Shown: positions 1 through 64,000 of the stretch, in pieces
How positions within the stretch are numbered: the first letter of the stretch is position 1
Layout: every line of letters starts with the position of its first letter
Assembly (NCBI RefSeq): GCF_000018405.1
Contig: NC_009943.1
Span: forward strand, 1,305,001-1,369,000
From: Desulfosudis oleivorans Hxd3
Lineage (GTDB): Bacteria > Desulfobacterota > Desulfobacteria > Desulfobacterales > Desulfosudaceae
DNA length: 64,000 nt
Direction of reading: 5' to 3'
The notes under the pieces: model-generated
Databases searched by the model: none
Seen by the model: only the letters and a program-made list of their open reading frames with translations
What the model was told of the DNA's origin: nothing
Translations under genes and position numbers: made by a program

Positions 1-10
1 TCCGAGGATT

Positions 11-2236
11 TTATCCCATTCCCCGATTAATCCTTTCACACAACTCAAATGCCGGGGAGGCTTTCCGGCTATCAATGCTCAGCACCGGCACGGCGCCCAT
101 CAGGGAGTTGGTCACAAGCAGGCCGTCCGCCTCAAGGGCCTGGTTCAGGGTGACCGGCGTTTCTTTGATTTCGTATCCCCATGATTGAAGCAGCTCAAGC
201 GCGGCCTGTTGCATGATGCCGGGCAGCACTGTGGCGGATTGCGGCACAAGGATGGTGTTTCCGCAGGCCAGCATCAGGTTGGCGGTGTTGGTTTCCGAAA
301 GGGTGTTGTCCGGGTTGAGAATCAATGCTTCGTCCGCGCCCTGTGCTTTGGCCCACTTTCCGGCCTGAAAATAGAACAGGTAGTTTATGGTTTTGTGCCG
401 GGCCGTGGCAATCTGCCGGGGTTCGGGGTAAAGGGCAAGGTCAATGCCCTTTTTGTTTATCAGGGCAAGCCGGTGGGTGTAAGGCCTGGCTGTTACCGCC
501 AGGGTGTAATCAAAGGGCGCGGTTTCTTTCTGTCCCAGGGAGGCCATGATTTTGACGGCTGCCGGGCCGTTGCCCAGACCGTTGGCTGAAAGCACCTGTT
601 CGATAACGGTACTCCATGTCAGGTCCGGGGCCGGTCCGGGAAAAATTTCGGGCCAGGAGTGGTTGAACCGCTGAATGTGGGCGTCCAGCAGGCGGGGCGT
701 TCCATTGTCGGCCCGAATGGTTTCAAACAGGCCGGCCCCGTATTGAAACCCCGGCGATGCAAGAGGAACAGCGGCCTCGTTTTCTTTAATTATGCGGCCG
801 TTGAGCCAGACAAGAGGCCGGCTTGCCGGCACAATCTCCGGCCCGGCAAAGGCGTCCAACATGGTCCGGGCCTTTGCCAGGGTCTCTTCATACTCTTCCG
901 ATGGCACCGAGTCGTACACAATGCCGCCGCCGGCTGAATAAAAGAGTCGGCCCCCGTGCAGGGTGGCGGTGCGAATGGCAATGGAGAGGTCGGCGGTGTC
1001 GTGAAAGCTGATGTACCCGATAGAGCCGGTGTAGATGTGGCGGCGGCAGGGCTCCAGCTCGTCGATGATCTCCATGGACCGGATTTTGGGACACCCGGTA
1101 ATCGACCCGCCGGGAAAGGCGGCCTCGACAAGGTCTGCCGTGTCCCGGTTTTGGGCCAGTTCGCCGGTGACCACCGACACCATGTGAAAGACGTTGTCAT
1201 AGGCCTCCAGCCTCTTATGGCCGGCCACTTTTACGGTGCCGGAGGCGCAGACCCGGCCCAGGTCGTTTCGCAGCAGGTCCACGATCATGGAAAGCTCGGC
1301 ATCGTCCTTTTTGCTTTGCAGCAGGTCTTTTCTGTTTTGCGCGTCCTGGTCCGGCGTCTTGCCCCTGGGCCGGGTTCCCTTGATGGGCCGGGTCTCCACG
1401 AAACGGCCCTGTTGCAGCAGAAACCGCTCCGGCGACGTGGAAAGAAGGTGATGGTCGCCGGCATGGACATAGGCAAAAAACGGAGCCGGGTTTTTTTTGT
1501 AGAGCCGGGCAAAAAGGGCATAGGGGTCGCCGTCAAAGGCGGTTTCAAACCGCTGGCTCATGTTGACCTGGTAGACATCACCGGCGGCAATGTAGTCCCG
1601 AATGCGGGCCACGGCCGCCTCGTAATCGGGCCGGGTGAAGTTGGAGGCAAAACCGTTGCCAATGGAAACCGGTCCGGGAACCGGGGCCGGCTGGTTCATG
1701 ACCGCGTAAAACCGGTCCAGGGCCTGCCGGGTGGCGTCAGCCGACAATTCGGGGACACAGAGCCGGGTGGTGTTTTCTTTTTTGTCATGGACCAGAATGA
1801 GCCGGGGGGCAAACATGTAAAGATCGGGCAGGCAAAGATCATTCACTGATGTGCGGGGAAGATGTTCAAGGCAATCCTTTACGTCATAGGCCAGATATCC
1901 GAACAGGCCGGCGCCGACAGGGGCCGGCAGATCAGCGGCCGCCATGTGAAACCGGGCAAGGATTTTTTTTAAGGACTCAACAGGGTGGCCGGTAAAGGTG
2001 TGGGAACCGTTTTCCGTTTGAAGTTCCAGGCGGCGGCTCCTGGCGGTAAAGATCAGCCATGGGTCTGTTGCCAGCAGGTGATACCGGGCGCTGTCGGCAT
2101 CGCCGCCGGACAGCAGAACCACCGTGTGGGGCCGATCGGCAAACCGGGCCGCCGTGGTTTCAAACGGTTCGTCCAGGCAAAGTGTCTCGGTGTGAACGGT
2201 GACCGGTTTTGCCAGGGTGTTTAGAAACGGGTCCAT
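11..2236 (-). CDS. pabB: Aminodeoxychorismate synthase component I fused to 4-amino-4-deoxychorismate lyase (PabB-PabC)
   Basis: This 741-residue fusion would make 4-aminobenzoate for folate in the cytoplasm: the N-terminal ~460 residues aminate chorismate, and the C-terminal ~270 residues eliminate pyruvate. The PabB half shows the chorismate-enzyme motifs PIKGTRPRG, DLLRNDLGRVC and GGSITGCPK. The PabC half starts near WLNGRIIKENEAAVPL and has the class IV aminotransferase pattern SPGFQYGAGLFETIRA. The start is ATG at 2236, 4 bp after the stop of the amidotransferase gene, so the two genes are probably co-transcribed. PabB-PabC fusions are known in several bacteria. An anthranilate synthase role is less likely because of the fused lyase domain. 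Confidence 0.93.
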   Translation of the reverse strand: MDPFLNTLAKPVTVHTETLCLDEPFETTAARFADRPHTVVLLSGGDADSARYHLLATDPWLIFTARSRRLELQTENGSHTFTGHPVESLKKILARFHMAAADLPAPVGAGLFGYLAYDVKDCLEHLPRTSVNDLCLPDLYMFAPRLILVHDKKENTTRLCVPELSADATRQALDRFYAVMNQPAPVPGPVSIGNGFASNFTRPDYEAAVARIRDYIAAGDVYQVNMSQRFETAFDGDPYALFARLYKKNPAPFFAYVHAGDHHLLSTSPERFLLQQGRFVETRPIKGTRPRGKTPDQDAQNRKDLLQSKKDDAELSMIVDLLRNDLGRVCASGTVKVAGHKRLEAYDNVFHMVSVVTGELAQNRDTADLVEAAFPGGSITGCPKIRSMEIIDELEPCRRHIYTGSIGYISFHDTADLSIAIRTATLHGGRLFYSAGGGIVYDSVPSEEYEETLAKARTMLDAFAGPEIVPASRPLVWLNGRIIKENEAAVPLASPGFQYGAGLFETIRADNGTPRLLDAHIQRFNHSWPEIFPGPAPDLTWSTVIEQVLSANGLGNGPAAVKIMASLGQKETAPFDYTLAVTARPYTHRLALINKKGIDLALYPEPRQIATARHKTINYLFYFQAGKWAKAQGADEALILNPDNTLSETNTANLMLACGNTILVPQSATVLPGIMQQAALELLQSWGYEIKETPVTLNQALEADGLLVTNSLMGAVPVLSIDSRKASPAFELCERINRGMG

Positions 2237-2240
2237 GACA

Positions 2241-2807
2241 TTATCCTTGCGACAGAAAATTTTTCGCTAACTGTTTCCCGTGTTCGGTGAGAAAACTTTC
2301 CGGGTGAAACTGAACACCAAAGGTTAAATGGTCCGGGTGGCGCAGGCCCATGATTACATTGTCTTCGGTGGTGGCGGTTACGCAAAGCGCGTCACTGTTC
2401 TGTTGAATCATCAGGGAGTGGTAACGGGCCGCGGTAAAGGGCGAGGGCAGGCCGGCAAAAAGGCGGTCCCCCCTGTGAAACACCAGGCTGGTTTTGCCGT
2501 GGACCGGCACCGGGCACCGCACCGTGGCCCCGCCGAATGCCTCGTTGATGCACTGCATGCCCAGGCACACCCCCAGAATCGGCACCCTGCCGCTGAAAGT
2601 TCTGACAAGATCAATGGAAATGCCGGCGTGGGCCGGGGTTCTGGGGCCCGGGCTGATAAGAATGTAATCCGGGCTTGCGGCAGCCACTTCCGCCACCGTG
2701 ATTTTATCGCCGCGATGGACCTGAATGTTCAGGTGAAACAGGGAGAAAAGCTGTACCAGGTTGTAGGTAAAAGAGTCGTAGTTGTCGATGACCAGCAGGT
2801 GTTTCAT
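2241..2807 (-). CDS. pabA: Glutamine amidotransferase, PabA/TrpG type
   Basis: Class I glutamine amidotransferase that would supply ammonia to the adjacent PabB. It begins MKHLLVIDNYDSFTYNL, carries the nucleophile in GVCLGMQC and ends with the catalytic His-Glu in VQFHPESF. I chose the ATG at 2807 (188 residues) because the family starts at this point and an AAGGG-like ribosome site precedes it. A longer reading frame to 2876 exists, but its extra residues are a translation of an ATCGNN intergenic repeat. PabA and TrpG proteins are often shared between pathways, so a role in tryptophan synthesis cannot be excluded. Confidence 0.92.
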   Translation of the reverse strand: MKHLLVIDNYDSFTYNLVQLFSLFHLNIQVHRGDKITVAEVAAASPDYILISPGPRTPAHAGISIDLVRTFSGRVPILGVCLGMQCINEAFGGATVRCPVPVHGKTSLVFHRGDRLFAGLPSPFTAARYHSLMIQQNSDALCVTATTEDNVIMGLRHPDHLTFGVQFHPESFLTEHGKQLAKNFLSQG

Positions 2808-2821
2808 CTTTCCCTTCATCC

Positions 2822-2851
2822 AAATCGGGATCGCTATCGGTATCGAAATCC
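2822..2851. repeat. ATCGNN hexamer-periodic dispersed repeat, copy 1
   Basis: About 30 bp of near-perfect six-base periodicity (ATCGGG, ATCGCT, ATCGGT, ATCGAA), directly upstream of pabA on the minus strand. Related tracts lie near 7164, 8834, 43352, 48905 and 50305. Read as protein it gives alternating Ile-Pro/Ile-Ala dipeptides, which falsely lengthen the pabA frame. Confidence 0.8.
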
Positions 2852-2876
2852 GTTCGCCGGAAAGCCTGTCGCCCAT

Positions 2877-2912
2877 AAAAAAACGCCACCCGGACAGAGT
2901 CTGGGTGGCGTT
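2877..2912 (-). terminator. Rho-independent terminator after lon
   Basis: A 10-bp perfect stem (AACGCCACCC pairs with GGGTGGCGTT, 2882-2891 and 2903-2912) is followed on the minus strand by a run of seven T. It lies 83 bp past the lon stop and upstream of pabA, so it would separate the two transcription units. Confidence 0.85.
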
Positions 2913-2994
2913 GGCCTATTACATAACTCGTTATTTATATTCTTGCTGTTGTGCTGTTACCCCTGTGTATCACCGGCGGCCGGTGATTGCAACC

Positions 2995-5448
2995 CTATTT
3001 ACGGCTTTTTCGGGCCGCTGTTTTTTTCGCGGCGGGTTTCGTGCTTTTTTTGCTTTTTGCCGGCGTCTTCTTTTTCTTTTTCGTTGCGCCGTTGCCGTTC
3101 AACGCCAGTTCCAGCACATCGCCCATTTTTTCGGCAAAGTGAAATTTCATGGCGCTTTTCACCTTTGCGGGAATCTCTTCCAGGTCCTTTTTGTTGGGCC
3201 TGGGCAGGATCACCTCCTTGATGCCGGCCCGGTGGGCCGCAATCACCTTCTCCTTGATGCCGCCCACGGGCATGACCTTGCCCCGCAGGGTGATTTCGCC
3301 GGTCATGGCCAGACCCTTTTTTACCTTGCGGCCGGTGAGCAGGGAGACCAGGGCCGTGAGCATGGTCACGCCGGCAGACGGCCCGTCCTTGGGAATGGCG
3401 CCGGACGGCACATGGATATGGAAGTCGTACTTGTCAAAAAAATCCTCGTCAATATCGTAGTCCCGGGCATGGGCCCGGATAAAGCTCAAGGCCGCGGTGG
3501 CCGACTCTTTCATCACGTCGCCCAGTTGGCCGGTCAGGGTGAGGCCCCGTTTGCCCTTCATGGAGGTGGCCTCGATAAACAGAATCTCGCCGCCCACCGG
3601 GGTCCAGGCCAGGCCCATGACAACGCCCGGGGTCAGGGCGTTTTCTCCGGTCTCGGAGGTGAACCGCACCGGGCCCAGGTATTCATAAAGGTCTTCGGGC
3701 TTGATGGCGCCGGACACTTTTTTGCCCTCGGCGATCTTGGCGGCCACGCCCCGGCACACCGACGCGATCTCCCGTTCGGCATTGCGTAGGCCCGCCTCGC
3801 GGGTGTAGTCGGAAATAATGTGGCGAATGGCGCTCTGGGAAAAGGAGATATGTTTCGCGGCCAGGCCGTTTTCTTTCCGCTGCCGGGGAATCAGGTACTG
3901 CCGGGCGATTTTTACTTTTTCTTCCAGGGTGTAGCCCCGCAGCCCGATGACCTCCATGCGGTCCCGCAGGGCCGGGGGAATGGTGTCGATCACGTTGGCC
4001 GTGGCCACGAACATCACCCTGGAAAGGTCAAAGGAGACGTCCAGGTAGTGGTCGGCAAAGGAGAAGTTCTGCTCCGGATCAAGCACCTCCAGCAGGGCGG
4101 ATGAGGGGTCGCCCTTGAAGTCGGCGCCTACCTTGTCGATTTCGTCCAGCATGAAAACCGGGTTGTTGGTGCCGGCCTTGCGAATCTCCTGAATGATGCG
4201 GCCGGGCAGGGCGCCCACGTAGGTGCGGCGGTGGCCCCGGATTTCGGCCTCGTCCCGCACGCCGCCCAGGGAGATGCGAATAAACTCCCGGCCCAGGGCC
4301 CGGGCAATGGAACGGCCCAGGGAGGTCTTGCCCGTGCCCGGAGGGCCCAGAAAACAGAGGATCGGCCCCTTGGAATCGGGGTTGAGCTTGCGCACGGCCA
4401 GGTATTCCAGAATCCGTTTTTTGGGCTTTTCCAGGCCGAAGTGGTCCTTGTCCAGAATGGCCCGGGCCTTTTTAATGTCAAGGTGGTCTTCGGTCTGTTT
4501 GTCCCAGGGCAGGGTGGTGAGCCAGTCCAGGTAGGTGGAGGAGACCGTGTATTCCGAAGACGAGGGGTGCATGCGGGAGAACCGCTCCAGCTCCCGGGTG
4601 GCGGCTTTGTATGCCTCTTCCGGCAGGTTGCCCTCCTCGATCTTGGTCCGGTACTCCTCGGCTTCGACGTTGCCCTCCTCTTTTTCTCCCAGCTCCTCGC
4701 GAATGGCCTTGAGCTGTTTGCGCAGGTAGAACTCCTTCTGCTGCTTGTCCATGTCCTCCTTGATCTGGGACTGAATCTTGTCGCCCAGCTTCAGAATCTC
4801 CAGCTGGTGGTTGAGCTGGCGGGTGACCTTTTTCAGCCGCAGCTTCACATCCAGGGTTTCCAGGATGTTCTGCTTTTCTTCTGTAGAAGAGTTAATCGTG
4901 GAGGCCACCATGTCGGCCAGGGAGCCGGGCTCGTCAATGGTGACGGCCATGGCGCCCAGTTCATTGGGAATGGCCGGAGAGATGCGCACCAGTTCCTGGT
5001 AGACGTTGGAGATGTTGGACATCAGCCCCTCGGTCTCCTTGTCCTTTTTTTCGTTTTCGGTGATCTGCGCGAAAGCGGCCTCCAGGTAGGGGTCGGTTTT
5101 TATGAAGTTTTTGGTCCGAATTCGGCTGATTCCCTGAAGCATCAGGTGAATCCGGCTTTCATCGGGCTTGGCCATCTTGAGAATCAGGGCCAGGGTGCCG
5201 ATGGGGCTCAGGTCGCCGGGGCCGTAGTCCGACTTGCGCTCCCCGGACTTCGGCGTGATCAGGGCCACCAGCCGGTTGCCGGACATCACTTCGTCGATCA
5301 GGGTCATGTACTCGTTCTGGGTGATCACAACGGGAATGATCATCTTCGGAAAGAGCACGCCGTCGGACAGGGGCATGATGGGGACGGTTTCCGGCAGTTT
5401 GTCGGTGGTGCCGTTTGCTTTATATTCAGGTATCTTTGGCTGAGCCAT
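2995..5448 (-). CDS. lon: ATP-dependent Lon protease
   Basis: Cytoplasmic AAA+ serine protease that degrades misfolded and regulatory proteins. The 817 residues contain an N-terminal substrate-binding domain with a coiled-coil segment, a Walker A motif GPPGTGKT near residue 368, Walker B MLDEIDKVG, and a proteolytic domain with the Ser of PKDGPSAG near 690 and the Lys of GGIKEKV about 40 residues later. The ATG at 5448 is preceded by GGAGG. The last ~30 residues are an unusual Lys/Ala/Ser-rich basic tail that may bind DNA or polyphosphate (inference). The gene lies 68 bp downstream of an Hsp20 gene on the same strand, consistent with a stress operon. Confidence 0.97.
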   Translation of the reverse strand: MAQPKIPEYKANGTTDKLPETVPIMPLSDGVLFPKMIIPVVITQNEYMTLIDEVMSGNRLVALITPKSGERKSDYGPGDLSPIGTLALILKMAKPDESRIHLMLQGISRIRTKNFIKTDPYLEAAFAQITENEKKDKETEGLMSNISNVYQELVRISPAIPNELGAMAVTIDEPGSLADMVASTINSSTEEKQNILETLDVKLRLKKVTRQLNHQLEILKLGDKIQSQIKEDMDKQQKEFYLRKQLKAIREELGEKEEGNVEAEEYRTKIEEGNLPEEAYKAATRELERFSRMHPSSSEYTVSSTYLDWLTTLPWDKQTEDHLDIKKARAILDKDHFGLEKPKKRILEYLAVRKLNPDSKGPILCFLGPPGTGKTSLGRSIARALGREFIRISLGGVRDEAEIRGHRRTYVGALPGRIIQEIRKAGTNNPVFMLDEIDKVGADFKGDPSSALLEVLDPEQNFSFADHYLDVSFDLSRVMFVATANVIDTIPPALRDRMEVIGLRGYTLEEKVKIARQYLIPRQRKENGLAAKHISFSQSAIRHIISDYTREAGLRNAEREIASVCRGVAAKIAEGKKVSGAIKPEDLYEYLGPVRFTSETGENALTPGVVMGLAWTPVGGEILFIEATSMKGKRGLTLTGQLGDVMKESATAALSFIRAHARDYDIDEDFFDKYDFHIHVPSGAIPKDGPSAGVTMLTALVSLLTGRKVKKGLAMTGEITLRGKVMPVGGIKEKVIAAHRAGIKEVILPRPNKKDLEEIPAKVKSAMKFHFAEKMGDVLELALNGNGATKKKKKTPAKSKKSTKPAAKKTAARKSRK

Positions 5449-5516
5449 GCATTCCTCCGTTACAGGTCTGTCTTTGGTTTCGAAAAAAACGCCGCGGTGT
5501 GTTTGACCAGTGGGGT

Positions 5517-5969
5517 CTACCGGTCAAGATGCCTGATCGGTATCTTTTTAGACCCGGAAACCGGCTGTTTGCCCATGGTAATCCGCAGAAGGCCTCCGGA
5601 AAGCGAGGCCGACACCTTGTCCGTATCGATGAGCGTGGGCAGAAACAGAACACGGTCAAATCGGCCGTACTGGATTTCGGCCAGGCAGAACCGGGCCTTT
5701 TCAACGCTTACCGGGGCCTTTCGTGCCCCGGAGATACGAACGGCCCGCTGGTTGATCTCCACCTCCAGGGACTCCCTCTCCACTCCGCCGATGGCGGCCA
5801 CAATGGTGATTTCATCCCGGGTCTCAAACAGGTCCATGGGGGGCACCCATTTCTGGTTGTAACGGGAAAACATGGGATTGACCGACCCGAAAATATCATC
5901 CATGGTCTTTCGAATGTCCGGTCCCATCTGGTCCAGGTCGCTGCTTAATCTGATTTTGATAAAATCCAT
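5517..5969 (-). CDS. Hsp20/alpha-crystallin family small heat-shock protein
   Basis: A 150-residue ATP-independent holdase-type chaperone. The central part (WVPPMDLFETRDEITIVAAI, then GVERESLEVEINQRAVRISG) matches the alpha-crystallin domain pattern, and the C-terminal part has the LSGGLLRITM segment of the last beta-strands. The C-terminal I-P-I motif (KKIPIRHL) resembles the I-x-I anchor of the family. I chose ATG at 5969 because GGAGAG lies just upstream; a longer frame to 6068 adds 33 residues without family character. It sits immediately upstream of lon and diverges from the thioredoxin-like gene at 6170. Confidence 0.92.
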   Translation of the reverse strand: MDFIKIRLSSDLDQMGPDIRKTMDDIFGSVNPMFSRYNQKWVPPMDLFETRDEITIVAAIGGVERESLEVEINQRAVRISGARKAPVSVEKARFCLAEIQYGRFDRVLFLPTLIDTDKVSASLSGGLLRITMGKQPVSGSKKIPIRHLDR

Positions 5970-6169
5970 TGACTCTCCTGCCTTTTGGAAACCACGCATC
6001 GGTATGTTCTGTTCCGGCATGCCGTCAACCGGGGCGCCCGGCCTGGCGGTTATGCCGGGGTGCATCACGGGCTTATGCTACTATGTTTTTGACAATTTGG
6101 GAAGATTTGGAGGGGATTTTATGGTATGTCAAACCAGAAGCAAAACCGCCTGGATGAAGGAGGGAGCAA

Positions 6170-7126
6170 ATGGAGTCAACTGACGAGGCCATCGTCATCC
6201 GGTGGGCCTCGGCCCATTCACAGGAAACCGTCATCCTGCCGGCGTTTCTTTCGGAAAGCAGGGAGGGCCTTTTTCTGCGGGATTTCTGCCGTCATCTGAA
6301 AAAGACCGCGCCATTCGTTCATATCGACATGGCCGATGCGCGTCCGGAGCAGGCCCCCTGCCTGAACCCGGCTCCCAATATTTTTTACCAGGCCGCACCC
6401 TCAGGGGCCGAGCTGGACCTTTTTTTAAGTGTGCTTTGCGGCGAGTCGCCCGTTCCGGCGGAAAAGATACCGCCCGCGGCCGGCCTGCTGGAGAGTCTGG
6501 AAAAGCCGGTCAACCTGGATCTTTACATCTCCTCCCACTGTCCGTTCTGCCCCCAGGTGGCCGGTCCCCTGCTGGGCCTGGCCCTCTTTTGTCCGAAGCT
6601 CGTGCTCAACGTGATCGACGGCACCCTGTTTGAGGAAAAGGCCGCAAAAGCGGGCATCAAGGCGGTTCCCACCCTGATCCTGGAGGACGGGTTCCGGTGG
6701 ACCGGCAAGGTGGCCCTTGAAGAGGTGATCAACGTGGCGGCTCACCGGGACGGTGCCGACTTCGGTGTGGACACGCTCAAGGCTATTGTGACCGGCGGCA
6801 ATGCCGGAACCGCAGCCCGCATGATGATCGACCGGAGCCGGATATACCCGGCCTTTATCGACCTGCTGACCGACCCGGACTGGTCGGTGCGGCTGGGGGC
6901 CATGGTGGTGTTTGAATACCTGTGCGATGCCGGTGAAAAATTGGCCACGGAGGTCGTGGACACACTGTGGTCCCGGTTTGAGACCGTTTCCGGGGATGTG
7001 CAGGCCGACATGGTCCAGATGATGGGTGATTCCGGGTTGCCGGCCGCCATGGAAAAGGTGACGGCTGTGCTGAACGGTCCTTTTGAAGAGGACGTAAAGG
7101 ATGTGGCCCGGGCGTTTCTGGAATAG
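6170..7126 (+). CDS. Thioredoxin-fold protein with CPFC site and HEAT-like C-terminus
   Basis: A 318-residue protein without a clear signal peptide. Residues ~1-105 look like a degenerate first thioredoxin fold and ~115-200 like a second, with the redox motif SSHCPFCPQVAG and the cis-Pro segment KAVPTLIL. This tandem layout recalls protein disulfide oxidoreductases and the N-terminal domain of AhpF. The last ~110 residues (DLLTDPDWSVRLGAMVVFEY and following) look like HEAT-type helical repeats. A strong GGAGG precedes the ATG. The gene is monocistronic or leads into the permease at 7212. The redox partner is unknown. Confidence 0.75.
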   Translation: MESTDEAIVIRWASAHSQETVILPAFLSESREGLFLRDFCRHLKKTAPFVHIDMADARPEQAPCLNPAPNIFYQAAPSGAELDLFLSVLCGESPVPAEKIPPAAGLLESLEKPVNLDLYISSHCPFCPQVAGPLLGLALFCPKLVLNVIDGTLFEEKAAKAGIKAVPTLILEDGFRWTGKVALEEVINVAAHRDGADFGVDTLKAIVTGGNAGTAARMMIDRSRIYPAFIDLLTDPDWSVRLGAMVVFEYLCDAGEKLATEVVDTLWSRFETVSGDVQADMVQMMGDSGLPAAMEKVTAVLNGPFEEDVKDVARAFLE

Positions 7127-7163
7127 ATCAGGGGTATGCTGAATCGGTTTCGGTCCCGGTTGC

Positions 7164-7184
7164 AATTCGATACCGATCCCGATG
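7164..7184. repeat. ATCGNN hexamer-periodic dispersed repeat, copy 2
   Basis: Short tract of TTCGAT, ACCGAT and CCCGAT units in the gap between the thioredoxin-like gene and the permease. Degenerate units (AATCGG, TTTCGG) extend it left to about 7142. An in-frame ATG at 7182 falls at its end and is probably not a real start. Confidence 0.65.
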
Positions 7185-7211
7185 GAAACCAATAAAGACA
7201 GGAACAGAAAC

Positions 7212-8309
7212 ATGACGGAAAAAAATTCATTTCATACCAGGCTGACCATTGCCCACTACTTTCTTTTTTTCCTGCTGTTTGTCGCCCTGTTTGCCAGCTA
7301 TAAAATGATCGCGCCCTACCTGGACCCGATCCTGCTGGCGCTTATCTTCGCGGCCATGGCAAATCCGGTCTACCAGTGGTTTGTCAAGAAAACCAAGGGC
7401 CGGGAAAACCTCTCCGCCGGTCTGGTCTGCCTGCTGCTGACCCTGGTGATCGTGATCCCGTGCATGATCATGCTGACGGTGATCATCGCCCAGGGCATCG
7501 ACTCGGTGGGCGCCATCAATCGGTGGGTGGCGGCCGGCAACCTGGAAAAGCTCAAGGACGCGCCCCTGGTCAGAACAGCGGTGGACTTTATGCAGCGCTA
7601 TCTGCCGTCCAGTGTGCTGGCAGGGGTGGACCTCCAGGCCCTGGCCATCAAAAGTTCATCTGCCGCCGGCAAGTTGCTGGTAAGCCAGAGCGGGGCGATT
7701 CTCGGCAACATCTCCATGGTGGTGGGCAAATTTTTTCTCATGATTTTTGTTTTCTTTTTCGTGCTCAAGGACCAGCAGCGGCTTTATGATTACATTCTTC
7801 ACCTGGTGCCCATGTCTGCCGAGCACGAGACCGTGTTGATTCAGAAGATGAAGGATGTCTCCCGGTCCGCGGTGCTGGGCAGTTTTCTCACGGCCCTGGC
7901 CCAGGGCGCGGCCGGAGGCCTCGCCTTTGCCATCTGCGGAATGCCCGGATTCTTCTGGGGCGCGGTCATGGCCTTTGCGTCGCTGATCCCGGTGGTGGGC
8001 ACGGCCCTGGTTTGGGTGCCCGCGGCAGCGTACCTGCTGATTTCCGGAAAAATCGGCCTGGGGGTTTTTCTGATTATCTGGTGCGTGGTGGTGGTGGGCA
8101 TGATCGACAACCTGCTGCGACCCCTGTTCATGAGGGGCGGGGCCGGAATGAGCACGGTGGTGATCTTTTTTGCCATTTTAGGCGGCATTCATCTGTTCGG
8201 CCTGATCGGCCTGATCTACGGCCCGCTGATCTTCGGCATCACCATGGTGATGCTCTATATCTACGACCTGGAGTTTGACGCCTTTTTAAAGGGCCAGGAC
8301 AGGATATGA
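7212..8309 (+). CDS. AI-2E family transporter (PerM/YdiK-like permease)
   Basis: Inner-membrane protein of 365 residues with about seven to eight hydrophobic segments: a pair near the N-terminus, then a long soluble loop, then clustered helices in the second half. The C-terminal block GLIYGPLIFGITMVMLY and the FASLIPVVGTALVW segment are typical of the AI-2E exporter family (formerly UPF0118). Members have been linked to autoinducer-2 export, Na+/H+ antiport and other fluxes, so the substrate cannot be named. I chose ATG at 7212 behind AGGAA; the upstream ATG at 7182 lies in a dispersed repeat. Confidence 0.88.
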   Translation: MTEKNSFHTRLTIAHYFLFFLLFVALFASYKMIAPYLDPILLALIFAAMANPVYQWFVKKTKGRENLSAGLVCLLLTLVIVIPCMIMLTVIIAQGIDSVGAINRWVAAGNLEKLKDAPLVRTAVDFMQRYLPSSVLAGVDLQALAIKSSSAAGKLLVSQSGAILGNISMVVGKFFLMIFVFFFVLKDQQRLYDYILHLVPMSAEHETVLIQKMKDVSRSAVLGSFLTALAQGAAGGLAFAICGMPGFFWGAVMAFASLIPVVGTALVWVPAAAYLLISGKIGLGVFLIIWCVVVVGMIDNLLRPLFMRGGAGMSTVVIFFAILGGIHLFGLIGLIYGPLIFGITMVMLYIYDLEFDAFLKGQDRI

Positions 8310-8316
8310 CGGCTTT

Positions 8317-8782
8317 GTCCTTTTCTTTGCTTGTCCAAAGAAAAGGACGCAAAAGAAAAGACACCCTTTGCCCGGGTCGCTTCGCGACTTCCCTTGTTTT
8401 GTGCCGGATCGCGGCGGGCAATGAACTCGTTCGCCTGCGGCGAACTCAAACAGCATTGCCCTTGTTCCCGCGCTCCGGCACAAAACCGCGGCTCGGGCAA
8501 AACGGGACCGCATCTGCGCCATTTATGCAAAAAAGTGCGGGCTATTCAAATAGGTTTCAAAAATTATTATCCAGCAACATAGGACTAAAGAGTTGGCCCT
8601 GCCCATTGCAGCGCAGCCGAGCGCAAATGTTTTTTTCGGAGAAAGCGGGCAGGCTGTTTGAGCACCGCCGCAGGCGGGCGAGTTCCTGCCCGCGCTGAAA
8701 AAACCGTTTGCGCGAGGGAAGCCGAAGGCCAAGCTGCACGGGCCGGTTCTTTTGGTACTTTTCTTGCCGTCAAGAAAAGTAC
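8317..8782. repeat. Non-coding element of nested palindromes with inverted, hairpin-forming ends (MITE-like)
   Basis: This 466-bp stretch fills the gap between the permease and ccsB. The left end is a hairpin (GTCCTTTTCTTTG, 6-nt loop, CAAAGAAAAGGAC, 8317-8348). The right end is a similar hairpin (GTACTTTTCTTG, ccgt, CAAGAAAAGTAC, 8755-8782). The ends are imperfect inverted copies of each other, each followed inward by CAAAAGAA. Inside are two large stem-loops: 8370-8502, with nested arms such as GTTTTGTGCCGGA/TCCGGCACAAAAC and GGGCAATG/CATTGCCC; and ~8590-8740, with GCGGGCAGG/CCTGCCCGC. Short open frames exist on both strands, but none has a start site or recognisable protein character. The left hairpin may also end the permease transcript. 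Confidence 0.7.
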
Positions 8783-8833
8783 ACGGATAAGCAGGATAAG
8801 AGAAACAGTCTTTGAGAGCACCGCTGTAACTAC

Positions 8834-8877
8834 AATTCGATACCGATATCGATACCGATAGCGATAGCGATTTCGAT
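8834..8877. repeat. ATCGNN hexamer-periodic dispersed repeat, copy 3
   Basis: Longest copy in the window, 44 bp: alternating TTCGAT, ACCGAT, ATCGAT and AGCGAT units with strict six-base period. It begins 52 bp after the palindromic element and ends 17 bp before the ccsB stop. Confidence 0.85.
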
Positions 8878-8894
8878 GTGGAGAGATAAACGGG

Positions 8895-9731
8895 CTACTG
8901 GTAGCTGTGCAGGCCGGGCAGCAGGTTCACGCCGAAGTAGGTGAACAGCACCGCTGCAAACCCGGCAATGGCAAACCACGCAATCCGTTTGTTCTGCCAC
9001 CCCCGCATCAGCCGCACATGAAGCATGGCCGCGTAGATGAACCAGGTGATCAGGGACCATGTTTCCTTGGGATCCCATCCCCAGTACCGGCCCCATGCCG
9101 TGTTGGCCCACACCGCGCCGGTGATAATACCAACGGACAGGAAAAAGAACCCGAAGACCACGGTCTGGTGAATCAGTTCGTCCAAGGTTTCTGAAGAAGG
9201 AACAAAGGCGGATGCCGGTTTTGCGTCCTCGCCCTCTTTCCCCTGCTTTATCAGGTAAATAACGCTGACGGCAAAGGCGATGGCAAAGGCCGCGTATCCC
9301 AGAAAGCAGGTGATCACGTGGGCCGTGAGCCAGTTGCTTTGAAGGGCCGGAATCAGGGGCTGAATTTTGTTTTCTATTTCCGGGGAGAGAGACGCGTAGG
9401 CCAGGGCGATGAACGCCAGCAGGATGGCGCCGGCGCCGAAGGCCTGCGTCTTGAAGCGCCGTTCAATCATCAGGTAGACCACGCCGATGGCAAAGGCGAA
9501 AAAGACAAGCGACTCATAGAGGTTGGACAGTGGCACATAGCCATGCCCCATCTGGTGGGATTCAAACCACCGGACAAGAATGCCGGCAAGGTTTGCGGCC
9601 ACCGCAATCCAGGTTATGGTGGTGGCGGCCTTTCCGGCGAACCGGTTTTCAAAGGCCCAGGCCGCCACATAGGCCACCACGGCCAGGCCATATACGAATG
9701 TGGTTGTAGAAAGAATATAAGCGTTGATCAT
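8895..9731 (-). CDS. ccsB: Cytochrome c biogenesis protein CcsB/CcsA family (ResC)
   Basis: Inner-membrane protein of 278 residues that would move haem and, with ResB, attach it to apocytochrome c outside the membrane (system II). It has about eight hydrophobic helices and the tryptophan-rich haem motif WGRYWGWDPKETWSL. A conserved His lies in the helix before it (SNWLTAHVITCFLGY) and another after it (YAAMLHVRLMRGW). It lies 41 bp downstream of resB on the same strand, the usual system II order. A supply of multihaem c-type cytochromes fits an anaerobic respirer. Confidence 0.94.
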   Translation of the reverse strand: MINAYILSTTTFVYGLAVVAYVAAWAFENRFAGKAATTITWIAVAANLAGILVRWFESHQMGHGYVPLSNLYESLVFFAFAIGVVYLMIERRFKTQAFGAGAILLAFIALAYASLSPEIENKIQPLIPALQSNWLTAHVITCFLGYAAFAIAFAVSVIYLIKQGKEGEDAKPASAFVPSSETLDELIHQTVVFGFFFLSVGIITGAVWANTAWGRYWGWDPKETWSLITWFIYAAMLHVRLMRGWQNKRIAWFAIAGFAAVLFTYFGVNLLPGLHSYQ

Positions 9732-9772
9732 ATATGCGGTTCCTTATGTTGTTGCTTTGAATAAGCGGGCAA

Positions 9773-11146
9773 TCAGGCGTTCAGATTTGCCAGTTTGTCA
9801 CCGATTTCCGCGGCCTTTCGTTTGGCGCCGTGCCGGTTCTTGTTGGCCGTGCCGAAAACGGTTACCGTTGTTTTGCCTTTTTCCGCCGCCACGCGCACGG
9901 CAAATTTTCGGTGGGCCGTGAAAAAGGTGATGTAGATGCCCAGGATCATCAGGATAAACCCGGCATACACCAGGGGCACGCCGGGGTCTTTGGCCACCTG
10001 AAGCCCGGTGTACATGACGCTTTCAAAGTTTTCCACGGTCACGACCACGTCACCCTGGCGCATTTTGTCAAAGGCGGCGTGGCGCAGCGGCAGCACCACG
10101 GTGTGGGCATCCTCCCCGGCTTCGATCATGCCCAGAAAAGAGGGACCCACGTCGTGTTTTCCCATGAACAGAAAAGAGTTGGTAAACCGCATCAGCGTAA
10201 AGGTGCCAAGGCCCTCGGGCAGGGTGATTGATTCTCCTATGCCCATGGTCTGCCGGTATGTCATGCCCGTGGCCTTGCTGGTAAAGGCAAGCGACACGTC
10301 TTTGGCCGATGCCGTGCCATAGCTGGACTGAAAGAGGCGGACCCCCCTGTATTTCATGGGCCGGTTGACCACGATGTCCTTTGTCGTTTTTACCTGGCCG
10401 TCTTCCAGGATGGAGAGGGTGGAGCGGTACTCTTTGGGCCGGCCCGATTCATAGAAGCTGACCGCAAAGTCATCGCACCGGATTTCAAAGCCCAGGGGCA
10501 TGGCCGCGCCCGACTCCCGAAGATGGATGGTGGAAGCGGACTGGCCTTCGGGAATCTGAACATAGCCGTCAAATCCCAGAAAAGAGCCGACCAGGGCGCC
10601 GGCCAGCAGCACCAGCACACTGAGATGGACCACGTAAACGCCCAGGCGGGTGGCCCGGCCCTTTTCGGCAAACAGCAGAAAGCCGTTGTCGGCCGGCTGG
10701 TGTACCACGGTTGAAAACCGTTTTTCCAGAAAGGCATGGTATCTTTTTCGCAGGTCTTCGGGCGGGGTTTTTACGGTAAAAGGCTCACCGGCCGGCTGCT
10801 TGAAGCTTTTTTCAGAAAAGGAGGGGGTTTTTGAAAACACGATTTTCCATACGGTTTTCAGACGAACCACCGAGCAGACCAGGATATTGACCGCCAGCAT
10901 CAGGATCAGGGCCTGAAACCAGTGGGACCGGTACATGTCGTCGATCTGGAGCATGGCGATGAGCCGTGCCCCGGATTCTCCGTACTTGGCCGCGTAAAAG
11001 GCGGCCGGCTGGGTCTGGGGGATCAGGGTGCCGATGACCGCGGTGGCGGCCAGGGCCAGCAGAATGCCCACGGTAAGCCGGATGGATGCAAACAGGTCCC
11101 AGGCGGATGCCAGGATCCCGCTTTTCTGTGGCTGGGTGTCAGACAT
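9773..11146 (-). CDS. resB: Cytochrome c biogenesis protein ResB
   Basis: Membrane partner of CcsB in system II cytochrome c maturation, 457 residues. Three N-terminal hydrophobic helices (near 24-45, 78-95 and 165-185) are followed by a large external domain and a last helix (GFILMILGIYITFFTAH). Family features include ASIRLTVGILLALAATAVIG and ARLIAMLQIDDMYRSHWFQA near the N-terminus. The ATG at 11146 begins the resB-ccsB unit. The upstream gap to rsmI (11147-11418) holds a small GGCGGC-TGT-GCCGCC hairpin at 11265-11279 and no convincing gene. Confidence 0.93.
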   Translation of the reverse strand: MSDTQPQKSGILASAWDLFASIRLTVGILLALAATAVIGTLIPQTQPAAFYAAKYGESGARLIAMLQIDDMYRSHWFQALILMLAVNILVCSVVRLKTVWKIVFSKTPSFSEKSFKQPAGEPFTVKTPPEDLRKRYHAFLEKRFSTVVHQPADNGFLLFAEKGRATRLGVYVVHLSVLVLLAGALVGSFLGFDGYVQIPEGQSASTIHLRESGAAMPLGFEIRCDDFAVSFYESGRPKEYRSTLSILEDGQVKTTKDIVVNRPMKYRGVRLFQSSYGTASAKDVSLAFTSKATGMTYRQTMGIGESITLPEGLGTFTLMRFTNSFLFMGKHDVGPSFLGMIEAGEDAHTVVLPLRHAAFDKMRQGDVVVTVENFESVMYTGLQVAKDPGVPLVYAGFILMILGIYITFFTAHRKFAVRVAAEKGKTTVTVFGTANKNRHGAKRKAAEIGDKLANLNA

Positions 11147-11418
11147 AGGGTCTTCTTTCTTGGGTTATAGTGTCATACCAGGCAGGACAACATTTTTGTT
11201 TTTTAAAACCATGACCTGTGGCGGGGTATCCCTTGGTAGGTGAGGTCAACCGGTCTGCCTGAAAGGCGGCTGTGCCGCCAGTGTTCATTGTACATACCAG
11301 AAGAGTATGATAAACATCAACAGAAAATTGAAGCGGCTTCTGAAGGACCGGATGGCGGCTTGCCGACAGACGGTTTGAACATATCTGACGCATTTTATAA
11401 GGATCGGGACGACTTGTC

Positions 11419-12258
11419 ATGAGCGGCAGGCTTTACGTGGTTTCATGCCCCATCGGCAACATGGAGGACATCACCCTGCGGGCATTGCGGGTCCTTGCCG
11501 AGGTCGATGTTATTGCCGCGGAAGACACCCGCAGGGCCCTGAGCCTGCTTTCGGCCCACGATATTGCCGCCCGGGGCCGGGTGATCTCCTGTTTTGAGCA
11601 CAACGAGCAGCAGCGTACCGCCGACCTGATCCACAGGCTGCAACAGGGAATGTCCGTGGCCCTGATCTCCGATGCGGGCACCCCCTCCATCTCCGATCCC
11701 GGCTTTTACCTGGTGAGAAGCGCCATTGCCCAGGGCATTGAAGTGGTGCCCGTGCCCGGTGTATCGGCGGCGGTGGCGGCCCTGTCGGTAAGCGGCATGC
11801 CCACCGACGCCTTTGTGTTTACCGGCTTTCTGCCCAAAAAGCAGGGACGGCGCAGCCGAAAGCTTGCCGACCTGGCCAATGAACGGGCCACCCTTATTTT
11901 TTACGAGGCCCCCCATCGGGCCGCGGCTTTTCTGGCCGAGCTGGAAACGGCCCTGGGTGACCGGCAGGCCGTGGTGTGTAGGGAGATGACCAAGACCCAT
12001 GAAGAGTTTCTTCGCGGCCCCCTGTCTGAACTTTCGGCTGCTCTGGAATCCCGGGACGCGGTAAAGGGGGAGATCACCGTGGTGGTGGAGGGTGCCCCCC
12101 AGGAGGGCGAGACCCTGGATCCCGAGGATCTGGCCCAGGCCGTTCGGGAAGCCGACTGCGGCGCGTCGGAACTGGCCAAAACCCTGGCCCGCCAGTACAA
12201 CATCCCCCGGCGCCAGTTGTATGACGAGATACTGAAGATCAAAAAAGATACTCCCTGA
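11419..12258 (+). CDS. rsmI: 16S rRNA (cytidine(1402)-2'-O)-methyltransferase RsmI
   Basis: SAM-dependent tetrapyrrole-methylase-fold enzyme that 2'-O-methylates C1402 of 16S rRNA. The 279 residues show the family blocks YVVSCPIGNMEDITLRA, AAEDTRRALSLL, SDAGTPSISDPGF, PVPGVSAAVAALSVSG and FTGFLPKKQGRR, plus EAPHRAAAFL in the second half. The length is normal. It is a single gene between divergently oriented resB and the long leader of the mttB cluster. Confidence 0.96.
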   Translation: MSGRLYVVSCPIGNMEDITLRALRVLAEVDVIAAEDTRRALSLLSAHDIAARGRVISCFEHNEQQRTADLIHRLQQGMSVALISDAGTPSISDPGFYLVRSAIAQGIEVVPVPGVSAAVAALSVSGMPTDAFVFTGFLPKKQGRRSRKLADLANERATLIFYEAPHRAAAFLAELETALGDRQAVVCREMTKTHEEFLRGPLSELSAALESRDAVKGEITVVVEGAPQEGETLDPEDLAQAVREADCGASELAKTLARQYNIPRRQLYDEILKIKKDTP

Positions 12259-12480
12259 TCGTTATCTGTTTTATCCACCTTTTCGTTTAAGTTTCCCCGT
12301 TTCCGGCCCACTCTTTTTTCTGATGCCTTTTTTTTACAGACAGGGTCTCGCAAGGGTTTTTATACCCTTAAAAACTGTTTTTACACAAAGTTTTAATTCC
12401 TTAAGTATGAATAAAAAAAGCAAAAATACTTCTTGTGCAATATTAATTTAAGGCAAGGTTAAAGATTTTTCTAATAAGCC

Positions 12481-12508
12481 TTGACAAATAATATTATTCT
12501 GATATTGT
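12481..12508 (+). promoter_or_regulatory. Sigma70-type promoter for the mttB cluster
   Basis: TTGACA (12481-12486), a 16-bp spacer and TATTGT (12503-12508) lie in AT-rich DNA. This predicts a transcript start near 12515 and a ~160-nt leader before mttB1. The leader ends in a GC-rich inverted repeat (CCGGCC 12619-12624, GGCCGG 12648-12653) just before the ribosome site. The rest of the gap 12259-12480 shows nothing clear beyond a weak hairpin near 12353-12366. Confidence 0.55.
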
Positions 12509-12677
12509 TCAATAATTGTTGAGGAGACATACGTTAAAAAATGAATGAGTTTCATACAGTTCCCTGTAAAAATAATTTGAGATGAAATGATTTGTCTGAA
12601 TTTTAATTTGCCGCTCACCCGGCCGACGGCGGGTTGTTTTGTTTGCCGGCCGGTACCGGCACAGTAAGGAGGCCCGA

Positions 12678-13892
12678 TTGAACAGCGAGCAGGTCAACCA
12701 TTCTGAACGTGTGCTGGGAAAACCAACCGTGGAGATGCTCAAACAGGTCCACGAGGATGCCTGCTGGATTCTGGAAAACCTGGGTGTGGGATGCCGGCAG
12801 CCCCAAATGGTGGAGGCGTTCAAAGCCCTTGAGGCTGAAGGCCTGGTCCTGATTCATGAGAACCGGATTTACCTGATGCGCGACCTGGTGGACCGGTGCC
12901 TGGGCAGTACGCCGGGTGTGGCCGATTTTTTTGTGCCGAGAAACAGCTTTTTTGTCGGCGGCACGGCGCCCTATATTTATGATGATGAAAAAGGGCTGGG
13001 CGGTATCATGCCCACCGAAGACCACGTGGCCCGCATTGCTCAAATCGCGGAGAAAAGTCGTGTGGTGGCCGGCATGGGCCGGGGCGTGAAGCTTGCCGAC
13101 GAGGTGGTCCAGATGAACCTGATGGATGCCCACTGCGCCAAGCCGCTCTATTTTGCCGTGACATCGGACGCCGCCCTGGAACGGGCCGTGGCCCTTCACA
13201 AAAAGCGGGGAAACGTGATGGTGGTCTTCTGCCTGACCCGCCCCCCCCTGGAAGTAAATGAAAATTTTTCCGAGCATTTTGTAAAGGTGGTTCAGGCCGG
13301 TCTGCCGGTCTTTATTTCCGCCATGCCCATGGCCGGCATCAGCGCGCCTTTCTGTTACAACGGGGTCCTGGCCATGACCCATGCCGAAGTGCTCTTCGGT
13401 ATCTGTGTGTCCCAGCTGCTTCGGCCCGGTGCCGTGTGCATTCATGCCGGGTTTCCCACCATTGCCGACCCGCGCATCGAGTACAACCCCAACTACGGGC
13501 TGGTCTCCCATAACCTGCTCAACATTCTGATGACCCACCTGTGCCTGATGCTCGATCTGCCGGCGTTTCAAAGCGCCTGCACCACTCACGAGGAGCACCT
13601 GACCCGGCGGGCCTATGACGATGCCAAAGCCGGGCAGGCCATGTGTTTGAAGTACGGGTTTCACATGATGCGTCACACCTTTTCATTTCTGCGGTACCTG
13701 ATCGATTTTTCCATCGAAAAGCTGGAACGCTCAATTGAGATTCTGGAAAATACCACCCCGGACGATGCACCCGCGGTGGAGATGCCGGTTTACGATCCCC
13801 GGGGCATGGAATCAATCATGCACACCGGGGTGGGCATGTATATGGAGGATCCGCTGACCACAGCCAACTTCGGCAAGGTGTTTGTCGATTAA
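12678..13892 (+). CDS. MttB-family corrinoid methyltransferase, short form (1)
   Basis: Member of the trimethylamine methyltransferase superfamily, which moves a methyl group from a methylated amine to a corrinoid protein. The 404 residues contain NSFFVGGTAPYIYDD, SAMPMAGISAPFCYNG, MTHAEVLFGICVSQL and FQSACTTHEEH. No amber codon interrupts the frame, so it is a non-pyrrolysine member; such members include glycine betaine methyltransferases. I chose the TTG at 12678 because AAGGAGG lies 5 bases upstream; an ATG at 12639 has no ribosome site. It is shorter than canonical MttB (about 480-500 residues) and is most similar to the gene at 16425. The substrate is unknown. Confidence 0.85.
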   Translation: MNSEQVNHSERVLGKPTVEMLKQVHEDACWILENLGVGCRQPQMVEAFKALEAEGLVLIHENRIYLMRDLVDRCLGSTPGVADFFVPRNSFFVGGTAPYIYDDEKGLGGIMPTEDHVARIAQIAEKSRVVAGMGRGVKLADEVVQMNLMDAHCAKPLYFAVTSDAALERAVALHKKRGNVMVVFCLTRPPLEVNENFSEHFVKVVQAGLPVFISAMPMAGISAPFCYNGVLAMTHAEVLFGICVSQLLRPGAVCIHAGFPTIADPRIEYNPNYGLVSHNLLNILMTHLCLMLDLPAFQSACTTHEEHLTRRAYDDAKAGQAMCLKYGFHMMRHTFSFLRYLIDFSIEKLERSIEILENTTPDDAPAVEMPVYDPRGMESIMHTGVGMYMEDPLTTANFGKVFVD

Positions 13893-13936
13893 TTTATCAA
13901 CCGTCCGAATCGTCAAACGGACAAAGGAGAGATATC

Positions 13937-15550
13937 ATGTGCGGCATTGCTGGATGTTTCGGCAGAAAGGATGAACCGACCGTTAAACGCATGCTGGATA
14001 CCCTGGGCCATCGGGGCCCCAATGACCGGGGGATGCATGCGGGCGCCAGTTTCGTGGTGGGCCATACCCGGCTTTCCATCGTGGACGTGGCCACCGGCCG
14101 TCAGCCCATCCTCACCGGGGACGGTACAAAAGGTATCGTGGCCAACGGTGAAATTTACAACTTCCGCAAGCTGCGGATGGGGATTGCGGATAAGTACCAG
14201 TTCCGCACCAGGTCGGACACCGAGGTCGTGCTTCATCTCTACGAAGAAAAGGGGCCTGCCTGCGTCAAGGACTTAGACGGCATGTTTGCGTTCGCCCTGT
14301 TTGACGGCGACGCCTTTATGCTGGCCCGGGACCCTGTCGGCATCAAGCCGCTCTATTACGGGTTCAAGCAGGACGCGCTCTATTTTTCCTCCGAGCTGGG
14401 GGCCATGAGTTTTGCCGGCCTGGACGAGGTCCACGAGTTTCCGGCGGGTCATTACTACACACCCAAGGAGGGGTTTGTGCAGTACTACAAGGTGCCGCCC
14501 ATTGAGGATGACCAGCTTACCGACATCGAGGAAACCTGCGAAATTATCCGGGAAACCTTTATTCACGCCGTGAAGAAAAGGCTGCTGGCCGACCCCGAGG
14601 TGCCGGTGGGCTCTTTCTGCAGCGGCGGGCTGGACAGCAGCCTGGTGGCGGCCATTGCCGCGGACGAGATTCCCCGGCTTCACACCTTTGTGGTGGGCAT
14701 GAAGGACGCCTTCGGGGATGTGAGTGACGATGTCAAGGCGGCCCGTATAGCCGCGGCCCATATCGGTTCCACCCATCACGAGCTGATTTTCACCGAGGAC
14801 GAGTACTACGAGGCCCTGCCCACGGTGATCAACAAGCTGGAAAGCTATGATCCCTCCCTGGTGCGGTGCGCCGTGCCCTGTTACTTCACCTGCAAGATGG
14901 CGGCCGAATATGTCACCGTGGTGCTGACCGGCGAAGGGGCCGACGAGCTGTTCACCGGCTATCATTACATGAAGCATTTCCCGGAAGACAAGCTGAACCT
15001 CGAAGCCCGGCGCTGCATCGGCAACCTGCACAATATCAACCTGCAGCGGGCCGACCGCATGGGCATGCTGTTCAGCCTGGAACTTCGGGTGCCCTTTCTG
15101 GACGAAGCCATGGTGGACCTTTCCATGAAGATTCCCCACGAACTCAAGATTCGGGAACACAACGGCGCCAAGATCGAAAAATGGATTCTGCGCAAAGCCT
15201 TTGAAAACACGCACTACCTGCCGGACGATATCCTGTGGCGCTACAAGGTGCAGTACACCCAGGGCGCGGGCTGCGAGGACCTGGGCGAGCGCCTGGCCAA
15301 CCGGATGGGCGATGACGAGTACGAGAAAATCAAGGCCGAAAATCCGGACGCGGTGATCAACAGCAAGGAGGCGGCTTACTACTTCAAGATTTTCCGCGAG
15401 TATCATCCCCAGGATTCGATTCTGGGCTCCATCGGCATCTGGACCGGGTTTGATTTTGCCGAGGAGCGGGAGAAGGTCAAGGGGACCGTGGACGGGGACC
15501 TGAAGCACGAGCACGAAGAAGAGACCGACGACACCTCTCAGGTGGCCTGA
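13937..15550 (+). CDS. asnB: Asparagine synthase (glutamine-hydrolysing), AsnB family
   Basis: Two-domain amidotransferase of 537 residues. The N-terminal Ntn glutaminase begins MCGIAGCFG, with Cys2 as nucleophile, and has HRGPNDRG and HTRLSIVD. The synthetase domain has the PP-loop CSGGLDSSLVAAIAA near residue 228 and TGEGADELFTGYHY. It could make asparagine, but its place between two mttB genes suggests amidation of a pathway intermediate (inference). AAAGGAGAG precedes the ATG 44 bp after mttB1, and the next gene starts 8 bp after its stop, so it is part of the operon. Confidence 0.9.
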   Translation: MCGIAGCFGRKDEPTVKRMLDTLGHRGPNDRGMHAGASFVVGHTRLSIVDVATGRQPILTGDGTKGIVANGEIYNFRKLRMGIADKYQFRTRSDTEVVLHLYEEKGPACVKDLDGMFAFALFDGDAFMLARDPVGIKPLYYGFKQDALYFSSELGAMSFAGLDEVHEFPAGHYYTPKEGFVQYYKVPPIEDDQLTDIEETCEIIRETFIHAVKKRLLADPEVPVGSFCSGGLDSSLVAAIAADEIPRLHTFVVGMKDAFGDVSDDVKAARIAAAHIGSTHHELIFTEDEYYEALPTVINKLESYDPSLVRCAVPCYFTCKMAAEYVTVVLTGEGADELFTGYHYMKHFPEDKLNLEARRCIGNLHNINLQRADRMGMLFSLELRVPFLDEAMVDLSMKIPHELKIREHNGAKIEKWILRKAFENTHYLPDDILWRYKVQYTQGAGCEDLGERLANRMGDDEYEKIKAENPDAVINSKEAAYYFKIFREYHPQDSILGSIGIWTGFDFAEEREKVKGTVDGDLKHEHEEETDDTSQVA

Positions 15551-15558
15551 GAAGCGGC

Positions 15559-16407
15559 ATGGAACTGACCATTCTGGGTTCCGGCGGATGCACGGTGATT
15601 CCCAGGCCGCTGTGTACCTGCCCGGTGTGCCGGCAGGCACGGGAAAAGGGAATCCCCTATGCGCGTTCCGGGCCGTCTGCCTTTCTGCACGACGCCGGCC
15701 TGCTGATTGACGCGCCGGCCGAAATCGCCGGCCAGTTGAACCGGGAGTCCATCGGGCAGGTGGATCACCTGCTTTTCACCCACCTGGACCCCGACCATGT
15801 GGAGGGGTTCCGAGTGGTGGAGCAGATCACCCTGGATTTTCGGACCTGGCGGTCCTGTCCGGGCAAATGCATAGACTTGGTGCTGCCCCGGCCCCTGATG
15901 GATCGCCTGGAGCGGATTCGCACGGCTTACGGCTCCCAGGCGGCCTTTTACCGGGACCAGGGGTTTATTCGGTGCCGGGCCTTTGACCGGTCCACGCGAA
16001 TCGGCGATGTCACGGTGACCGCTCTTCCCGTGGACCGCGGAGGCCAGATTGCCTATGTCTGCGTTTTTGAAAAGGCGGGCGTAAAGATCGTGTATGCCGC
16101 CTGCGACATACGGCCGTTTCCGGAAAATGACCCGGCGGTGCGCGATCCCGACCTGCTGGTGATTCAGCCCGGCCTTTTTGAAACCGGCCTGAAGCACGGT
16201 TTTGTCTATCCGCCGGACCATGTCTCCCGGTCAACACTCTATACGTTTGACCAGACCGTGGACCTCTGCCGCCGGATCGGCGCCGGGAAGGTGGTGTTTA
16301 TTCACCTGGAAGAGTACTGGAACCGGAGCCATGACGACTATACGGCCCTGGAAGGGGGCCTGAATAACATGCGCTTTGCCCATGACGGCATGCGCCTGGA
16401 CGTATAA
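15559..16407 (+). CDS. Metallo-beta-lactamase-fold hydrolase, PhnP-like
   Basis: A 282-residue MBL-fold metalloenzyme. The signature THLDPDHVEG near residue 73 supplies the His/Asp ligands. An N-terminal CTCPVCRQAREKG cluster resembles the extra structural zinc site of PhnP-type cyclic phosphodiesterases. PhnP opens phosphoribosyl cyclic phosphate in phosphonate breakdown, but no other phn gene is nearby. A hydrolytic role on a pathway intermediate of the mttB cluster is plausible but unproven. It starts 8 bp after asnB and ends 17 bp before mttB2. Confidence 0.78.
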   Translation: MELTILGSGGCTVIPRPLCTCPVCRQAREKGIPYARSGPSAFLHDAGLLIDAPAEIAGQLNRESIGQVDHLLFTHLDPDHVEGFRVVEQITLDFRTWRSCPGKCIDLVLPRPLMDRLERIRTAYGSQAAFYRDQGFIRCRAFDRSTRIGDVTVTALPVDRGGQIAYVCVFEKAGVKIVYAACDIRPFPENDPAVRDPDLLVIQPGLFETGLKHGFVYPPDHVSRSTLYTFDQTVDLCRRIGAGKVVFIHLEEYWNRSHDDYTALEGGLNNMRFAHDGMRLDV

Positions 16408-16424
16408 CCCGGAGGTTGCGTGAA

Positions 16425-17657
16425 ATGTTTGAACCGGAAACAAAAAAGACGATCAACAAGGAGCAGACAACGACACCCATGAACTTTGCGGACGATACCC
16501 TGCTGGACCAAATTCACCGGGACGCGATACGCGTACTGGAAGAGACCGGTGTGTGGTGCCCTTCAACGGAGGTGAGGGATATCTTTGAACAGACCGGGCA
16601 GGCGGCTTTTGACGAGACCACCGGCCACCTGCACGTGCTGGGGCCCCTGGTGGACCAGGCCCTGGCCATGACCCCGAAACGGGATTCCTACTGGATCGGT
16701 GAAAATGCCTTTGGCGTGGGTGGTACCGCGCCCTTTGTGCATGACGATGCCACCGGCGAACTGATTACCCCCACGTTTGAACACCTGGCAAAAATCGCCG
16801 CCATCGTGGACCAGGCGGACGTGATTGACTTCATGGCCCGGGGTGTGCTGATTCCCAAGCACGAGGTGGAGGTGATGGACACCATCATTGAGACCTGCCA
16901 AAAGCCGGTATATGTCGCGGCGGTCTCTGAGGCCGGCATTGCCCGGGCCGGGGAGATTCACCGGAGCCGGGGCGGCTTGACCGTTCAGTTCTCCATCATC
17001 AACAGCCCCCTTGCCATCATCGAGAGCATGATTCCGCCGTTTCTCTCCTGCGTGCGGCAGGGGATTCCCATTTATGTTTCCACCATGCCCATGGCCGGGC
17101 TTTCCGGCCCTTACTCCATGTCCAGCCTGGTGACCCTGACCCATGCCGAGGCCCTGTTCGGCATCACCCTGGCACAGCTGGTCAACCCCGGCATTACGGT
17201 GGTTCATGCCGGCCTGCCCTCCATTGCCAGCATTAACGACAACTATGCCGTGAACCTGGGGCTGGTCTCCTTCAATATCGCCAACCTGCTTATGGAGAAG
17301 GTGAACAAGCGCCTGGACCTGCCCTCCATTCAGACCGCCTGCACCACCAGCCAGGCCCATCCCAACAAGGTAGCTGAAGCCGAGGCGATCAACGGGTTTG
17401 CCCTGATGAAAAAATACGGGTTTCACCAGATGCGCCACGCCTTCGGGTTTTTAAAGGAGCTGGTCTCTTTTTCCATCGCCAAGCTGGAGCGTCACATCGA
17501 CCTGTGCCGGTCCACGGACCCGGACCAGGCCCCGGAATATGAGCTGGAGCCCTACGACCCGGAGGGGCTGGCCGCAATCATGCGAAACACCAGCCGGGCC
17601 GGTTACATGCGGGACGACCACACCCTGAAAAACACGGGAAAATCTTTTTTAATATGA
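16425..17657 (+). CDS. MttB-family corrinoid methyltransferase, short form (2)
   Basis: Second short MttB-superfamily protein, 410 residues, clearly paralogous to the gene at 12678: NAFGVGGTAPFVHDD, STMPMAGLSGPYSM, LTHAEALFGITLAQL, IQTACTTSQAHPNK and GFHQMRHAFGFLK line up with the first copy. No in-frame amber codon is present. I chose the ATG at 16425 with GGAGG nine bases upstream; a TTG at 16416 is closer to the ribosome site but poorly spaced. The corrinoid protein gene follows after 22 bp, so this enzyme is a likely direct methyl donor to it. Confidence 0.85.
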   Translation: MFEPETKKTINKEQTTTPMNFADDTLLDQIHRDAIRVLEETGVWCPSTEVRDIFEQTGQAAFDETTGHLHVLGPLVDQALAMTPKRDSYWIGENAFGVGGTAPFVHDDATGELITPTFEHLAKIAAIVDQADVIDFMARGVLIPKHEVEVMDTIIETCQKPVYVAAVSEAGIARAGEIHRSRGGLTVQFSIINSPLAIIESMIPPFLSCVRQGIPIYVSTMPMAGLSGPYSMSSLVTLTHAEALFGITLAQLVNPGITVVHAGLPSIASINDNYAVNLGLVSFNIANLLMEKVNKRLDLPSIQTACTTSQAHPNKVAEAEAINGFALMKKYGFHQMRHAFGFLKELVSFSIAKLERHIDLCRSTDPDQAPEYELEPYDPEGLAAIMRNTSRAGYMRDDHTLKNTGKSFLI

Positions 17658-17679
17658 ACCCAAGCCAAAGGAGAGAGCC

Positions 17680-18306
17680 ATGACACAGTTTGCAAATATG
17701 ACGGAAGCGATTCTGGCCGGTGATCCGGACAGGGTAAAGCAGCTGGCCGAAGAAGGGATCAGCAGGGGCGACGATGCCGGGGCCGTGATGGCGGCCATGA
17801 TCGGGGCCATGGATATCGTGGGCGAGAAGATGGAAGCGGAAGATATGTTCATTCCCGAGGTGCTGATGTCGGCAAAGGCCATGAGCGCGGGCACCGAGTT
17901 GCTCAAGCCCCACCTGGCCGAAGGCGGGGACGGTAACAAGGGCACCCTGGTGATCGGCTCCGTGCACGGCGACCTGCATGACATCGGCAAAAATCTGGTC
18001 AAGATGCTCATGGAAGGGTCGGGTTTTTCCGTGGTGGACCTGGGCACCAACGTGGCGCCGGACGCTTTTCTGGCCGCGGTAAAGGAACATTCGGCCAGCC
18101 TGGTGGGCATGTCGGCCCTGCTGACCACCACCATGCCGGTGATGAAGGAGGTGGTGGACGCCCTCAAGAATGCCGGGCTGCGGGACCAGGTCAAGGTGCT
18201 GGTGGGCGGCGCTCCGGTCACCGATGCGTATGCCGAGCAGATCGGGGCCGACGCCTATGGCGCGGACGCCGGATCAGCGGTGCGCATCGCCAAGTCCCTG
18301 GTGTAA
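17680..18306 (+). CDS. Methyltransferase corrinoid (B12-binding) protein, MttC/MtbC type
   Basis: Soluble methyl carrier of 208 residues. The N-terminal ~90 residues are the helical cap domain (B12-binding 2). The C-terminal Rossmann-like domain carries the cobalt-ligand motif GDLHDIGKN (D-x-H-x-x-G) near residue 96, followed by SGFSVVDLGTNV and LVGMSALLTTTM. It would accept methyl groups from the surrounding MttB proteins and give them to a second methyltransferase acting on a folate or thiol. Neither that enzyme nor a RamA-type reductive activator is present in this window. It is the only corrinoid protein beside three MttB paralogs. Confidence 0.94.
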   Translation: MTQFANMTEAILAGDPDRVKQLAEEGISRGDDAGAVMAAMIGAMDIVGEKMEAEDMFIPEVLMSAKAMSAGTELLKPHLAEGGDGNKGTLVIGSVHGDLHDIGKNLVKMLMEGSGFSVVDLGTNVAPDAFLAAVKEHSASLVGMSALLTTTMPVMKEVVDALKNAGLRDQVKVLVGGAPVTDAYAEQIGADAYGADAGSAVRIAKSLV

Positions 18307-18352
18307 CCCCCACCCGTCAACTGCCGAATCAGGAGAAAAAGGAGAATAAACA

Positions 18353-19786
18353 ATGGCAAATATTCGCAGCAACCAGAACGCTTTGTTAAGCCCCATGGCC
18401 CGGAAGATGTCGGAAGACCAGTGCAGAAAGCTCTACTGGGCCTGCCTGGAAATTCTGGAGCGCACCGGCGTATGCCTGCACGAGCAGGCGGCCGTCGACC
18501 TGTTTAAAAAGGCCGGCGCCATGGTAAGCGATGGCAACCGGGTACGCATTCCCGCCGGCATGGTGGAAAAGGCGCTGTGCACGGTGCCCCGCAAAATCAA
18601 CTTCTGTGACCGCAACGGCAACCGGGCCATGCAGGTGGGGGGCCACCGCAGCTACTTCGGCACCGGTTCGGACTGTCTTCACATCATCGACCACCGCACC
18701 GGCCAGCGGCGAAAGGCGGTGCTTCAGGACATCGTTGAGGGCATGACCCTTTGTGACGCCCTGGACCACATCGACTTTGTGATGTGCATGTTTCTGCCGT
18801 CGGACGTGCCCCAGGAAAAACTGGACCGCTACGAGATGGAGGCCATGCTCAACCATACCACCAAGCCCATTGTCTATGTGACCACCGAGTTTTCCGGGTG
18901 CAAAGACGCCGTGACCATGGCCGAGATCGTGGCCGGGGGTGAGGACCAGCTGCGGCAGCGGCCTTTTGCCGCCTGCTACATCAACGTGACCACCGGGTTG
19001 CGTCACAACGGCGAGGCACTACAGAAGCTGCTCTACCTGTCGGGCAAGGGGCTTCCCTTTACCTATATTCCGTCGGCCCAGGGCGGCGTGACCGCGCCCA
19101 TGACCATTGCCGGTACCATGGCGGTGAACAATGCCGGCGTGCTGGCCGGCCTGGTGCTTTCTCAGCTCAATAACGAAGGCGCCCCCTTTATCATGCCGGG
19201 GTGGGGCGGCAACATGCTGGACATGAAAACCACCACCCAGCCCTATGCCGATCCGGAAAAACGGGGCCAGGCCATAGATTTTGCCCATTTTCTGGGGCTG
19301 CCCACCTTCAGCCTGGCCGGATGCAGCGAGTCCAAAGTCATGGACCAGCAGGCATCCGCCGAAGCGGCCCTGACCCTGTTTACCGACGCCCTGTTCGGCG
19401 GCAACCTGGTCCACGACGTGGGCTACCTGGAATCGGGGCTGAGCGGCTCGCTGCCCCAACTGGTGATCTGCAACGAGATTTTAAGCTGGCTGGACGCCTT
19501 CATGCATCCGGTGGATATATCCGATGAGACCCTCTGTCTGGAACTGATCGACCAGGTGGGGCCGGACGGCCAGTACCTGGACCACCCCCACACCATGGAA
19601 CATTTTCGTGAGCGGTGGTACCCCGGCATTTTCGATCGCTCGAACCATGCCTCATGGCAGAAAAAGGGGGCGAAAAATCTTGGCGAGCGGGCTACTGAAA
19701 AGGTGGACAAAATTCTGGCCGACCATAAGTCCGAGCCCCTGGCGCCGGACGTGGCAAAGGCTGTGCATGCCGTGATAGAAGGATAG
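18353..19786 (+). CDS. MttB-family corrinoid methyltransferase, full-length form (3)
   Basis: Full-length (477 residues) member of the trimethylamine methyltransferase superfamily. It starts with the usual helical segment MSEDQCRKLYWACLEILERT, then RTGVCLHEQAAVDLFKKAGA. Further blocks are FGTGSDCLHIIDHRTG, PSAQGGVTAPMTIAGTMA and DALFGGNLVHDVGYLESG. No amber codon is present, so the pyrrolysine of true MttB is replaced. AAAGGAG precedes the ATG. It diverges strongly from the two short copies and may act on a different amine or after them. The C-terminus (YPGIFDRSNHASWQKKGAK) is typical of the full-length family. Confidence 0.9.
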   Translation: MANIRSNQNALLSPMARKMSEDQCRKLYWACLEILERTGVCLHEQAAVDLFKKAGAMVSDGNRVRIPAGMVEKALCTVPRKINFCDRNGNRAMQVGGHRSYFGTGSDCLHIIDHRTGQRRKAVLQDIVEGMTLCDALDHIDFVMCMFLPSDVPQEKLDRYEMEAMLNHTTKPIVYVTTEFSGCKDAVTMAEIVAGGEDQLRQRPFAACYINVTTGLRHNGEALQKLLYLSGKGLPFTYIPSAQGGVTAPMTIAGTMAVNNAGVLAGLVLSQLNNEGAPFIMPGWGGNMLDMKTTTQPYADPEKRGQAIDFAHFLGLPTFSLAGCSESKVMDQQASAEAALTLFTDALFGGNLVHDVGYLESGLSGSLPQLVICNEILSWLDAFMHPVDISDETLCLELIDQVGPDGQYLDHPHTMEHFRERWYPGIFDRSNHASWQKKGAKNLGERATEKVDKILADHKSEPLAPDVAKAVHAVIEG

Positions 19787-19800
19787 AAAGGAGACGTGCC

Positions 19801-20751
19801 ATGCGGGTGGCCATCTGCCAGACAAAGCCGGCGCTGCTGGATGTTCAGACCAACCTTGAATCGGTGATTGCCCATATTCATAAATGCCGGGAACAGGGCG
19901 CCCAGCTGGTGGTTTTTCCTGAACTGGCCCTGACCGGTTATTTTGTGGGGCTCCAATATCACAAGGCGGCCCTGCGCATGGATTCCGACCAGATTCGAAA
20001 GCTGGCCGCCGCCACAAAAGGGACCGCCGCGGTGGTGGGATTTATTGAAGAGTCCCGGTCCATGAACTTTTACAATTCGGCCCTGATCGCGGTGGACGGG
20101 GAGATTCTGTTTGCCTACCGCAAGCTGAACCTGCCCAACTACGGGGCCTTTGAGGAACGCAAGTTTTTCGCCAACGGCAAGCATATCCGGGTGTTCCGGC
20201 TCAACGACTTTAACGTGTCGGTGTTTATCTGCAACGACATGTGGCACCCGGCCCTGCCCTACCTGGGCGTAACCCAGAAGGCCGATATTTTTGTCTCCAT
20301 CATCAACTCGTCGGAAGAGTCCATGGGCGCGGAGTTCAACAACGTGGAGAGCTGGGATATCATCAACCGGTTCTACTCCCGGGTGTTCGGCATTTACAAC
20401 ATCTGCGCCAACCGGGTGGGCACCGAAGACCCGGACGAAACCTGGGATATACCAGAGGATGACAAGCTGCTGAAAAAGACATCGGACGTGTTCCTGGTGC
20501 CGGAGGTCAAAAAGCGGTACCGGTTCTGGGGCGGCAGCGAGATCATCAACCCCTTTGGGCAGCGGATTTATAAGGCCAGACTCTATGAGACCGACGTGAT
20601 CATGGGCGAGCTTTCAAAGGACCTGGTCCGGCGCAAAAAAATTCTGCTGCCCTACCTGAGAAACGACGACCCCTATTTTACCCGGCGGGAACTGCACCGC
20701 ATCCTGTTTGAACAGGCCGGTGATACCTCCAGGCCCCAGCACAAACTCTGA
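19801..20751 (+). CDS. Carbon-nitrogen hydrolase (nitrilase superfamily)
   Basis: Cytoplasmic amidase or nitrilase-type enzyme of 316 residues. The catalytic triad is visible: Glu41 in FPELALTGY, Lys108 in YRKLNLPNYG and Cys144 in VFICNDMWHP. GGAGACGTGCC precedes the ATG, 14 bp after mttB3, so it is the last gene of the operon. In this setting it could hydrolyse an amide made by AsnB or release a carboxylate from a methylated amide (inference). The gene ends exactly where the convergent marR gene ends. Confidence 0.88.
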   Translation: MRVAICQTKPALLDVQTNLESVIAHIHKCREQGAQLVVFPELALTGYFVGLQYHKAALRMDSDQIRKLAAATKGTAAVVGFIEESRSMNFYNSALIAVDGEILFAYRKLNLPNYGAFEERKFFANGKHIRVFRLNDFNVSVFICNDMWHPALPYLGVTQKADIFVSIINSSEESMGAEFNNVESWDIINRFYSRVFGIYNICANRVGTEDPDETWDIPEDDKLLKKTSDVFLVPEVKKRYRFWGGSEIINPFGQRIYKARLYETDVIMGELSKDLVRRKKILLPYLRNDDPYFTRRELHRILFEQAGDTSRPQHKL

Positions 20752-21327
20752 TCAGTCCCGCGCTGTCTTTGCCTTTCCGGGGCGGCCCCGCTTTGCGGGC
20801 ATTTTTTTCGGCGGGGGCGGATCAACACCGCTGAGGGGGCCGGCCTCGGCCAGAATCGGGGCCGCGTCGATGTCCCGGGCGTTCATCAGGGCCACCACGC
20901 GCTGCAATGAGCTGAGGATCATGGCCTGTTCCCAGTCGGCCAGCCGGTGAAAAGACTCGATAAAATGCTGCTGCAGCAGGGGAGGGGCCTTTTCCAGCAG
21001 CTGCCGGGCCGAGGCGGTCACCGTGATGTAGACCTTGCGTTTGTCCTGCCGTCCCCGCCGCCGTTCAACCAGCCCCCTCTGTTCCAGCCGCTCCAGGATG
21101 CCGGTCACAGTAGGCTGGCCCAGGCTCACGGCCTTGGCGATCTCGTTGATGGCAACTTCCTGGTGAACAGAAATGGTTTGGAGCACGATTAACTGGGGCC
21201 CGGTGAGCCCGAACTGCCGGACCAGTGCCCTGGAATGCAGGTCCACGGACTGAATGATGCGGCGAATGGCGATCAGTACCTGGTTGGAGATGGCTGTGTC
21301 TGCCGGCTGACAGGTGGGTCGGTTCAT
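20752..21327 (-). CDS. MarR-family transcriptional regulator
   Basis: A 191-residue winged-helix repressor-type protein. The helix-turn-helix and wing are in INEIAKAVSLGQPTVTGILE and RRGRQDKRKVYITVT, preceded by the family phrase LTGPQLIVLQTI. A basic Pro/Lys-rich tail (PPPPKKMPAKRGRPGKAK) is unusual and resembles an AT-hook-like GRP core. It is the last gene of the his-era strand rather than divergent from the mttB cluster, so regulation of that cluster is only a guess. Confidence 0.88.
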   Translation of the reverse strand: MNRPTCQPADTAISNQVLIAIRRIIQSVDLHSRALVRQFGLTGPQLIVLQTISVHQEVAINEIAKAVSLGQPTVTGILERLEQRGLVERRRGRQDKRKVYITVTASARQLLEKAPPLLQQHFIESFHRLADWEQAMILSSLQRVVALMNARDIDAAPILAEAGPLSGVDPPPPKKMPAKRGRPGKAKTARD

Positions 21328-21334
21328 ATGCGTT

Positions 21335-21667
21335 TCAGTCCTTCTGAATAGTTTTGAGGTATGCTTCCCACTCCACGGGCACCAGCTGCTGCTTTTGCGT
21401 GTTGCACGATTTGCAGGCCGGCACCACGTTGCCCTTTGTGGTTTTGCCGCCCCTGGACAGGGGCACCACGTGGTCCATGGTCAGCTCCGCCGGCCGGAAG
21501 GGTTTTCCGCAGTAGTAACAGGTGCCTTTGGCCAGCCGCTGTTTCCACCACTGGGTTTGCCGCAGGTCCCGTGCCTTGTTTTTTTCCCGCCTTATCGACG
21601 TATTATCGACCATGTCCTCCCAGGGGGAAGTCGATTTCACGCGGCGATGTGCCGGTCCTTTAGCCAC
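21335..21667 (-). CDS. HNH endonuclease-like protein
   Basis: A 110-residue HNH protein with the zinc-binding and nuclease pattern CYYCGKPF, then LTMDHVVPLSRGG, then NVVPACKSCNTQK. Small stand-alone HNH proteins of this kind are common in housekeeping loci and have no settled role. The frame opens with GTG at 21667, inside the 3' end of the ATP-grasp gene. An ATG at 21613 is the alternative, with GGGAGG only two bases upstream. It lies 7 bp before marR on the same strand. Confidence 0.8.
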   Translation of the reverse strand: MAKGPAHRRVKSTSPWEDMVDNTSIRREKNKARDLRQTQWWKQRLAKGTCYYCGKPFRPAELTMDHVVPLSRGGKTTKGNVVPACKSCNTQKQQLVPVEWEAYLKTIQKD

Positions 21668-22476
21668 CGGTTGATCTCCCGTGTCAGAAGGGTGTAGTAG
21701 CGTTCCGATCCGCCCAGGCCCCGCCGGCCGAAATAGTAGTTGATTTCAAGAAACAGCGGGTCGCTTTCGGGCCGGTCCGCCGGAAAGATCAGGTCAAAGC
21801 CGGCCAGGTTGATACCTGTTTTTTCGCAGACCGCCTGAATCGCGGCAATTCCCTTTTCCTTCAGCTCCGGGTGGGCCTGATCATCAATGTCGGCGCCCCT
21901 GGCGATGTTCACGGCAAAGCCGGTGGTGGCACCGGCCACCCGCCAGTAGGCCACAAACGTTTTATATACCACGACCACCCGCAGCACGCCGAAAAAGGGT
22001 GGAACATACCGCTGCAACAGAAAGCCGGTCTGGCCGGTGCGCTCCCAGGCACGGGCCTTGTCAAGCAGGGGCGCCATGTCTTCCGGCCCTGTTAAAGGAA
22101 ACACGCCGCGGCCCTCATCCGCCTGGTCGAGCTTGAAGACCAGAGGGAAATCCAGGGACGGTCTTCCGTCCTTGTGTGTTTCGGAAAACACCTTTACCGT
22201 TTTATAAGTCATGGTTTCCGGGTGGGCAACCCCGATTTTGGAAAACAGTTCGGCCTGGCCGATTTTGCCCGGCCAGGCAAACCGCGTGGAAAAATCGGGA
22301 AACACGTTCCGGCATCGCTTTTGGGCCTCCGTGTAGAGTGCGGGGCCGCACGCCTGGTGCAGGATCACGGCCGAGGCGTGTTCCATGGCCGCTTTTTCAT
22401 CTTCGGTCAATGATCTGCCCGCACAGTGGATGTAGCGGTCTCCGGGAAAGCAGGGATGGAAGGAAAGCACGGTCAT
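21637..22476 (-). CDS. ATP-grasp family ligase-like protein
   Basis: A 279-residue protein with the layout of ATP-grasp enzymes: a divergent N-terminal domain, the ATP-binding block PLVFKLDQADEGRGVFPL, LLQRYVPPFFGVLRVVVV in the middle, and the metal-binding C-terminal block NLAGFDLIFP...LFLEINYYFG. Relatives include RimK and glutathione synthetase-like carboxylate-amine ligases, but the substrate is unknown. Its start overlaps the era stop by 4 bp and its end overlaps the HNH gene, so translation is probably coupled. Confidence 0.75.
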   Translation of the reverse strand: MTVLSFHPCFPGDRYIHCAGRSLTEDEKAAMEHASAVILHQACGPALYTEAQKRCRNVFPDFSTRFAWPGKIGQAELFSKIGVAHPETMTYKTVKVFSETHKDGRPSLDFPLVFKLDQADEGRGVFPLTGPEDMAPLLDKARAWERTGQTGFLLQRYVPPFFGVLRVVVVYKTFVAYWRVAGATTGFAVNIARGADIDDQAHPELKEKGIAAIQAVCEKTGINLAGFDLIFPADRPESDPLFLEINYYFGRRGLGGSERYYTLLTREINRWLKDRHIAA

Positions 22477-23384
22477 GGATAACCGAACTCTGACAGCCGC
22501 CTGTCGTCTGAGCTCCAGTTTTTTTGAACCCGGACAAAAAGTTCCAGAAAGACCCTGGCCCCGGTCATTTGCTCGATATCCTGCCGGCTCTCCTGCCCGA
22601 TCTGTTTGAGCATGGCCCCCTGCTTGCCGATAACGATTCCCTTCTGGGAGTCCCGTTCCACGTGAATGGTGGCCTGAATGTGAATGACCGACCCCTCTTT
22701 TTTCTCTTTGAAGGTGTCGATGGTCACGGCCGTGGCATAGGGAATCTCCTGGCCGGTGAGGCGGAACACCTTTTCCCGGATCATCTCGGCGGCCAGAAAC
22801 CGCTCCGGCGCGTCGGTGAGCATCTCTTCGGGAAACAGGGGCCCCCCTTCGGGCAGCAGCGTTTCCAGCTCGGCCATCAGGTCTTCGGTCTGAATCGACT
22901 CCAGGGCCGATATGGGAACGATTCGCTCAAAAGCGTAGAGCCGCTGCCAGGAGTCAATCATCTCCAGCAGCTTGTGCTTTTTGATCCGGTCGATCTTGTT
23001 TAAGGCAAGGACCACGGGCTTGTTGTGGTGTTTCAGGTGTTCAATGGTCAGGTGCTCGGCATCCTTCCGGGGTTTTACCACGTCGATGACCAGCAGGATC
23101 ACGTCCACATCGGCCAGGGCCGACACGGCAGTGCCCACGATGGCGGTGTTCAGTTTTCCCTTGGGCCGGAAGATGCCCGGCGTGTCCACAAACACCACCT
23201 GGGCGTTTTTGCGGTTCACAACGCCCAGAATCCGGTTGCGGGTGGTCTGGGGTTTGTCCGAGGTGATGGAGATTTTTTCTCCGGCCAGCAGGTTGAGCAG
23301 GGTGGACTTACCCGCGTTGGGCGGCCCGCAGATGGCGATAAAACCGGAGCGAAAATCCTTTTTGGGTTCCAGCGGGTCGGTCAT
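22473..23384 (-). CDS. era: GTPase Era
   Basis: Essential GTPase for 30S ribosome assembly that binds the 3' end of 16S rRNA. Motifs over the 303 residues are G1 GPPNAGKST near residue 20, G2 KPQTTRNRI, G3 VDTPGIF, G4 LNKIDRI and the C-terminal KH domain with IVIGKQGAMLKQIG. The start at 23384 lies 3 bp after the engB stop. The arrangement with engB places two ribosome-assembly GTPases in one unit. Confidence 0.97.
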   Translation of the reverse strand: MTDPLEPKKDFRSGFIAICGPPNAGKSTLLNLLAGEKISITSDKPQTTRNRILGVVNRKNAQVVFVDTPGIFRPKGKLNTAIVGTAVSALADVDVILLVIDVVKPRKDAEHLTIEHLKHHNKPVVLALNKIDRIKKHKLLEMIDSWQRLYAFERIVPISALESIQTEDLMAELETLLPEGGPLFPEEMLTDAPERFLAAEMIREKVFRLTGQEIPYATAVTIDTFKEKKEGSVIHIQATIHVERDSQKGIVIGKQGAMLKQIGQESRQDIEQMTGARVFLELFVRVQKNWSSDDRRLSEFGYP

Positions 23385-23387
23385 CGA

Positions 23388-23981
23388 TTATTCCTCAAGA
23401 ATCCCCGTCATGCGGGCAATAGTCTCCAGGGCCGGGTCCCGGCCCATTTTCTGCAAAGTGGAAAAAAGGATCATCTCATCCGCGCCAATGCCCACGGCCC
23501 GGGCAATTTCGTGCCGCCGGCGGTCGGCGGCCGTCTTTTTAAACTTGTCCGCCTTGGTCAGCACCATCTTCCAGGGAATATCATAATGGGCGCACCACTG
23601 CATCATCAGGAATTCATCCTCCCTGGGCTCCCGCCGCAGGTCCATCAGCAGCATCAGGCCCCGTAGGGTTTTCCGGCTGGACAGGTAACGCTCCACCATG
23701 GGGCCCCATGTCTTCTGTTCCTTGCGGGAGACCTTGGCATACCCGTATCCCGGCAGGTCCACGAACATCAATTGGCCGTTGATGTCAAAAAAGTTGATCA
23801 GCCGGGTCTTGCCGGGGGTGGAACTGGTCTTGACCAGGTTTTTGCGGTTGACCAGAAGGTTGATCATGGAGGACTTGCCCACGTTGGACCGGCCGGCAAA
23901 GGCGATCTCCGGCAGGTCCGTGTCCGGATACTGGGATGGCTGGACCGCGCTGATGACAAACTCGGCGGATCGAATGATCAT
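23388..23981 (-). CDS. engB: Ribosome biogenesis GTP-binding protein EngB (YsxC/YihA)
   Basis: Small GTPase of 197 residues for 50S subunit assembly. It shows G1 AGRSNVGKSSMIN, the G2 Thr in KTSSTPGKTRLIN, G3 VDLPGYGYAKVS and G4 LTKADKF, with the typical SRKTLRGLMLLMDLRR between. The start is ATG at 23981, 36 bp downstream of the hisG stop. Co-location with era on the minus strand supports the assignment. Confidence 0.96.
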   Translation of the reverse strand: MIIRSAEFVISAVQPSQYPDTDLPEIAFAGRSNVGKSSMINLLVNRKNLVKTSSTPGKTRLINFFDINGQLMFVDLPGYGYAKVSRKEQKTWGPMVERYLSSRKTLRGLMLLMDLRREPREDEFLMMQWCAHYDIPWKMVLTKADKFKKTAADRRRHEIARAVGIGADEMILFSTLQKMGRDPALETIARMTGILEE

Positions 23982-24016
23982 GAAGGCTACCTTCCGGGTC
24001 TGTCGCCCATACCCTG

Positions 24017-24892
24017 TTATATTACCTTGTTCAGGGGATACTCGATAATACCCTGGGCCCCCTTGGCCATCAGTTCAGGAATCAGGTCCCGCACCGTTTC
24101 CGAATCCACGACGGTTTCCACGGCAAACCAGTCGGACTGGTAAAGCGGTGCCACCGTGGGCGCGTTGAGGCTGGGCAGCAGATTCACAATGGCGTCCAGG
24201 CCGGCATGGGGCACGTTCATTTTCAGGCCCACCAGTTTTTCCCCCAGCAGAGCGCCTTTGAGCAGCAGGGCGATCTGCTCCAGCTTGGCCTTCTTAAACG
24301 GGTCTTTCCAGGCGTCATGGTTGGCGATGAGCTGGGTGTGGGTCTGCATCATCTCGTGGATAATGCGCAGGCTGTGTGCCCGGATGGTGCTTTCCGTCTC
24401 CGTGATCTCCACGATGGCGTCGGCCAGGCCCGAGACCACCTTGGCCTCTGTGGCGCCCCAGGAAAACTCGACGTTGACCGATATCTTTTTTTCCTGGAAA
24501 AATCGTTTGGTGTAGTTGACCAGTTCGGTGGAGACGGTTTTTCCCTCCAGGTCTTCCAGCTTCTGGATCGGCGAATCCTTTGCCACGGCAATGACCCACC
24601 GGGCCGGCCGGGCGCTGGCCTTTGAATAGACCAGGTCGGCCACCACGTGCACGTCGGAGTTGTTTTCCGCGATCCAGTCCTTGCCGGTAAGGCCCGCGTC
24701 CAGGGTGCCGTGCTCCACGTTGCGCGCCATCTCCTGGGCCCTCAGCAGGGCGCAGGAGATGTCCGGGTCGTTGATGTCCGGAAAATAGCTTCTGCCGTTG
24801 ACGTTGATTTTCCAGCCGCACCGTTTAAACAGGGCGATGGTGGCGTCCTGAAGGCTTCCCTTGGGAATGCCGAATTTCAATACCTGTGTCAT
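24017..24892 (-). CDS. hisG: ATP phosphoribosyltransferase, long form
   Basis: First enzyme of histidine synthesis, condensing ATP with PRPP. At 291 residues it is the long form, which carries its own C-terminal regulatory domain ([19 protein letters not shown] and following) and does not need HisZ. N-terminal features are [35 protein letters not shown] and the PRPP-binding region near [15 protein letters not shown]. It overlaps the hisI stop by 4 bp, so the two are translationally coupled. Confidence 0.96.
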
Positions 24893-25269
24893 TTCTTGTA
24901 GACCTCCGCGGGATCAAAAACCCGTTCCTGGGTAATACGGCCGGTGCCGTCGGCCTCCACCTTTGTAAAAAAGCAGCTTCTGTACCCCCTGTGACAGGCG
25001 GCGCCGCCAATCTGCTCTACCCTGAAAAGCAGGGTGTCGTTGTCGCAGTCGATGCGGATTTCCTTTATAATCTGTACATTGCCAGAAGACTCCCCCTTGA
25101 CCCACAGCTGTTTACGGGACCGGCTGTAATAGGTGGCTTTTCCCGACGCCAGGGTCGTCTCCCAGGCCTCCCGGTTAATATAGGCCAGCATCAGCACCTC
25201 GCCGGTGGCCGCGTCCTGGGTGACGACCGGTACAAGCCCCCCGGTCTTCTCAAAATCAGGTGTTATCAT
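24889..25269 (-). CDS. hisI: Phosphoribosyl-AMP cyclohydrolase
   Basis: Third step of histidine synthesis, a zinc enzyme of 126 residues without the HisE domain. It contains [32 protein letters not shown], the metal site [20 protein letters not shown] and the final CFFTKV. The ATG is at 25269. The remaining his genes are not in this window. The gap to the divergent gene at 25447 (about 180 bp) probably holds both promoters, but I see no clear boxes. Confidence 0.96.
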
Positions 25270-25446
25270 TCCTTCGGTTCCATCCTTTGTTTTATTAATG
25301 GTATCGTATTGTTGGTAAATGTTTAGTAGCGTCTGCCCGGCCGGATGTCAATAAATTTCATGAAATATGCGGCTTGCATGTTGAAACCGGCTTCTATATA
25401 ATTCAAAATTTTTAAACTCCCGGAATCGGGAAAAGCTGGAAAGACC

Positions 25447-26025
25447 ATGTTTTTCAAAAGAAAAAAACAGGCCGGCCCGGACCGGCCCGTCGAAAAAGCC
25501 GAAGAGAGCCTGACAAAAGGGGTGATGCTGGCCTACTGGATTCTGCTGCTGCACCTGGGGCTGATCGCAATTGCCGGCCTGGTGGTGCTTATTTTCAGGG
25601 GCGTTGCGTATTATTTTCTGTGGCTCGTGTTCGGCGGCGCCGCCATTGTGGCGGGCAGTGGATACTACATATTAAAAAAGATGAAGCAGGAACGCCATAC
25701 CATTCAGCAGATCCTGCGAATGCCGGAGTTCCGGGGCCGGCCGGTGGAGATCAGCCTGCTGGGCGGGGCCGCCTCCCTGCGTATGGGCGGCGGGTCGCCG
25801 GCCCCCATGGATGTCAACCCGGCAGGTGGTTCTGCCACGCCGCTGCTGGAAGACCCGGCCCGCACCCGTATTCGCGACCTGGGCGAGCTGGGCCGGCTCT
25901 ACCGGGACGGCATGATCACCCGGCAGGAGTATGAGGCCCTGAAGAGCGGAATACTGGCATCGGTCCGGCCGGAAGCGTTGAATGGCGACCCATCGGGCAC
26001 GGTGGATATCGGCTCTGCGGAATAA
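25447..26025 (+). CDS. Membrane protein with C-terminal SHOCT-like domain
   Basis: A 192-residue protein with a basic N-terminus (MFFKRKKQ), two adjacent hydrophobic segments around residues 27-50 and 55-78, a variable linker, and a short C-terminal helix pair (RIRDLGELGRLYRDGMITRQ then EYEALKSGIL). That last block follows the SHOCT pattern, a small domain usually found at protein termini with a proposed oligomerisation role. No enzymatic motif is visible. It is followed after 21 bp by another small membrane protein. Confidence 0.65.
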   Translation: MFFKRKKQAGPDRPVEKAEESLTKGVMLAYWILLLHLGLIAIAGLVVLIFRGVAYYFLWLVFGGAAIVAGSGYYILKKMKQERHTIQQILRMPEFRGRPVEISLLGGAASLRMGGGSPAPMDVNPAGGSATPLLEDPARTRIRDLGELGRLYRDGMITRQEYEALKSGILASVRPEALNGDPSGTVDIGSAE

Positions 26026-26046
26026 ACCAATCGCTGTGAGGGTTTT

Positions 26047-26322
26047 ATGGCAGGCGAAGACAATATGGCCTACATCCTGATCGCGCTTTTTTTTACCAGC
26101 CTGTTTTTCTTTTTCTTTTTTTCCGGTCTGTGGCATTGGGTCTGGTACGGCCGTGGCGCGGACCGGTGCGGTCCGCTGCTTGCCCATCGAATTTCCTGGT
26201 TTCGCAAGAAAGGGGACGCTGCCGTGCCGGCGGCCCAACGGTTTGCCAAGGTGTTTACCACCCTTCTGGTGCTGGTTGCGGTGACGGCCCTTGGTGTGGT
26301 GACTTACCTTATGATCAGTTGA
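26047..26322 (+). CDS. Small membrane protein of unknown function
   Basis: A 91-residue protein not recognised from sequence. It has a very hydrophobic, Phe-rich first segment (ALFFTSLFFFFFFSGLWHW, about residues 13-31) and a second near the C-terminus (VFTTLLVLVAVTALGVVTYL). The loop between is basic and would lie in the cytoplasm. It probably forms a two-gene unit with the SHOCT-like gene upstream. Confidence 0.55.
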   Translation: MAGEDNMAYILIALFFTSLFFFFFFSGLWHWVWYGRGADRCGPLLAHRISWFRKKGDAAVPAAQRFAKVFTTLLVLVAVTALGVVTYLMIS

Positions 26323-26451
26323 TGCCGGATGCTTTTTTCTGTTCAGATTCAATAGAATATATTATACTTTGCAACAGATTTTTTCCCCATGACGCTTTTG
26401 CGGCCCGGGGCTGTTTTGCCGGCCGTGAAACCATGACGACAGGAGCCGGTG

Positions 26452-27750
26452 ATGAGTTTTCTGCTTCAGGTCTATGTGGGTTTTCTGTTCTTTTCCGCTG
26501 TCGTTTTTCTGGTGGCCACGCGTATTGTGCACAAGAACTCCATCGTGGCCGTTGTCGGCTATACCATCATTGCCGGCACTGTCATCGGGTCCCTGCTGAC
26601 CTTTGCTTACACCACCGGGAACTGGGCCAACCGGTATCTGCTGGCCGGCACTCTGGTCGGCTATTTTCTGGTACTGGCTGTTTTCTATGTCGGCCTGATG
26701 TACTATATCTATTCCCGCGTGAAAAAGCCCTTAGAGTCCATCATTGTCATCAACAAGGGAATCGCCGATGGTGACCTGCGGCACAAGGTTCTGGATTTCC
26801 AGGGAGAACGAGAGCTGGCGGAACTGGCGGCCTCCATTTCGGCCACCAGCTCCCGGTTGAATTCCATTGTGTCCGGTATTGCCGCCGATGTGAATGTGCT
26901 TGCCGAAACCGCGGGCACCCTGATCGACCGTTCCACGCAGCTCCAGCAAAACGCCGGCAGAATGAAGGAGCAGGCGTCGGCTGTTGCCACGGCTTCCGAA
27001 GAGATGAACACCAACCTGCTGTCGGTCTCTTCTTCGGCGGAACAGTCCTCCCGGAACATCAACCTGGTGGCCGCGGCCTCTGAAGAGATGTCTTTGACTA
27101 TCAATGAAATCGCCAAAAGCACGGAACGGGCACGCAGAGTCTCTGGCGATGCCACGGTCCAGGCCAATTCGGCTTATGAAAAGATATGGAAGCTTGAAAA
27201 CAGCGCCCTTGAGGCCAACACCATTATTGAGACCATCAACGAAATCGCCGAGCAGACCAACCTGCTGGCCTTGAACGCCACCATTGAGGCGGCCCGGGCC
27301 GGGGCGGCGGGCAAGGGATTTGCCGTGGTGGCCGACGCGGTCAAGCAACTGGCCGGCCGCACCGCCGCCGCCATTGTGGACGTGAAGGAAAAGCTGGAGG
27401 TGATGGCCGAGTCCCGGGCCGAAACCATCGCCAATATTGTGGGGATTCAGCGCATCATCACCGGCCTGGACGAGATCGTCTCCGGCATTGCCGCCTCCAT
27501 CGAACAGCAGAGCGCCACCACCCGGGAGATTGCCAGAAACGTCAACGAGGCGGATCAGGGGGTGGCCGAAGGCACCCGGCGGCTGGCCGAATCCACGTCT
27601 GTATCGCGGCAGGTGAACACCGACCTTTCCCATCTTCACGAGGCGGTGGACCAGACCCGAAAAACAGGGGAGGCGGTGCGGGAGATTGCCGACCGGCTGT
27701 TGCAGATGGGCGATGACATAAAATCTCTTGTGGCCTATTTTCGTGTATGA
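26452..27750 (+). CDS. Methyl-accepting chemotaxis protein
   Basis: Chemoreceptor of about 432 residues. Three or so hydrophobic helices occupy the first ~90 residues with no sizeable periplasmic sensor domain between them. A HAMP linker (about 90-145) is followed by the cytoplasmic signalling coiled coil with the highly conserved hairpin tip [20 protein letters not shown] chose ATG at 26452 behind AGGAG; GTG at 26449 is directly adjacent. The lack of an external domain suggests it senses membrane or cytoplasmic cues. A diguanylate cyclase follows 37 bp later. Confidence 0.92.
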
Positions 27751-27787
27751 TAAAAAGCCGTAAAATTGAAAATGGATGTGATGGATT

Positions 27788-28861
27788 GTGACCTGGTTGA
27801 TTTCCAAAGATGACCATCGTCAGGCCCTGCGGATGCGGCGGTCCCTGATCGCGCTGACCGGCTATGTGGTGATTACCCTGGGCTCCACGCTGATAGCATC
27901 GGCCGGCCTGATTCGCGGCAACACGCTCACCGTGCTGGCCCTGGTGATGGGCCTGTTTGTCCTGATGGCCGTTTTTTTCCCGGCGCTGATATACACAGGC
28001 TTCAACAGGCGTTTCAAAGACCCCAGCCTGACCATGCCCCAGCTGCTCCAGGCTATTTTCTTTGTCACGGTTTTCAGTTACTTCATGGTCAGTGAGATTC
28101 GCGGGGTCAGCACGGTACTGTATATTCTGGTGTTCGTGTTCGGCACCTTCCGGCTCAGGCTGAGGGAGTTCATGGGCCTGGTGGCGCTGACCGTGGCCCT
28201 GTATGCCGGGGCCATGGCCCTGCTCCATTACCGCCACCCGGAGGCGGTGACGGTGAAACTGGAGATCATTCGAGGCGCCATCCTGGTGCTGTCGCTGCTG
28301 TGGGTCTCCTACATGGCCAACTATATCGCCAACCTCCGGCGGCGCATCAAGGAGATGGCCAGTTTCGACGCCCTTACAGAAGTTTATAACCGGCGGGAGA
28401 TATTTGAAATTCTGGACCGGGAAAAGTCTTTTTCCGACCGTTCGGCCATTCCCTTTTCCCTGTGCATCCTGGACCTGGATGATTTTAAGGAGGTCAATGA
28501 CACCTATGGCCACCAGGCCGGGGACGAGGTGCTCAAGGCCTTTGCCCGGGCTCTGCGGGAAAATGTCCGCACCGAAGATTACGTGGGCCGGTACGGCGGA
28601 GAAGAATTTCTGGTGGTGTTTGTCAATTTTGAGTGCCGGGACAACAGCGTGACCTGCGTGGACAGGCTGTTAAAGGTGACGGAACGGCTTACGTTCCCGG
28701 GCATTGCCGATGGCCTGAAAATCACCACCTCCATTGGTGTTTCCGCCTACCGGCCGTCAGAAACCATTGACGCGGTCATTGCCCGGGCCGACCAGGCCCT
28801 TTACGAGGCCAAGGCCGCCGGCAAAAACCGGATTGTCTGCAGCGAACCCTGCGGCGCCTGA
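27788..28861 (+). CDS. Membrane diguanylate cyclase (GGDEF)
   Basis: A 357-residue c-di-GMP synthase: six or so hydrophobic helices (about 20-180), then a GGDEF domain with the active-site motif RYGGEEF near residue 275. The substrate-binding phrases LDLDDFKEVND and YGHQAGDEVLKAFA are intact, so it should be active. It starts with GTG at 27788. It is a close paralog of the protein at 47718-48800, sharing the same N-terminal phrase (QALRMRRS) and the same membrane layout. It follows the chemoreceptor and may be co-transcribed. Confidence 0.9.
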   Translation: MTWLISKDDHRQALRMRRSLIALTGYVVITLGSTLIASAGLIRGNTLTVLALVMGLFVLMAVFFPALIYTGFNRRFKDPSLTMPQLLQAIFFVTVFSYFMVSEIRGVSTVLYILVFVFGTFRLRLREFMGLVALTVALYAGAMALLHYRHPEAVTVKLEIIRGAILVLSLLWVSYMANYIANLRRRIKEMASFDALTEVYNRREIFEILDREKSFSDRSAIPFSLCILDLDDFKEVNDTYGHQAGDEVLKAFARALRENVRTEDYVGRYGGEEFLVVFVNFECRDNSVTCVDRLLKVTERLTFPGIADGLKITTSIGVSAYRPSETIDAVIARADQALYEAKAAGKNRIVCSEPCGA

Positions 28862-28980
28862 ACCGCCGGCCCGGTTTCTCTTTTCCCCCACCTGGTTTGC
28901 CTTTTTGACTTTTTCTCCGGTTCCCTTTATGATGCCTGAAAATACAGTTATTCTTATGTCTTTTGTTGCAAAGGCGAGTC

Positions 28981-30144
28981 GTGTCCCCTACATGGAATAC
29001 CATTAAGTCCGTACTTGAGCGGCGTGAACAGCAGACCCTTTCCTCCCGGGCCGAGTCCAGCGCGGCCGGCATTCGGCGAAGAAGTGAAGACCAACTGGAC
29101 CGGGACTACCGGCTGGCCTTTGCCGTGGACGTGGACCGCATTCTTCACTCCCTGGCCTATACCCGGTACATCGACAAGACCCAGGTCTTTTACCTGATTG
29201 AAAACGATCACATCACCCACCGGGTGCTGCATGTGCAGCTGGTGTCCAAGGTGGCCCGCACCATCGGCCGGGCCCTGGGCTTAAACGAAGACCTGATCGA
29301 GGCCATTGCCCTGGGCCACGATATCGGACACGCCCCTTTCGGCCATGAAGGCGAGACCTACCTGTCGAAGCTGTGCGAACAGGCGGGCATCGGCCCGTTT
29401 CTGCACAACGTGCAGAGCGTCCATTTTCTTGAATCGGTGGAGCGAAAGGGCAGGGGGTGCAACCTCTGCCTTCAGACACTGGACGGCATTCTGTGCCATG
29501 ACGGGGAGATCCACACCACCAGCCTGAAGGCCGACCGGAAGAAAAATTTTCAGACTTTTGAAGAGGAGATCGCGGCCAAGCGGCGTGATCCCTCCCTGCA
29601 ACTGACCCCCATGACCATGGAGGGGTGCGTGGTGCGGTTTGCCGACACCATCAGCTACATCGGCCGGGACATCGAAGACGCCATTCGGCTGGGCCTGGTC
29701 CGGCGGGAGGATCTCCCGGCGCAAAGCACGACCGTGCTGGGCGACACCAACGGCAAGATCGTCTACAGCCTGGTGACCGACGTCGTGACCCAGAGCATGG
29801 ACAAGGACCATGTGGCCTTCAGCGAGGCGGTGTCCGCGGCTCTGCGGGCCCTGAAGCGGTTCAACTATGAGCATATCTACATGAACCAGAGGATCAAGTC
29901 CGCTTCCAACCGTATTGAGTCCCTGTTTGCCCTGCTTTTTGAACGATACCATGGCGACCTGGAGGCGGATAACCGGTCATCGGTGATTTTCACCCATTTT
30001 TTAAAAGACATGTCCCCGGACTACCTGGAGCGGCACACGCCGCCGGAGGTTGTTCGGGATTTCATATCCGGCATGACGGACAACTATTTTCTGCGCCAGT
30101 GTCCGCCGGACATGCAGCCGGTGCTTGATGTGGCCGGAACGTGA
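28981..30144 (+). CDS. dgt: dGTPase-like HD-domain phosphohydrolase
   Basis: Deoxyguanosine triphosphate triphosphohydrolase family protein of about 387 residues that removes triphosphate from dNTPs. The HD metal site appears as THRVLHVQL, then ALGHDIGHAPFGHEGE, then a distal Asp in VVRFADTISYIGRDIEDA. The N-terminal RRSEDQLDRDYRLAFAVDVD is typical of the bacterial type. I favour the GTG at 28981 behind AAGGCGAG; a TTG at 28963 is an alternative. It is a single gene. Confidence 0.88.
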   Translation: MSPTWNTIKSVLERREQQTLSSRAESSAAGIRRRSEDQLDRDYRLAFAVDVDRILHSLAYTRYIDKTQVFYLIENDHITHRVLHVQLVSKVARTIGRALGLNEDLIEAIALGHDIGHAPFGHEGETYLSKLCEQAGIGPFLHNVQSVHFLESVERKGRGCNLCLQTLDGILCHDGEIHTTSLKADRKKNFQTFEEEIAAKRRDPSLQLTPMTMEGCVVRFADTISYIGRDIEDAIRLGLVRREDLPAQSTTVLGDTNGKIVYSLVTDVVTQSMDKDHVAFSEAVSAALRALKRFNYEHIYMNQRIKSASNRIESLFALLFERYHGDLEADNRSSVIFTHFLKDMSPDYLERHTPPEVVRDFISGMTDNYFLRQCPPDMQPVLDVAGT

Positions 30145-30322
30145 CCCTCTATATCTCATGGAAATCTTTTAAAGTTGAATTCTTCGGGTTCTCGCATGAA
30201 ACATACTGGCGAAAGGGAGCGCTTAAAAAGGTTGATGATCGCTCCAAAAGGCTCTATTTTAGGAAAAATATGTTAATGCCGCCTTTTTGGATCTACTGAT
30301 CTCACGCAAAGGAGCTTGAAAA

Positions 30323-30685
30323 ATGAAAAAAGCAAAAATTGTGGTAGTGCTGGTCATCGTTTTGGCGATCGGTTTTATCGGATGGCAAAACGCGGGTTTT
30401 GTCACGGATCAGCGGCCGTTCAAGGTCCTGACCTACGAATCCCCGGAGATTTATAACGGTGTGGTGATTCTGGCGGCATTCCTGCTGGGCGCTCTGCTGG
30501 CCTACGTGTCCGGTCTGCTGACACGGTTTAAGGCCAGAAAGGAAATTAAGGAGCTGACCGCCCGGGTGGAGTCCTGCCAGGCGGAAAAAAGCGTTCTTCA
30601 AAAGGAGAAAGCCGTGGCGGCCGCTGCGCCCCCGGCAGCGCAACCACCGGACGCCGGCCCGACAGGCCCGGATGGGGCAGCCTGA
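30323..30685 (+). CDS. LapA-like (DUF1049) membrane protein
   Basis: A 120-residue inner-membrane protein with two hydrophobic helices (about 5-21 and 45-66) and a C-terminal coiled coil (RKEIKELTARVESCQAEKSV) that ends in an Ala/Pro-rich tail. This layout matches the LapA/YciS family linked to lipopolysaccharide assembly in Enterobacteria. AAAGGAGC precedes the ATG. It lies upstream of mutS on the same strand. The 178-bp gap before it shows nothing clear. Confidence 0.65.
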   Translation: MKKAKIVVVLVIVLAIGFIGWQNAGFVTDQRPFKVLTYESPEIYNGVVILAAFLLGALLAYVSGLLTRFKARKEIKELTARVESCQAEKSVLQKEKAVAAAAPPAAQPPDAGPTGPDGAA

Positions 30686-30746
30686 CCCGCTGAAACGACA
30701 TGTGGGCAATAATCCTGAAACGTATTTTTAAACAGGTGGTTTGAAT

Positions 30747-33392
30747 ATGGCTTCCACAGGCGCCACTCCCATGATGCAGCAGTATCTCTCCATCAAGGAG
30801 CAGCACCGGGACGCCATTCTTTTTTACCGAATGGGCGACTTTTACGAGATGTTTTTTGAGGACGCTCAAACCGCGGCCCCGGTCCTTGAGATCGCTCTGA
30901 CCTCCCGCAACAAGAACGACACCGATCCCATTCCCATGTGCGGTGTGCCGGTAAAGGCCGCGGACGGCTATATCGGCCGGCTCATCGAAAACGGGTTCAA
31001 GGTGGCGGTATGCGAGCAGACCGAGGACCCTGCCGCGGCCAAAGGCCTGGTCCGGCGGGACGTGGTGCGCATCGTCACTCCGGGCATGATCATCGACAAT
31101 GCTCTGCTGGAAAAGGGAACCAATAACTACGTTGTCTGCCTGGCCCATGCCGACGGTGTTGTGGGGTTTGCCAGCGTGGATATCTCCACCGGCACTTTTC
31201 GGGTGTGCGAGTCCTCCGACCTGCGGGCCGTGCGCCACGAGCTGCTGCGCATCGCGCCCCGGGAAGTGGTAATACCGGAATCCGGCGCCGATGACGCGGC
31301 GCTTTCGCCCTTTGTTTCCCTTTTTCCGCCGGCCATTCGAACAACGCTCGCTAACCGGGAGTTTGATTACAGAACCGCCTGCCAGCGGCTGACCGACCAG
31401 TTTCAGACCCGGTCCCTGGAGGGGTTCGGGTGCCGGGGCCTCAAACCCGGCATTGTCGCGGCCGGGGCCCTGCTTTCCTATGTAAACGATACCCAGAGAC
31501 AGAAGGCGTCCCACCTGACCGGGCTGGAGGTCTACAGCATCGACCAGTACCTGCTGATGGACGAGGTGACCTGCCGGAATCTGGAACTGGTGGCCAACCT
31601 TCGCAACAATGGCAGGCAGGGAACCCTTATTGATGTGCTGGACGCCTGCGTCACCGCCATGGGCAGCCGCCTGCTGCGGCGCTGGATGCTCTATCCCCTG
31701 CTGTCGGCAGAAGCCATCAACCGGCGGCTGGACGCGGTGGCAGAGGCCAAAGAGGGCCTGGGCACTCGAAAGGCGGTGCGGGAACTGCTCAAACAGGTCT
31801 ACGATATCGAGCGGCTTACCAGCCGGGCCGTTATGGGCCGGGTCACCCCTCGGGACCTGCTGGCCTTGAAACAGACCCTTTTCGCCCTGCCGGGTCTGGC
31901 AACAGAACTGAAGTCTTTTGACAGCCCTTTTTTCTCCTTTGCCGGGGAACCGGGGCCCGAAGGCCTTGATAAGCTGGCCGGCCTGGCCGATCTGCTGAAG
32001 GCGGCGGTGCGGGAGGACGCGCCGGTTTCCATCGCTGACGGCGGTGTCATCAACCCCGACTATCATCCCCGGCTGGCCGAACTGGTAACCATCAGCCGGG
32101 ACGGCAAGAGCAGCCTGGCCCGGCTGGAGGCAACGGAAAAAGAGAAGACCGGCATTTCCACCCTCAAGGTGCGGTACAACAAGGTGTTTGGTTACTATAT
32201 CGAGGTACCCCGGTCCCAGGTGGGGGCCGTGCCGGCTCACTACGTTCGCAAGCAGACCCTTGTCAACGGTGAGCGCTACATCACCGACGAGCTTAAGGTG
32301 TTTGAGGAAAAAGCCCTGGGCGCCGAAGAACAGCGCGTTCGGCTGGAGCAGGAGTTGTTTGCCGATATCGTGGGCCGGGTGACCGCGTGCAGCCCGATGC
32401 TGTTTGCCGTGGCCCGGGTCGCGGCCGGAATCGACGTGTTGTGCGCCCTGGCCCAGGTGGCCGATGACCATGACTATGTCCGGCCCGAGATGCTGTCCGG
32501 CGGCGAGATCATCATTGAAGAGGGCCGTCATCCCGTGGTGGAGCGCATGCTTTCCGGCGAACGGTACGTGCCCAACAGCATTACGTTAAACGATACCGAC
32601 CGGCAGCTGCTGATCATCACCGGTCCCAACATGGCGGGCAAATCCACGGTGCTGCGCAAGGTGGCGCTGTTTTCGGTCATGGCCCAGATGGGCTCCTTTG
32701 TACCGGCCCGGCGGGCCGCCATGGGTGTGGTGGACCGGCTCTTTACCCGGGTGGGGGCCCTGGACAACCTGGCCTCAGGCCAGAGTACCTTCATGGTGGA
32801 GATGGAAGAGACGGCCAACATCATCAACAACGCCACGCCGAAAAGCCTGGTGGTGATCGACGAGATCGGCCGGGGCACCAGCACCTACGACGGCCTGAGC
32901 ATTGCCTGGGCCGTGGCCGAGGCCCTGCATGATCTGCACGGCAGAGGGGTCAAGACCCTGTTTGCCACCCATTACCACGAGCTGACCGAACTGGAAAACA
33001 CCCGGCCCCGGGTGAAGAACTTTCATATTGCCGTCAAGGAGTGGAACGATACCATCATTTTTTTAAGAAAGCTGGTGGAGGGCAGCACCAACCGCAGCTA
33101 CGGCATTCAGGTGGCAAGGCTGGCCGGCATTCCCGGCCCGGTGATCGCCAGGGCCAAGAAGATTCTGCTGGACATCGAGCAGGGCACCTACAGTTTTGAG
33201 GCAAAGTCCGGCACTGCTCCGGGCACCGGACAGAGCGGCCCGGTTCAGCTCTCCCTGTTTACCCCGCCGGAACAGATGCTGGTGGACCGGCTTCAAAAGG
33301 TCGACATTTCAACCATGACGCCCCTGGAGGCATTGAACTGCCTTCACGAACTGCAACAGAAGGCGCACGCCATATCGGAGACCGACGGATGA
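30747..33392 (+). CDS. mutS: DNA mismatch repair protein MutS
   Basis: Mismatch-recognition ATPase of about 881 residues. The N-terminal Phe-x-Glu mismatch wedge is in FYRMGDFYEMFFEDA, followed by CGVPVKAADGYIGRLI. The ATPase has Walker A TGPNMAGKSTVLRK near 627, SQSTFMVEME-like SGQSTFMVEMEETA, Walker B VVIDEIGRGTSTYDG and FATHYHELTELE. I chose the ATG at 30747 (a TTG lies two codons upstream). Its stop overlaps the next gene's start as ATGA, so the amidase is translationally coupled. Confidence 0.97.
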   Translation: MASTGATPMMQQYLSIKEQHRDAILFYRMGDFYEMFFEDAQTAAPVLEIALTSRNKNDTDPIPMCGVPVKAADGYIGRLIENGFKVAVCEQTEDPAAAKGLVRRDVVRIVTPGMIIDNALLEKGTNNYVVCLAHADGVVGFASVDISTGTFRVCESSDLRAVRHELLRIAPREVVIPESGADDAALSPFVSLFPPAIRTTLANREFDYRTACQRLTDQFQTRSLEGFGCRGLKPGIVAAGALLSYVNDTQRQKASHLTGLEVYSIDQYLLMDEVTCRNLELVANLRNNGRQGTLIDVLDACVTAMGSRLLRRWMLYPLLSAEAINRRLDAVAEAKEGLGTRKAVRELLKQVYDIERLTSRAVMGRVTPRDLLALKQTLFALPGLATELKSFDSPFFSFAGEPGPEGLDKLAGLADLLKAAVREDAPVSIADGGVINPDYHPRLAELVTISRDGKSSLARLEATEKEKTGISTLKVRYNKVFGYYIEVPRSQVGAVPAHYVRKQTLVNGERYITDELKVFEEKALGAEEQRVRLEQELFADIVGRVTACSPMLFAVARVAAGIDVLCALAQVADDHDYVRPEMLSGGEIIIEEGRHPVVERMLSGERYVPNSITLNDTDRQLLIITGPNMAGKSTVLRKVALFSVMAQMGSFVPARRAAMGVVDRLFTRVGALDNLASGQSTFMVEMEETANIINNATPKSLVVIDEIGRGTSTYDGLSIAWAVAEALHDLHGRGVKTLFATHYHELTELENTRPRVKNFHIAVKEWNDTIIFLRKLVEGSTNRSYGIQVARLAGIPGPVIARAKKILLDIEQGTYSFEAKSGTAPGTGQSGPVQLSLFTPPEQMLVDRLQKVDISTMTPLEALNCLHELQQKAHAISETDG

Positions 33393-35392
33393 TCTGCCGA
33401 AAACGCGCATCGTTTGTGATGATTCTCGGCTGCGTGGCAGCGGTGTTCTTCTCCTGCGCCTCTTCTTCGGCAAACCTCAAGACCCGGTTTTTTGAGGCGG
33501 AAAACTGTTATGCCGACCTGTCCCAAAATCCGTCCCGGCAGCAGTACCGGTCCTACTGGCAGCGGTGTATTAACGCCTTTCTGGATGTCTATGAGCAGGA
33601 TCCCGCCGGTCCCTGGGCCGCGGCCGGCCTTTACCGGGCCGGGTTGCTGTACACCGAGATGTATAAGCACTCCTACCGGTCCGCCGATCTTCAGGAGGCC
33701 GCCGACCTGTTCAACCGCATTGTTCACCGGTTCCCGGACAGTGCTTACAGCGCCAGGGCAAAGGAGCAGCTGGCCGGGCTTTCCGGCAAGACGACGGTGG
33801 TCAAAACCCCGGCCACGGCCCCGCCTTCCCCGTCGCCGTCCGAAGATAAGATAAAGGCCCGTTATTTTGAGGCCGAGGGCTGTTACAGCGACCTGGCCAA
33901 CGCCCCCCGCCGCCAGAAATACCGCAGTTACTGGCAGACCTGTATCGACGGGTTTTACGATGTGTACAAAAGCGACCCCACCGGTCCCTGGGCCGCGGCC
34001 GGCCTTTACATGGCCGGAAAGCTTCAGACCGAGTTGTACAAACACTCCTACCGCCAGGCCGACCAGGACCGGGGGGTTGAACTGTTGCAGCAGGTGGTGC
34101 GCGAGTTCCCCCAGAGTGCTTATAATGAAAAGGCAGTGGCCGTGCTGGGCGGTATTTCCGGTGCCTCGCCCCTGGTGGTGTCCGATGCCGTCTCCCCGGA
34201 TGACCCTGCCGACGATCCCTACTGCATGCCCCCGCCGGAAACAACCCCTGCTCCCCCGGGGCCCGCCATTGTGGAGGGGCTGCGGTTCTGGTCCAACCCG
34301 GCCTATACCCGCGTGGTCATCGACACCAACAAACAGGTGGAATACAACCACAACCTGCTCAAGCACGACCCCCGCCAGGGCAAGCCCCAGCGGCTGTACG
34401 TGGACCTGGCCCAGTCCCGGCTGGGCAAGGACATGTCGCGCAGCATACCGGTGGACGACAATCTGCTGAAAGATATTCGGGCCGGCCAGTTTACCACCGA
34501 TACCGTGCGGGTGGTGGTGGATATCAAGTCCTTTGAGGACTACGATGTTTTCTATCTGCAAAACCCTTTTCGTATCGTCATCGACGTGAGAGGGGAAAAC
34601 GGGGACAAGGCCCAGGTGGCCCGGGCACCGGATGAAGTGCTGCCGCCCTCCACCGGTCCCAAGTCCCTGGCCGAACAACTCTCCCTGGGGGTGCGGCGCA
34701 TCGTGATCGACGCCGGTCACGGCGGCAAGGACGGGGGCGCGCCCGGATACCGGAAGGGCGTCCATGAAAAGGCCGTCACCCTTTCCCTGGCCCGGAAACT
34801 GGCCGACCAGATTCGACGGGAGATCGGGTGCGAGGTGATCCTGACCCGCACCTCGGACACATTCTTAACACTGGAAGAGCGCACCGCTATAGCCAACACC
34901 CGCAACGCCGACCTGTTCATCTCCATTCACACCAATGCCTGCCGCTCCAACAACGCCTACGGCATCGAAACCTATATTCTCAACATCGCCACCGATGAAG
35001 AGGCCATGGAGGTGGCGGCCCGGGAAAATGCCACCTCCACAAAGAACATCAGCGATCTTCAGGTGATCCTTCAGGACCTGATGCAGAACACCAAGATCAA
35101 CGAATCCAGCCGCCTGGCCGGTTTTGTGCAGGGCTCCCTGGTCGGCAACCTGAAAAAGAGCTACAGCCGGATAAAAGACAAGGGCGTCAAGCAGGCCCCG
35201 TTCTATGTTCTGCTGGGTGCCCAGATGCCGGCCGTGCTGATCGAGACCGGGTTTATCAGTGACAAGACCGAGTGCGGTCGCCTGATCGACGGCAGCTATC
35301 AGGACAAAGTGTGTGAAGGCATCGTCAGGGGCATTAAAGAATACATGCGCCACACCAAGATGGCGGCCTTCTCCCCTGGCGGGGATGGATAG
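33389..35392 (+). CDS. N-acetylmuramoyl-L-alanine amidase with duplicated N-terminal module and AMIN domain
   Basis: Cell-wall hydrolase of 667 residues of the AmiC type. The N-terminus is a hydrophobic signal ending FFSCASSS, compatible with a lipoprotein cysteine. Residues ~29-135 and ~152-260 are two copies of one TPR-like module (YRSYWQRCINAF versus YRSYWQTCIDGF; GPWAAAGLY in both). An AMIN domain (about 294-400, VEGLRFWSNP onward) targets the protein to septal peptidoglycan. The zinc amidase domain (about 436-655) has VIDAGHGGKDGG, FISIHTNA and a late Glu in AVLIETGFIS. It overlaps mutS by 4 bp. Confidence 0.93.
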   Translation: MICRKRASFVMILGCVAAVFFSCASSSANLKTRFFEAENCYADLSQNPSRQQYRSYWQRCINAFLDVYEQDPAGPWAAAGLYRAGLLYTEMYKHSYRSADLQEAADLFNRIVHRFPDSAYSARAKEQLAGLSGKTTVVKTPATAPPSPSPSEDKIKARYFEAEGCYSDLANAPRRQKYRSYWQTCIDGFYDVYKSDPTGPWAAAGLYMAGKLQTELYKHSYRQADQDRGVELLQQVVREFPQSAYNEKAVAVLGGISGASPLVVSDAVSPDDPADDPYCMPPPETTPAPPGPAIVEGLRFWSNPAYTRVVIDTNKQVEYNHNLLKHDPRQGKPQRLYVDLAQSRLGKDMSRSIPVDDNLLKDIRAGQFTTDTVRVVVDIKSFEDYDVFYLQNPFRIVIDVRGENGDKAQVARAPDEVLPPSTGPKSLAEQLSLGVRRIVIDAGHGGKDGGAPGYRKGVHEKAVTLSLARKLADQIRREIGCEVILTRTSDTFLTLEERTAIANTRNADLFISIHTNACRSNNAYGIETYILNIATDEEAMEVAARENATSTKNISDLQVILQDLMQNTKINESSRLAGFVQGSLVGNLKKSYSRIKDKGVKQAPFYVLLGAQMPAVLIETGFISDKTECGRLIDGSYQDKVCEGIVRGIKEYMRHTKMAAFSPGGDG

Positions 35393-35441
35393 CCTGAAAT
35401 ACCCGGCCACGGCCTGCCTGACCTGGAATACCGGGATTTTT

Positions 35442-35485
35442 CACCACGAAGACCCCGAAGAAAAGAAGATCACAAAGAAAAAAAA
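35442..35485. repeat. ACGAAG/CACAAAG dispersed repeat, copy 1
   Basis: ACCACGAAG, CCCGAAG and CACAAAGAAAAA units lie 50 bp after the amidase. A second copy of the same arrangement is at 43493-43535. The two copies match at most positions over about 42 bp, and neither is inside a gene. The gap 35393-35746 also holds a BIME-like pair; the rest shows nothing clear. Confidence 0.65.
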
Positions 35486-35498
35486 TTCCATCCCCCTT

Positions 35499-35571
35499 CT
35501 GCTTGTAGTGACGCCGTCAGGCGTTTGACAACAGGCCATTTCCAATGCCCTTACGGGCACACTACAAACAG
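35499..35571. repeat. BIME-like pair of inverted palindromic units
   Basis: Two related units face each other. The left (35499-35524) reads CTGCTTGTAGTG followed by the small palindrome ACGCC-GTCA-GGCGT. The right (35547-35571), read on the minus strand, is CTGTTTGTAGTG followed by a GCCC/GGGC palindrome. A 22-bp spacer separates them. This head-to-head arrangement is that of REP/BIME elements. Confidence 0.6.
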
Positions 35572-35746
35572 AACATCCATGCGATCTTTTATGTTGAATA
35601 TGTGCCATGACGCACATCCAATAGATAGCAGGCTTTTTCTTTGACATTTCAAATAAATAGATTCTAGAATTCGAAAAAAGAGGGGAAGTGGGTGTTTTGC
35701 CTCATGACATATAATCAATGCTGGGCCGAATAAGACGAGAGCAGAT

Positions 35747-36001
35747 ATGTGTGAGCGTTGCAAAATAAGAACGGAAAAGATATGGCCAGAATTAAAAGTT
35801 GGCCGATGCTACAGAACCCCTGATCTTTACAAAGGTAAAGATTTTCGTATTGAAGGAGATTCCGGGGACATGATATTAAACAGTAAGAAAATATCCGGCG
35901 GTGTGATACCGGTGACTGCTATTCCAGGTTTTCAACGTCGGCGATGTCCTGGGGTCTGCCGGAGGCGAGTTTGTTTTTTTTCAGGCTGTCGATGTCGATA
36001 A
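35747..36001 (+). pseudogene. Possible truncated gene fragment
   Basis: An open frame of 84 codons beginning MCERCKIRTEKIWPELKVG. The first ~58 residues look protein-like (LKVGRCYRTPDLYKGKDFRI, then DMILNSKKISGG). The rest runs antisense through the end of the convergent nucleotidyltransferase gene and has no protein character. It may be the 5' remnant of a gene cut when the neighbouring module arrived. No family is recognised. Confidence 0.3.
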
Positions 36002-36356
36002 AGTCAATTGGAATGCCGCTGACATCGGCCTGAATTTTTGAGGCGTAACAGGTATCAAAATCTACCCCCTTGATGCTTGTCAGCAGATCAATCCGGTTAG
36101 GGGGATAGCCAAGCTGAATTACGTAGTTCTCTTTCAGAAAGTCTTCTTCCGTAATATCTACCGAGCCAAAGCCGAAGGTCTCCAGTGCCTTGAGAAGATT
36201 TTGAGCGTTGTCGGGAGAGCGCTGCACCCAGACATCCAGGTCTTTTGTGTAACGCGGATGCCCATGGAACGCGACAGCGTATCCTCCTACCACCAGGTAA
36301 CGGACGCTATTGCTGTTTAATAATTCGATAAACTCGACAAAATCCCTGCTCAGCAT
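35919..36356 (-). CDS. Nucleotidyltransferase (MNT/AbiEii-like fold)
   Basis: A 145-residue protein with the minimal nucleotidyltransferase pattern: YLVVGGYAVAFHGHPRYTKD then LDVW, giving the G-G and D-x-D metal site, and a later IPIDFIDIDSLKKNKLASGR typical of this family. Relatives are often toxin-like partners in two-gene modules. I chose the ATG at 36356 behind GAGAGGAA; the longer frame to 36440 is antisense noise over its partner gene. It overlaps the 3' end of the upstream small gene by 50 bp, indicating coupling. It converges on a possible gene remnant. Confidence 0.85.
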   Translation of the reverse strand: MLSRDFVEFIELLNSNSVRYLVVGGYAVAFHGHPRYTKDLDVWVQRSPDNAQNLLKALETFGFGSVDITEEDFLKENYVIQLGYPPNRIDLLTSIKGVDFDTCYASKIQADVSGIPIDFIDIDSLKKNKLASGRPQDIADVENLE

Positions 36357-36495
36357 TTCCTCTCCAGGCGTGGTATTCTTGGCGGATGCGTTCCAGCGCG
36401 TCAATCCGTTCCTGAGGGGACCGGGACTGCCAGAACGCAAAATCGGTGGGCTGTTCGCTCAATTTATACTTTTTGACCACCTTGTCGATACTCAT
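36307..36495 (-). CDS. Small partner protein of the nucleotidyltransferase
   Basis: A 62-residue acidic/basic protein: MSIDKVVKKYKLSEQPTDFA, then FWQSRSPQERIDALERIRQE and a C-terminal RVYRIIKQQ. I recognise this as the small protein that often precedes this kind of nucleotidyltransferase; it has no named family that I can assign. It starts at ATG 36495, and its last 50 bp are shared in another frame with the downstream gene. It is likely the antitoxin-like or accessory half of the module. Confidence 0.7.
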   Translation of the reverse strand: MSIDKVVKKYKLSEQPTDFAFWQSRSPQERIDALERIRQEYHAWRGNAEQGFCRVYRIIKQQ

Positions 36496-36685
36496 TTCCG
36501 CATGTTCCCCCTTAATAGAAAACAGCCCATATAGGCCTTTATACTTGTTTCTATTGTGAAAATCAACGCAAAAGCTTGTGGCTGGAGTGACTGCGGGCAG
36601 GAGGAGGGCGGCAGGCAGAGATGAATCATGCGGAAGCACCGGGAGCCGCACACCGTCGACCCCGATGCTTCCGTCAACACAAACC

Positions 36686-37459
36686 CTATGTAATCAGGTT
36701 CTGAATCCGCATCATGAAGTCGCCGAAATCCCGGCCGTACTCCGGGGAGCCTTCAATGGAAAGATAGCCTTCCCGAATGGCGGTAATCATGTCCACGTCG
36801 TTTAATACCACGGGCATGGCCCCTTCCACGCCGTTGAACTTCAGGTGAATAAAGGGGCGCCGTTTGGTGAAGGTGCCCCGGCCGGCCTTGGTTTTGCCGG
36901 CCTTGACCCGCAGGTAGGCGGCGATTTCGTCATCCACGGTGATCTGGTAGATGCGCTCCGGCTGCTGGCTGGTCCACTTGGCCATCTCCGGATCGCCGCC
37001 CTTGTTGTACTGGGACATGGCCGTGGTGATCATGTAAAAGGTCATCTTGACCTTCAGCCGTTTTTTGGCCGGGTCTTTGGGCCGGGCGTTGGGCATCAGG
37101 ATTTTAAGGGCCAGAAGGATGGTCATCACCTTGATCAGGAGCCCCACCTTGAATATTCCCCGAATCCGGGGCAGGGCGGGCTTGCCGGCAAACATGGCGT
37201 TCATGGATGCCACACTGCCGAACACAAAGGCGATGTCCGGCTTGTCCACCACGCCCTGGACCACGGTAAACGAACCGTTGTCAAACACCAGGCAGGCCCC
37301 CACGTCACCGGCCGGGTCACGGGCCACGAACTGAACATCGGCCTGGACCTTTTCAAACCGTTTTTTGATCTTGGGATCATCTTCCAGCAGTACCCGGATC
37401 ACGGGAAGCACGGCCCTTAAAAAGATGCGTGACGCCATCAACTCTCGTTCGGTTGCCAT
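36686..37459 (-). CDS. SCP2-like lipid-binding protein (1)
   Basis: A 257-residue protein with a central SCP2-like sterol-carrier fold: VQFVARDPAGDVGACLVFDN, PDIAFVFGSVASMNAMFAGK and RIRGIFKVGLLIKVMTILLA. The C-terminal part (RPFIHLKFNGVEGAMPVVLN and onward) is additional. Proteins of this type bind hydrophobic ligands in a tunnel; here it has no catalytic motif. It starts 3 bp after the transketolase C-subunit gene and closes the operon. A related but diverged gene lies at 40630. Confidence 0.7.
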   Translation of the reverse strand: MATERELMASRIFLRAVLPVIRVLLEDDPKIKKRFEKVQADVQFVARDPAGDVGACLVFDNGSFTVVQGVVDKPDIAFVFGSVASMNAMFAGKPALPRIRGIFKVGLLIKVMTILLALKILMPNARPKDPAKKRLKVKMTFYMITTAMSQYNKGGDPEMAKWTSQQPERIYQITVDDEIAAYLRVKAGKTKAGRGTFTKRRPFIHLKFNGVEGAMPVVLNDVDMITAIREGYLSIEGSPEYGRDFGDFMMRIQNLIT

Positions 37460-37462
37460 AGG

Positions 37463-38473
37463 TTACACCTCGTCTTCCCAGTCTTCGTCTTCCTCAAAAT
37501 CCATGTTCATCACTTCCCGCACCGTCTCCAGGACGCCGTCGGCATCCAGCTTGTAGTGGGTATACAGGTCTTCCGGGTACCCCACTTCGCAGTAGCAGTC
37601 GGGAATGCCCACCCGCTTGAAGGCGCACCCCTTGCCGTTGTCCGCGATCACCTCGGCCACGGCACTGCCCAGACCGCCGATCAGATTGTGCTCTTCAAAC
37701 ACGATGACCCGCCGGGTTTCGGTGACCGCCTTTAATACCGCCTCGGTGTCCAGGGGTTTGATGGTGTGCATGTTCAGCACCCGCACGGAAAGCCCGTCGT
37801 TCTCCTTGAGTATCTTTGCCGCCTCCATGGCGTGAAATACGGTGATGCCGCAGCAGATCAGGGTGATATCCGTGCCGGAGGCCAGTTCCACGGCCTTGCC
37901 GATCTGGAACCCGTACTCTTCGCTGTCGTAATACCGGGGCTCGAATCCCCGGCCGATGCGGATATAAACCGGCCCGGGCCAGTTGACGCACTGCTTGACC
38001 GCGTTGGCTGTCTCGATGCCGTCGGCCGGCACGATCACCGTCATGTTGGCAAAGGAGCGCATGATGGCGATATCTTCGGTGCAGTGATGGGTAGTGCCGG
38101 CCTGTCCGAAGGAGGCCCCGCCGTGGGTGGCGATGATTTTCACGTTCAGGTTCTGGTAGCAGATGTCGGTGCGCACCTGTTCCGCGGCCCGCATGGCGGT
38201 GAAGGCCGCCATGGTGGAGACAAAGGGCAGCAGCCCGGACTTGGCCAGCCCGGCGGCCACGCCAAACAGGTTCTGCTCGGCAATGCCCACGTTGAAAAAA
38301 CGGTCCGGAAAATGGTCCTGGAACTTGCCGATCTTGGTGGACTTGGCCAGGTCGGCGGAGAGCCCCACGATGTCGGGGCGCATTTTGCCCAGATCACACA
38401 GCACCTGGCCATATATCTCGGCCTGGGTCAGGGTGTCTGCGTCATATACGGTCCAGCTTAAACCTTCAGCCAT
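37463..38473 (-). CDS. Transketolase, C-terminal subunit
   Basis: A 336-residue half of a split transketolase: the pyrimidine-binding (Pyr) domain with the catalytic Glu in VGIAEQNLFGVAAGL, then DICYQNLNVKIIATHGG and FGQAGTTHHCTEDIAIMR, then the C-terminal transketolase domain. AAAAGGAG lies at good distance before ATG 38473. It follows the N-terminal subunit by 36 bp. Split transketolases are frequent in anaerobes; this one lies in an operon with an aminotransferase and lipid-binding proteins rather than with pentose-phosphate genes. Confidence 0.92.
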   Translation of the reverse strand: MAEGLSWTVYDADTLTQAEIYGQVLCDLGKMRPDIVGLSADLAKSTKIGKFQDHFPDRFFNVGIAEQNLFGVAAGLAKSGLLPFVSTMAAFTAMRAAEQVRTDICYQNLNVKIIATHGGASFGQAGTTHHCTEDIAIMRSFANMTVIVPADGIETANAVKQCVNWPGPVYIRIGRGFEPRYYDSEEYGFQIGKAVELASGTDITLICCGITVFHAMEAAKILKENDGLSVRVLNMHTIKPLDTEAVLKAVTETRRVIVFEEHNLIGGLGSAVAEVIADNGKGCAFKRVGIPDCYCEVGYPEDLYTHYKLDADGVLETVREVMNMDFEEDEDWEDEV

Positions 38474-38509
38474 GGTAAACTCCTTTTATACGAATGGGTT
38501 GTTTCACTG

Positions 38510-39352
38510 TTACACGCGGCCATAGGCCTTGTTCAGGGAGTTCCTGGCCGATTCCAGCAGCTCGGAATCCAGACCCCCGTAATGCCATTTGACCTGGTTT
38601 TCCATGAACTCGACCCCTTTGCCCTTGGCGGTGTTGGCCAGAATCAGCACCGGCCCGCTCTTTTCCGCGTGGGCATATTCAATGGCATCGGCCAGGGCGT
38701 TAAAATCGTGGCCGTCGATCTCCCTGACGATAAACCCGAAGGCCTTCCACTTGTCGGCAAACGGCTCCAGGTTCATGATCTCTTCCGTGGCCCCGTCGAT
38801 CATCAGCTTGTTCCGGTCTACAAAGGTGACCAGGTTGGTCAGCTTGAAGTGGGCCGCCGCCATGGCCGCCTCCCACACCGAACCCTCGTTGCACTCGCCG
38901 TCGCCCAGGATGCAGTAGGTCATCCAGGATTTTTTCTGGAGCCGCGCGCCCAGGGCCATGCCCACGGCAATGGGCAGGCCGTGGCCCAGGGAGCCGGTGG
39001 AGGCGTCCACGCCACGAACCTTGTTGCCGTCCAGATGCATGCCGAAGGGGGACTTGAATTTGTTGAACCCCTTTAAAAGCTCAAAATCAAAATACCCTTT
39101 TCGTGCCAGCACCGGGGCATAGGCCACACCGGCATGTCCCTTGCTCAGGATCAGCCGGTCCCGGTCTTCCCAGCCGGGGTTTTTCGGGTCCACCTTCATA
39201 TACTTGTAGTAGAGAATGATCAGCATATCCACCACGGAGAGTCCGCCGCCGATATGGGCGCCGCCGGACCAGCCGGTGATGTCCACCACGTCCCGCCGGG
39301 CCTGGTACGCCTTGTCAGCCAGCAGGGTCAGTTCTTCCTTTGTAAGTGCCAC
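38510..39352 (-). CDS. Transketolase, N-terminal (thiamine diphosphate-binding) subunit
   Basis: A 280-residue half of the split enzyme that carries thiamine diphosphate. The metal/TPP motif GDGECNEGSVWEAAMAAAHF runs on to FVDRNK, and upstream are SGGAHIGGGLSVVDML and LSKGHAGVAYAPVLA with the proton-relay His residues. It starts at GTG 39352 behind AGGAGG. Together with the gene at 37463 it would move a two-carbon ketol unit to an aldehyde acceptor. The operon context gives no sugar kinase or isomerase, so the natural acceptor is open. Confidence 0.93.
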   Translation of the reverse strand: MALTKEELTLLADKAYQARRDVVDITGWSGGAHIGGGLSVVDMLIILYYKYMKVDPKNPGWEDRDRLILSKGHAGVAYAPVLARKGYFDFELLKGFNKFKSPFGMHLDGNKVRGVDASTGSLGHGLPIAVGMALGARLQKKSWMTYCILGDGECNEGSVWEAAMAAAHFKLTNLVTFVDRNKLMIDGATEEIMNLEPFADKWKAFGFIVREIDGHDFNALADAIEYAHAEKSGPVLILANTAKGKGVEFMENQVKWHYGGLDSELLESARNSLNKAYGRV

Positions 39353-39364
39353 GGTGTCTTCCTC

Positions 39365-40615
39365 CTATTTCTTTTGTGGGTTGTCGCCGATGACGGCAAA
39401 GGCCTCGTCCGCGATTTCAAGGGTGCGGGCCAGGTCTTCTTCGGTATGGGCCGCCGACACAAACCAGTTGTGGTGAGAAGTGAAAAAGGCGCCCCGCCGG
39501 GTACATTCGCCGCACCATCGCTGGTGCAGCATCAGGGAGGGGTCGTCGGTGATGCGCAGGTAGGGCATGGCCGGATGGCCGGAAACCTTCAGGTCATAGC
39601 CGTGACGCCGGGCCGTCTCGATCAGGCCGTCTCTCAGCTTTTCGCCGTAGGCCAGCATGGCGGCCGCGGCATTGATGCGCGCCATCTCGTCAAGCGTGGC
39701 AATGGCCGCTGCCATGGGAACCGCGGAGAACCAGTAGCTGCCCGTGTAAAACACCTTGGCCGCCGCTGATTTTAAGGCATCGGTGCCCATCAGGGCGGAG
39801 ATGGGATACCCGTTGCCGATGGCCTTGCAAAAGCAGACCAGGTCCGGCGTAAATCCGAAATAGACGTGGGAGCCCCGCAGGTCCAGCCGGAACCCGCAGC
39901 GAATGTCGTCAACAATCAGCACCACGCCGTGTTTGCGGCACAGGGCCTCGATTTTTTGCCAGTAGCCCTGGGCCGGCATCTCGTTGTCCGCGAAAACCGG
40001 GTGGTGGTAGGGGGTGGCGATGAACCCGGCGATCTGGCCGGGATATTGCTCCAGCACCGCTTCAAAGGCGGCCGCGTCATTCCAGGGAATGCGGACCATG
40101 TGGGCCGCGTCCTCTTCGGTCACGCCATGATGGCCGAAGGTCTGTGCCCAGGGCGCGGTGCCGTGGTATCCGCCGCGAATGGCCACGATCTTTTTTCTGC
40201 CCGTGGCGTGGCGGGCCACCATCAGGGCGTAGGAGGTGACGTCGTTGCCGTTTTTGGCAAAAAAGGCCCAGTCCATCTGCGCCACGGTGTTTACCAGCTT
40301 TTCCGCCAGCTCCACCATGACCGGGCCGGGGCAGGAGAGGCAGTTGCCCTTTTCCAACTGGGCCAGGGCGGCCCGATCCACGGGCTCGCAGTTGTAGCCC
40401 AGCACCATGGGGCCGTAGGCGCACATGTAGTCGATAAACTCATTGCCGTCGATGTCGGTAAAGCGGGCGCCGGAGGCCTTTTGCGCGAAAAAGGGGTAAT
40501 TCTCCGGCGGCACCAGGGGGGCCGGGCTGAAGTGACCGTAAATGCCGCAGGGGATGACGCCGGCCGCTTTTTCAAAAAGGCGTCTGGAGTTTTCATAGGT
40601 ATAGGGAGTCGTCAT
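39365..40615 (-). CDS. Class III aminotransferase (glutamate-1-semialdehyde aminomutase-like)
   Basis: PLP enzyme of 416 residues. The cofactor Lys is in FCKAIGNGYPISALMG and the pyridine-binding Asp in VDDIRCGFRLDLRG. IDGNEFIDYMCAYGPMVLGY near the N-terminus and FAKNGNDVTSYALMVAR are typical of the GSA/omega-aminotransferase group. A real HemL would normally sit alone or with haem genes; this copy starts 12 bp upstream of the transketolase pair, so it more likely aminates a ketone or aldehyde made by that enzyme (inference). Confidence 0.9.
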   Translation of the reverse strand: MTTPYTYENSRRLFEKAAGVIPCGIYGHFSPAPLVPPENYPFFAQKASGARFTDIDGNEFIDYMCAYGPMVLGYNCEPVDRAALAQLEKGNCLSCPGPVMVELAEKLVNTVAQMDWAFFAKNGNDVTSYALMVARHATGRKKIVAIRGGYHGTAPWAQTFGHHGVTEEDAAHMVRIPWNDAAAFEAVLEQYPGQIAGFIATPYHHPVFADNEMPAQGYWQKIEALCRKHGVVLIVDDIRCGFRLDLRGSHVYFGFTPDLVCFCKAIGNGYPISALMGTDALKSAAAKVFYTGSYWFSAVPMAAAIATLDEMARINAAAAMLAYGEKLRDGLIETARRHGYDLKVSGHPAMPYLRITDDPSLMLHQRWCGECTRRGAFFTSHHNWFVSAAHTEEDLARTLEIADEAFAVIGDNPQKK

Positions 40616-40629
40616 CGGTCTTCCTCTTT

Positions 40630-41394
40630 TCAGGGTTGCAGGTAATGGGGAATCCGGTCCAGGATCAGGTCCACGGTGTCGATCATGGGAATCTGGCCCT
40701 GAATTTTTACGTCCCCCAGCGCGATGGCGGTAAAGGGATCGATCTTCTGGTTGAGCAGCCGGTTGGCGGTGTCCATGTCTTTCATCAGCAGCAGGGCCGC
40801 CGGCCTGTCGTGTTCACCTTTTTCCATGGTGATTTTTCCCTTTGCCACGATCAGTGTGACGGCCGGGCCGTCGGGCAGAATCTTCATCACCATGGGGCCG
40901 TCGGGCATGGCCCCGGCCACCGCTCTGGACTGGGCATCGGTGCCGGACAGAACCGCCACAGCCCGGCCGGCCGTGTGAAGGCTCATCAGCGTATTGAGCG
41001 TGGCATAGTCGGCGTCCTGAAGCAGGTCCTCGGTGGGCTTGAGAAAATACTCCATCCGTCTGGTGATGGCGGAAAACTCCTTTGCCATAAAGGGGAGTTT
41101 GGTAAACCCCTTCAGGGGAATGGGAATGCCTTTGTTCTCAAACATGGCGTTGAGATGGCGGCACGAGATAAACATCAGCCGCACATCCGGCGACGGGTGC
41201 TTGCCCGCGCCGGTTTCACAGGTGCCGTTTGCAAACCGGACAAAGGCGGCAGGTCCTTTTGGCACGGCAAACTGGATGCAGATGTTCCAGTTTTTTGTCA
41301 TGGCCGCTGCAGTGGCGTCGAGCCGGACCAGGTCCTCAAGATTGGGCAGCACGGCGTAAAGATTCAGCTGCGCCAGAACAGTATCATGGTTCAC
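40630..41394 (-). CDS. SCP2-like lipid-binding protein (2)
   Basis: A 254-residue protein with an SCP2-like carrier domain: PAAFVRFANGTCETGAGKHP and VRLMFISCRHLNAMFENKGI. The C-terminal half repeats the theme (TLIVAKGKITMEKGEHDRPA and KIQGQIPMIDTVDLILDRIP), so the protein may hold two such folds. No catalytic motif is seen. It begins at GTG 41394 behind GGAGGG, 15 bp before the aminotransferase gene. It is diverged from the gene at 36686 but shares the FANGTCE/FDNGSFT and N-A-M-F positions. Confidence 0.72.
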   Translation of the reverse strand: MNHDTVLAQLNLYAVLPNLEDLVRLDATAAAMTKNWNICIQFAVPKGPAAFVRFANGTCETGAGKHPSPDVRLMFISCRHLNAMFENKGIPIPLKGFTKLPFMAKEFSAITRRMEYFLKPTEDLLQDADYATLNTLMSLHTAGRAVAVLSGTDAQSRAVAGAMPDGPMVMKILPDGPAVTLIVAKGKITMEKGEHDRPAALLLMKDMDTANRLLNQKIDPFTAIALGDVKIQGQIPMIDTVDLILDRIPHYLQP

Positions 41395-41466
41395 AACACC
41401 CTCCTGCTTTGGTTGTTGATGACGTTCGTTTTCGATTCAAAGGGGCGGGCACAGGCTTCCTTTTGT

Positions 41467-42582
41467 TTAATTGATCAGCGATGCCGCCGGTGTATATTCA
41501 TAATCAAATGCCTGGGCCACGCCGGGAAATGTGACCTTTCCGTCGATAACGTTTGCGCCCAGGGCGATTTCCGGGTTCTCCCGCATGGCCCGCTGCCACC
41601 CTTTGTCCGCAAGCTCCAGGGCGTAGGGCAGGGTGGCGTTGGTCAGGGCCAGAGTGGAGGTTCGGGGCACGGCCCCGGGCATGTTGGCCACGCAGTAATG
41701 GATCACCTGCTCTTCGACAAAGACGGGATCAGTGTGGGTGGTGGGCCGGGAGGTTTCAAAGCAGCCGCCCTGGTCGATGGCCACATCCACCATCACGGCC
41801 CCCTTTTTCATGGTCTTTAGCATCTCTCTGGTCACCAGCCGGGGGGCCCGGGCACCGGCCAGCAGCACGGCCCCGATCACCACGTCGGCGGTCTGAATCC
41901 GTTCCCGAATGACGGCCGGGGTGGACATCAGGAGAAAACAGTTTTTCGGCATCACGTCGGAAAGATAACGGAGCCGGCCCAGGTCCGCGTCCAGCAGAAT
42001 CACCCTTGCGCCAAGGCCGCAGGCCATCTTGGCGGCATTGATGCCCACCACGCCGCCGCCGATGACCAGTACATTGCCGGGCTCCACGCCGGGCACCCCG
42101 CCCAGCAGCACGCCCAGACCGCCGTTTGACATCTCAAGAAGTTTGGCGGCTTCCTGGACGGCCATGCGGCCGGCCACCTCGCTCATGGGGGTGAGCAGGG
42201 GAAGGGAGCCGTCCTTTTTCTGAATGGTTTCATAGGCGATGCACACGGCCCCGGTTTTGATTAGGGCGTCGGTCAGGGCGCGGTCGGCGGCCAGGTGCAG
42301 AAAGGTAAACAGGATCTGCCCTTTTCTCAGAAGGCCGTATTCAGAGGGTTGGGGCTCTTTTACATGCATGACCATGTCGGACCGGGCGAAAACATCCGCG
42401 GCCGTATCGATTATTCGTGCCCCGGCCTTGCGGTAAAGGTCGTCGTCAAACCCGCTGCCGGCCCCGGCCCGAGTCTCTACAAGGATTTCGTGGCCCCGGG
42501 CCGTCATCATCTCCACGCCGGCCGGTGTCATGGCCACCCGGTGCTCTTCTGTTTTTATCTCCTTTAAAATACCGATGATCAT
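41467..42582 (-). CDS. ald: Alanine dehydrogenase
   Basis: NAD-dependent enzyme interconverting alanine and pyruvate plus ammonia. The 371 residues start [20 protein letters not shown] and contain the substrate Lys/Arg region [12 protein letters not shown], the Rossmann motif [20 protein letters not shown] and the late block [20 protein letters not shown]. In this operon it could regenerate alanine for the class III aminotransferase (inference). It lies 54 bp after the tetR gene, with a weak ribosome site. Confidence 0.95.
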
Positions 42583-42635
42583 GTGTCTTTGGTCTTTCGA
42601 ATGGTGGTTTGTGTTTTTCCGGTGCCGGCCGGGCT

Positions 42636-43256
42636 TTATTTTTCCTTTTTGCCGGTGGTGGCCACATGGTCGGTCAGCAGCTCGATCAGAAGCCGGCCGG
42701 TATCGTATGCCGCTTCAAGTGATATGTCTTTGGGGTTGGCAAACCATTGCAGCTCCGTGCCTTCGTGCATGGCGACGATCATGGAGGCATAGGTTTTTTT
42801 CGTGGCGGCCGGAAGCTTCTTAAAGACCTCCAGCCCGTCGATAAATTCGGTGATCTCTTTTCGGAACCGGCGAAAAGTGTTGGCAATAGTGGCCCGGACT
42901 TTGGGGTTTCTGCGCGACTCCACCAGGCATTCCAGAAAAAACCCGGTAAAGTCGTCGTTGATCATGCTGTCGCTGAAAAGATAGTGAATGGCATACCGGA
43001 ACTGCTCATCGGGGTCTTTGCACGCCTTCATGTCGTCTTTAAAATGTTGAATAATGAGGTCAGCGTAAATCGTGACCATCTCTTCGATCATCTCGTCACG
43101 GTCGGCAAAATAGTGGTGCAGCACGCTGGGCTGCACCCCGGCCTCTTTGGCGACTTTACGGATGGAGGCTCCGGCAAACCCCTCTTTGACAACGCATCGG
43201 TAAAAGGCAGCGATAATTTCACTGCGCCGGGCATTTGCAAGACTTTTTCTTCCCAT
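42636..43256 (-). CDS. TetR-family transcriptional regulator
   Basis: A 206-residue repressor-type regulator. The DNA-binding helices are ASIRKVAKEAGVQPSVLHHY with the following FADRDEM; the remainder is the ligand-binding helical domain. The N-terminal RRSEIIAAFYRCVVKEGFAG recalls BetI-like members. I chose ATG at 43256 with AAGGGGA upstream. It is the first gene of the ald-aminotransferase-transketolase operon and probably controls it and itself through the palindrome at 43281-43292. Confidence 0.92.
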   Translation of the reverse strand: MGRKSLANARRSEIIAAFYRCVVKEGFAGASIRKVAKEAGVQPSVLHHYFADRDEMIEEMVTIYADLIIQHFKDDMKACKDPDEQFRYAIHYLFSDSMINDDFTGFFLECLVESRRNPKVRATIANTFRRFRKEITEFIDGLEVFKKLPAATKKTYASMIVAMHEGTELQWFANPKDISLEAAYDTGRLLIELLTDHVATTGKKEK

Positions 43257-43280
43257 GAAGGTCCCCTTGTTTGATTGTTC

Positions 43281-43323
43281 GGTCACATGACCAAAATATT
43301 AACACACCCGCGGACCGTGTCAA
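43281..43323 (-). promoter_or_regulatory. Promoter and palindromic operator of the tetR-ald-transketolase operon
   Basis: On the minus strand TTGACA (43323-43318), a 17-bp spacer and AATATT (43300-43295) form a good sigma70 promoter. The perfect inverted repeat GGTCA-CA-TGACC (43281-43292) lies over the predicted transcript start, where a bound TetR protein would block initiation. The rest of the gap 43257-43589 holds three dispersed repeats. Confidence 0.65.
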
Positions 43324-43351
43324 GAAAAATTTTATGGCAACTGACAAAGTT

Positions 43352-43381
43352 ATTCGAATCGAAATCGGGATCGAAACCGAA
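43352..43381. repeat. ATCGNN hexamer-periodic dispersed repeat, copy 4
   Basis: About 30 bp of ATTCGA, ATCGAA, ATCGGG and ATCGAA units with six-base period, upstream of the tetR promoter. Same family as the tracts at 2822, 7164, 8834, 48905 and 50305. Confidence 0.75.
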
Positions 43382-43395
43382 AAGATATTTTTCCC

Positions 43396-43429
43396 CATTG
43401 CGAGGAGCGAAAGCGACGAAGCAGTCTCC
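43396..43429. repeat. GCGA-rich dispersed repeat
   Basis: CATTGCGAGGAGCGAAAG followed by CGACGAAGCAGTCTCC. This closely resembles a short intergenic repeat (CATTGCGAGC...GAAGCAATCTC) that I know from many proteobacterial genomes. Only one copy is seen in this window. Confidence 0.5.
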
Positions 43430-43492
43430 TTCGCAAACCTTTGTCCTACCCCGCCCACCGGCCTGCCGGCTCAATCGACCGTTTGCTTTTTA

Positions 43493-43535
43493 ACACGAAG
43501 GGCACGAAGGATAAGAAGAACACAAAGAAAAAGAC
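43493..43535. repeat. ACGAAG/CACAAAG dispersed repeat, copy 2
   Basis: ACACGAAG, GCACGAAG, AAGAAGA and CACAAAGAAAAA units, the same arrangement as at 35442-35485. It lies 55 bp past the stop of the HD-GYP gene. Confidence 0.65.
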
Positions 43536-43589
43536 ACATACCGCATTTTCGTTTAAGAAATAAACGCCCGGGGAGGTATTAAAGCTTCT

Positions 43590-44690
43590 CTATTGGTGCT
43601 GATCGAATATTTCTTCAAATACGGGGGCAATATCCCTGAAGGTGTTGAGGAGTGCCGGATCAAAATGTTCCGGCATGGTCCTTCCGTCACCCTCGGTGAT
43701 AATCCTGACCGTCTTTTGATGATCAAAGGCCGGCTTGTAGGGCCTTTGACTCCGCAGCGCGTCATATTGATCGACGAGCATGACGATTCTTCCTTCCATT
43801 GGCGTCTCTTTTGCTTTGAGCCCTCTTGGATAACCCCCGCCGTCCCATCGTTCATGATGCGTAAAGGCGATGGCGGCAGCCATCTGAATATCGGGATAGG
43901 TCGAGCCTGAGAGGATTCTGTTTCCGATTGCGGAATGTGTCTTCATGATCTCAAATTCATTTTGCGTAAGAGGCCCAGGCTTTAAGAGTATGCTGTCCGG
44001 AATCCCGATTTTTCCGATGTCATGCAATGCGCTCGCAAAGGTTATCCGCTCAACAAAGTCCGACGGCATATCCATCGCCGCTGCAAGCTTGCCGGCGTAG
44101 AACCCGATCCTCGATATATGGTCGCCGGTCTCAATATCGCGGAATTCCGCGGCCGCTGTCAGCCGCAGCACCATCTCGTTGCTCATATTTTTAAGGTCTT
44201 TGGTTCTTTCCCGAACCTCCTCTTCAAGGGTCTGATTATGCCTGAGCATAAAATTCTCAAAAGCTTTGATCTTGAGAAGGTTCTGAACCCGGATGATTAA
44301 TTCGGAGTGATCAATGGGTTTGGAAAGAAAATCATTTGCAGAGACAGAGAGACCTTTTAATTTTGATTCTCTATCGTGAAGCGCCGTCACCATAATAATC
44401 GGTATATTCTCTGTTCCCTTATCTGTTTTTAAAATTTTGCAGGCCTCGTAACCATCCATGACCGGCATCATGATATCCATTATGATCAGGTCAGGCATGC
44501 CGTCTTTTGCCTTACGCACCGCCTCTTTCCCGTTTGCGGCAAGTTCAAAATCATAGCCCAGCGGAACGAGCCACTGGGTGAGCAGTCTGAGATTGCTCTC
44601 CTCATCGTCCACAAGCAATATTTTTTCATTCGGCATTTGAGGCACCCTGTAACCTTTTTTCAGAACACGCATTGACGTGTTCTTTTTCAT
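43590..44690 (-). CDS. Response regulator with HD-GYP domain (c-di-GMP phosphodiesterase type)
   Basis: A 366-residue two-domain regulator. The receiver (about 22-140) has the phospho-acceptor in [16 protein letters not shown] and the Lys in FLSKPIDH. A coiled linker leads to an HD-GYP domain (about 180-360) with [13 protein letters not shown] and the signature [15 protein letters not shown], so it should hydrolyse c-di-GMP. The start at 44690 overlaps the stop of the kinase C-terminal frame as ATGA, with AAGGGAGG upstream, so the two are coupled. The kinase is the obvious phosphodonor. Confidence 0.92.
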
Positions 44691-45676
44691 CTGTCCAGAA
44701 CCTCCCTTATTTTTAACAAAAGGTCTTTCGGCCGGAACGGTTTGTGGATCAAGTCAAAACCCGTCTCCACCAATTCTTTGTACGTGATATTCTCCATGGC
44801 ATATCCGCTTACAAAGAGCACCTTCATCCGGGGGTCGACCTTTATAATCACCTCCCGGACCTCTTTCCCGCTTTTCTTGGGCATGATCATATCCAGCAAA
44901 ACCAGGTTGATACGTTCCCTGTTCTCCATGAATTTTGTGATCGCGTCTTCCCCGTCGACTGCGAGGATAACACTGTAACCAAAGGACTCCAGTATGGTCC
45001 TGGCCAACTTTCTCAGGGAAGCCTCATCCTCGGCAACCAGGACGGTCTCATTTCCACCCATAACAGAGGCGGCGGGATCCGCCTTTTTATCCTCGGTTGC
45101 TGTTTCTTTGCTGAGAGGCAGGAATATTTTAAAAACCGTGCCGTGTCCCGGTTCGCTATAGACTCTTATGAATCCATCGTGCTGTTCTATTATTCCGTAA
45201 GAAATGGCAAGGCCAAGCCCGGTCCCTTCACCAACGCCCTTTGTGGTAAAAAAGGGCTCAAATATCTTCTTCCGGATTTCAGCATCCATTCCCTTTCCTG
45301 TATCGGTAACCGTGATAAAAGCATACTTGCCGGGCTTTCCATATCCATAGGCGGCAACAAATTCCTCATCTATTTCTTCCAGCCCGGTGCTGATCGTCAG
45401 CCGCCCACCCTCCGGCATTGCATCCCTGGCGTTTGAGGCAAGGTTTATCAGCACCTGTTCCATCTCACCGACGTCGGCCAGAATTATCAATGGCCTGCCC
45501 GTAAGGTCTAACCTAAATTCGATACTTTCTCTGATAATCCGGACAAGCAGTTTCTTTAAATCAAAGATAAGCGCATTGATATTAACGGACTTTATTTCAA
45601 CAGGTTTTTTTTCTGCTGAAGACAAGCAGCCTTCTGGTGAGATCCGCGGCCCTGTCGGCAGCAGTGAGCACCTCAT
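44687..45676 (-). CDS. Hybrid histidine kinase, C-terminal part (ATPase and receiver), separated by frameshift
   Basis: This frame carries the second half of a hybrid histidine kinase. The HATPase has the N box [22 protein letters not shown] and [16 protein letters not shown]-terminal receiver follows with [14 protein letters not shown] and LIHKPFRP. Protein character begins only at [15 protein letters not shown], around 45604; the 24 residues before it are out-of-frame readings of the upstream HisKA region. Removing one base from the run of eight T (eight A on the coding strand) at 45605-45612 joins it exactly to the upstream frame (SRKKPVEIK). It may be expressed by slippage or be half of a broken gene. 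Confidence 0.75.
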
Positions 45677-47372
45677 TCATATCTTCTCTTGCAGGATTTT
45701 CGGTGTCCAACGTGTCCAGGACCATAACGCCATACCCCATGATCACGTTAAGAATATTATTGAAATCATGGGCAATCCCACCTGCCAGCGTACCGATTGC
45801 CTCCATCTTCTGGGAATGCCGAAGTTGGGCCTCAAGCTTTTGACGTTCGGTGATGTCAATATTTATACCCCTAAATCCAAGAAGAGCTCCCCTGCTGTCC
45901 AAAATCGGCAAACCGCTTGTTTCCAGAAAAACGATACCGCCATCCTTGTGCACGTATGAATTGACATAGTTGGCAAACGAGTTTTTTGAGGCAAAGGACG
46001 TTAAGAGTTCTTCCTTTGTTTGTTCTTTTTTGTCGGCAGGAAAGAAATCATAAAAATATTTTTTCCCGACTATCTCTTCAGGCGTGTAGCCCAGCATTTC
46101 CTCGGCCACCTGACTCGTATAGGTAAATAGGCCGTCACCATCGACTTCCCATATCCATTCTTTAGTGTTTTCAGCGACCTGCCTGAAACGTTCCTCGCTT
46201 TTCCTCAGCGACTCTTCCCACTGCTTGCGCTCGGTCATGTCCCGGATCACGCCGACGAGAAACTTTTTCCCGGCCGGGTCGACGTAACGGGTTTTTCGTG
46301 TGACGATCGTGCGAGCCTCTCCGCTGGACAAGTTGGTAAGAAATTCTTCATTCACATTTTCCTTGCCGGTATCCAGAACAATGTCATCCATCCTCCGGAA
46401 GACCTCGACCTCTTTTTCAGGAAACATATCATCGCCATTCTCCCCGATGAGACTCTCTCGCGGACGGCCGACAATCGCGCACAATGCCTCATTGACAAGC
46501 ACAAAGCGCCGTTTGTCATCCTTGACGAAGGCAGGGTCCGCGATCGTGTTGATGATGTTGTCGAGAAAGGCTCTCGCTGCCGCCTCCGCCTGCTTGCGTT
46601 CGGTGATGTCCCGGATATTGCATTGGACCAAATCCGCCTTGTCAACCATATAAATGTCGCTGTATAAAACTTGCCCGGTCTTCTTTTGTATCGGCATATC
46701 TTTGTAATGCATAATGCCGTCCTGCTCCAGGGCCTGCAATAATTCCTGAACAGTTCCAAGATTATCTGGGAAACCGATATCCTCTAAGCGCTTTCCGAGG
46801 AGCTCTTGATTGGAATAACCCGACATCAACGTCATAGCCGGATTGGCCTGGACGATATGTCCCTGGCTTTTTTCGAGAAGTAATATTCCGTCGTTGGCGG
46901 TCTCAAAAAGGCGCCTGTAGCGCTTTTCAGAATCCGCCAGTAAGGTTTCCAATTGCCTTCGCTCGGTAATATCCTCTATGGCCAGGAGGATGATCCGCTC
47001 TTTGCCCCACGCACGTTCAATCTGCCGGGCATTTAAAAGCATGATGCGCCTGCCGATGTCCGCAAAATCGTGTTCAACCTCATAGTCATCAAAGGTTGTT
47101 TTTTGTGGAAGGATGGTTTCCAGCAGATCCCGCAGCCTGGGGATATCCCACTGTTGATTGCCCAGGTCATAAATCAGCTGCCCCACCGTCTCCTCAGGGT
47201 TTACCTTAAAGGCTTTATAGAAGGAGCGGGTGGCGGAGACCACCCTTAAATCATGATCCAGAACGATTAAGGGCTCACGCACGGTGTTGATGATGCTCTC
47301 GGCGTATTCGCGGGCTTCATCCGCGGGTGGTGTATTTGTTTCCACGTTCTTTTTCGCCTTTTCTTTAATCAT
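45597..47372 (-). CDS. Hybrid histidine kinase, N-terminal part (four PAS domains and HisKA), separated by frameshift
   Basis: About 591 residues with no membrane segment. Four PAS domains follow each other (about 20-130, 145-260, 275-395 and 400-520), each ending near an ITER/MTER motif. The HisKA dimerisation helix has the phospho-His in GTLAGGIAHDFNNILN. The frame ends at SRKKTC just after HisKA, because of an eight-base homopolymer at 45605-45612; the ATPase continues in another frame. I chose the ATG at 47372 behind GGCGGAAG. A sigma54-like element is about 150 bp upstream. Confidence 0.8.
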   Translation of the reverse strand: MIKEKAKKNVETNTPPADEAREYAESIINTVREPLIVLDHDLRVVSATRSFYKAFKVNPEETVGQLIYDLGNQQWDIPRLRDLLETILPQKTTFDDYEVEHDFADIGRRIMLLNARQIERAWGKERIILLAIEDITERRQLETLLADSEKRYRRLFETANDGILLLEKSQGHIVQANPAMTLMSGYSNQELLGKRLEDIGFPDNLGTVQELLQALEQDGIMHYKDMPIQKKTGQVLYSDIYMVDKADLVQCNIRDITERKQAEAAARAFLDNIINTIADPAFVKDDKRRFVLVNEALCAIVGRPRESLIGENGDDMFPEKEVEVFRRMDDIVLDTGKENVNEEFLTNLSSGEARTIVTRKTRYVDPAGKKFLVGVIRDMTERKQWEESLRKSEERFRQVAENTKEWIWEVDGDGLFTYTSQVAEEMLGYTPEEIVGKKYFYDFFPADKKEQTKEELLTSFASKNSFANYVNSYVHKDGGIVFLETSGLPILDSRGALLGFRGINIDITERQKLEAQLRHSQKMEAIGTLAGGIAHDFNNILNVIMGYGVMVLDTLDTENPAREDMNEVLTAADRAADLTRRLLVFSRKKTC

Positions 47373-47523
47373 TTTCTTCCGCCTCAAACAGTATTATTTT
47401 CTTTTTTTCTGTTTTGTATCGGTTGATGATCCTTGAATGACTGAATTTTTACAGGATTCATCTTATCCCAAACGGATAATTCCCGGCGAAAAACGAATGT
47501 AACAGCACACCGCAATAAATTAG

Positions 47524-47539
47524 TACAAGCATCATGCCA
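47524..47539 (-). promoter_or_regulatory. Possible sigma54 promoter of the PAS kinase
   Basis: On the minus strand TGGCATG-N4-TTGTA has the correct -24/-12 spacing and differs from the consensus mainly at the C of the -12 GC. The predicted start is about 140 nt before the kinase gene. The rest of the 47373-47717 gap is AT-rich with one terminator. Confidence 0.4.
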
Positions 47540-47630
47540 GAAGTTGAAAATCGGGGTTATTGACTTAATTAATTGGTTTTTTTATTGAATAGGACTTGGG
47601 AAATGTGGATTGAGATGTGTCGAAACAAGA

Positions 47631-47675
47631 AAAAAAGGTCATATATAACCTTTGGGTTATAATATGACCTTTTTT
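47631..47675. terminator. Bidirectional rho-independent terminator
   Basis: A long near-perfect hairpin (AAAAAAGGTCATAT on the left, ATATGACCTTTTTT on the right, with TAACC/GGTTA extending the stem and a TTT loop). A/T runs on both sides allow termination in both directions. It lies 43 bp past the stop of the diguanylate cyclase gene on the minus strand. Confidence 0.85.
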
Positions 47676-47717
47676 ATATGACTCTCACCGATCTAAAAAT
47701 TTTATGAACTATCCGGG

Positions 47718-48800
47718 TTAGCCCTTGTATGCCAAGGGTTTGCTGTATTCAACCCTGTCCTTTCCAGCGGCCTTGGCCCTGTAAAGGGCTTCATCCACCA
47801 TGGAGATCAGCGTGTCAATCGAAACACCGGTCTGGACATAAGCCGTGACGCCGATGGATACGGTGATCCGCAGGTTCCTGTCGATTTCAGGAAAAGAGAG
47901 TTGCCGCGTGGCCGACAGCAGGCGCTCCACACAGGCGGGGTTGCAGTCATTGCAGTCACTGCTCACAAAAATAACAAAGAACTCCTCGCCTCCGTAACGG
48001 CCCAGATAATCCTCTGTCCGAATGTTCATTCGGATCGTTCGGGCAAACGCTTTTAAAACCGTATCCCCGGCCTGATGCCCGTATATATCATTGACGTTTT
48101 TAAAATCATCAAGGTCCAGGATGCAGAGGGTAAACGGTGATCCGGCGCGGTCTGAAAACGATTTTTCCCGTTTTAGGATTTCAAGAATTTCCCGCCGGTT
48201 GTAAACATTGGTCAGGGGGTCGCGCGTTGCCAGCAGCTTGACCTTTTGCCTTAACCTGAAAACATAGGTGGATATGTATGAGACCCACAGCAAGGCGATA
48301 AACAGGATCATGGTACGGATAATTTCCGTCATCACGTCAATCGATTCGGGATGGTTTCGATAAAGCAGCATCATGGAAAAAACATACAGCGTGACCGCCA
48401 TGGCGACGAGGGCGAGAAAGGCGCGAAACCGCAACTGGAAAATACCGTACATAAACATCAGAATATAGATCGTGATGATACTGCCCCGGATGTTCGGACC
48501 GGTGAAGTAAGCCATCACCGCGGCCCAGCAGATGGCGACGGACAATTGAAAGACGGTCAGGCTGGGGTCTTTGAATTTACGGTTTGCCCCTGAATAAATC
48601 ATGAAAAAAATGCCGGTATAGATTACCAGCAGGGACAGAAACAGCAGAAAAATACCATTCAGTGTAATATGATTGGTCGCCCCCCCGGAATGACAGATCA
48701 GGGTGGCAAGGAAGATAACAAAATACCCGGAAAGCGCTAAAAATGCTCTTCGCATCCGCAGCGCCTGACCCGAATCGTTTTTTGGTATAAAACTAATCAT
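47718..48800 (-). CDS. Membrane diguanylate cyclase (GGDEF), paralog of 27788
   Basis: A 360-residue c-di-GMP synthase with about six hydrophobic helices and a C-terminal GGDEF domain bearing RYGGEEF, LDLDDFKNVND and YGHQAGDTVLKAFA. It aligns along its whole length with the protein at 27788-28861 (QALRMRRA, FKDPSLTVFQL, NRREILEILKREKSFSDR). I chose the ATG at 48800, which matches the paralog's start; the longer frame to 48863 would place its first codon inside the -35 box. It lies beside a kinase and an HD-GYP regulator with opposing activity. Confidence 0.9.
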   Translation of the reverse strand: MISFIPKNDSGQALRMRRAFLALSGYFVIFLATLICHSGGATNHITLNGIFLLFLSLLVIYTGIFFMIYSGANRKFKDPSLTVFQLSVAICWAAVMAYFTGPNIRGSIITIYILMFMYGIFQLRFRAFLALVAMAVTLYVFSMMLLYRNHPESIDVMTEIIRTMILFIALLWVSYISTYVFRLRQKVKLLATRDPLTNVYNRREILEILKREKSFSDRAGSPFTLCILDLDDFKNVNDIYGHQAGDTVLKAFARTIRMNIRTEDYLGRYGGEEFFVIFVSSDCNDCNPACVERLLSATRQLSFPEIDRNLRITVSIGVTAYVQTGVSIDTLISMVDEALYRAKAAGKDRVEYSKPLAYKG

Positions 48801-48834
48801 TTTAAAAGATAAGAAGTTGTTTTTAAGGCCGATA

Positions 48835-48863
48835 TCCATATCAAGGCTGTTCTTGTGTGTCAA
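48835..48863 (-). promoter_or_regulatory. Sigma70-type promoter of the diguanylate cyclase
   Basis: TTGACA (48863-48858), a 17-bp spacer and TATGGA (48840-48835) on the minus strand, giving a ~30-nt leader before the ATG at 48800. Its position argues against the longer upstream start. Confidence 0.5.
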
Positions 48864-48904
48864 CTTTTTTTCTTATACGCTATTCAGGTTTTCCCGTAAT
48901 CAGG

Positions 48905-48923
48905 TTTCGATTCCGATTGTCCG
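48905..48923. repeat. Degenerate ATCGNN repeat, copy 5
   Basis: TTTCGATTCCGATTGTCCG keeps the six-base spacing of the family in the divergent gap between the diguanylate cyclase and the alcohol dehydrogenase. It is short and could be chance. Confidence 0.4.
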
Positions 48924-48985
48924 TTATTTATGATAAGTGAGTGGCAGGCCATTCATCTTTTTTATAGACATGGAAAGGCATCAAT

Positions 48986-50224
48986 ATGATCTGGACCTTA
49001 AAGAAAGCGTACTACCGCATATTTCAATTCTGCATGGGGTTGGGGATGAAGGTGATGCCCTGGATCGAGCCGACGGTGATCGAGGGGCCGGGCTGCATCG
49101 GAAAACTGCCTGCCGCTATCAAAGAGAAGGGCTTTACCCGGGTGCTGGTGGTCACGGACGCCGTACTGATGGGCCTGAACATGCTGGATGCGCTGTTCGA
49201 TGCATTGAAGGCGGCCGGCATTCAATACGCGCTTTATGACCAGGTCCAGCCCAATCCCACGATTGAGAATATTGAGGCGGCCCTCAAGGTTTATAAGGAC
49301 AATAACTGCCAGGCCATTATCGCGTTCGGTGGCGGCTCGCCCATGGACTGCGCCAAGGCCACCGGCGCCCGGGTGGCCCGCCCGAACCGATCGGTAGCCA
49401 AAATGAGGGGCCTGTTCAAGGTCATCATGCCTGCCTTTAAAATGGGGTCTCTGATACCGCCCGTGCTTTTCGCCGTGCCCACAACCGCGGGGACCGGATC
49501 TGAAACCACCATAGCGGCGGTGGTGTCGGACCCGGCCACCCACGAAAAGTATCCGATTACCGACCCTTCGATCCGGCCGCGATACGCGGTGCTGGACCCG
49601 ATGCTGACCGTGGGCCTGCCGCCGCACATCACCGCCACCACCGGCATGGATGCCCTGACCCACGCGGTGGAGTCGTACATCGGCAAGTTTTATAACAGCC
49701 GGGACACGCGGCAGAAGGCGGTACTGGCGGTGGAAATAATCTTCAAGAACATTGAAAATGCGTATCAGAACGGACAGGACGTTGAAGCAAGGGGCCAGAT
49801 GCTGCGGGCCGCGTATTACGGCGGATATACCTTTACCCGGGGCGGGGTGGGCAACATTCATTGCATCGGCCACAACCTGGGCGGCATGTACGGTGTGCCC
49901 CATGGCCTGGCCATGCCGGTGATCATGCCCCATGTGCTGGAGTGGTATGGAGCGGTGGCGCACAAACCACTTTCCGAACTGGCTGATGTTGCCGGGGTGT
50001 CCAAACCCGGCATGGACCGGCCTCAGAAAGCCAATGCCTTTATTCAGGCCATTAAGGATTTGAACACGCGGATGAACATTCCTGACAGGCTTGACTGTAT
50101 CAGGGATGAAGATATTCCGATCATTGCCGAACGCGCGTTAATGGAGTGCAACCCGACCTACCCGGTTCCAAAGATCATGAGCAAGGCGGACTGCATGGCG
50201 GTTATCAGGCAGCTCAAGGCGTAG
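48986..50224 (+). CDS. Iron-containing alcohol dehydrogenase
   Basis: Group III metal-dependent alcohol dehydrogenase of 412 residues, NAD(P)-linked and cytoplasmic. It shows the dinucleotide loop AFGGGSPMDCAKATGARVA, PTTAGTGSETT, and the metal ligands in TGMDALTHAVESYI, GNIHCIGHNLGG and GVPHGLAMPVIMPHVLEW. The N-terminus (TLKKAYYRIFQFCMGLGMK) is longer than in the shortest members. It may oxidise alcohols or reduce aldehydes; no substrate can be inferred from the neighbours. It is a single gene. Confidence 0.94.
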   Translation: MIWTLKKAYYRIFQFCMGLGMKVMPWIEPTVIEGPGCIGKLPAAIKEKGFTRVLVVTDAVLMGLNMLDALFDALKAAGIQYALYDQVQPNPTIENIEAALKVYKDNNCQAIIAFGGGSPMDCAKATGARVARPNRSVAKMRGLFKVIMPAFKMGSLIPPVLFAVPTTAGTGSETTIAAVVSDPATHEKYPITDPSIRPRYAVLDPMLTVGLPPHITATTGMDALTHAVESYIGKFYNSRDTRQKAVLAVEIIFKNIENAYQNGQDVEARGQMLRAAYYGGYTFTRGGVGNIHCIGHNLGGMYGVPHGLAMPVIMPHVLEWYGAVAHKPLSELADVAGVSKPGMDRPQKANAFIQAIKDLNTRMNIPDRLDCIRDEDIPIIAERALMECNPTYPVPKIMSKADCMAVIRQLKA

Positions 50225-50253
50225 CCCGGATATTTCATGAAACATCCGGGTTC
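50222..50253. repeat. CCGGGT palindrome
   Basis: CCCGGAT-A-TTTCATGAAA-C-ATCCGGG forms a long hairpin directly after the alcohol dehydrogenase stop. No T-run follows. Similar half-sites (TATCCGGGTTA-like) occur at about 47706, 51139 and 58876, so it may be a dispersed repeat; it could also act as a weak terminator. Confidence 0.5.
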
Positions 50254-50304
50254 ATTATTGTCCAAAAACAGTTTTAATCTTGGCAGGACATATCTCCGGT
50301 TGTT

Positions 50305-50344
50305 TATCGAAATCGCTATCGGTATCGGTATCGAAATCGAATTG
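50305..50344. repeat. ATCGNN hexamer-periodic dispersed repeat, copy 6
   Basis: Forty bases of ATCGAA, ATCGCT, ATCGGT, ATCGGT and ATCGAA units with exact six-base period, in the gap between two convergent genes (50225-50429). Confidence 0.85.
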
Positions 50345-50429
50345 TCTTTACGGCAGTGCCCTCAAAGAGTATTTCCCATTCAACCCGTGCAACAGACGGG
50401 CTATGCCATTTATAGGCGGTATTTCGTCC

Positions 50430-50990
50430 CTATGACCAGCGCATCTTAAACACAGTGGCGGGGGCACCGAGCCATGACCGCTCGATGATTTCAGACTTAA
50501 CCTCTTTTTTGATCACCAGTTCTATTGTTCTTTCTATCCACCCCATGCCCACAAGGTACCATTCTTCAAAATCAGGATCAAAATCGGTTATCGTGATGAT
50601 AATCTCATTGTCCGATACCATCTTCTTTTCAATAGTGATGGAATCATATACATTTTTAACAATTTGCTGAAAAGCGCCCAGCGCCGACTCAGCATCCTTT
50701 TTATTGAGAACCGTTTTGTAAATGGTGGTCATCGTTGTCTCACCGGCCATTCTTCCCCATTCCCGCAGAACGTCGGGCTTTTTTCCGGCATTCACCTGGC
50801 ACACGGCTTTAAAACAGTTTTTATAGGTTTCAAACGGGTACCATTTGGATGCCAGAACCAGCGTTGAGATATTTTTTTTGTCTTCGTCCGTAAGCAGTTT
50901 TTCACAGGCCCCTGTCTTGTCCGCCTTGATTGCCTTGACAAAGGTCACCAACATACTTCCCTTGACCTGGCTCACCTTGACCTTGCTCAT
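50430..50990 (-). CDS. Conserved hypothetical protein (possibly DUF2378/TIGR02265-like)
   Basis: A 186-residue soluble protein beginning MSKVKVSQVKGSMLVTFVKA. The phrase LVLASKWYPFETYKNCFKAV and the C-terminal strand-rich half (EIIITITDF, FEEWYLVGMGWIERTIELV) recall a family first noted in Myxococcus (TIGR02265), but I am not certain. There is no signal peptide or catalytic motif. It is divergent from the exported-hydrolase operon, across 426 bp. Confidence 0.7.
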   Translation of the reverse strand: MSKVKVSQVKGSMLVTFVKAIKADKTGACEKLLTDEDKKNISTLVLASKWYPFETYKNCFKAVCQVNAGKKPDVLREWGRMAGETTMTTIYKTVLNKKDAESALGAFQQIVKNVYDSITIEKKMVSDNEIIITITDFDPDFEEWYLVGMGWIERTIELVIKKEVKSEIIERSWLGAPATVFKMRWS

Positions 50991-51243
50991 AGAAATCGCC
51001 TTTCCATTAAAGAAACAATTTTTTCAGACATTCGGTATTGAATTATCATCATACTATTATCGGCACAACCCAGCCAGAATATTTTATGGAATTTTTCAAC
51101 AGGGATGGATATCCATCTTCCAGCCAAATCAACCCGTGAAATATTCGGGTTAGTTTTTACTGACGGCCACCTCCATAAAGAAGATTCTGTTTTTTCTAAT
51201 TAGAAGAAGCTTTTAGCTCGGTTTTCATATTATAGCCTCAAAA

Positions 51244-51298
51244 TTACCATATAAGGTAAGTTCTGCTATTTGGTAAAAGATTCTTTGTTATTTGGCAG
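51244..51298 (+). promoter_or_regulatory. Possible activator-binding sites upstream of the sigma54 promoter
   Basis: TTACC-ATATAA-GGTAA is a perfect 5-bp inverted repeat (51244-51259). Two direct repeats TATTTGGTAA (51267) and TATTTGGCAG (51289) follow, 22 bp apart, i.e. about two helical turns. Their place 50-105 bp before a -24/-12 element suits an enhancer-binding protein. The rest of the gap from 50991 is AT-rich without other clear signals. Confidence 0.4.
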
Positions 51299-51348
51299 TA
51301 TTGTTTTGGCCTAAAAATCAACACTCTGAAATATATATATAAATATTC

Positions 51349-51364
51349 TGGCACGATTAATGCC
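51349..51364 (+). promoter_or_regulatory. Sigma54-type promoter of the exported-hydrolase operon
   Basis: TGGCACG-N4-ATGCC has the exact GG/GC spacing of -24/-12 promoters, and TGGCACG matches the consensus fully. The predicted start near 51375 lies about 40 nt before the esterase ATG, which has AAAGGAGG upstream. Confidence 0.6.
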
Positions 51365-51416
51365 ATATAAAGAATGATAAAATAAAAGTCAGGCTTCATT
51401 AAAAGGAGGGCCTAGA

Positions 51417-53132
51417 ATGAAAAATTTAACCGTTTTTATTTTGGCTATTTTAACAGTTATCTCTTTTTCCCTGTCGATGCCGGGGTATTCCCATGCATTG
51501 GCCCCGCCCCCGCCTGAACCCGGTCCCGTTACTCCCCCGCCTGTTGGAAACGGAATAACCCAGGTGGATACAATGTACGGTGATGTTAAAGGTTTTATTG
51601 CCGATGAAGGTGTCGTTGCTTTTCTCGGGATTCCCTATGCAAAACCGCCTGTTGGCGAGCTGAGATTTGCCCCTCCGGTGGCCCCTGAATCCTGGGGAAA
51701 TATGCTTGAGGCAATGGATTTCGGGCCAGCCTGTCCGCAGCAGGAAATCGAACCAAGCGACATAATGAACTCGAATATCGATGAAGACTGCCTCACCCTG
51801 AATGTATGGACGCCTTCTGTAGATGATCAGGAGAGGGCCGTCATGTTCTGGATCCATGGCGGTGGTTATTTATGGGAGAGTTCGGGCGATAAGCTTTACT
51901 GTGGTGCCCGTTTGGCGGCACGCGAGAATGTCGTGGTCGTCAGTGTGGAGTATCGGCTCGGTGCCTTTGGTTTCAGTTATTTTGATGACGTTCCGGGCAG
52001 CGGCAACGCCGGATTGCTGGACCAGGTTCTGGCGCTTCGCTGGGTTCAGGACAATATTGTAGCCTTTGGCGGAAACCCTGACAATGTAACCATCTTTGGG
52101 GAGTCAGCCGGGAGTTACAGCGTTAGCGCGCTTCTTGGCATGCCGGCTGCCGAAGGCCTGTTTCATAAAGCGATCGGCCAGAGCGGTGGGAGTTCAACAT
52201 TCCGCCAGAAAGACTATGCCCGCCGTTCAACAGAGCTGCTCTATCAATATGCGGGTGTCAACACCCTGGCAGAACTGCGCCAGCTCAGCTGGCAGGAGGT
52301 GATGGCTGCACAGGAGCAGGTGATGGATACAACACTTCTGCCGGAAAACATATATGCCGGGGTTGTCGACGGCACGGTCTTTCCGGAGCCGCCCCTGCAT
52401 GCCATTGCCAGAGGTCAATCATCAAACATTCCCCTGATGGTGGGAACCACCCGGGACGAGGGACGGTGGTGGATGGTGGAAAATGCACTGCTGGCCCTTC
52501 CGGTTGCAACGCCACTGGCAACAATGACCGCATTCCCCTATTTTGAAAGGTCTATCCCTGACAATAAAACAGCGGCAGAGGGGATTTTCCTGTACTATCT
52601 TAACTATCCTGAACTTGCTGCCTCACCGAATCTTGTGTCTCTGGCCATGATGACGGATGCTTTTCTGCGTATTCCAACACTCAGGCAGGCTGAAGCACAA
52701 GTCGCGTATCAGCCCGGAAACGTTTTTGTCTACCGGTTTGACTGGAATCCGCCCTGCCCCGAGTACCCATTTCTGAACCTCGGCGCGCCGCACGGCGCAG
52801 AGCTGGCTTTTGTCACGGGATACCCCGAAGGCTGGCCCGAAGTTTACGGGGACGATGGTATTCCAACCGGCCTTCAGAGCCAGATGATGGATGCCTGGGC
52901 GTCGTTTGCCAAAACAGGAAATCCCAACCACGCAAACATGCCGGCATGGCGCCCTTATAATACCAGTGACCGCCCGACCATGCTTTTTAATGCAAGAGGC
53001 AATGACGCAACCAGCCGGCTGAAGAATGATCCGGACGGTTCAACACGGGCATTCTGGGATGCCCAGCCCTTTGATGGTATGAGTCCTCCCCTGTTGCCTG
53101 AGGATCTGTCCGGGTCGGGATTTATCTTTTGA
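51417..53132 (+). CDS. Exported carboxylesterase, type B
   Basis: An alpha/beta-hydrolase of 571 residues of the para-nitrobenzyl esterase/cholinesterase group. The signal peptide (about 1-27, ending YSHA) is followed by LAPPPPEPGP. Then come GFLGIPYA-like VAFLGIPYAKPPVGELRFAP, DEDCLTLNVWTP, the oxyanion loop MFWIHGGGY and the nucleophile elbow FGESAGSYS near residue 229. The catalytic Glu lies near TTRDEGRWWM and the His in LGAPHGAELAFV. It opens the operon behind a sigma54-type promoter. It probably cleaves ester substrates outside the cell. Confidence 0.93.
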   Translation: MKNLTVFILAILTVISFSLSMPGYSHALAPPPPEPGPVTPPPVGNGITQVDTMYGDVKGFIADEGVVAFLGIPYAKPPVGELRFAPPVAPESWGNMLEAMDFGPACPQQEIEPSDIMNSNIDEDCLTLNVWTPSVDDQERAVMFWIHGGGYLWESSGDKLYCGARLAARENVVVVSVEYRLGAFGFSYFDDVPGSGNAGLLDQVLALRWVQDNIVAFGGNPDNVTIFGESAGSYSVSALLGMPAAEGLFHKAIGQSGGSSTFRQKDYARRSTELLYQYAGVNTLAELRQLSWQEVMAAQEQVMDTTLLPENIYAGVVDGTVFPEPPLHAIARGQSSNIPLMVGTTRDEGRWWMVENALLALPVATPLATMTAFPYFERSIPDNKTAAEGIFLYYLNYPELAASPNLVSLAMMTDAFLRIPTLRQAEAQVAYQPGNVFVYRFDWNPPCPEYPFLNLGAPHGAELAFVTGYPEGWPEVYGDDGIPTGLQSQMMDAWASFAKTGNPNHANMPAWRPYNTSDRPTMLFNARGNDATSRLKNDPDGSTRAFWDAQPFDGMSPPLLPEDLSGSGFIF

Positions 53133-53205
53133 GGCCTTTAGAAAAAAAGACAGCCCTGCATAAAAACGCAAAGAGATAATCCAACGAATAAGGAGGAAAC
53201 GTAGA

Positions 53206-54225
53206 ATGAAAACAACTAGAAGGTTGATTTATGGTCTGGTTTGCATCGTCGCATGTTCCATGATTTTTTTTGGCTGTAAAGTAGCTGACACAAAGGTGGT
53301 CGTTTCAGATGCTTTTACCAGCAACTGGGACGGCAGCGGTGCCGACCCCGGTGAAATCCTGCCCAATGTTACTGCGTTTTATCTGCCTGCTAAGGAATAC
53401 AGAGGGTTGGTAGGATATCTTACAGCACAAAGGATCAGTGATGTCACCGTACGTTTTAAAATAGAGGATCCTCGTGATAACAGCTGGATACAGATCGGGC
53501 CGGACCTGACTACAAACAGTGATGGTATAGCCAAACTCAACCACCTGCGAAACTATATACCGGCTGATATTCTTGATCTGGCGCCCGTTGAGCTTCGGCT
53601 CATGGCCCAGGTAGAGTGCGATGACGGCTGGTCTGAAGACAAGCAAGGGGTTCTGAATATTCTCAGCAATGACACCAGCGCTAATCCGGATGTTCTATTT
53701 ACCGATCATGACAACACCATTCACGCCACCGGCGGAGCCAATACGATTTTAGATTATATTGATTTTGTGAATATGTTTGGCTATGACTGGCCCTACGTGG
53801 ATCGCTATGTAAAAGATATCCTCCCCGATATTCTTGACCGTGCGGATGTGGTCATTATTACCGGCCAGCCTGAAAGTGTCAGGCCACTGACCCGTGACCA
53901 GATGGTTCAGCATTTCTCCCCGGATGGAACAAGAACGGTTCCGATTATTGTTAAAGCGGATATGAACTGCGCCGAGAGTTCAGATTACAAAGCCGCTACA
54001 ATCACCATTTTACGCAATCTCTATGGCGCGGAACACTGCCTGGCAATGGTGGGCGACACAGCAAGCGAAGACGGGTATGGCGCTCTGGCCTCCGGCGTTG
54101 AATATATCCCATTTCAGATCATGAAATTGCTTCAAGACAGTCTTGCAATAGGCGGCGGTTTTGCTCCCGTTGACCCCGATGACATTGCCTGGGACTGGCG
54201 GGATGTTTACAGCCGTATATTCTGA
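53206..54225 (+). CDS. HAD-like lipoprotein (LNS2/App1-like)
   Basis: A 339-residue protein with a lipoprotein signal ending MIFFGC. Residues ~30-150 look like a beta-rich domain (DVTVRFKIEDPRDNSWIQIG). The C-terminal half has HAD-type motifs: the nucleophile in VLFTDHDNTIH, VVIITGQPESVRP, and the acidic motif MVGDTASEDGYG. The order resembles LNS2/App1-type phosphatidate phosphatases. A phospholipid or phosphate-ester substrate would fit an operon of lipases, but this is inference. It lies 73 bp after the esterase. Confidence 0.7.
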   Translation: MKTTRRLIYGLVCIVACSMIFFGCKVADTKVVVSDAFTSNWDGSGADPGEILPNVTAFYLPAKEYRGLVGYLTAQRISDVTVRFKIEDPRDNSWIQIGPDLTTNSDGIAKLNHLRNYIPADILDLAPVELRLMAQVECDDGWSEDKQGVLNILSNDTSANPDVLFTDHDNTIHATGGANTILDYIDFVNMFGYDWPYVDRYVKDILPDILDRADVVIITGQPESVRPLTRDQMVQHFSPDGTRTVPIIVKADMNCAESSDYKAATITILRNLYGAEHCLAMVGDTASEDGYGALASGVEYIPFQIMKLLQDSLAIGGGFAPVDPDDIAWDWRDVYSRIF

Positions 54226-54251
54226 TCCAGAAAAAGACAGAGAGATTGATC

Positions 54252-55346
54252 ATGAATGCCGGAAGGAGAATAAAATATTATGTATGCGCATTCGCCGTGC
54301 TTGTTATGGTGGCCGGTACAATATACTGGAGGCCGGCCGCCTCTCCTGAATTAACGGCCGCCAGAGACGTCTCCCCGGCTGAATCTGCCGGCGACACTCG
54401 TAGCACAATGCCCGTAGTCCAGAAAGAAGCCACGTCGCTGCCGGCTGACCCTGTCTCTTCCGCGGATCGGCCTCTGCCAGTGTCAATGCTTATATCTCCT
54501 TCCCAATATGACACGGAAATTGACGGCCGGTTGCATGAGGACGGGAACGGCAACCTGATTGTGGATGTCGGTTTTCGGGATCTCTTTGATTATTTTTTTT
54601 CAGCACTGGGTGAAAAAACAGCTGAACAGATTGCCGCCGACATGGAGCAATATATTGACGGCGCGCTTTCCCCCAGGGCTGCCGAACAGGCCCGGGCGCT
54701 GCTGAAGATGTTTATTGCCTACAACCGGGATCTGGCAGAATACACGACCGCAAACAACACGGATGTATATAATCTTCACGGCCGGGCCCTGGTTGATTAC
54801 CTGAAAGCGTATCAGGCCTACCTGGCGGACACCCGTATGCGTCACTTCGGCCGGGAATACAGTGATCTGTTTTTTGGCAGTGAGGAAAAATACCAGGCGT
54901 ACACTATTGCCCGCATGGAGCTGGGCCTGACGGATTTGCCGGATGAAGAAAGAAAACGGCAAATAGAGGAATTGAGGAGCCAGTTGCCGGAAAAACAGCA
55001 GGAGATCATTCGCAATCACGAACGGATGAATGAATTCATGAGCAGAGAACAGGCCTGGCAGGACGAGGGGGTGTCCGGGGAAGAGCTATATGACAGGCGG
55101 TTGGCCAATTACGGGTATGACGCGGCCCAACGGATGGCAGCGCTGGATGAAAGCAATCGCCGCTGGCAGTCCCGATTGAACGATTTTTTTCAAGAGGTTG
55201 ACCAGATTAGTGCCACCGACTGGCCCGAAGCAGACAAAAAAGATTTGATAGAAGGCATAAAAGTCAGCTCGTTTTCCGAAACGGAGCGATTGCGTGTGAA
55301 TGTAATAGAACGGTATCGACAGAAAAACAATAACAGCCAAAATTAA
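54252..55346 (+). CDS. Lipase-specific foldase (Lif/LifO chaperone)
   Basis: A 364-residue steric chaperone for the lipase encoded next. One N-terminal membrane anchor (CAFAVLVMVAGTIYW) is followed by a Pro/Ala/Ser-rich variable region and the folding domain. The Lif signature R-x-x-F-D-Y-(F/C)-x-S-A is present as RDLFDYFFSALGE near residue 110. The rest is helical and charged (ERKRQIEELRSQLPEKQQEI), as in the known foldases that wrap around the lipase. ATG 54252 is preferred over TTG 54246. The lipase starts 14 bp after its stop; in most known systems the order is lipase first. Confidence 0.88.
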   Translation: MNAGRRIKYYVCAFAVLVMVAGTIYWRPAASPELTAARDVSPAESAGDTRSTMPVVQKEATSLPADPVSSADRPLPVSMLISPSQYDTEIDGRLHEDGNGNLIVDVGFRDLFDYFFSALGEKTAEQIAADMEQYIDGALSPRAAEQARALLKMFIAYNRDLAEYTTANNTDVYNLHGRALVDYLKAYQAYLADTRMRHFGREYSDLFFGSEEKYQAYTIARMELGLTDLPDEERKRQIEELRSQLPEKQQEIIRNHERMNEFMSREQAWQDEGVSGEELYDRRLANYGYDAAQRMAALDESNRRWQSRLNDFFQEVDQISATDWPEADKKDLIEGIKVSSFSETERLRVNVIERYRQKNNNSQN

Positions 55347-55360
55347 AAAAGGGACGCCCC

Positions 55361-56440
55361 ATGAGAATCGGAAACCTGATCAAAACAACACTGATTGTCC
55401 TGTTGTTTGCCTTGACCACCGTGCTTTTTTCAAATGCGGCGTTTGCCAGGGGATCAGCCCCGCCGCCGCCCGATGAATACACCAAAACAGCCTATCCGAT
55501 GGTCCTGGTTCACGGCAGTATGGGGTTTGATAACACCGATATTCTCGGCTTTATTGACACCGATTACTGGCCCACCATTCCTTATGAAGTCATGCGCAGC
55601 GGCGGCACCGTATACGTGGCGCAGGTGTCGGCCCTCAACTCCCCGGAAGTCCGGGGTGAACAGCTTATTCACGAGCTTGAATTCATCAAGGCCTTGAAGG
55701 GGCATAAAAAGTTCAACCTCATCGGCCACAGCTTCGGCGCCCCGACTTCACGCTATGTCGCCGCTGTGCGGCCGGACCTGGTGGCGTCTGTCAGTTCAGT
55801 GGGCGGGTCAAACGATACCGATGACCGGGACAATCCGAACCCGCCGAATCCACCTGATGCTCCGTGCGGCATCGATTGCCAGTTAACGGAGCTCATTTTT
55901 ATGGATGCCGGCGGCATTCGCTGGACCGTACCGCAGGCAACGAGTGATGTCGATTCTGAACTGGCTTCCCTGAGGGAGGCAGCAAGGGTCTCCCGGCAGG
56001 CCGTAAACAGTGCCTATGCGCTTTACGGTTTTCCCATCGATGTTTCTGCTGACAATAGTTTTGATGAGCGCAAGGAATACTTCAATCGCGTTTACTCCAT
56101 CGGCCGACCGGATTGCTGGGGCGGCCAGGGGGCTGAAGTGGGCGAAAACGGAGTCGGATATTACTCCTGGTCGGGGACTCAGGTGCTGACCAACCCGCTT
56201 GATCCTTCTGACGCGGCACTGTTTGTCGCTGCCATTGCAGGCACGCTCTCCGGTGAGCCCCCCGAGACCGATGGCCTGGTTAACGCCTGTGAATCCCACT
56301 GGGGGAAAGTGATTCGCGATAACTACCCCATGAACCATCTGGATGAAACCAACCTTCTCTGGGGGCTTACCAATCCTTTTTTTAATGAAGTGGAACTGTA
56401 CCGTCAGCACGCGAATCGTCTGAAAAAAGCCGGTTACTAA
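55361..56440 (+). CDS. lipA: Foldase-dependent triacylglycerol lipase (family I)
   Basis: A 359-residue secreted lipase. The signal peptide (about 1-29, ending NAAFA) is followed by RGSAPPPPDEY. The mature part begins KTAYPMVLVHGSMGFD and has the nucleophile elbow LIGHSFGAPTSRYVAAVRPD at about residue 123. This matches family I.1/I.2 lipases except that the usual GHSHGG/GHSQGG is GHSFGA. The Asp and His candidates are in TDGLVNACESHWG and YPMNHLDETN. Two Cys in CGIDC and one in ACESHW may allow a disulfide. Export would be through the general secretory path and type II secretion, not seen here. Confidence 0.92.
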   Translation: MRIGNLIKTTLIVLLFALTTVLFSNAAFARGSAPPPPDEYTKTAYPMVLVHGSMGFDNTDILGFIDTDYWPTIPYEVMRSGGTVYVAQVSALNSPEVRGEQLIHELEFIKALKGHKKFNLIGHSFGAPTSRYVAAVRPDLVASVSSVGGSNDTDDRDNPNPPNPPDAPCGIDCQLTELIFMDAGGIRWTVPQATSDVDSELASLREAARVSRQAVNSAYALYGFPIDVSADNSFDERKEYFNRVYSIGRPDCWGGQGAEVGENGVGYYSWSGTQVLTNPLDPSDAALFVAAIAGTLSGEPPETDGLVNACESHWGKVIRDNYPMNHLDETNLLWGLTNPFFNEVELYRQHANRLKKAGY

Positions 56441-56473
56441 CCCGGCCAAACAAACCAATAAAGGCAGGATACA

Positions 56474-58693
56474 ATGCAATTTTTCATGACAATCGTTTCA
56501 GTTTTTTTTAGCCTTTCCATGGTTGCGCAGCCACTGTTCGCCATGGCGCCGGCCCCGCCGCCGCCGTCTTTAAGATCGCAGTATGTGGTTTCCGGCAATA
56601 ACGTGTCTGCTGTAGTAGAAACCCGGCCTTTTCGCCTGCTCATCAAGGATGGCGGCGGGCGAACCGTACTGGCTTCGATCAATAGCAACACCCCGATTTT
56701 CAATCCGGATTGTAATTACTGCGAACCCGACCTGATGGGAGAGTTCTGGTCTTTTCCACCGATTATCTGTGACAGCTATCACCCGTTGCACTTTGAAATC
56801 GGCGGGCCTGAAACCTTTGACTTTATCGATCTGCTTGTCGTCGAGCCGATGCAGGTCTATCGCGACGCCAAACTCTGTTTTGCCACGGACGTGATCAAGG
56901 TGAGTGATTCCGGTAACGGGAAAAAATTCAAATTAAAAACCACAAAAGACAACACAACAGTTGATGTCCTTGTCGAACCGGACCCGTCGGGCGTGAAAGC
57001 CATACGGATCTCAGCCACGGTAAATGACCCGCGCGCCCAAAACATCAGTTTCGCTTTTACCAGTCATCACAATGAATCCTTTTATGGATTCGGGGGGCGT
57101 CGCGGCACACTTGATCAAAAAGGTCATGCGCTCTATTCATGGACCATGGACGCCATGGCACAGAACGCTATAGTGGGCAAATACTCTCTTTCCCGGGCCT
57201 ATGGACCGCAGGCGCTGTTCTATTCTTCGGAAGACTACGGTTTTCTGCTTGAAAACAGTGAACTGGCGCGGTTCTATATGGGAAATGATCGCGAAGATGC
57301 CTGGAAAGTCAATGTCTCTTCCAACAGCGCCGCCTTTGTTGTGAGTGCCGGGGACCACAAACAGAACATCGAAAGTATAACGGCCATTAACGGCCGTCAC
57401 CGCCCGATTCCCGATTGGGCCAAAGGATTGATATTTGCCCAGCGATCGCCCATAACCTTAATTGGTGACGCCGAACCCGGGGCCTATTTCAGAGACGCCA
57501 TGGCGTATTTACAGAAATTAACGGAACTGAATATTGAGACAAGCGGATACCTTATCGAGGCATGGGCATCTTCCGCCAATCTTACCAAAGCAGAGCTGGA
57601 CCTGTTGCTGGCAGAGCTTAATCGTCTGGATATCAAGCCATTAACCTATATGCGGATGATGCTGACCGATGATTCTCTGAACACGGAAGATCCGGAAATC
57701 TATTACCAGGCCTACGACAATGGTTATATGCCCACCCGGGCAGACGGTTCACCCTATGCCTACCCGGTACTTATGGCACCCACCAGTGTGACGGATTATA
57801 CCAACCCGTTTGCGCTCGACTGGTGGGAACAGCGGGTTACCGGTATGCTGGATCTGGGCAGTGGCGGCTTTATGTTTGACTTTGGCGAACAGGTCCGGCC
57901 TGACATGCAGTTCTATAATGGTGAAACCGGACGCAGCATGCATAACAGGCTGCCGGTCCTGGGCAATAAAGAAACGGCCCGGATTGTCGATGACTACGAA
58001 CAGGCCCATCCGGGGCGGGACATTTTCTTTTTTACCCGCGCCAATTACTCCGGGCGACCCGGTTCAGCGGCCTACGAAAACGCCCAGTTTCTCGGGGACA
58101 ATACCCAGTCCTGGGATGCCGGCACCGGCCTTAAGTCGGTCTTACCGGATATTCTCAACCGGAGCCTGGGCGGTGCCTATAATACGACAACAGATATCGG
58201 GGGGTATTGGGATCTCTACGGCGTTGCCGGTAAAGAACTCTTTATCCGCTGGACCCAGCTCGCAACCTTTGGGTCCGTATTCAGGCTTCATAATTCACCT
58301 TTCACGCCGCTGAAAACACCCTGGTCCTATGATGATGAAACGGTACGGATTTTCAAGTCCGTTCTTGCGCAGAGAAAAAAAGCCATGCCGTATATGAACA
58401 CGCTCTGGGAAACCGCGGCTGCCACCGGACTGCCGCTGTGGCGGCCCATGTGGCTGGAGTTCCCTGACGACGATCGATTTCGAAACGAAATGGGGCAATT
58501 CATGTTAGGCGACAAGGTTTTGGTTGCCCCGGTATTGGACCGGGGGAAACGCACCAAATCGGTAAAGTTGCCAGAAGGGTGCTGGCAGTATATAAATACA
58601 GGCAAGGTTTATCAGGGCGGGCAGACGGTTATCGTGGGTGCCCCCCTGGATGTTTTGCCCTGTTTCTTCAGGTGCGGAGAGTCTCCTTTTTAA
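56474..58693 (+). CDS. Exported glycoside hydrolase family 31 enzyme
   Basis: A 739-residue alpha-glycosidase-type enzyme with a signal peptide (about 1-23) followed by MAPAPPPPSL. N-terminal beta-sandwich motifs include SFYGFGGRRGTLDQ. The barrel carries the nucleophile Asp469 in FMFDFGEQVRPD and a candidate acid/base Asp542 in FLGDNTQSWD, then TTDIGGYWDL. DFGE at the nucleophile is a feature of the sulfoquinovosidase branch (YihQ), but the W-Q/R sulfonate-binding segment of YihQ is not visible here (LIEAWASSANLT in its place). The substrate is therefore open. It ends the operon. Confidence 0.88.
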   Translation: MQFFMTIVSVFFSLSMVAQPLFAMAPAPPPPSLRSQYVVSGNNVSAVVETRPFRLLIKDGGGRTVLASINSNTPIFNPDCNYCEPDLMGEFWSFPPIICDSYHPLHFEIGGPETFDFIDLLVVEPMQVYRDAKLCFATDVIKVSDSGNGKKFKLKTTKDNTTVDVLVEPDPSGVKAIRISATVNDPRAQNISFAFTSHHNESFYGFGGRRGTLDQKGHALYSWTMDAMAQNAIVGKYSLSRAYGPQALFYSSEDYGFLLENSELARFYMGNDREDAWKVNVSSNSAAFVVSAGDHKQNIESITAINGRHRPIPDWAKGLIFAQRSPITLIGDAEPGAYFRDAMAYLQKLTELNIETSGYLIEAWASSANLTKAELDLLLAELNRLDIKPLTYMRMMLTDDSLNTEDPEIYYQAYDNGYMPTRADGSPYAYPVLMAPTSVTDYTNPFALDWWEQRVTGMLDLGSGGFMFDFGEQVRPDMQFYNGETGRSMHNRLPVLGNKETARIVDDYEQAHPGRDIFFFTRANYSGRPGSAAYENAQFLGDNTQSWDAGTGLKSVLPDILNRSLGGAYNTTTDIGGYWDLYGVAGKELFIRWTQLATFGSVFRLHNSPFTPLKTPWSYDDETVRIFKSVLAQRKKAMPYMNTLWETAAATGLPLWRPMWLEFPDDDRFRNEMGQFMLGDKVLVAPVLDRGKRTKSVKLPEGCWQYINTGKVYQGGQTVIVGAPLDVLPCFFRCGESPF

Positions 58694-58893
58694 AGAGGCT
58701 GGTTCATCTGGTTCTACTCGGTTTTGCTGAAGACCTGCAAATAGAGGCACCGCAAAACCAAATCCGCTGTGTTCGGGGCAGGCGCTGTGTGTTCGCTCTT
58801 TGATGAGCAGACACGCAGTCCTGCACCTGCATATTGATGCCCCACACTCTGCACCTACGGCCCAATCAACGCGTAAACTATCCGGGAGAACCT

Positions 58894-59514
58894 GTGAAAA
58901 CAGATCAATACAACGCCCTGCTGCTTGTGGGTCCCACCGGTTCCGGCAAAACACCTCTGGGCCGCTATCTTGAGGAGCACGGCTTAAACAACCGGGCCTG
59001 TGTCCATTTTGATTTCGGTGAAAATCTTCGAAACGTTGCCCGAAACGGACACCCGAGCGTTTCCGAAGATGACCGGTTGTTTTTGGAGGACGTGCTGCAT
59101 CGCGGCGCGCTTTTGGAAAACGAGACCTTTTACCTGGCGGAAGCCGTTTTTGGCGCTTTTGTCGAGGACCGGCAGGTCGGAAAAGACGACCTTGTGGTGT
59201 TAAACGGCCTGCCCCGGCACCTGGACCAGGCCAAAGACACGGACCGGCTGGTAACCATTCAGACGCTTGTTCACCTGGTGTGCACGCCGGAGGGGGTGTG
59301 CCGCCGCATTTCCCAAAACACGGGCAGAGACCGGACCGGCCGTGTCGATGACACGCCGGAACAGATCGCGCGAAAGATCGCTATTTTTAACAGCCGCACC
59401 CTGCCGTTGATTGATTATTATCATGGCAAGGGGGCAACGGTCTGCAGGGTGGAAGCATCTGTTGATGTGACGCCGTCGGATATGGCCAGTCGGTTGGTTG
59501 CAGGCATCCGATAA
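58894..59514 (+). CDS. Adenylate-kinase-like nucleoside monophosphate kinase family protein
   Basis: A 206-residue P-loop protein. Walker A is LLLVGPTGSGKTPLGRYLEE near the N-terminus, followed by HFDFGENLRNVAR and LVVLNGLPRHLDQAKD, which corresponds to the G-F-P-R NMP-binding motif of adenylate kinases (here G-L-P-R). A RISQNTGRDRTGRVDDTPEQ block matches the lid region. I chose GTG at 58894 behind GGGAGAA; an ATG at 58834 has no ribosome site. Lack of canonical residues makes true adenylate kinase uncertain. The 200 bp before it hold nothing clear. Confidence 0.72.
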   Translation: MKTDQYNALLLVGPTGSGKTPLGRYLEEHGLNNRACVHFDFGENLRNVARNGHPSVSEDDRLFLEDVLHRGALLENETFYLAEAVFGAFVEDRQVGKDDLVVLNGLPRHLDQAKDTDRLVTIQTLVHLVCTPEGVCRRISQNTGRDRTGRVDDTPEQIARKIAIFNSRTLPLIDYYHGKGATVCRVEASVDVTPSDMASRLVAGIR

Positions 59515-59535
59515 AGCGTGTTTGCGGATGTTGGT

Positions 59536-60627
59536 TTACAAGGGAGCGTCTTCCTGCGCGACGGGGCCGTTTTCCTGTAAAAACATTTTGACGCGCTCCG
59601 GGGTGGGGGGGTGCGTGGACAGATAACCGGTCCAGGAGGTTTTTCCGTTTTCAGCTTCGTGCCGGCTGGTTTTATCGATACGGGTAAGGATGTCTGCAAA
59701 CCGGGCAGGGGGGATGCCGGCCGATTTCAGGTAGTCCAGGGCGTACTGGTCGGCCGTGTTTTCAAATTCCCGGGAATAGGCCAGTTCGGTCAGCACCACC
59801 GGCAGTCCCAGAAAAATTTCGGAGACACCGCTTGCATCCCCGGTCAGGACCATGGCGGCAAAAGAGAGCAGTGAACTCTGCACCATTCGCCGCATACCGT
59901 GCCGGTGGACCACATGCCCGACCTCATGGGCCAGAATGGCTGTCAGCTCTTCATCATGTTCGGCGACTTCAACCAGTTCATCGGTAAAAATAATGGTGCC
60001 CCCGGGCAGGGCCAGAGCGTTGGGGCCAAGGGGGCCGCCTTTTTTGAACACAAGGGTGATATCATAAGCGCCGTGTGCGTCCACGCAATCTTGCATGCTG
60101 CCGCGCACCCGGGCTTCTGTATCGGGCGGCAGCTCCGACGGTTTGAAGGCGATTCTGTCCAGGGCTTTCAATGCCTGCCGGTCGGCCAGGCTGTAGGCCG
60201 AGGCCGGCAGATGAGAGGCGATCAGGTCGGCTGCCGCAGGAACGCCGTATCTGATGGTCGCGGCCATCACCAGGATTACAAGAATAACGGCGGGCAGTAC
60301 ATACCGCAGTCTGGATTCCAACAGATGGACCCACAGGCTCCAGTGCGGTTTCAGATAGGTTTTAACGACGGTGTCAACGGCAACGTTATCCTGCGTTTCA
60401 AAAGACGCGCCGCCGGGAAAGGTGAGCACGCGTGGGGTATGGGCCAGGCGGTCCGAGACCCTGGCGGTCAGCCGGTGCTGTTCAAGCAGGGGGCTGTCAC
60501 TGTCGGCGGTTCCCACCCGGGCGGCGCCGGTGGGCAAAACCGTTAAAACCGCCGGTCTTTGAAGGGAAGTGCTCCCGTCATACCATGTGCCGTGGATGGT
60601 AATCATTCTTCTTTCCGAATCGGTCAT
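59536..60627 (-). CDS. M48-family membrane metalloprotease
   Basis: Zinc endopeptidase of 363 residues. The N-terminal ~85 residues form a separate beta-rich domain, one membrane helix follows (YVLPAVILVILVMAATIRYG), and the periplasmic protease domain has HEVGHVVHRHGMRRM with the HEXXH site near residue 234. The third ligand Glu is probably in SREFENTADQYALDYL. Relatives include HtpX- and Oma1-like proteases. It overlaps no gene and is 10 bp after the DUF898 gene on the same strand. Confidence 0.9.
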   Translation of the reverse strand: MTDSERRMITIHGTWYDGSTSLQRPAVLTVLPTGAARVGTADSDSPLLEQHRLTARVSDRLAHTPRVLTFPGGASFETQDNVAVDTVVKTYLKPHWSLWVHLLESRLRYVLPAVILVILVMAATIRYGVPAAADLIASHLPASAYSLADRQALKALDRIAFKPSELPPDTEARVRGSMQDCVDAHGAYDITLVFKKGGPLGPNALALPGGTIIFTDELVEVAEHDEELTAILAHEVGHVVHRHGMRRMVQSSLLSFAAMVLTGDASGVSEIFLGLPVVLTELAYSREFENTADQYALDYLKSAGIPPARFADILTRIDKTSRHEAENGKTSWTGYLSTHPPTPERVKMFLQENGPVAQEDAPL

Positions 60628-60637
60628 GCCTCATCAA

Positions 60638-61906
60638 CTATAATCCGAAATCAAAATCCATAAAATCGGACATCTCTTCTCCCAGCGCACTGGTCTCTTT
60701 GATCTCCGCGGCCACAAAACGGTCAAGATCGCTGCCCGGCAGAAGGGACAGGTGGTCGATTTTGTATTGCAGCGCCCGCACCACGGCAAAAGGGTAAAAA
60801 AGCCCCAGGGTGGCAACCGTGGCCAGGGAATTGGTGAGGATGATCAGGGCGTAGTCTTTTATTCCCAGGTTCGCTGAAAACCGGTGGTCTGCCAGTGTGC
60901 CGGAGCTGTAAAGCAGGTTGGTGGTCTTGACGCTGAAATAGGCCATGGCGTAAAGGTAGAGCACCATGATGATCAGTGCTGAAAGGGGGGCAAACAGCAG
61001 GCTGACGACCACCGCCGCCACGATGAAAATCAGCGCGTGGAGAATAAACAATCCCACGATGCGGTAGTAATCTTTTGCCGTGGCATGAAAACGAAACGGG
61101 GTTGTGCCGTATGAAGAGTTTTCAACCACAAACTGTTTCTGCCGGAAAAAGGCATATGGCAACAGGATTCCCAGAGTCAGGACGCTCAGGATCGGAAAAA
61201 GCAGATACGCCTTGGCGGCCTGGCCATAAGTGCCGGTGAAATTGAAACGGATGTTTCGCAGTGAACTGTTGCGGGCGTTAAATGCCAGGGACCGCACCAC
61301 CAGCCAGGGAAGAAAAATGAGAAATGCCAGCATCATGATGCCCCCCAGGACAGGGATAAATTCGCCGGCGGTGGAGTAGAGAATAAAGAAGACAAAAACG
61401 ATCAGGCGGCCTTTGAGAATTTTAACCGGGTCGGCAAGGTAGCGGAACCCCGCGCCCGCCACCTGAGTGTTCCCGTAAAAATACTGTTTCCGGCGAACCT
61501 TGGCCCAGGCCGAATAGATACCCAGGGTGAGAATGGACAAAAGCACGTTGACAATCCAGATTTTAAAATACTCTCCGCCTGTTCCTTTGAATTGAAACGG
61601 GATGTTGTCGGGCACGGCGCGTTGGGGGGTGGTGCTCACAGCGGCGGGGGCAGGAGAGGGTGGTTCACTGACAGGTGGCGCCGGCGGTGGCGCTTCGTTT
61701 GCTGAAGGCGGATTATCGGCCGGCGGCGGTGCCTGACTGTCCGGCTTCTTGGCTTTGGTCAACTCCGCCAGGGGGTGCCACCGGTCCATGTCCTGTTTCC
61801 TGGCCAGGGTTTTGCCGGTAATCTGTTTTGTGTTGATCAGCTGCTGCATGTCGGCCGTGCTTATCGGGCCGACCTCCCGGTCTCCGTCCATGTAAAACCA
61901 CATCAT
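60638..61906 (-). CDS. GYF-2 domain/DUF898 (YjgN) membrane protein
   Basis: A 422-residue protein. Residues ~1-55 are a GYF-2 domain (MMWFYMDGDREVGPIS, then MDRWHPLAEL). A Pro/Ala-rich linker (about 55-100) leads to a DUF898 membrane region of about seven to eight helices, with the repeated family motif seen as LTLGIYSAWAKVRRKQYF and LTLGILLPYAFFRQKQFV. The function of DUF898 is unknown. ATG at 61906 is preferred; a TTG two codons upstream is closer to GGAG. A protease gene follows, perhaps as a quality-control pair. Confidence 0.82.
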   Translation of the reverse strand: MMWFYMDGDREVGPISTADMQQLINTKQITGKTLARKQDMDRWHPLAELTKAKKPDSQAPPPADNPPSANEAPPPAPPVSEPPSPAPAAVSTTPQRAVPDNIPFQFKGTGGEYFKIWIVNVLLSILTLGIYSAWAKVRRKQYFYGNTQVAGAGFRYLADPVKILKGRLIVFVFFILYSTAGEFIPVLGGIMMLAFLIFLPWLVVRSLAFNARNSSLRNIRFNFTGTYGQAAKAYLLFPILSVLTLGILLPYAFFRQKQFVVENSSYGTTPFRFHATAKDYYRIVGLFILHALIFIVAAVVVSLLFAPLSALIIMVLYLYAMAYFSVKTTNLLYSSGTLADHRFSANLGIKDYALIILTNSLATVATLGLFYPFAVVRALQYKIDHLSLLPGSDLDRFVAAEIKETSALGEEMSDFMDFDFGL

Positions 61907-61975
61907 CGGCAAGGTTCTCCTTTTCTCTGGATTGTGAGCAATTCAGACATTTTAAAATACTCGGAACAGGCCTGA

Positions 61976-62368
61976 TTATTCCACCAGCCGGCGCAGGCGG
62001 ATCAGCAGGTCTTCGATGGAGGACGGCTTGGGCAGATAGTCGTCGGCCATCGTGGTGATACCATGGTGGTGGGAATATCGGGTGGAAGATACATGGTCGG
62101 CCACCGCGGTCAGAAGAATCACGGGAATGGCCTCCAGCGCTTTGTTTTTCTTGAGTTCGGCGCACACCTCGTAGCCGGTCTTTTCCGGCATCATCACGTC
62201 AAGAATCACTGCGTCCGGCGGGTCGTTTCGAATTTTTTCAAGGGCCTCGGCGCCGTCATAGGCGACCTCGACAACAAAACCCTGCTGTTTCAGATTTTTC
62301 TGAACAATGAAGGCAAAATCGGCCTCGTCATCCACCACCAGCACGACCTTTTTGCTTTCAAGGGCCAT
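61976..62368 (-). CDS. CheY-like single-domain response regulator
   Basis: A 130-residue receiver with no output domain. It begins MALESKKVVLVVDDEADFAF, has the phospho-acceptor in AVILDVMMPEKTGYEV, a Thr in PVILLTAVADH and the Lys in DDYLPKPSSIE. The start at 62368 follows 7 bp after the FrhB-like gene's stop. A His-rich insert (SSTRYSHHHGITTM) between the last strands is unusual. No kinase is adjacent; a link to the redox protein upstream is possible. Confidence 0.9.
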   Translation of the reverse strand: MALESKKVVLVVDDEADFAFIVQKNLKQQGFVVEVAYDGAEALEKIRNDPPDAVILDVMMPEKTGYEVCAELKKNKALEAIPVILLTAVADHVSSTRYSHHHGITTMADDYLPKPSSIEDLLIRLRRLVE

Positions 62369-62375
62369 GGCCGGG

Positions 62376-63470
62376 TCACAACTCTTTGCGCCGGGCCTGG
62401 GCGTGCTCCGTCTTGCGACGGGAGGCCTGCCGCACCACATTCAGGGTGTCGGCCGCCGACCGGTCCAGTGCCTTGCCGTCGGAAGCGGTTTCAAGGGTCT
62501 TGCCCCTGGCGTCGGCCATCACGGCCCGGCCCAGGGGGGTCCGGGTGATAACCGTGGTCCAGCCGTCCTTTGCGCCGATGCCACCAAAGGAGATGTCGGC
62601 GTATTCCGCGGCATAATCCATGCAGAAGTGGCAGGCAAATCGCTTCATGAAGTCCACCTTGTCTAGGGGAATGGAGAGCACCTTGCCGTTGCTCAGGTAG
62701 ACCATGAAATTGTCCTTGATGTTGATGCGGGTTACCGCATCCCACTGGAACCCGCCCACCGCCTCCATCTGGTCCTTTTCCTTGTCCGTGAAGGAAAAAT
62801 TGCCTGAGCAGAACAGCCCCAGACAGAACTTGATGGAATCGGAGGGCACGATGCCCAGCACTTCGATCTTGCGCACCGCCTCGATCTGGCAGGGGGTGCC
62901 CACCAGGGCAATGCGGCTCAGGCCCTTTTCCAGAACAGGCCGAAACTCCTGCACCGACGGCGAATAGGTGGAGTAGTCGTGACCGAAATGTTTCATGCCG
63001 TGGGATGTGTCCATGAAAAACCCGGCCGATGCGATAATCTCGTCCCGGGTGGTGGCCAGGTGAGGCTCACGGCTGAAGGGATCGGTGCGCCGGGTGACAA
63101 TGGCGCCGTCGATACGGCCGGTGTCAAACAGGTGGAGCAGCACGGCGGTGACAGCCCCGCCGTCGGTGGCTTTTTTGCGCACCACCGGGTCCAGCGCCCG
63201 GGCCGCGGTCAGTTCGATCACTTTTCCCATGGGCGGCTCCCAGGCCACCATCTTCTTGGTCTCCTGGTCCAGCTCGTTGATCTCCGGGCAGATGGAGTAG
63301 CAGAGACCGCACTCGATGCACTTGTCCCGGTTACCAAAGCGGGGCATGCCCTCCGGGCCAAGCTCCAGGGCGCCGTAGTTGATGGAGGTGCAGAAGGTCA
63401 CGCAGCCGCCGCAGTGGTGGCAGAGGCCCGGTTCCTGGACTTCCTTGATCAGATCTTCAAAAGTCTTCAT
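62376..63470 (-). CDS. FrhB/FdhB-family iron-sulfur flavoprotein (F420-type hydrogenase/dehydrogenase beta subunit)
   Basis: A 364-residue redox subunit. The N-terminus has two Cys clusters (CHHCGGCVTFC and CIECGLCYSIC) for 4Fe-4S centres. The FrhB core follows: KATDGGAVTAVLLHLFDTGR, ALVGTPCQIEAVRK and a third cluster around FACHFCMDY. Such subunits pass electrons between F420 or other carriers and partner enzymes. It starts 15 bp after the MetF-like gene, so electron supply to methylene-H4folate reduction is a strong possibility (inference). Confidence 0.88.
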   Translation of the reverse strand: MKTFEDLIKEVQEPGLCHHCGGCVTFCTSINYGALELGPEGMPRFGNRDKCIECGLCYSICPEINELDQETKKMVAWEPPMGKVIELTAARALDPVVRKKATDGGAVTAVLLHLFDTGRIDGAIVTRRTDPFSREPHLATTRDEIIASAGFFMDTSHGMKHFGHDYSTYSPSVQEFRPVLEKGLSRIALVGTPCQIEAVRKIEVLGIVPSDSIKFCLGLFCSGNFSFTDKEKDQMEAVGGFQWDAVTRINIKDNFMVYLSNGKVLSIPLDKVDFMKRFACHFCMDYAAEYADISFGGIGAKDGWTTVITRTPLGRAVMADARGKTLETASDGKALDRSAADTLNVVRQASRRKTEHAQARRKEL

Positions 63471-63485
63471 GTGCGCTCCTTGATG

Positions 63486-64000
63486 CTAAACGGAAGGACG
63501 AGGATAAAGGCCGGCCTGCTGAACGATTTCCGGAACCTTCTCCTCCCACTCGATGGCCATGATATGAAAGCCCCGCACCCCCTCGACCTCTTTGAGCCGC
63601 TGAATCGATTCGATACACATCTTGATCCCTTCTTCGGCCTGCTTGTCCTTGGGCGTGTCGGACAGCCGCTTGACCACTTCGTCGGGCACATCCATGCCCG
63701 GTACCCGGTTTTTCATGTACTTGGCCATGCCCGCCGACTTCATGGGGGTGAGGCCGGCCAGGATAAAAACCTTTTCATGAAGCCCCCGGTCCCGAATCCG
63801 TTTCATCCACTCCTCGAACTTTTCCAGGTTGTAGATGCACTGGGTCTGGATAAACTCGGCGCCGGCCGCTATCTTTTTGGCCAGCCGCGGTACCCTGATT
63901 TCAAAGGGGTCGGCAAAGGGGTTGGCTGCCGCGCCCACGAACATGCGGGGCGGCCGGGCGATGTCGTCTCCGCCTAAAAATTTGCCTTCGTCCCGCATGC
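63486..64000 (-). CDS. Methylenetetrahydrofolate reductase (MetF-like), partial
   Basis: The C-terminal ~170 residues of a MetF-like TIM-barrel protein whose 5' end lies beyond the window. Visible blocks are FVGAAANPFADPFEIRVPRL, AGAEFIQTQCIYNLEKFEEW and VFILAGLTPMKSAGMAKYMK. An internal ATG at 63998 is probably not the start. It would reduce methylene- to methyl-tetrahydrofolate in the methyl branch of the Wood-Ljungdahl pathway. The FrhB-like gene follows directly. Confidence 0.85.
   Translation of the reverse strand, partial: MRDEGKFLGGDDIARPPRMFVGAAANPFADPFEIRVPRLAKKIAAGAEFIQTQCIYNLEKFEEWMKRIRDRGLHEKVFILAGLTPMKSAGMAKYMKNRVPGMDVPDEVVKRLSDTPKDKQAEEGIKMCIESIQRLKEVEGVRGFHIMAIEWEEKVPEIVQQAGLYPRPSV

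Follow-up and report, generated by a model that had tools for sequence, protein, structure and literature searches.

The seven genes that form one row in the window (the whole 64,000-nucleotide stretch of Desulfosudis oleivorans Hxd3 analyzed here) represent an island that is conserved in sulfate-reducing bacteria. At the level of sequence, its recurring core consists of two short MttB-superfamily proteins and an amide synthetase, often with a metallo-beta-lactamase-fold (MBL) protein and a nitrilase, combined with one exchangeable module: MttB3 plus a corrinoid protein in the window, and a flavoprotein resembling SoxB/dimethylglycine dehydrogenase in sister islands. The reading that we prefer, though with somewhat less than even confidence, is that the island serves to break down an N-methylated compound of the betaine type, in which the short MttBs cooperate with an amide step and an exchangeable demethylation module. 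No description of this gene set was found in a literature search on the gene set and the organisms, conducted mostly outside subscription papers. The features of the region are as follows.

12678-13892, + strand: mttB1, short MttB-superfamily protein of 404 aa, TTG start (PF06253, 80.6 bits)
13937-15550, + strand: asnB of kind A6, amidotransferase resembling asparagine synthetase, MCG at the N-terminus (NF006949, 615 bits)
15559-16407, + strand: mbl, MBL-fold protein with HxDPDH replacing HxHxDH (PF12706)
16416-17657, + strand: mttB2, second short MttB-superfamily protein of 413 aa, TTG start (PF06253, 102.2 bits)
17680-18306, + strand: corrinoid (B12-binding) protein, MtgC/MttC-like (PF02310 and PF02607)
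18353-19786, + strand: mttB3, full-length non-pyrrolysine MttB of 477 aa (PF06253, 301.7 bits)
19801-20751, + strand: nit, nitrilase-superfamily amidase (PF00795, 122 bits)
20752-21327, - strand: marR-like gene, convergent with nit (PF01047), a putative regulator here
12481-12508, + strand: promoter-like site TTGACA - 16 - TATTGT, candidate only (consensus scan, 10/12)

All seven genes are open on the forward strand and separated by 44, 8, 8, 22, 46, and 14 bp, in agreement with the first-pass annotation (one strand, gaps of 8-46 bp), and profile searches returned the families that it had named (three MTTB, Asn_synthase with glutamine amidotransferase, MBL fold, B12-binding, and CN_hydrolase). 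Its observation that the three mttB genes contain no amber codon was also borne out; an internal stop is absent from all seven genes, which rules out pyrrolysine readthrough. The start of the first gene had been placed at 12481, which is the first base of the promoter-like TTGACA, and is corrected here: the most likely start is the TTG at 12678, downstream of TAAGGAGG. An SD-like sequence precedes six of the seven genes. The consensus scan found five promoter-like sites in the region versus 3.4 expected, which is not significant.

Relatives of mttB1 (61-80% identity) were identified in 38 named loci, using patterns that find close relatives only and thus limit the scope to these. Both short MttBs are encoded in 29 of the 39 loci (the 38 plus the window). 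Our survey of gene order in other genomes recovered the complete order M1-A6-MBL-M2-COR-M3-NIT in locus L026, while L027 keeps M1-A6-MBL-M2-COR-M3 up to the contig end and L054 keeps the order of the window without NIT. This recurrence of the order makes the gene row more than chance, and the conserved linkage likewise rules out that AsnB, MBL, and nitrilase came together by accident. All three are repeatedly linked to mttB genes, so that the refuting condition named in the first-pass annotation (never linked) fails. Many loci are MAG contigs cut near the genes, and gene calls by longest open frame were wrong for some islands (L040, L095); for this reason, the island counts given below rest on tblastn. 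A further sample of 297 genomes from the phylum is not independent of the named loci, since G231 and G304 have one identical contig in common and part of G033 falls inside L044.

Two slots are filled alternatively in the 29 islands. The module slot holds the flavoprotein in 16 islands and a long MttB with a corrinoid protein in ten (both in none, neither in three), and the synthetase slot holds AsnB of kind A6 in 14 and of kind A3 in 13 (both in none, neither in two); the Fisher P values for these island counts are 1.4e-5 and 1.8e-6, with relatedness ignored. Kind A3 is a distant AsnB without the catalytic Cys, scoring 298 bits and thus below the cut-off. The A6-type island L033 sits inside a clade of otherwise A3 islands with 100/100 support in the tree, and its synthetase was therefore probably swapped in place. 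Overall, the island tree, in which the bootstrap had not settled and L057 forms a long branch, implies at least five changes of the synthetase and at least three of the module. Five genomes (G298, G304, G306, G313, and G273) encode both AsnB kinds, one of them outside the island, which rules out one kind per genome; the two kinds may therefore not be strict equivalents.

The sister-island flavoprotein is a DAO-family member with SoxB as its nearest relative. It is absent from the source genome at E 1e-15, and among 13 genomes of the other classes only D. magnum has it, in an unlinked position. SoxA/SoxB-like genes occur among the island neighbors; none of the 16 flavoprotein islands gave a SoxA match, which sets them apart from the SoxB/SoxA system. 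Exclusion of the long MttB and the flavoprotein does not extend to whole genomes: a search of 11 genomes with flavoprotein islands (out of 16 islands) found a long MttB elsewhere in three, one of them a fragment, and G208, which has no mttB1 match, has a single row that unites a long MttB with A6, flavoprotein, and OpuABC. The long MttB may therefore stand in for the short pair there.

MttB1 and MttB2 share 40% identity with one another and only 17-20% with MttB3; no other MTTB genes were found in the source genome. The first-pass annotation listed three methyltransferases and one corrinoid protein; taken as three equals with a common corrinoid partner, this is not supported as written. A classical scheme of this kind, with three Co-methyltransferases of differing quaternary-amine specificity, one common corrinoid protein, and a short C-terminus as a harmless loss, is somewhat unlikely in our view, although several observations speak for it. 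All three MttBs exceed the PF06253 cut-off of 25 bits, and the AlphaFold2 model of MttB1 (pLDDT 93.3) predicts a barrel fold close to that of the solved MttB 7xcl (VIA Z 38.5, rmsd 2.2 over 342 residues, model residues 11-363). A common corrinoid protein has a precedent in E. limosum, where MtqC is described as serving several MttBs, namely MtpB, MtcB, and MtyB (PMC12155760). In addition, the column matched to H345 of MtgB, modeled by docking as a ligand of the betaine carboxylate (PMC6855144), is His in 36/36 MttB1, 27/27 MttB2, and 4/4 MttB3 proteins, so that this putative carboxylate ligand is retained, which also favors the betaine-type reading. The match of this column is uncertain, because six long MttBs of one sister group have Asp there and His one column earlier. 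Of the four betaine contacts modeled for MtgB (Y94, N199, R309, and H345; from docking, not from a complex; PMC6855144), MttB1 and MttB2 keep the His only, as read from the alignments, which counts against that reading.

Against the classical scheme stands the C-terminal part of the short proteins. The MttB1 model matches the MttB chain over residues 17-396 only, stopping at the MttC-docking loop, and neither MttB1 nor MttB2 has a counterpart of the dimerization loop (396-452) and the anchor helices (453-495) of the solved MttB. Residues 396-452 are described as helping to hold the MttB-MttC pair together (PMC9842639). After the column of MttB Gly372, the short MttBs have 62-64 residues in the alignment versus about 115-123 in the long ones (92 in one contig-cut long MttB row). 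The Gly372-to-Leu change itself (Leu in 63/63 short proteins) was discarded as proof of a lost corrin contact; it decides nothing, since 6/6 members of one long group have Cys at that column. Furthermore, genome G184 (98% complete) carries a whole flavoprotein-type island including the short pair but has no TIGR02370 corrinoid-protein match above 33 bits, and five of the 11 flavoprotein-island genomes, all MAGs, have none above 100 bits (the other six do). Two of the three supposed equals belong to a short subfamily that persists in G184 without a cognate corrinoid match above 33 bits. The pair may still perform corrinoid chemistry in the absence of a corrinoid protein, because MtgB is described as methylating free cob(I)alamin (PMC6855144). 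That MttB1 and MttB2 are an MttB branch working without a docked corrinoid protein on an AsnB-amidated substrate, in an ATP-activated, amide-protected betaine breakdown with exchangeable demethylation modules, is a more specific proposal that we regard as unlikely. A search of plasmids with MttB2 gave 79 records, all below 60% identity (24-26% among the 25 matches listed); in the three neighborhoods viewed, the MttB genes have ordinary length and other settings.

MttB3 and the corrinoid protein are a conventional long-MttB module. Residues 9-476 of MttB3 match 7xcl as far as its residue 486 (phmmer), hence over the C-terminal region that MttB1 and MttB2 lack, and a Cys occupies the column aligned with Pyl334. 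The corrinoid protein, the cognate partner within the window row, scores 205 bits with NF047996 (curated cut-off 370) and 182 bits with TIGR02370 (E 1.7e-53, curated cut-off 215), and the GDxHDIGKN motif is retained in the eight corrinoid proteins compared. The module resembles the Desulfitobacterium MtgB/MtgC/MtgA system (with MtgD in Ruegeria) in MttB3 and the corrinoid protein, and some sister islands also encode an MtgA-like protein and a methionine-synthase-activation-domain protein labeled MtgD-like. The window row differs in having two extra short MttBs, AsnB, MBL, and nitrilase, in the corrinoid score below the MtgC model cut-offs, and in lacking MtgA-like and MtgD-like genes; an MtgA-like protein (352 bits, cut-off 259) is encoded elsewhere in the source genome.

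The neighborhood of the islands points toward breakdown. OpuA-type transporter genes (OpuAC domain) are found in 14/39 loci, not in the window row, and in 17/39 loci mttB1 is preceded by a MarR-type gene that reads in the same direction. MtgA-like genes also occur among the neighbors, and together with the betaine-type transporters and sarcosine-oxidase-like genes they indicate betaine-type catabolism with an amide step. Biosynthesis of an N-methylated, amidated osmolyte, with MttB and the corrinoid protein running toward methylation or feeding a SAM cycle and AsnB adding the amide, appears improbable. It would fit the row MtgD-like - MttB - MtgA-like - MttB - corrinoid protein - SAM methyltransferase - AsnB in G240 and G195, followed in G240 by MetK and SahH, and Ruegeria mtgC and mtgD are described as serving both methionine synthesis and betaine demethylation (PMC12478193). 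However, this row comes from one genus only, and the import systems, flavoproteins, and nitrilase of the other islands suit breakdown.

The AsnB of the window exceeds the asparagine synthase B equivalog cut-off (499 bits), has E. coli AsnB (1ct9) as its nearest PDB sequence, and is predicted from its sequence to be glutaminase-competent, with the catalytic Cys kept; the MCG N-terminus is found in 13/13 A6 proteins. The nitrilase most closely resembles the NAD+ synthetase glutaminase domain (117 bits with NF010588, below the cut-off), with 5kha as its best PDB sequence match, and the FPE, RKLNLPNYG, and FICND motifs of 12 nitrilases retain the Glu-Lys-Cys residues that we take to be catalytic in this superfamily. 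The nitrilase could accordingly be a separate glutaminase that supplies AsnB, and the Cys-less kind in particular, with ammonia, as in NAD+ synthetase. It is linked in 8/9 uncut A3 islands versus 5/11 uncut A6 islands (Fisher P 0.07, relatedness ignored), which would agree with such a role. We consider it quite improbable, as the window AsnB has its own MCG and nitrilases also adjoin RACo-MttB pairs in rows that lack AsnB (G195, G112). Next to long mttB genes in genomes without an mttB1 match, relatives were found of the nitrilase (G195, G112, G161) and of AsnB (G195, G240, G208). That AsnB, MBL, and nitrilase are unrelated co-transcribed genes, AsnB being an ordinary asparagine synthetase as its equivalog score would allow, is very improbable given the linkage conserved over many genomes, the exchange of the synthetase in place, the presence of MBL in only six of the 297 genomes, all six with mttB1, and another full-length AsnB-type gene at 1745706 of the source genome.

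The MBL protein is missing from 12 of the 29 islands with both short MttBs. It carries the motif T-H-x-D-P-D-H in 18/18 proteins, differing from the HxHxDH of PhnP, and scores 33 bits against the PhnP equivalog (cut-off 272). Its model (pLDDT 84) is closer to 3md7, 6b9v, and PqqB 4z7r (Z 23.5-23.8; PqqB 23.5) than to E. coli PhnP (Z 20.0). It resembles the PhnP/PqqB branch in its fold and in Cys residues near the N-terminus. The first-pass annotation had proposed a substrate with an amide or a cyclic phosphate, or an amidated and later hydrolyzed intermediate: the cyclic phosphate is unsupported by score, motif, and fold, and amide chemistry, including such an intermediate, is plausible with AsnB and nitrilase linked to mttB.

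In the betaine-type catabolic island that we prefer, AsnB would use ATP to amidate a carboxylate on the substrate or on an intermediate, the nitrilase would hydrolyze this amide at a later step, and the MBL protein may make a further hydrolytic cut. MttB1 and MttB2 would bind the N-methylated, perhaps amidated, substrate and act without corrinoid docking in the manner of MttC. Against this reading count the islands without a nitrilase (6/11 uncut A6 and 1/9 uncut A3 islands) or without MBL (12/29), and the window row without OpuA genes. Both modules would remove a methyl group; MttB3 would move it from a quaternary amine onto the corrinoid protein, and the MtgA-like protein encoded elsewhere would pass it to tetrahydrofolate, as in MtgABC. 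The ATP-dependent substrate change tied to an MttB protein, as proposed here, resembles the E. limosum MthK/MthB/MthC/MthA system, in which MthK is described as phosphorylating choline before MthB demethylates it (PMC12155760). Kinase and phosphocholine there are replaced in the window by an AsnB-type enzyme and an amidase.

If true, the AsnB/amidase step would add amide activation beside the known kinase activation of choline. Predictions of how methylamines and betaines are turned over in anoxic sediments make use of MttB-type genes, although the majority of the superfamily has, to our knowledge, no assigned function. A conserved short pair that persists where a partner corrinoid protein is not detected would break the rule that an MttB gene equals corrinoid methyl transfer, and the swaps of flavoprotein and corrinoid modules in one slot constitute a natural experiment that narrows down the intermediate shared by both.

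The seven-gene mttB operon proposed in the first-pass annotation is real and larger than was claimed, being a modular island. The features in the window are:

12678-20751, + strand, seven-gene row free of internal stops, with gaps of 44, 8, 8, 22, 46, and 14 bp
20752-21327, convergent with the operon, MarR-like gene

According to Pfam and NCBIfam, the row encodes, in order, an MTTB protein (MttB1), an asparagine synthase with a glutamine amidotransferase domain (AsnB), a metallo-beta-lactamase (MBL) fold protein, a second MTTB protein (MttB2), a B12-binding (corrinoid) protein, a third MTTB protein (MttB3) and a carbon-nitrogen hydrolase (nitrilase). No further MTTB genes were found in the genome (a single contig of 3,944,167 bases), and a literature search found no description of this gene set.

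MttB1 was used as query with one genome per species, yielding 38 loci with titles including Desulfobacteraceae, Desulfobacterales, Syntrophobacteraceae, Deltaproteobacteria, Desulfonema magnum and an Olavius symbiont; two are titled ‘Proteobacteria’ and one ‘bacterium.’ With the window included, both short MttBs (MttB1 and MttB2) are present in 29 of the 39 loci. In 17 of the 39, unlike in the window, a co-oriented MarR-type gene lies upstream of mttB1. The gene order of the window is found whole in L026, up to MttB3 (where the contig ends) in L027, and without the nitrilase in L054. Of a second sample of 297 genomes from across the phylum, 11 encode MttB1 (one a fragment; a twelfth match is just 26% identical). 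The window kind of AsnB (≥70%) occurs in 13 genomes, 10 of them with MttB1, the MBL protein in six, all with MttB1, and the nitrilase in 14, nine of them with MttB1.

Several loci deviate from this organization. In L058, L059, and L050, MttB1 occurs without MttB2 and adjoins SoxB/SoxA-type genes and OpuA transporters. In L055, L060, and L063 (MttB2 in two of the three), its neighbors are an MmgE/PrpD gene and a large open frame that resembles GlmS, and AsnB, MBL and nitrilase matches are absent. The island in L094 (4514-10964; near-complete genome) looks damaged: MttB1, AsnB and a flavoprotein are retained, the nitrilase and SoxB are fragments and MttB2 was not found. In L028 (10099-13606), an intact AsnB is flanked by pieces of a second MBL and a second AsnB, as if the island had been rearranged.

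Two slots of the island are exchangeable. Among the 29 islands with both short MttBs, 16 have a DAO-type flavoprotein in the module slot and 10 a long MttB with a corrinoid protein; three (L037, L055, L060) have neither and none has both, an exclusion limited by G208 (no MttB1 match), where MarR, AsnB, flavoprotein, OpuABC and long MttB form a single row, and by a long MttB elsewhere in three of 11 flavoprotein-island genomes (one a fragment; none found in the other eight). Desulfonema magnum, of the ‘neither’ class, encodes a 74% identical flavoprotein elsewhere in its genome; none was found at E 1e-15 in the other 12 searched genomes of the corrinoid and ‘neither’ classes. The synthetase slot holds the window kind of AsnB (A6) in 14 islands, a distant kind termed A3 (sharing about 30% identity with A6) in 13, neither in two and both in none, although G298, G304, G306, G313, and G273 carry both kinds, one of them outside the island. 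All four combinations of module and synthetase were found. A tree built on MttB1 and MttB2 requires at least three module changes and at least five synthetase changes; L033 (A6) is nested in a 100/100 clade of A3 islands with very short branches.

MttB1 and MttB2 are 40% identical, versus 17-20% for either against MttB3. The MttB1 model (pLDDT 93.3) aligns with the solved MttB 7xcl at Z 38.5 and an rmsd of 2.2 over 342 residues, model residues 11-363 matching chain residues 17-396. In the solved MttB, a dimerization loop (residues 396-452), anchored by helices 453-495, acts together with the cofactor to hold the corrinoid protein (PMC9842639). After the Gly372 column, the short MttBs have 62-64 residues and complete long ones about 115-123 (92 in one contig-cut row). 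The column putatively matching MtgB H345 contains His in MttB1 (36/36), MttB2 (27/27) and the MttB3 group (4/4), a match that is uncertain because all six members of another long group have Asp there and His one column earlier. We class the short pair as MttB-superfamily members failing the C-terminal docking feature, whereas MttB3 and its corrinoid protein form a non-pyrrolysine MttB system of the conventional type. In Desulfonema magnum, a distance of about 11-18 kb separates a second short MttB from two sets of OpuA-type transporters (L078 2-1342, L077 1682-8866).

A TIGR02370 match above 100 bits was found in six of the 11 flavoprotein-island genomes searched and not in G299, G300, G306, G311, and G318 (MAGs, completeness not given). 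Genome G184 (98% complete), with the island MarR-MttB1-A6-flavoprotein-MBL-MttB2-nitrilase, has no TIGR02370 match above 33 bits, and G132 (98% complete) none above 29 bits, its island looking damaged (MttB2 not found, nitrilase a fragment). In the complete D. magnum genome, all MttBs are short and one corrinoid protein (82 bits) adjoins a UroD/MtaA-type gene. On the other hand, since MtgB accepts free corrinoid as substrate in vitro (PMC6855144), a missing protein partner does not equal missing corrinoid chemistry. Other corrinoid proteins of Desulfosudis oleivorans lie near MtaA/UroD-type genes (L069 4614-6526 and 11581-14089, L070 5900-7817), in one setting with a TetR-looking gene, and seem to belong to separate, putative methyltransferase systems.

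The A6 AsnBs start with MCG (13/13), and A3 AsnBs have no Cys at position 2 (17/17), as is likewise the case for beta-lactam synthetase; the best PDB match of both is E. coli AsnB. The nitrilase retains the catalytic residues, its nearest relative being the NAD+ synthetase glutaminase domain. The MBL protein contains T-H-x-D-P-D-H but no invariant His in residues 85-180, and its fold is equally near to a nucleotide-bound MBL (23.8), a PhnP-family diphosphatase (23.6) and PqqB (23.5), E. coli PhnP being more distant (Z 20.0).

Where a genome has no MttB1 match, AsnB and the nitrilase can likewise neighbor long MttB genes. G195 and G240, of the same genus, contain the row MtgD-like (a name we give to any protein carrying a methionine-synthase activation domain), MttB, MtgA-like, MttB, corrinoid protein, SAM methyltransferase and AsnB, which in G240 continues with MetK and SahH. 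RACo-MttB-nitrilase rows are found in G195 and G112, and a nitrilase-PrpD-OpuABC-MttB row in G161. In G033, the nitrilase adjoins SoxA-SoxD-SoxB, with MttB1 on another contig. AsnB and the nitrilase are therefore tied to methylated-amine genes at large, beyond the short pair. Seen in L082 (1770-15445) and in part in L081, the MtgD-like to SahH row links a methylation cycle with an AsnB of the window kind and may serve osmolyte synthesis.

OpuA-type transporter genes, with domains identified, are present in 14 of the 39 loci, and SoxB/SoxA-like and MtgA-like genes at other loci. In Desulfosudis oleivorans itself, an OpuAC gene (3331316) and an MtgA-like gene (near 3439500) are both unlinked to the window row. 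We infer a betaine-type substrate for the island, and an amide step within it is our reasoned guess.
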